From Veillonellaceae bacterium (lineage in GTDB: Bacteria; Bacillota_C; Negativicutes; UBA1444): 9,638 nucleotides of DNA. The notes beneath the pieces were generated by a model, which saw nothing but the letters and a program-made list of their open reading frames with translations, was not told where the DNA came from and did not search any database. The translations under genes and the position numbers were made by a program. This document shows, piece by piece, positions 1-9,638 of the stretch. Position 1 is the first letter of the stretch, and the number at the start of each line of letters is the position of its first letter. The DNA lies in NCBI GenBank assembly GCA_012798135.1, contig JAAZNU010000066.1, positions 1 through 9,638 of the forward strand, in the 5' to 3' direction.

Positions 1-2
1 CC

Positions 3-362
3 AAATAATTTTCTTTTAAAGAAAGGATATTGAACAGAAATATATGCAATAGAACTCGCTTGTAGGGATTTCTGTTCTAAATTACTATAATAAACTGAAG
101 CTTTAATTAAATATTTTCCAGGAACAATATCTTTGGGTATTGTTAAATTTTTGATAGTAGAAAGAGAAGATTCTACTGCAAACGCTTCTTCACTCCTAGT
201 AAAGATTTCTTCTGTTTCAGGAGACATTAATCTCAAGTCAAATTGTACATCTACTTTTTTAGTCTGACCTAAATTTAATAAATCAGTTTGTAATCTTAAG
301 ACCTGTCCAGGCTCTACAACAGAAATTAATGGAGATATTTTTATATCTAAAAGTTTACCTTC
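3..362 (-). other. Membrane-proximal beta domain 2, cut at the window edge (residues 3093-3212)
   Basis: EGKLLDIKISPLISVVEPGQ, VLRLQTDLLNLGQTKKVDVQ, FDLRLMSPETEEIFTRSEEA, then NLTIPKDIVPGKYLIKASVY and IAYISVQYPFFKRKLF. 'v-e-P-G-q-x-l-x-l-q-t-d-l-l-N-l-G' and 'i-v-P-G-k-Y-l-i-k-A-x-V-y-Y' are the spacer strands. Only one sequon (NLT) occurs. The frame is open to the window edge; the basic FFKRKLF end is what commonly precedes a transmembrane helix, so a C-terminal anchor is expected within a short distance. This last point is inference. Confidence 0.65.
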
Positions 363-3300
363 TGGATTTAGGACTCTTATTGTTACTGGAATCTTCCCTT
401 GTTTAGTCCTTGTATTAAATACTAAATTTCCCTCATAAGTTTTAGGTTCTATTTTTTGTGGGAGGATTATCTTAACCAGAAGGTCTTTTGATTCTTTTCC
501 TTCAAAATTTAAAGAAGAATCTGCAAAAAAGATAAAATCTTCGATATCCCCCTCAGCAGTTAATCTCATAGAAACAGGAGTTGTTAAAGTATTAGCAAGA
601 GTTACTCTTGCACTAGCACTTTCTCCTGCAAATAATTCTTTGTATATTGAAGTGGTTTCAATTTTAATCCCCCCTATATCATAAAAGTTTTCAAATATAT
701 TTTTAATTTGTTCTAAACTTACTCCACTCCCCCCACCTCCCCCACTTCCCCCGGAACTAGGGACAATATTAGCTGTTTCTTTACAATCTAAAGAACAAGA
801 TGAAGTGGTTTCTAAATAATTTCTTTCACACAAACCATTCCCACATTTATTTTCTGCTAAAAAGTATGAAGAAAATCCAAAAGAGTTCCCCTGAACTTCT
901 TTAGTACTCCGGTTAATATAGCTATTCAATGTTTCCCAAGAACCAGTACATGTTCTTGAAGAATAATTCCAAGATTCACATTTAACAATTTTTAGGTTAT
1001 AAGAAGATTCATAATTATATGGAGTATAATTAAAGATTATTGTTACAGGATTAGAAGAAAATCCAGAAGAATTAGAGGAAAATCCAATAAAAGGTTTGTA
1101 TAAAGGAATTTGTTCTGAAAGATCATTAGCATTCATTTTATAAAGATTTAAACTTAAATTTGAAGTTGAAACATTTGAAAGATTAACATCCTTAATAATA
1201 ACTTTATCCTTATCAAAATCAAGTTGAATATCATAAAATCTACGATTGACACTCAAAGAAACTTTACCTAACATATCTGTTTCTCCGTTTACTAAAATAG
1301 TTGAAGTATTTGGTCTTAATAAATTCAAAATTATTCCCGGGATAGAATCAAGATTATTATCAAAGAAGGATAAATCCCACTTGTAAAAATCATAAACTTC
1401 AAACCAATCTAAAGTAGAGTTTGAGTTTCCAGAACTGTCTATTGCAGTATAATTGATTAAATATTCCCCGGGTAAAGTTAGATTAATTGTATTATTTGTG
1501 TATGTTGTTGAATCAATCTTTGTAAAGATGACATCTTGGGTGGAGAGGTTTGGATAAATTAAAATTGCAGAAAAATTATCTACAAAAACATTATCTGTAA
1601 TCTCGGCAATAAGAGAAATATTTTGGTTTTTATTAACATTTGTTCTAGTAATATTAAACTTGGGGGAAGTAATGTCTTTATAGATGATTAAAGAGGGTTC
1701 TAATTTTTCTAATTTACCATAATTAGGATGTTCTAATTGGAGTAATAAATCATAAGTTCCTCCATCAGAGAGATTAGGAGCAGTACATAAAATAACCCAA
1801 TTAGTTTGATTATAAAAATAGTCCAAGTTAGAACAAGGAATATTATTAATTAAAGGCTCCCAAGTAATGTTATTATCTATAGAATTCCCTTGATAGCTGA
1901 CATTAACTAAAAAAACCAAATTATCTCCTGGGCTAACATTAACAAAGGGAGAGAGACTTGTTGGTGAAAAAACATTAATCAAAACATTTGAAACTGTTAA
2001 GTTAACTAAAATTTCTCTATACAGAATAGAAGAAGCAGGATTAGTCACATTTATTTTAGCTTGATAAGATCCCTCTTCTGCAGGAGCGGTATAATTAATC
2101 AAAAATTTAGCAGATTGGCCTAAAGGAATATACAATGAAGAAACATTTGTGCTTATAAGAGAGGTATTTGTTGAAGAGATTTCAAAAGTCATATTAACAT
2201 TTCCTAAATTGGTTATTAAGACTTCCTGAAGATTACCTGAGGTTTCTCCGAATTTAGTAACATTAATTGAATAAAAAGAAAGATTCCAATCCCAGTTTGG
2301 AAGTACATTCGCAGAGATTTCCACTAATTGGGATACATTTTTTTCTGAGATGTTTAATGTACCATAATACATTCCGCTTTCAAGATTTCCTTTAGAAGTA
2401 AGATTTAGGTTTAATAATTTAGAATTATTAATTGGAATATTAAAGTTAGATTCATTTGGTGTTATAATAAAATTAGAACATAATGCTCCGCTTACACAAT
2501 TAAAATTGAATAATTGCAATAAATCATTCCCGGTGTTTTCTAATGTTAAATTTAATGAACTTGTTTCATTCATAAAAACATTATAAACTAAAGAAGAAGG
2601 CGAGGGTAAAAAAGATTTATTTGATAAAACATTAATTGTTAGAGGGGTTGTTCTAGAATCTAAAGTATTGTCAGGATTTCTCCAATTTATAGTTGCATTT
2701 AGGTTATAGATTCCTGGAGGAGTTAAAGGAGAAATATTTACTTGAAAAGTTTGATTATACTGAGTGTGATATGGAAGAGGGTCAAATGTATAACCTCTTG
2801 GATTAAGGGAAATATAATTGTTATTAGAAAAATTAATAGAAGGCGTATAAGCAGAAACTATTCCAGTATTATTTATAACATAGTTTATTGGAAAAGAATC
2901 CCCAGTTGTTTTAGTTATTTGAGAAGTTGAAATAGAGGAAAGATTTCCAGATATATTCAAGATAACAACTCGATAACTTGTAAACAAAAAGTCTTGACTT
3001 ATAAAAGATTTAGGAACACCTGTTGGTGCATCATAAACCCAAGCTTTAACCCTATAATCTCCAGCATAAAGAGGGGTAAAGTTTACAGAAAAATTGGCGA
3101 CAGTTCTCGCACCTAAAGGGCCAACACACTGTCCGTATTCCCCGCAAAGATTCTCTGCAGTTAAAGTGGTTGTTGAAGCCCCATAACTAATATTCACTTT
3201 CATAGAACTTTCATTTAAATTTACATCGTCAATTGCTCTTATTTTAATTGTAAGGTTTTTATTGACTTCAGCTCTATTCCCACTTATCCCCTCAAGGTAA

Positions 3301-6300
3301 AACCATATATTAGTTATATTTGGAGCCAGTTGATTTATCCAAAAGGCATTTTCGTTATATCTTTCTTGGGGTATAGCATTAGAATTAAAAAACTTAACAA
3401 TAATCCTTACATCATTAAGGTCTAATGAATATCCTTTTTGGTAAATTGAAAAGGAACTATTTTCTCCCTTTGGTATATTTATGACAGTAGGATTGTATTC
3501 CCCATAATTTGTAGAAAAGATATCACTACCAAAACAGGTATAATCACAAGGTAAAACTCCATCACAAATACAATCCCCTTTTGAAAGATAACTTACATTA
3601 ATGGTTAAATTTGTATTACCTGTATTAATTAAAGTATAATTTGCTATTACCCCTGGGTCATTTAATGCATATGAAATATTATTAGTAAAATTTGAAGAAG
3701 GGAGATAATACCAAGAATAATCATAAGGAACATTTATTGTAAGATTAAAAGATTTAATTCCCCCATTTAAACTGGAAACATTTATTATAGAAGAATAATT
3801 TCCAGGAGAAGTATACTTTGGAACATGAATAGAAAGATTGACCTCCCTTGTTTCTCCTGCTCCTAAACTATCTATATAATTAGGATTAAAGGATAACCAA
3901 TTTTCAGGAATATCCCCCTCTAAAAGAGTGAGATTTATTCCCAAAACTGTACCTGTTCCTATAGATAAAACACTAAAATTAAAAGAACTATTCTGGCCAT
4001 GAGAGACTGTCTGATTAAAACTATTCCCAGAAATATTGAGCAATGAATTTTCAGATATATTGATATAACTCTCATAAGAAATATATTCATCTCCCCCAGA
4101 AGTTCCACCATCATTATCTGTCCAATTTGCTCTCCAGGTTATTAATCTATTCCCTGAATAAATTCCTGATTTGATTCTAATCATCAAACTGATGTTACAA
4201 GATTGCTCTGGAAGCAGTTTAGAACAATAAGAAGTTTGGGTCATGTTTGCAAATGATCCTGGAAGTGAAAGAGATGGAGACCAAACGTGAATATCACTCA
4301 TACTTGCTCTTCCAGTATTATTAATCGTAGAGTTTAGATAAAAAACATATTCAAAATTAGGATTATAATCCGCAATTTCAATGCTTGGTATATAAATCTC
4401 TCCGGAAGTATTTTTTTCTTCTAAATAATCATTAAAATTTACAATTGTTAAATTTCTGTAATATGCGCTTTCATTGTATCCTGTCAAATTAATTGAATAG
4501 TTCCCAAACATTAGTTCTGTGGGGATAATCCAACTAATATAACAACTGTTTATAGCATCACAATATTTTGTTGAGGAAAAACTTGAATTGTATATAACTG
4601 CTTTAATTGTTCCGTTAATTAACCCTCCTGTGTCCATTCTTGTATAATTTACTCTTAATGAATAATTAGATATTTGTGAATAATTCCTTTCCACAGAATA
4701 AACAGGTATTGTATTGGCCCAAATTGAAATATTCTTATTGATTTGACCAACTACTGCTGGGTGAGTATCATCTGCTAACTGAGAGATTCTTACTTCTAAG
4801 GGAAGTATACCCAAATCAGTTGCAGGGATTGTAACATTATGAGTGTAATTCCCATTTGAATCTGTAGTAGCATTAAATCCTAATATACTAATTCCAGTCA
4901 ATACGGGAGATTGAGTTTGATTTGATGTTAAAAACCAAACTTTATATTGAATATATGGTTTTGAAAAGTTAGAAATCTCTGTATTCAAATTGTCAGTATA
5001 ATTTATACTCCATTCATCCCAAGAATTTCCGTCATTACTCTCCCTTAATTGAACTTTTATTTCCCCATTATTTAGTTGTCTTTCCCATTTTAAGATAGTA
5101 TAGGTCACACTTGGAAAATATAATGGATTAGATAAAAGAGTTCCAAAAGTAGGATATTCGTAATTAGAAAAGTTAAATTCAAATCTTACAACTGGATTTT
5201 CTTTTGAAAAAGAAAAAGTATCTGAATTGATTTTGATATAAACTGTTGATCTACCATTTAGGTTAGGAATAGTATCTCCGATTATAACCCCATTTAAAGT
5301 GGTTGAAGATAGAAGATTCCAATTAGAGTTATCAAAACTATACCAAAGACTGGTGTTTGCTCCAGGGGGATTGAGGGGATTTGCGTAAGTTTCAATATAA
5401 GCACTTGCATTATAAAACAAAGTAGGAGAATCAAATCTATAAATGATATTCCCCTGACTAGAAACCATATTATCTAACCAGAATAAACTTCCTGCAGGAG
5501 CATACCATCCTTCGCTAGAATAATTAATTACATTATTTTCTGTAGTATAATTGTTTGTATAATAAGTGTAAGAATTTGAAATTTGATCTCCGTATAAAGA
5601 AAGGTTTAATTTAGCCTGACCATTACTTGCGTTTACATTTAAAACAGTTAAAGAAGAAAAGTCAGAATAATTAAATGTGTTAGTTGAAACAGTGATATTA
5701 TTTATTTTAATAATAAACTTTTGATTAGGTAACAGTGTGCCATCATTCCCTGTTATAGTCCCATTAACCGATATTATTTCTGTGGTATTTACAAGTGAAG
5801 GAGAATTTAATGTAATATTCGCAATTTGAGTAATATTTTTGTAAGCTATGTTTTCATTATTTGAATCATTAGATTCCATAATTAAATTTTGAGGGTCTAT
5901 TGTAATGTTAAATTTTTGATTTAATCCTGCAACAAGAGTTTTTGTACAATTAGTAAGGAGAGATGTGCCCCCTTTAATTATTGTTAATAACTTTGAGTCA
6001 AATAATAAATCATTTAGATAACAAGAAACATTAACATTAGATGCATTTGAAGGTTGATTATTTGAAACATTAATTGTTATTAAAGTATAGTTTGAATATA
6101 ATTCAGGGTATGAAACATTTGAGATAGTTAAATCAGGGAGTATAGCTCTCACATTATATTCTGTATAATCTCTCCTATTTGAAAAACTATCATTACAACT
6201 TATTGTTATATTATGATATCCATGAGAGAATTGCGTATAAGAATAGTTTGTTAAGTTTTTATAATAATTTATGCTCATAGTTAAATTTTGATTTCCATCA

Positions 6301-9300
6301 ACACTTAATAAACATTGATCAACATTATACAAATCGTAAAGGGTTGCATTAATGTTAACAAAATTAGAATATTGGATTGAATTATTCAAAGGATGAAGTA
6401 AGGTTATTATTGGAGCAGTAGTATCTAAGTAAATTGATTCTGTTGAACTAAGCCCGATAATTCCTTCATCATTTACAACACTAGCATTAAAAGAATAATG
6501 GCCATCACTTAAGCCTGAGAAAGTGTAAGAGTAATAATCTCCAGCTGAAACCCAGCTAGTTGAATTGATTAATCCAGACCCATTATATAAATTAAGAGTA
6601 AGATTCTTAAAAATGCTACCATACAAATTTAGGGTGATATTAATGGTTATTTGATTTGAAGAATAATTGCCAGTTAAAGTTGTTGGAGAAACAAATTGTA
6701 TCTCTGGTCCTTGTTTTATAACTAAATTATCTTGCTTTAATACTTTTTTAATATAACCATTCTCATCTCCTGCGTAACAAAAGTCTGAATCACAGTATAA
6801 AGAATAATACCAGTTATTTGATAGTTGATAAGTATATCCAATAGTGAAATTATGAATTTGAACCCCAGAATTTTTATTTATTTGAAGTAACATCCCTTGT
6901 AGATTTATTGCAAAACAATATACTGAGTCACAAAAAAGAGAGCTAGAAATTGCACCTATCTGAGAAGTATCAGAAAAAGGGTATATATTTAGAATGGCTC
7001 CGGAAGTTTTATTTAATCTTAAAAAAGAGACCTTATAATTGTCAAGAAGAAGTGTGCTAAGTATATAACAAAAGTCTGAATCACAAGATAAACCTGAAGC
7101 AGTAAAAGCAGGAGACTGATTAAGTGTCCAGATAAGGTAACCAGGTGTGGTATTGTATATGTGTATCCCCGAGGTTTTGTTTATTTTTAAGAAGTAACCA
7201 TTATGATCTATACCATAACAAAAGTCTGAATCACAAGAGAGGTGTAGAATAGAGGCATTAGATAATTTATTTTGGTAGCCTGTTGTTGTGTTGTAAATAT
7301 GTACTCCGGAAGTTTTGTTTATTTTTAAGAAATAACCATCATTATCTCCACCATAACAAAAGTCTGAATCACAGAATAAAGAAGAAATCGAGTTAGTAGA
7401 TAATTGGTTTGTGTAACCTGATGTTCTATTCCATATGTGAACTCCGGAAGTTTTGTTTATTTTTAAGAAATAACCATTGTAATCTCCACCATAACAAAAG
7501 TCTGAATCACAAGATAACCTAAAGCCATAACCTGAACCCAACATAGTCTTATAACCTGTTGTGGTATTGTATACTTGTACTCCGGAAGTTTTGTTTATTT
7601 TTAAGAAATAACCATCATTATCTCCACCATAACAAAAGTCTGAATCACAAGATAGAGAACGGATAACACTAAGAGGAGTAAGTCTGGAAGAAGTATTCCA
7701 AACCAATCGATTCAATTTATAACTTTCTGAAGTATTTGTTCCATCATCTGCATAAACGCTTAAGTTAAGCACATCACCCGCATTTTTGCTAGCATTTAGG
7801 TAAGTTGTTGTCAAAGATCCAGATTGAATATTAGTTAGAGTATCATTTTCAACATTTGTTCCATTGATATACCATTTAAAATAAAGGGTGGCATTATCAT
7901 TATCTAAATCTGAAAAGGAAGTATAAGCACTAATTTCTGATGAAGGGTAATAAGGGGGATTTATTTGAAGCCAGTTTATTACGGGAGCAGAATTAATAAT
8001 TAAAGAAGAAGAACTGTTCTTAACTTCTCCATAACTCTTTGTATCATAAGGTTTAACTTCACAAACCCAGTTATCTCCTTTTGTAAAATTGGTTGAAGAT
8101 AAACTTGTATTTTGAATAGTTCCATTATATATCCCCTCTAATTGAAAAGTACTATTAAAAATTCCATTTTTATACCAAGTAATATTTAAAAATAAAGGTT
8201 CTCCGCTATTTTTTCGTATTTTAAAAAGAGAGTAAGAATCATCTGTAGTGTAACAAAAGTATGAGTCACATGAAACTGCCACCATATAAGAACTTCCAAA
8301 AGAAGAAATTTTATTTGTGTAACCACTTGTTCTATTATAAATGTGGACTCCGGAAGTTTTGTTTATTTTTAAGAAATAACCCCCCCTATCCCTACCGTAA
8401 CAAAAGTCCGAATCGCATGTAAATCCTCTAATATAATCACTCGGTTGATTTACATAACCTGTTGTGGTATTGTAAATGTGGACTCCGGAAGTTTTGTTTA
8501 TTTTTAAGAAATAACCAAATGTATCCCCTGCATAACAAAAGTCTGAATCACAGTAAATTTCGTCAGCGATTGCAGTTGAGGTAAGTCTATTCGTATAACC
8601 ACTTGTTCTATTATAAATGTGGACTCCGGAAGTTTTGTTTATTTTTAAGAAATAACCATAATCATCTACCCCGTAACAAAAGTCTGAATCACAGAATAAA
8701 GAATAAATCCCGTTAGTAGATAATTGGTTTGTGTAACCTGATGTTCTATTATAAATATGAACACCTGAAGTTTTATTTATTTTTAAGAAATAACCAGACA
8801 TATCCCCTGCATAACAAAAGTCTGAATCACAGAATAAAGAATAAACACCATAATTGGAAAGTCTGTTTGTATAACCTTCTGTTGCATTGTAAATCTGCAC
8901 ACCAGAAGTTTTATTTATCTTATAAAAATAACCAATATTGTCCCCTGCATAACAAAAGTCTGAATCACAAGTAAAAGAAATAATTGTAAAAGCAGCAAAA
9001 ACATTAGTTTTTTCTCCCCAAACAACAACCGGATTATCATCACTAATTGTAAAATTACAAATTAAGTTTTGATTTTTATCTAAAGTAGCAGGAGTTAATA
9101 TAACAGATGTAACGTTTGGAGGAAGATTTACAAAGAAATTTAATAAAGTTGCAGAATTAAATGCATTTGAAGTATCATTGCAATATACTGTAAGATTGTG
9201 ATAACCAGAAGCTAAGTTTGTATAAGTATAATTTGCAAAAGTTTTGTCTAAATTAAGAAGCATTGTAAAATTTTCTTGATTATCTAAACTTACAAAGCAA

Positions 9301-9638
9301 GAATCAACAGAACTTCCTGTTATTGAAGCATTTATTGTTATATTTGAACCAACATTATCGCTTGTGTTTGTCGGGTAGTTTATTGTAATTGAATCAACAG
9401 GGTCAATAACAAAGTCAAAGTCAATGCTGTTTATTATCTTTAAGTCAAAAGAATCTTGAGGATTGGTTAAATTTGTTAAGTATATCTTATAATATGATTC
9501 ATTTGTTATGTTTTCAAAAGTTGCTATCAATTGGGTTTGGTTTCTTTCATAAACTTCTATTGTAGAAGTATTTTCATTTGAAGACTTAGCATAAATTGTT
9601 ATATCCCTTGATGAAGTCAAATTAGTTTCAAATTGAAG
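3..9638 (-). CDS. Giant extracellular multidomain glycoprotein, partial at both ends
   Basis: One stop-free frame fills the window on the minus strand (3,212 complete codons, from LQFETNLTSS to YPFFKRKLF). Start and stop codons lie outside, so the full protein is longer. I see no signal peptide or membrane helix in the visible part. It is a chain of about 20 beta-sandwich modules (Ig-like, CARDB, NEW3-like), two predicted beta-propellers, a cysteine knot, a Gly linker and a sequon-poor C-terminal pair of domains. N-x-S/T sequons are dense throughout except in the last 240 residues, which fits an N-glycosylated surface protein. Cysteines are sparse overall and cluster in the propellers and in a few small motifs, where they are mostly paired. 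No catalytic motif was recognised. The likely role is a cell-surface or S-layer-associated adhesin or stalk protein of an archaeon, possibly DPANN. The reading frame is certain; function and taxon are inferred. Confidence 0.96.
363..722 (-). other. Membrane-proximal beta domain 1 (residues 2973-3092)
   Basis: VSLEQIKNIFENFYDIGGIK begins with a short amphipathic helix, followed by ELFAGESASARVTLANTLTT, PVSMRLTAEGDIEDFIFFAD and KIEPKTYEGNLVFNTRTKQG. The 'G-e-s-a-x-v-x-v-x-l-x-N', 'k-e-s-k-d-l-l-v-k-i-x-l-P', 'p-k-t-y-e-G-n-l-v-f' strands match spacer domains that bind the anchor region of archaeal surface proteins. It has no N-x-S/T sequon and is richer in Lys and Glu than the stalk. Confidence 0.65.
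723..782 (-). other. Flexible linker with Gly-Ser tract (residues 2953-2972)
   Basis: KETANIVPSS is followed by GGSGGGGGSG. The low-complexity Gly-Ser run has no predicted structure and separates the glycan-rich ectodomain from the C-terminal pair of domains. In the coding strand it is a very G-rich island (G runs of five, five, two and six bases) in otherwise AT-rich DNA. Confidence 0.9.
783..845 (-). other. Six-position Cys knot motif C-G-N-G-x-C-E ... C-S-L-D-C (residues 2932-2952)
   Basis: Twenty-one residues with four cysteines: C-G-N-G-L-C-E-R, then a short linker with E-T-T, then C-S-L-D-C. This 'CGNGxCE-(x)n-E-(x)n-C-x-x-D-C' motif recurs near the C-terminus of many extracellular archaeal and eukaryotic proteins as a small disulfide knot; the same acidic positions are kept here (E after the second Cys, E in the loop, D before the last Cys). 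It sits between the last sequon-rich domain and the Gly linker. Confidence 0.85.
846..1091 (-). other. C-terminal Cys-pair beta domain (residues 2850-2931)
   Basis: FIGFSSNSSGFSSNPVTIIF, NYTPYNYESSYNLKIVKCES, WNYSSRTCTGSWETLNSYIN, then STKEVQGNSFGFSSYFLAEN. The run 'i-v-k-C-x-x-W-n-y-s-s-r-t-C-x-G-x-W' followed by 'v-x-g-x-x-x-x-F-S-s-Y-x-l-A-E' resembles a closing domain I associate, from memory, with archaeal surface proteins; it also has some likeness to the PGF-pre-PGF context. It leads directly into the CGNG knot. Confidence 0.65.
1092..1385 (-). other. Carboxypeptidase-regulatory-like domain (residues 2752-2849)
   Basis: YKWDLSFFDNNLDSIPGIIL, LLRPNTSTILVNGETDMLGK, then VSLSVNRRFYDIQLDFDKDK and VIIKDVNLSN. 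The pattern 'l-x-P-n-t-s-t-x-l-x-n-G-x-T-D-x-x-G-x-V-s-l-x-V-x-r-r-x-Y-d-i-q' resembles CarboxypepD_reg/SpaA-like domains, where a property is modified by a short beta-barrel. This region is richer in Lys, Asp and Arg than the stalk before it. Confidence 0.55.
1386..1670 (-). other. Ig-like module (residues 2657-2751)
   Basis: TSPKFNITRTNVNKNQNISL, IAEITDNVFVDNFSAILIYP, then TTYTNNTINLTLPGEYLINY and TAIDSSGNSNSTLDWFEVYD. 'd-n-v-x-v-d-n', 'l-p-G-x-Y-x-i-n-Y-t-A-i-D-s-s-G-N' are classic Ig/HYR-like motifs, making this one of the best-matching modules in the chain. Confidence 0.72.
1671..1985 (-). other. Ig-like module with Cys pair (residues 2552-2656)
   Basis: VLINVFSPTSLSPFVNVSPG, DNLVFLVNVSYQGNSIDNNI, then INNIPCSNLDYFYNQTNWVI with LCTAPNLSDGGTYDLLLQLE. 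The strand 'v-s-P-G-d-n-l-v-f-l-V-n-v' and the close 'd-G-G-t-Y-d-l-l-l' give an Ig-like sandwich. The cysteines in IPCSN and ILCTAP probably pair. It ends SLIIYKDI before the next TSPKF opening. Confidence 0.6.
1986..2294 (-). other. NEW3-like module (residues 2449-2551)
   Basis: WDWNLSFYSINVTKFGETSG, EVLITNLGNVNMTFEISSTN, SLYIPLGQSAKFLINYTAPA, then EEGSYQAKINVTN and REILVNLTVSN. 'i-t-N-l-G-N-v-n-m-t-f', 'p-l-G-q-s-a-k-f' and 'e-e-G-s-Y-x-a-k-i-n-V' follow the same spacer grammar as the preceding module. No cysteine. Confidence 0.6.
2295..2618 (-). other. NEW3-like module with one Cys pair (residues 2341-2448)
   Basis: KSFLPSPSSLVYNVFMNETS, SLNLTLENTGNDLLQLFNFN, then CVSGALC, then FIITPNESNFNIPINNSKLL and GMYYGTLNISEKNVSQLVEI. 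'l-x-N-t-G-n-d-l-l' and 's-G-x-Y-y-G-t-l-n-i-s' are the two marks of this spacer class. The CVSGALC pair forms a small local loop. Confidence 0.58.
2619..2978 (-). other. NEW3/CARDB-like module (residues 2221-2340)
   Basis: SYRVVILNISGNLSSISTSQ, then DSFPINYVINNTGIVSAYTP, then TQYNQTFQVNISPLTPPGIY and NLNATINWRNPDNTLDSRTT. 'N-n-T-G-x-v-s-A' and 's-P-l-T-P-P-G-x-Y-x-l' identify the structural-spacer type shared with the other modules. No cysteine. Confidence 0.55.
2979..3320 (-). other. Ig-like module (residues 2107-2220)
   Basis: NITNIWFYLEGISGNRAEVN, then KNLTIKIRAIDDVNLNESSM, then VNISYGASTTTLTAENLCGE, with YAGDYRVKAWVYDAPTG at the end. The 'a-x-D-d-v-n-l' and 'y-a-G-d-Y-x-v-k-a-w-v-y-D' strands are standard for an Ig-like domain following a P-x-I opening. 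A short Cys pair (LCGEYGQC) closes a hairpin. Confidence 0.6.
3321..3725 (-). other. NEW3/CARDB-like module with Cys-rich loop (residues 1972-2106)
   Basis: YDYSWYYLPSSNFTNNISYA is followed by NYTLINTGNTNLTINVSYLS, a strand pair typical of NEW3-type modules. An unusual loop, CICDGVLPCDYTC (3534-3572), is inserted between strands. The module closes with TVINIPKGENSSFSIYQKGY and VRIIVKFFN. The four close cysteines with three acidic residues could make two local disulfides or a metal site. Function unknown. Confidence 0.55.
3726..4043 (-). other. NEW3-like (NPCBM-associated) domain (residues 1866-1971)
   Basis: LLNISGNSFNQTVSHGQNSS, then GDIPENWLSFNPNYIDSLGA, then GETREVNLSIHVPKYTSPGN, ending FNLTINVP. 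The succession 'iP-e-n-W-l-s-f', 'l-x-a-G-e-t-r-e-V-x-l-x-i-x-V-P', 's-P-G-x-Y' is the hallmark of the NPCBM-associated NEW3 family, common in extracellular archaeal and bacterial proteins as a structural spacer. Confidence 0.75.
4044..4409 (-). other. CARDB/DUF11-like module (residues 1744-1865)
   Basis: TSGEIYIPSIEIADYNPNFE leads into YVFYLNSTINNTGRASMSDI and later CSKLLPEQSCNISLMIRIKS and ITWRANWTDNDGGTSGGDEY. The core 'N-n-t-G-r-a-x-m-s-d' strand and 'l-x-p-e-q-s-C-x-i-s-l' strand recall the alternating-strand pattern of CARDB and DUF11-type domains, where a Cys pair (here in YCSK and SCNI) stabilises the loop. The segment ends with YINISENS. NST, NNT, NMT, NIS and NWT sequons are visible. 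Confidence 0.55.
4410..4703 (-). other. Beta module with close Cys pair (residues 1646-1743)
   Basis: VYSVERNYSQISNYSLRVNY, then GGLINGTIKAVIYNSS, then KYCDAINSCYISWIIPTE and LMFGNYSINLTGYNES. The strand 'G-x-I-n-G-t-i-k' and the closing 'G-n-Y-s-i-n-l-t' fit an Ig/Big-like module of the kind used for material properties or stress in repeat proteins. CDAINSC is a six-residue-spaced Cys pair, likely a local disulfide. Family not assigned. Confidence 0.5.
4704..4868 (-). other. Short Ig-like module with D-S-N-G-N-Y turn (residues 1591-1645)
   Basis: TTDSNGNYTHNVTIPATDLG and PLEVRISQLADDTHPAVVGQ end in ISIWANTIP. The 'T-D-x-n-G-n-y-t-x-x-v-t-i-P' strand is typical of the second half of repeat Ig-like modules. 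Its first half is probably the preceding IS-I-LGFNA strand, so the boundary with the domain before is soft. Confidence 0.45.
4869..5153 (-). other. Beta-sandwich with R-x-S-x-D-G-x-x-W motif (residues 1496-1590)
   Basis: ILKWERQLNNGEIKVQLRES is followed by NDGNSWDEWSINYTDN and SKPYIQYKVWFLTSNQTQSP, ending VLTGISILGF. The series 'W...l..G.i.vqlR.S.DG.sW..W', 'yiQykv.l.s.....sP.l..i.i' is a recognisable module found in secreted proteins beside sugar-binding or sialidase-like domains. I know it by pattern but not by a secure family name. No cysteine is present. Confidence 0.6.
5154..5531 (-). other. Possible jelly-roll / carbohydrate-binding-like module (residues 1370-1495)
   Basis: NVINYSSEGWYAPAGSLFWL, then IIYRFDSPTLFYNASAYIET, then SLWYSFDNSNWNLLSST, then STVYIKINSDTFSF and NPVVRFEFNFSNY. 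The strand order and the 'a-v-Y-v-k-i' and 'W-x-x-S-x-D-x-x-x-W' motifs resemble modules that describe how much a sample differs from a reference, and the discoidin-like or sialidase-associated beta sandwiches. Aromatic residues are enriched (many W, Y, F), which could suit glycan contact. Assignment is tentative. Confidence 0.45.
5532..5831 (-). other. Beta-sandwich module after CARDB (residues 1270-1369)
   Basis: TQIANITLNSPSLVNTTEII leads into SVNGTITGNDGTLLPNQKF and VNASNGQAKLNLSLYGD. The pattern 'g-v-x-d-x-x-G-t-l-l-p-n-q-x-f' followed by a G-x-a strand resembles domains in which a value or modifier is described by two strands, such as invasin/Big-like folds, but I cannot name the family. 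It ends in a Tyr/Asn-rich stretch (YTYYTNNYTTEN). Confidence 0.5.
5832..6143 (-). other. CARDB-type adhesion domain (residues 1166-1269)
   Basis: The segment starts ILPDLTISNVSYPELYSN and runs through TLITINVSNNQPSNASNVNV. It ends with the diagnostic FNITIDPQNLIMESNDSNN. The opening 'P-D-L-x-I/V', the central 'N-x-x-x-x-x-A' strand and the final 'vDp-n-i-Es-dsNN' are the marks of the CARDB family (cell-adhesion-related domain found in bacteria and archaea). Two cysteines (SCYLND and NCTKTL) may pair. It lies mid-stalk. Confidence 0.82.
6144..6416 (-). other. Ig-like domain 5 (residues 1075-1165)
   Basis: APIITLLHPLNNSIQYSNFV, a Cys in VDQCLLSVDG, and closing strands HGYHNITISCNDSFSNRRD match the layout of domain 1 (9126-9395), including both cysteines and the GYHN turn. 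This suggests duplication of a module. It ends at EYNVRA, just before the CARDB domain. Confidence 0.72.
6417..6725 (-). other. Ig-like domain 4 (residues 972-1074)
   Basis: This follows directly on the last half-blade of propeller B: LVIKQGPEIQFVSPTTLTG, then ITINITLNLYGSIFKNLTLN, and the closing strands YTFSGLSDGHYSFNASVVND. It ends in ESIYLDTT, with the next module starting at APIITLL. It has no cysteine. The 'L-D-T-T-A-P' junction is a common boundary between Ig-like (Big/HYR-like) modules in surface proteins. Confidence 0.7.
6726..7706 (-). repeat. Beta-propeller B: seven PQQ-like blades (residues 645-971)
   Basis: Seven blade motifs start at Cys codons with upper bases 7649, 7511, 7373, 7235, 7085, 6932 and 6794. 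Unit lengths are 46, 46, 46, 50, 51 and 46 residues, then a 23-residue half unit ending KKVLKQDN. A 19-residue half-blade, LVWNTSSRLTPLSVIRSLS (7650-7706), comes first and again keeps the docking Trp, so ring closure would give seven blades. Blades 1-4 match the consensus closely (blade 2 has HIWNRT with the true Trp). Blade 5 carries about five extra residues (CYILSTLLLDNYKVSFLRL). Blade 6 is degenerate (CDSVYCFAINLQGMLLQINK). All seven keep C-D-S and the second Cys. Confidence 0.75.
7707..7991 (-). other. Ig/PKD-like domain 3 between the propellers (residues 550-644)
   Basis: SAPVINWLQINPPYYPSSEI opens the module. It continues with FSDLDNDNATLYFKWYINGT, a PKD/Ig-type 'D-x-D-x-D ... WyvNGt' strand, and closes with AGDVLNLSVYADDGTNTSES. 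It is a sister of the split domain but lacks the Cys pair. The acidic DLDNDN turn could bind a metal ion, as in some cadherin/PKD-like modules; this is speculative. It separates propeller A from propeller B. Confidence 0.7.
7992..8201 (-). other. Ig-like domain 2, second half (residues 480-549)
   Basis: EPLFLNITWYKNGIFNSTF continues the domain broken at 9033, with the typical TWYKNG strand. The closing strands are FTKGDNWVCEVKPYD and GEVKNSSSSLIIN. The Cys in WVCEV pairs logically with the Cys of LICNF in the first half, so the core disulfide would span the inserted propeller. Joined, the two halves give about 101 residues, normal for this module. NIT, NST, NGT, NTS, NFT and NSS sequons are present. 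Confidence 0.78.
8202..9032 (-). repeat. Beta-propeller A: six PQQ-like blades (residues 203-479)
   Basis: Six blade motifs start at Cys codons whose upper bases are 8969, 8831, 8693, 8552, 8417 and 8270. Unit lengths are 46, 46, 47, 45 and 49 residues, then a 23-residue half unit. The consensus is CDSDFCYxGDxxGYFLKINKTSG, then VHIYNRTSGY and a variable tail. KINKTSGVHIY aligns with the PQQ tryptophan-docking pattern AxDxxTGxxxW (D to N, T to S, W to Y). A 21-residue half-blade, PVVVWGEKTNVFAAFTIISF plus T (8970-9032), precedes the first Cys and keeps the docking Trp. The block ends at KIRKNSG. First and last halves together make one blade, the usual ring-closing arrangement, so I predict a six-bladed propeller. 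Blade 6 (CDSYFCYTTDDSYSLFKIR) is divergent. The family assignment rests on pattern only; no PQQ-binding residues are claimed. Confidence 0.75.
8320..8657 (-). repeat. 62-bp identical pair, skipping the blade in between
   Basis: Bases 8320-8381 and 8596-8657 are identical over 62 positions (blades 5 and 3 of propeller A). The intervening blade 4 differs at the N-R-T / N-T-T part. This suggests that a two-blade unit was duplicated, or that conversion acted between non-adjacent blades. Confidence 0.9.
9033..9125 (-). other. Ig-like domain 2, first half (residues 172-202), interrupted by propeller A
   Basis: LPPNVTSVILTPATLDKNQN followed by LICNFTISDDN gives the first three strands of a familiar Ig module, with Cys in strand B and a D-D-N turn. 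The expected continuation, a '[GD]xLxxxxTWYKNG' strand, is missing here. It appears 277 codons later at 7992-8201, so the propeller is nested in the loop after SDDN. Confidence 0.75.
9126..9395 (-). other. Ig-like beta-sandwich domain 1 (residues 82-171)
   Basis: The segment opens with ITINYPTNTSDNVGSNITINASI, which has the usual first strands of bacterial/archaeal Ig-like domains. It ends with the diagnostic last strands GYHNLTVYCNDTSNAFNS ('dG-hn-tVya-D-agN' pattern). Two cysteines (in DSCFVSL and VYCND) sit on opposite strands and could form the core disulfide. The same layout recurs at 6144-6416. Confidence 0.7.
9396..9638 (-). other. Partial N-terminal beta domain (residues 1-81)
   Basis: The visible part begins inside a beta-rich domain. 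It has alternating hydrophobic strands (DITIYAKSS, TIEVYERN, LIATF, YYKIYLTNL, SFDLKIINS) and ends in FDFVIDPV. From memory, a similar segment ending in a D-P-V/I motif precedes Ig domains in other large surface proteins of DPANN archaea. The domain is cut by the window edge, so neither its start nor its family can be fixed. Sequons NLT, NTS, NQT, NIT and NES are present. Confidence 0.55.

Follow-up and report, generated by a model that had tools for sequence, protein, structure and literature searches.

The window, that is, the whole 9,638-nt stretch of DNA analyzed here, raises the question of what the two blocks of repeat units encoded on its minus strand are, in what kind of protein they lie and what they might do there. 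A single minus-strand frame runs across the entire window without a stop codon, and both the native start and the native end of the gene lie outside it (Table 1). The initial annotation had read the repeats, thirteen units in two blocks, as two nested beta-propellers of six and seven blades in a giant surface protein.

Table 1 Features of the window and of its open reading frame (ORF)
Feature	Bases	Strand	Residues	Remarks
Single ORF, read as part of the ectodomain of a giant surface protein	3..9638	-	3212 residues	Open at both ends
Predicted split Ig-like domain, first half	9036..9131	-	170-201	Profile positions 7-38; holds Cys194
Predicted propeller 1	8199..9032	-	~203-480	One D strand (PVVVWGEK), then six C-x4-C units; lies between the Ig halves
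Predicted split Ig-like domain, second half	8010..8192	-	483-543	Profile positions 45-96; holds Cys526
Second Ig-like domain, unbroken	7713..8009	-	~544-642	Partial profile match 544-610; end set by eye
Predicted propeller 2	6714..7709	-	~644-975	One D strand (RLVWNTSS), then seven C-x4-C units
CARDB domain	5850..6137	-	1168-1263	E 2e-9
NEW3/NPCBM_assoc domain	3792..4004	-	1879-1949	E 8.2e-14

The thirteen units lie where the initial annotation had placed them. CDSDFCY-type anchors occur six times in block 1 (residues 224, 270, 316, 363, 408 and 457) and seven times in block 2 (residues 664, 710, 756, 802, 852, 903 and 949), and TRF independently found 138-base arrays at bases 8314-8969 (score 557) and 7137-7649 (score 564). 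PVVVWGEK begins at residue 203 (base 9032) and RLVWNTSS at residue 644, and base 6726 falls within residue 971. The first element of each block is a D-type strand and the final unit lacks one (by eye), so the two ends of a block can complement each other as ring closure needs, in agreement with what had been claimed for them. Since proteins from elsewhere have the same units, the pattern goes beyond chance.

Among these proteins, those collinear with the window come from a Nanoarchaeota MAG, the nearest named source, and from three protein records. The MAG locus (hereinafter designated L001) holds an ORF of 3667 residues with an open 5′ end that is collinear with the window, its residues 94-3166 sharing 49.0% identity with window residues 171-3212. 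P0014, P0015 (4973 aa) and P0016 (5051 aa) are likewise collinear with the window ORF over ~3,040 residues at 48.5-49.2% identity (49.2% for P0015 and 48.5% for P0016 over the stretch aligned by window residues 171-3212). The first protein search gave 11 hits, with blades in P0001-P0004 and the Ig part only in P0005-P0011 (by eye), and a further search gave P0012 and P0013; of two scans of genome contigs, the first returned none and the second L001 only. P0012, of 770 residues, starts like a pilin (by eye), shows 14 blade hits and is possibly a pair of propellers on a pilin-type anchor. In the genome of L001, a 4319-residue open frame (L003, G001:C39) matches residues 834-953 of a 966-residue query at E 8.5e-11, the part of the query that follows propeller 2.

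Profile-profile comparison (hhalign) of the window and L001 propellers with two ordinary PQQ propellers from the phylum of L001 gave 98.4% (E 9.8e-15, 252 columns), compared with 0.2% or less for the reversed and five shuffled versions. The proposed alignment of the unit with the PQQ-type pattern thus holds at the level of register homology, and P0012, a Cys-blade protein, passes the PQQ_2 profile at 42.6 bits. Window block 2 itself scores 12.8 bits against a PQQ_2 gathering cut-off of 27.6, the Pfam scan gave no PQQ_2 row for block 1, and the whole window ORF matches BamB (TIGR03300) at E 0.0078 only; for P0012, BamB chains of the PDB come up as weak matches (E 8e-4 to 0.014). By homology the window blades are PQQ-like and divergent, and we do not file them as PQQ_2 members. 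Single-sequence queries of the PDB with both blocks returned no match. An MtrB match obtained with a profile query (E 0.018-0.019) was dismissed as chance, as were short, partial Pfam matches to the repeated motif: Tox-ART-HYD1 (25.3 bits, cut-off 25, 30 residues) and Antirestrict in block 1, and Fascin, Antirestrict and Colicin_D in block 2.

AlphaFold models of the two blocks, each built on an alignment of 5 sequences, are of modest confidence, with pLDDT of 61.6 and 63.0 and pTM of 0.43 and 0.62. In its predicted model, block 2 is a beta-propeller whose four-stranded units close into a ring, and the Foldseek list for block 2, used like that for block 1 only together with the VIA rows, is headed by two-propeller chains. 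The outcome that the initial annotation had set against its own reading, an open solenoid or another non-propeller repeat, did not appear for block 2; the shallow alignments behind the models are the one point in favor of such a fold, which block 2 already contradicts and which we regard as highly improbable.

Of the six- and seven-bladed propellers originally proposed, the second is thus supported by a modeled ring, whereas a six-bladed ring for block 1 is something that we infer. Block 1 might instead form a seven-blade-like ring completed by strands of the Ig-like domain, or have seven true blades, one of which was lost through assembly. Its VIA rows, among the matches listed, are largely WD40 propellers, with an aligned range that often includes model residues below 48 and above 304; WD40 propellers are typically seven-bladed. 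Block 1 comprises six units in the window, seven in each of P0014, P0015 and P0016, and eight in P0001 and P0002. Exact repeats between blades reach 74 bases, and 62 bases within block 1, so the blade count may have been altered by assembly error. Against seven blades, an array that opens with D and ends with A-B-C can close at any unit number, a collapse of blades in assembly has no backing from read data, and the low-confidence model, whose Foldseek list is headed by the eight-bladed design Tako8, does not fix the number. We therefore hold a seven-bladed form of block 1 to be a serious possibility, though the less probable one, and refer below to block 1 as propeller 1.

All 13 window blades carry C-x4-C at the predicted strand A-B hairpin, a site taken up in PQQ blades by a short N-G type turn (both by eye). 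The blade profile was seeded with 70 stretches chosen by the Cys pattern, one of them false (residue 1693). In a Cys-blind scan, in which the Cys columns were unscored and the matrix came from Cys-pattern seeds, 118 blades were found in 11 proteins, 111 with both cysteines, four with neither and three scored with one. The last three (P0014_234, P0015_1544 and P0016_1622) have a longer turn with both cysteines present by eye, so that a lone cysteine occurs in 0 of the 118. The four blades without cysteines represent three positions, namely blade 2 in both P0001 and P0002, P0017_588 and P0004_805, and the loss in P0001 and P0002 is probably one event. As these blades and proteins share common ancestry, no probability is attached to the pattern, and the scan recovers 9 and 1 blades in P0012 and P0013 versus 14 and 3 profile hits. 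The all-or-none pattern is what one disulfide per blade would give, and a disulfide probably pins each blade across its A-B hairpin.

The surroundings of propeller 1 are unusual in another respect. An Ig profile, for which P0005-P0008 and P0011 supplied 22 Ig-like modules, matches the window ORF with its first part just before propeller 1 and its second part just after it (Table 1). Joined, the two window flanks give one match of 54.3 bits, compared with 7.8 and 33.6 bits apart; the L001 flanks give 30.9 bits joined and 7.7 and 13.1 apart, and the joined flanks of P0015 and P0016 give one spanning match each (36.1 and 40.0 bits). As short separate pieces, the flanks sum to just 4-6 bits below the joined score, so the case for a split domain rests on the complementary profile positions and on the cysteine pair. 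Cys194 and Cys526 lie one on either side of propeller 1, and exactly one cysteine per flank is present in all seven proteins examined with this propeller, which form two groups of relatives rather than seven independent cases. With the flank order swapped, the profile matched separately and never across both flanks. The flanks of P0001, P0002 and P0004 are unrecognized by the profile (-0.2, 8.2 and 8.6 bits joined; -0.5, 9.0 and 5.6 unjoined), and a search of whole P0014-P0017 at E 1e-3 found no domain above 8 bits. As judged from sequence, propeller 1 interrupts an Ig-like domain at one of its loops, and this domain probably closes around the propeller via its own disulfide, Cys194-Cys526. 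Block 2 is not nested, a complete Ig-like domain preceding it, and P0003 and P0017 have a single block at the block 2 position (by eye for P0003).

The blades also carry traces of their own history. Nine of the 13 window blades are closest to another blade of their own protein, and the pair most alike in DNA (identity 0.82) consists of the third blades of block 1 and block 2, which suggests blade copying between the two propellers. Nearly all blades of P0014-P0016 are closest to one another's, a pattern that close kinship alone would give.

Beyond the propellers, the Ig/CARDB/NEW3 chain contains 173 N-glycosylation sequons; 500 shuffled versions averaged 74.5 and reached at most 97. The 54 cysteines of the window ORF fall in local pairs or fours along the chain (by eye), except 194 and 526. 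A Cys-rich motif, CGNGLCERNYLETTSSCSLDC, at residues 2932-2952 (bases ~783-845, minus strand) is followed by a Gly-rich linker, and its L001 counterpart is CGNGLCEVTYGETTSTCSNDC.

The window ends at the start of a second hydrophobic segment, as placed by the relatives. Simple hydropathy locates hydrophobic segments near residue 48 of P0015 and P0016 and near residues 4471 and 4549, respectively, and a HerA/DUF87 ATPase follows the second segment (E 1e-12 in P0014 and 5.1e-10 in P0015). A membrane segment and a VirB4/HerA ATPase are present in one chain in P0014 to P0017 (Pfam and hydropathy, with precomputed domains for P0016), and the window's own gene would, by extension from these relatives, encode such an ATPase. 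Two blade blocks also occur in P0001, P0002 and P0004, whose sequences lack an ATPase, and the propellers can thus do without one; these proteins are ~1170 residues long, with a hydrophobic C-terminus and a very similar shared C-terminal region. The N-termini of P0015, P0016 and P0017 share MVHKKYIKRGGK.FGPYLY.NYRENGVTKT.YLGLA ahead of the first hydrophobic segment, the C-terminus is charged in P0015 and P0016 (by eye), and P0015 has an additional LamG domain (residues 621-776).

The Cys-blade propeller is rare in the phylum of L001. Among 371 genomes of that phylum, the propeller profile at 1e-6 matched three, the genome of L001 and two others, whose matches (L035 and L036) are the ordinary PQQ propellers, by Pfam, mentioned above. 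Matches in 142 of the 371 genomes were rejected as propellers, since most of those listed cover the C-terminal or Ig part of the model alone; the model positions behind most of them correspond to the C-terminal region shared by P0001, P0002 and P0004. The membrane-segment and ATPase stretch of L001 matched at 1e-40 in 65 of the 371 genomes, with a few rows covering the ATPase part alone; the open frames concerned range from 366 to 12,056 residues. A membrane-side query from P0014, run against 6023 candidates with 0.55 to 1.75 times its length, retrieved 326 proteins at ≤1e-10; of the 120 listed, three (P0015, P0016 and P0017) have Cys blades at E 1e-3, and sources among the matches listed include Pacearchaeota, Woesearchaeota, Nanoarchaeota, Micrarchaeota, Aenigmatarchaeota and Nanohaloarchaea. 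No relative was found among phage records or IMG/VR contigs, which leaves a viral origin unsupported.

We consider it fairly probable that the window covers the greater part of a giant DPANN membrane protein's ectodomain, with pinned PQQ-like propellers that bind a partner and an ATPase below the membrane. Two divergent PQQ-like propellers would be carried by a series of Ig-like, CARDB and NEW3 domains and, held out on this Ig stalk, might recognize and bind a partner cell or its glycans, with the LamG domain of P0015 as a possible further binding head beside them. The chain would then cross the membrane to a HerA/VirB4-type P-loop ATPase, as in the relatives, which could move or assemble something at the contact site. 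The binding role follows the ordinary use of such domains, and the action of the ATPase at the contact is suggested by the fusion. The original interpretation stands in part: the blades are PQQ-like, as it had suspected, and block 2 is a ring in the model, with block 1 as a putative ring of six.

The propellers could instead be rigid, stable spacers or protective domains in the cell envelope without a specific ligand. The excess of sequons and the probable disulfide pinning fit such a coat, and the same domain types reportedly occur in the archaeal S-layer proteins of Jing (2002); blade number, however, varies among otherwise collinear relatives, which is weakly more recognition-like, and we think a passive coat unlikely. 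About as unlikely, in our estimate, is that the giant is a type IV-like channel that delivers symbiont effectors, with the propellers as mere docking parts, a role in secretion into the host published as a proposal for nanohaloarchaeal giants, which have a VirB4/TraG-like ATPase and, in nanohaloarchaea, a second VirB4-type gene adjoining the giant gene (PMC10266531). The HerA-type ATPase in the relatives of the window protein would suit such a channel. By eye, the genes next to L001 (L042) are a probable coiled-coil gene without a Pfam family and then a surface protein with a Gly-rich linker, with aminoacyl-tRNA synthetase and amidotransferase-like genes farther away; no secretion gene is obvious on this one contig, which counts against a channel as regards an adjoining partner and is in itself neither for nor against secretion. 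More speculative still, and improbable in our view, is a contact machine in one polypeptide, in which the disulfide-pinned, Ig-nested propeller senses a ligand on a partner cell, the stalk signals across the membrane to a HerA/VirB4-type ATPase ring that opens transport at the contact, and blade copying between propellers retunes partner choice.

On the preferred reading of partner-binding propellers, this protein class joins binding domains and an ATPase in one chain. To our knowledge, how DPANN archaea recognize and hold their hosts is largely open. One propeller (300-odd residues) or the Ig-plus-propeller unit is a defined, expressible module, and two structural variants, the disulfide per blade and the propeller set within an Ig domain, lend themselves to testing.

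Blade pattern and register are those of PQQ-like propellers (PQQ_2 PF13360/BamB; PF13570), from which the window blades differ by C-x4-C on the A-B hairpin and by scores under the Pfam cut-off. Archaeal S-layer proteins are said to combine propeller, PKD and helix domains (Jing, as above), and the window protein would resemble them in having propellers beside Ig/PKD-type domains at the cell surface; proteins of that type are not known to carry an ATPase fusion. Surface proteins with propeller, PKD and CARDB domains are also described for the archaeon Mia14 (PMC5498576), and the portion of PMC9938205 considered held nothing relevant.

The closest known design is that of the nanohaloarchaeal SPEARE proteins SVXNc_0300 and BNXNv_0298, whose published account, in the part considered, gives a single Ig-like domain, a pair of WD40-like propellers bearing PQQ-like motifs and ~75 Ig-like domains, followed by a membrane domain and the VirB4/TraG-like ATPase (PMC10266531). 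The window shares with them the giant ectodomain, the two PQQ-type propellers (closure of the first being assumed) and the many Ig-like domains, and its relatives share the membrane domain and a VirB4-type ATPase in the chain. In SVXNc_0300 and BNXNv_0298 (8,880 and 9,409 aa, versus 4,973 and 5,051 aa for P0015 and P0016) both propellers follow the single Ig-like domain, whereas propeller 1 is nested here, and that part of the description, by which alone the two are set apart from the window protein, mentions no paired Cys in the blades and no propeller within an Ig-like domain (PMC10266531). Two PQQ-motif propellers were already known in these giants (PMC10266531), and neither Cys-pinned PQQ blades nor a propeller within an Ig-like domain is described among the papers listed, which were covered by title and opening of the abstract and lay mostly outside subscription papers. 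The general design is thus already known, and the cysteine pair of the blades and the Ig-nested propeller look new.
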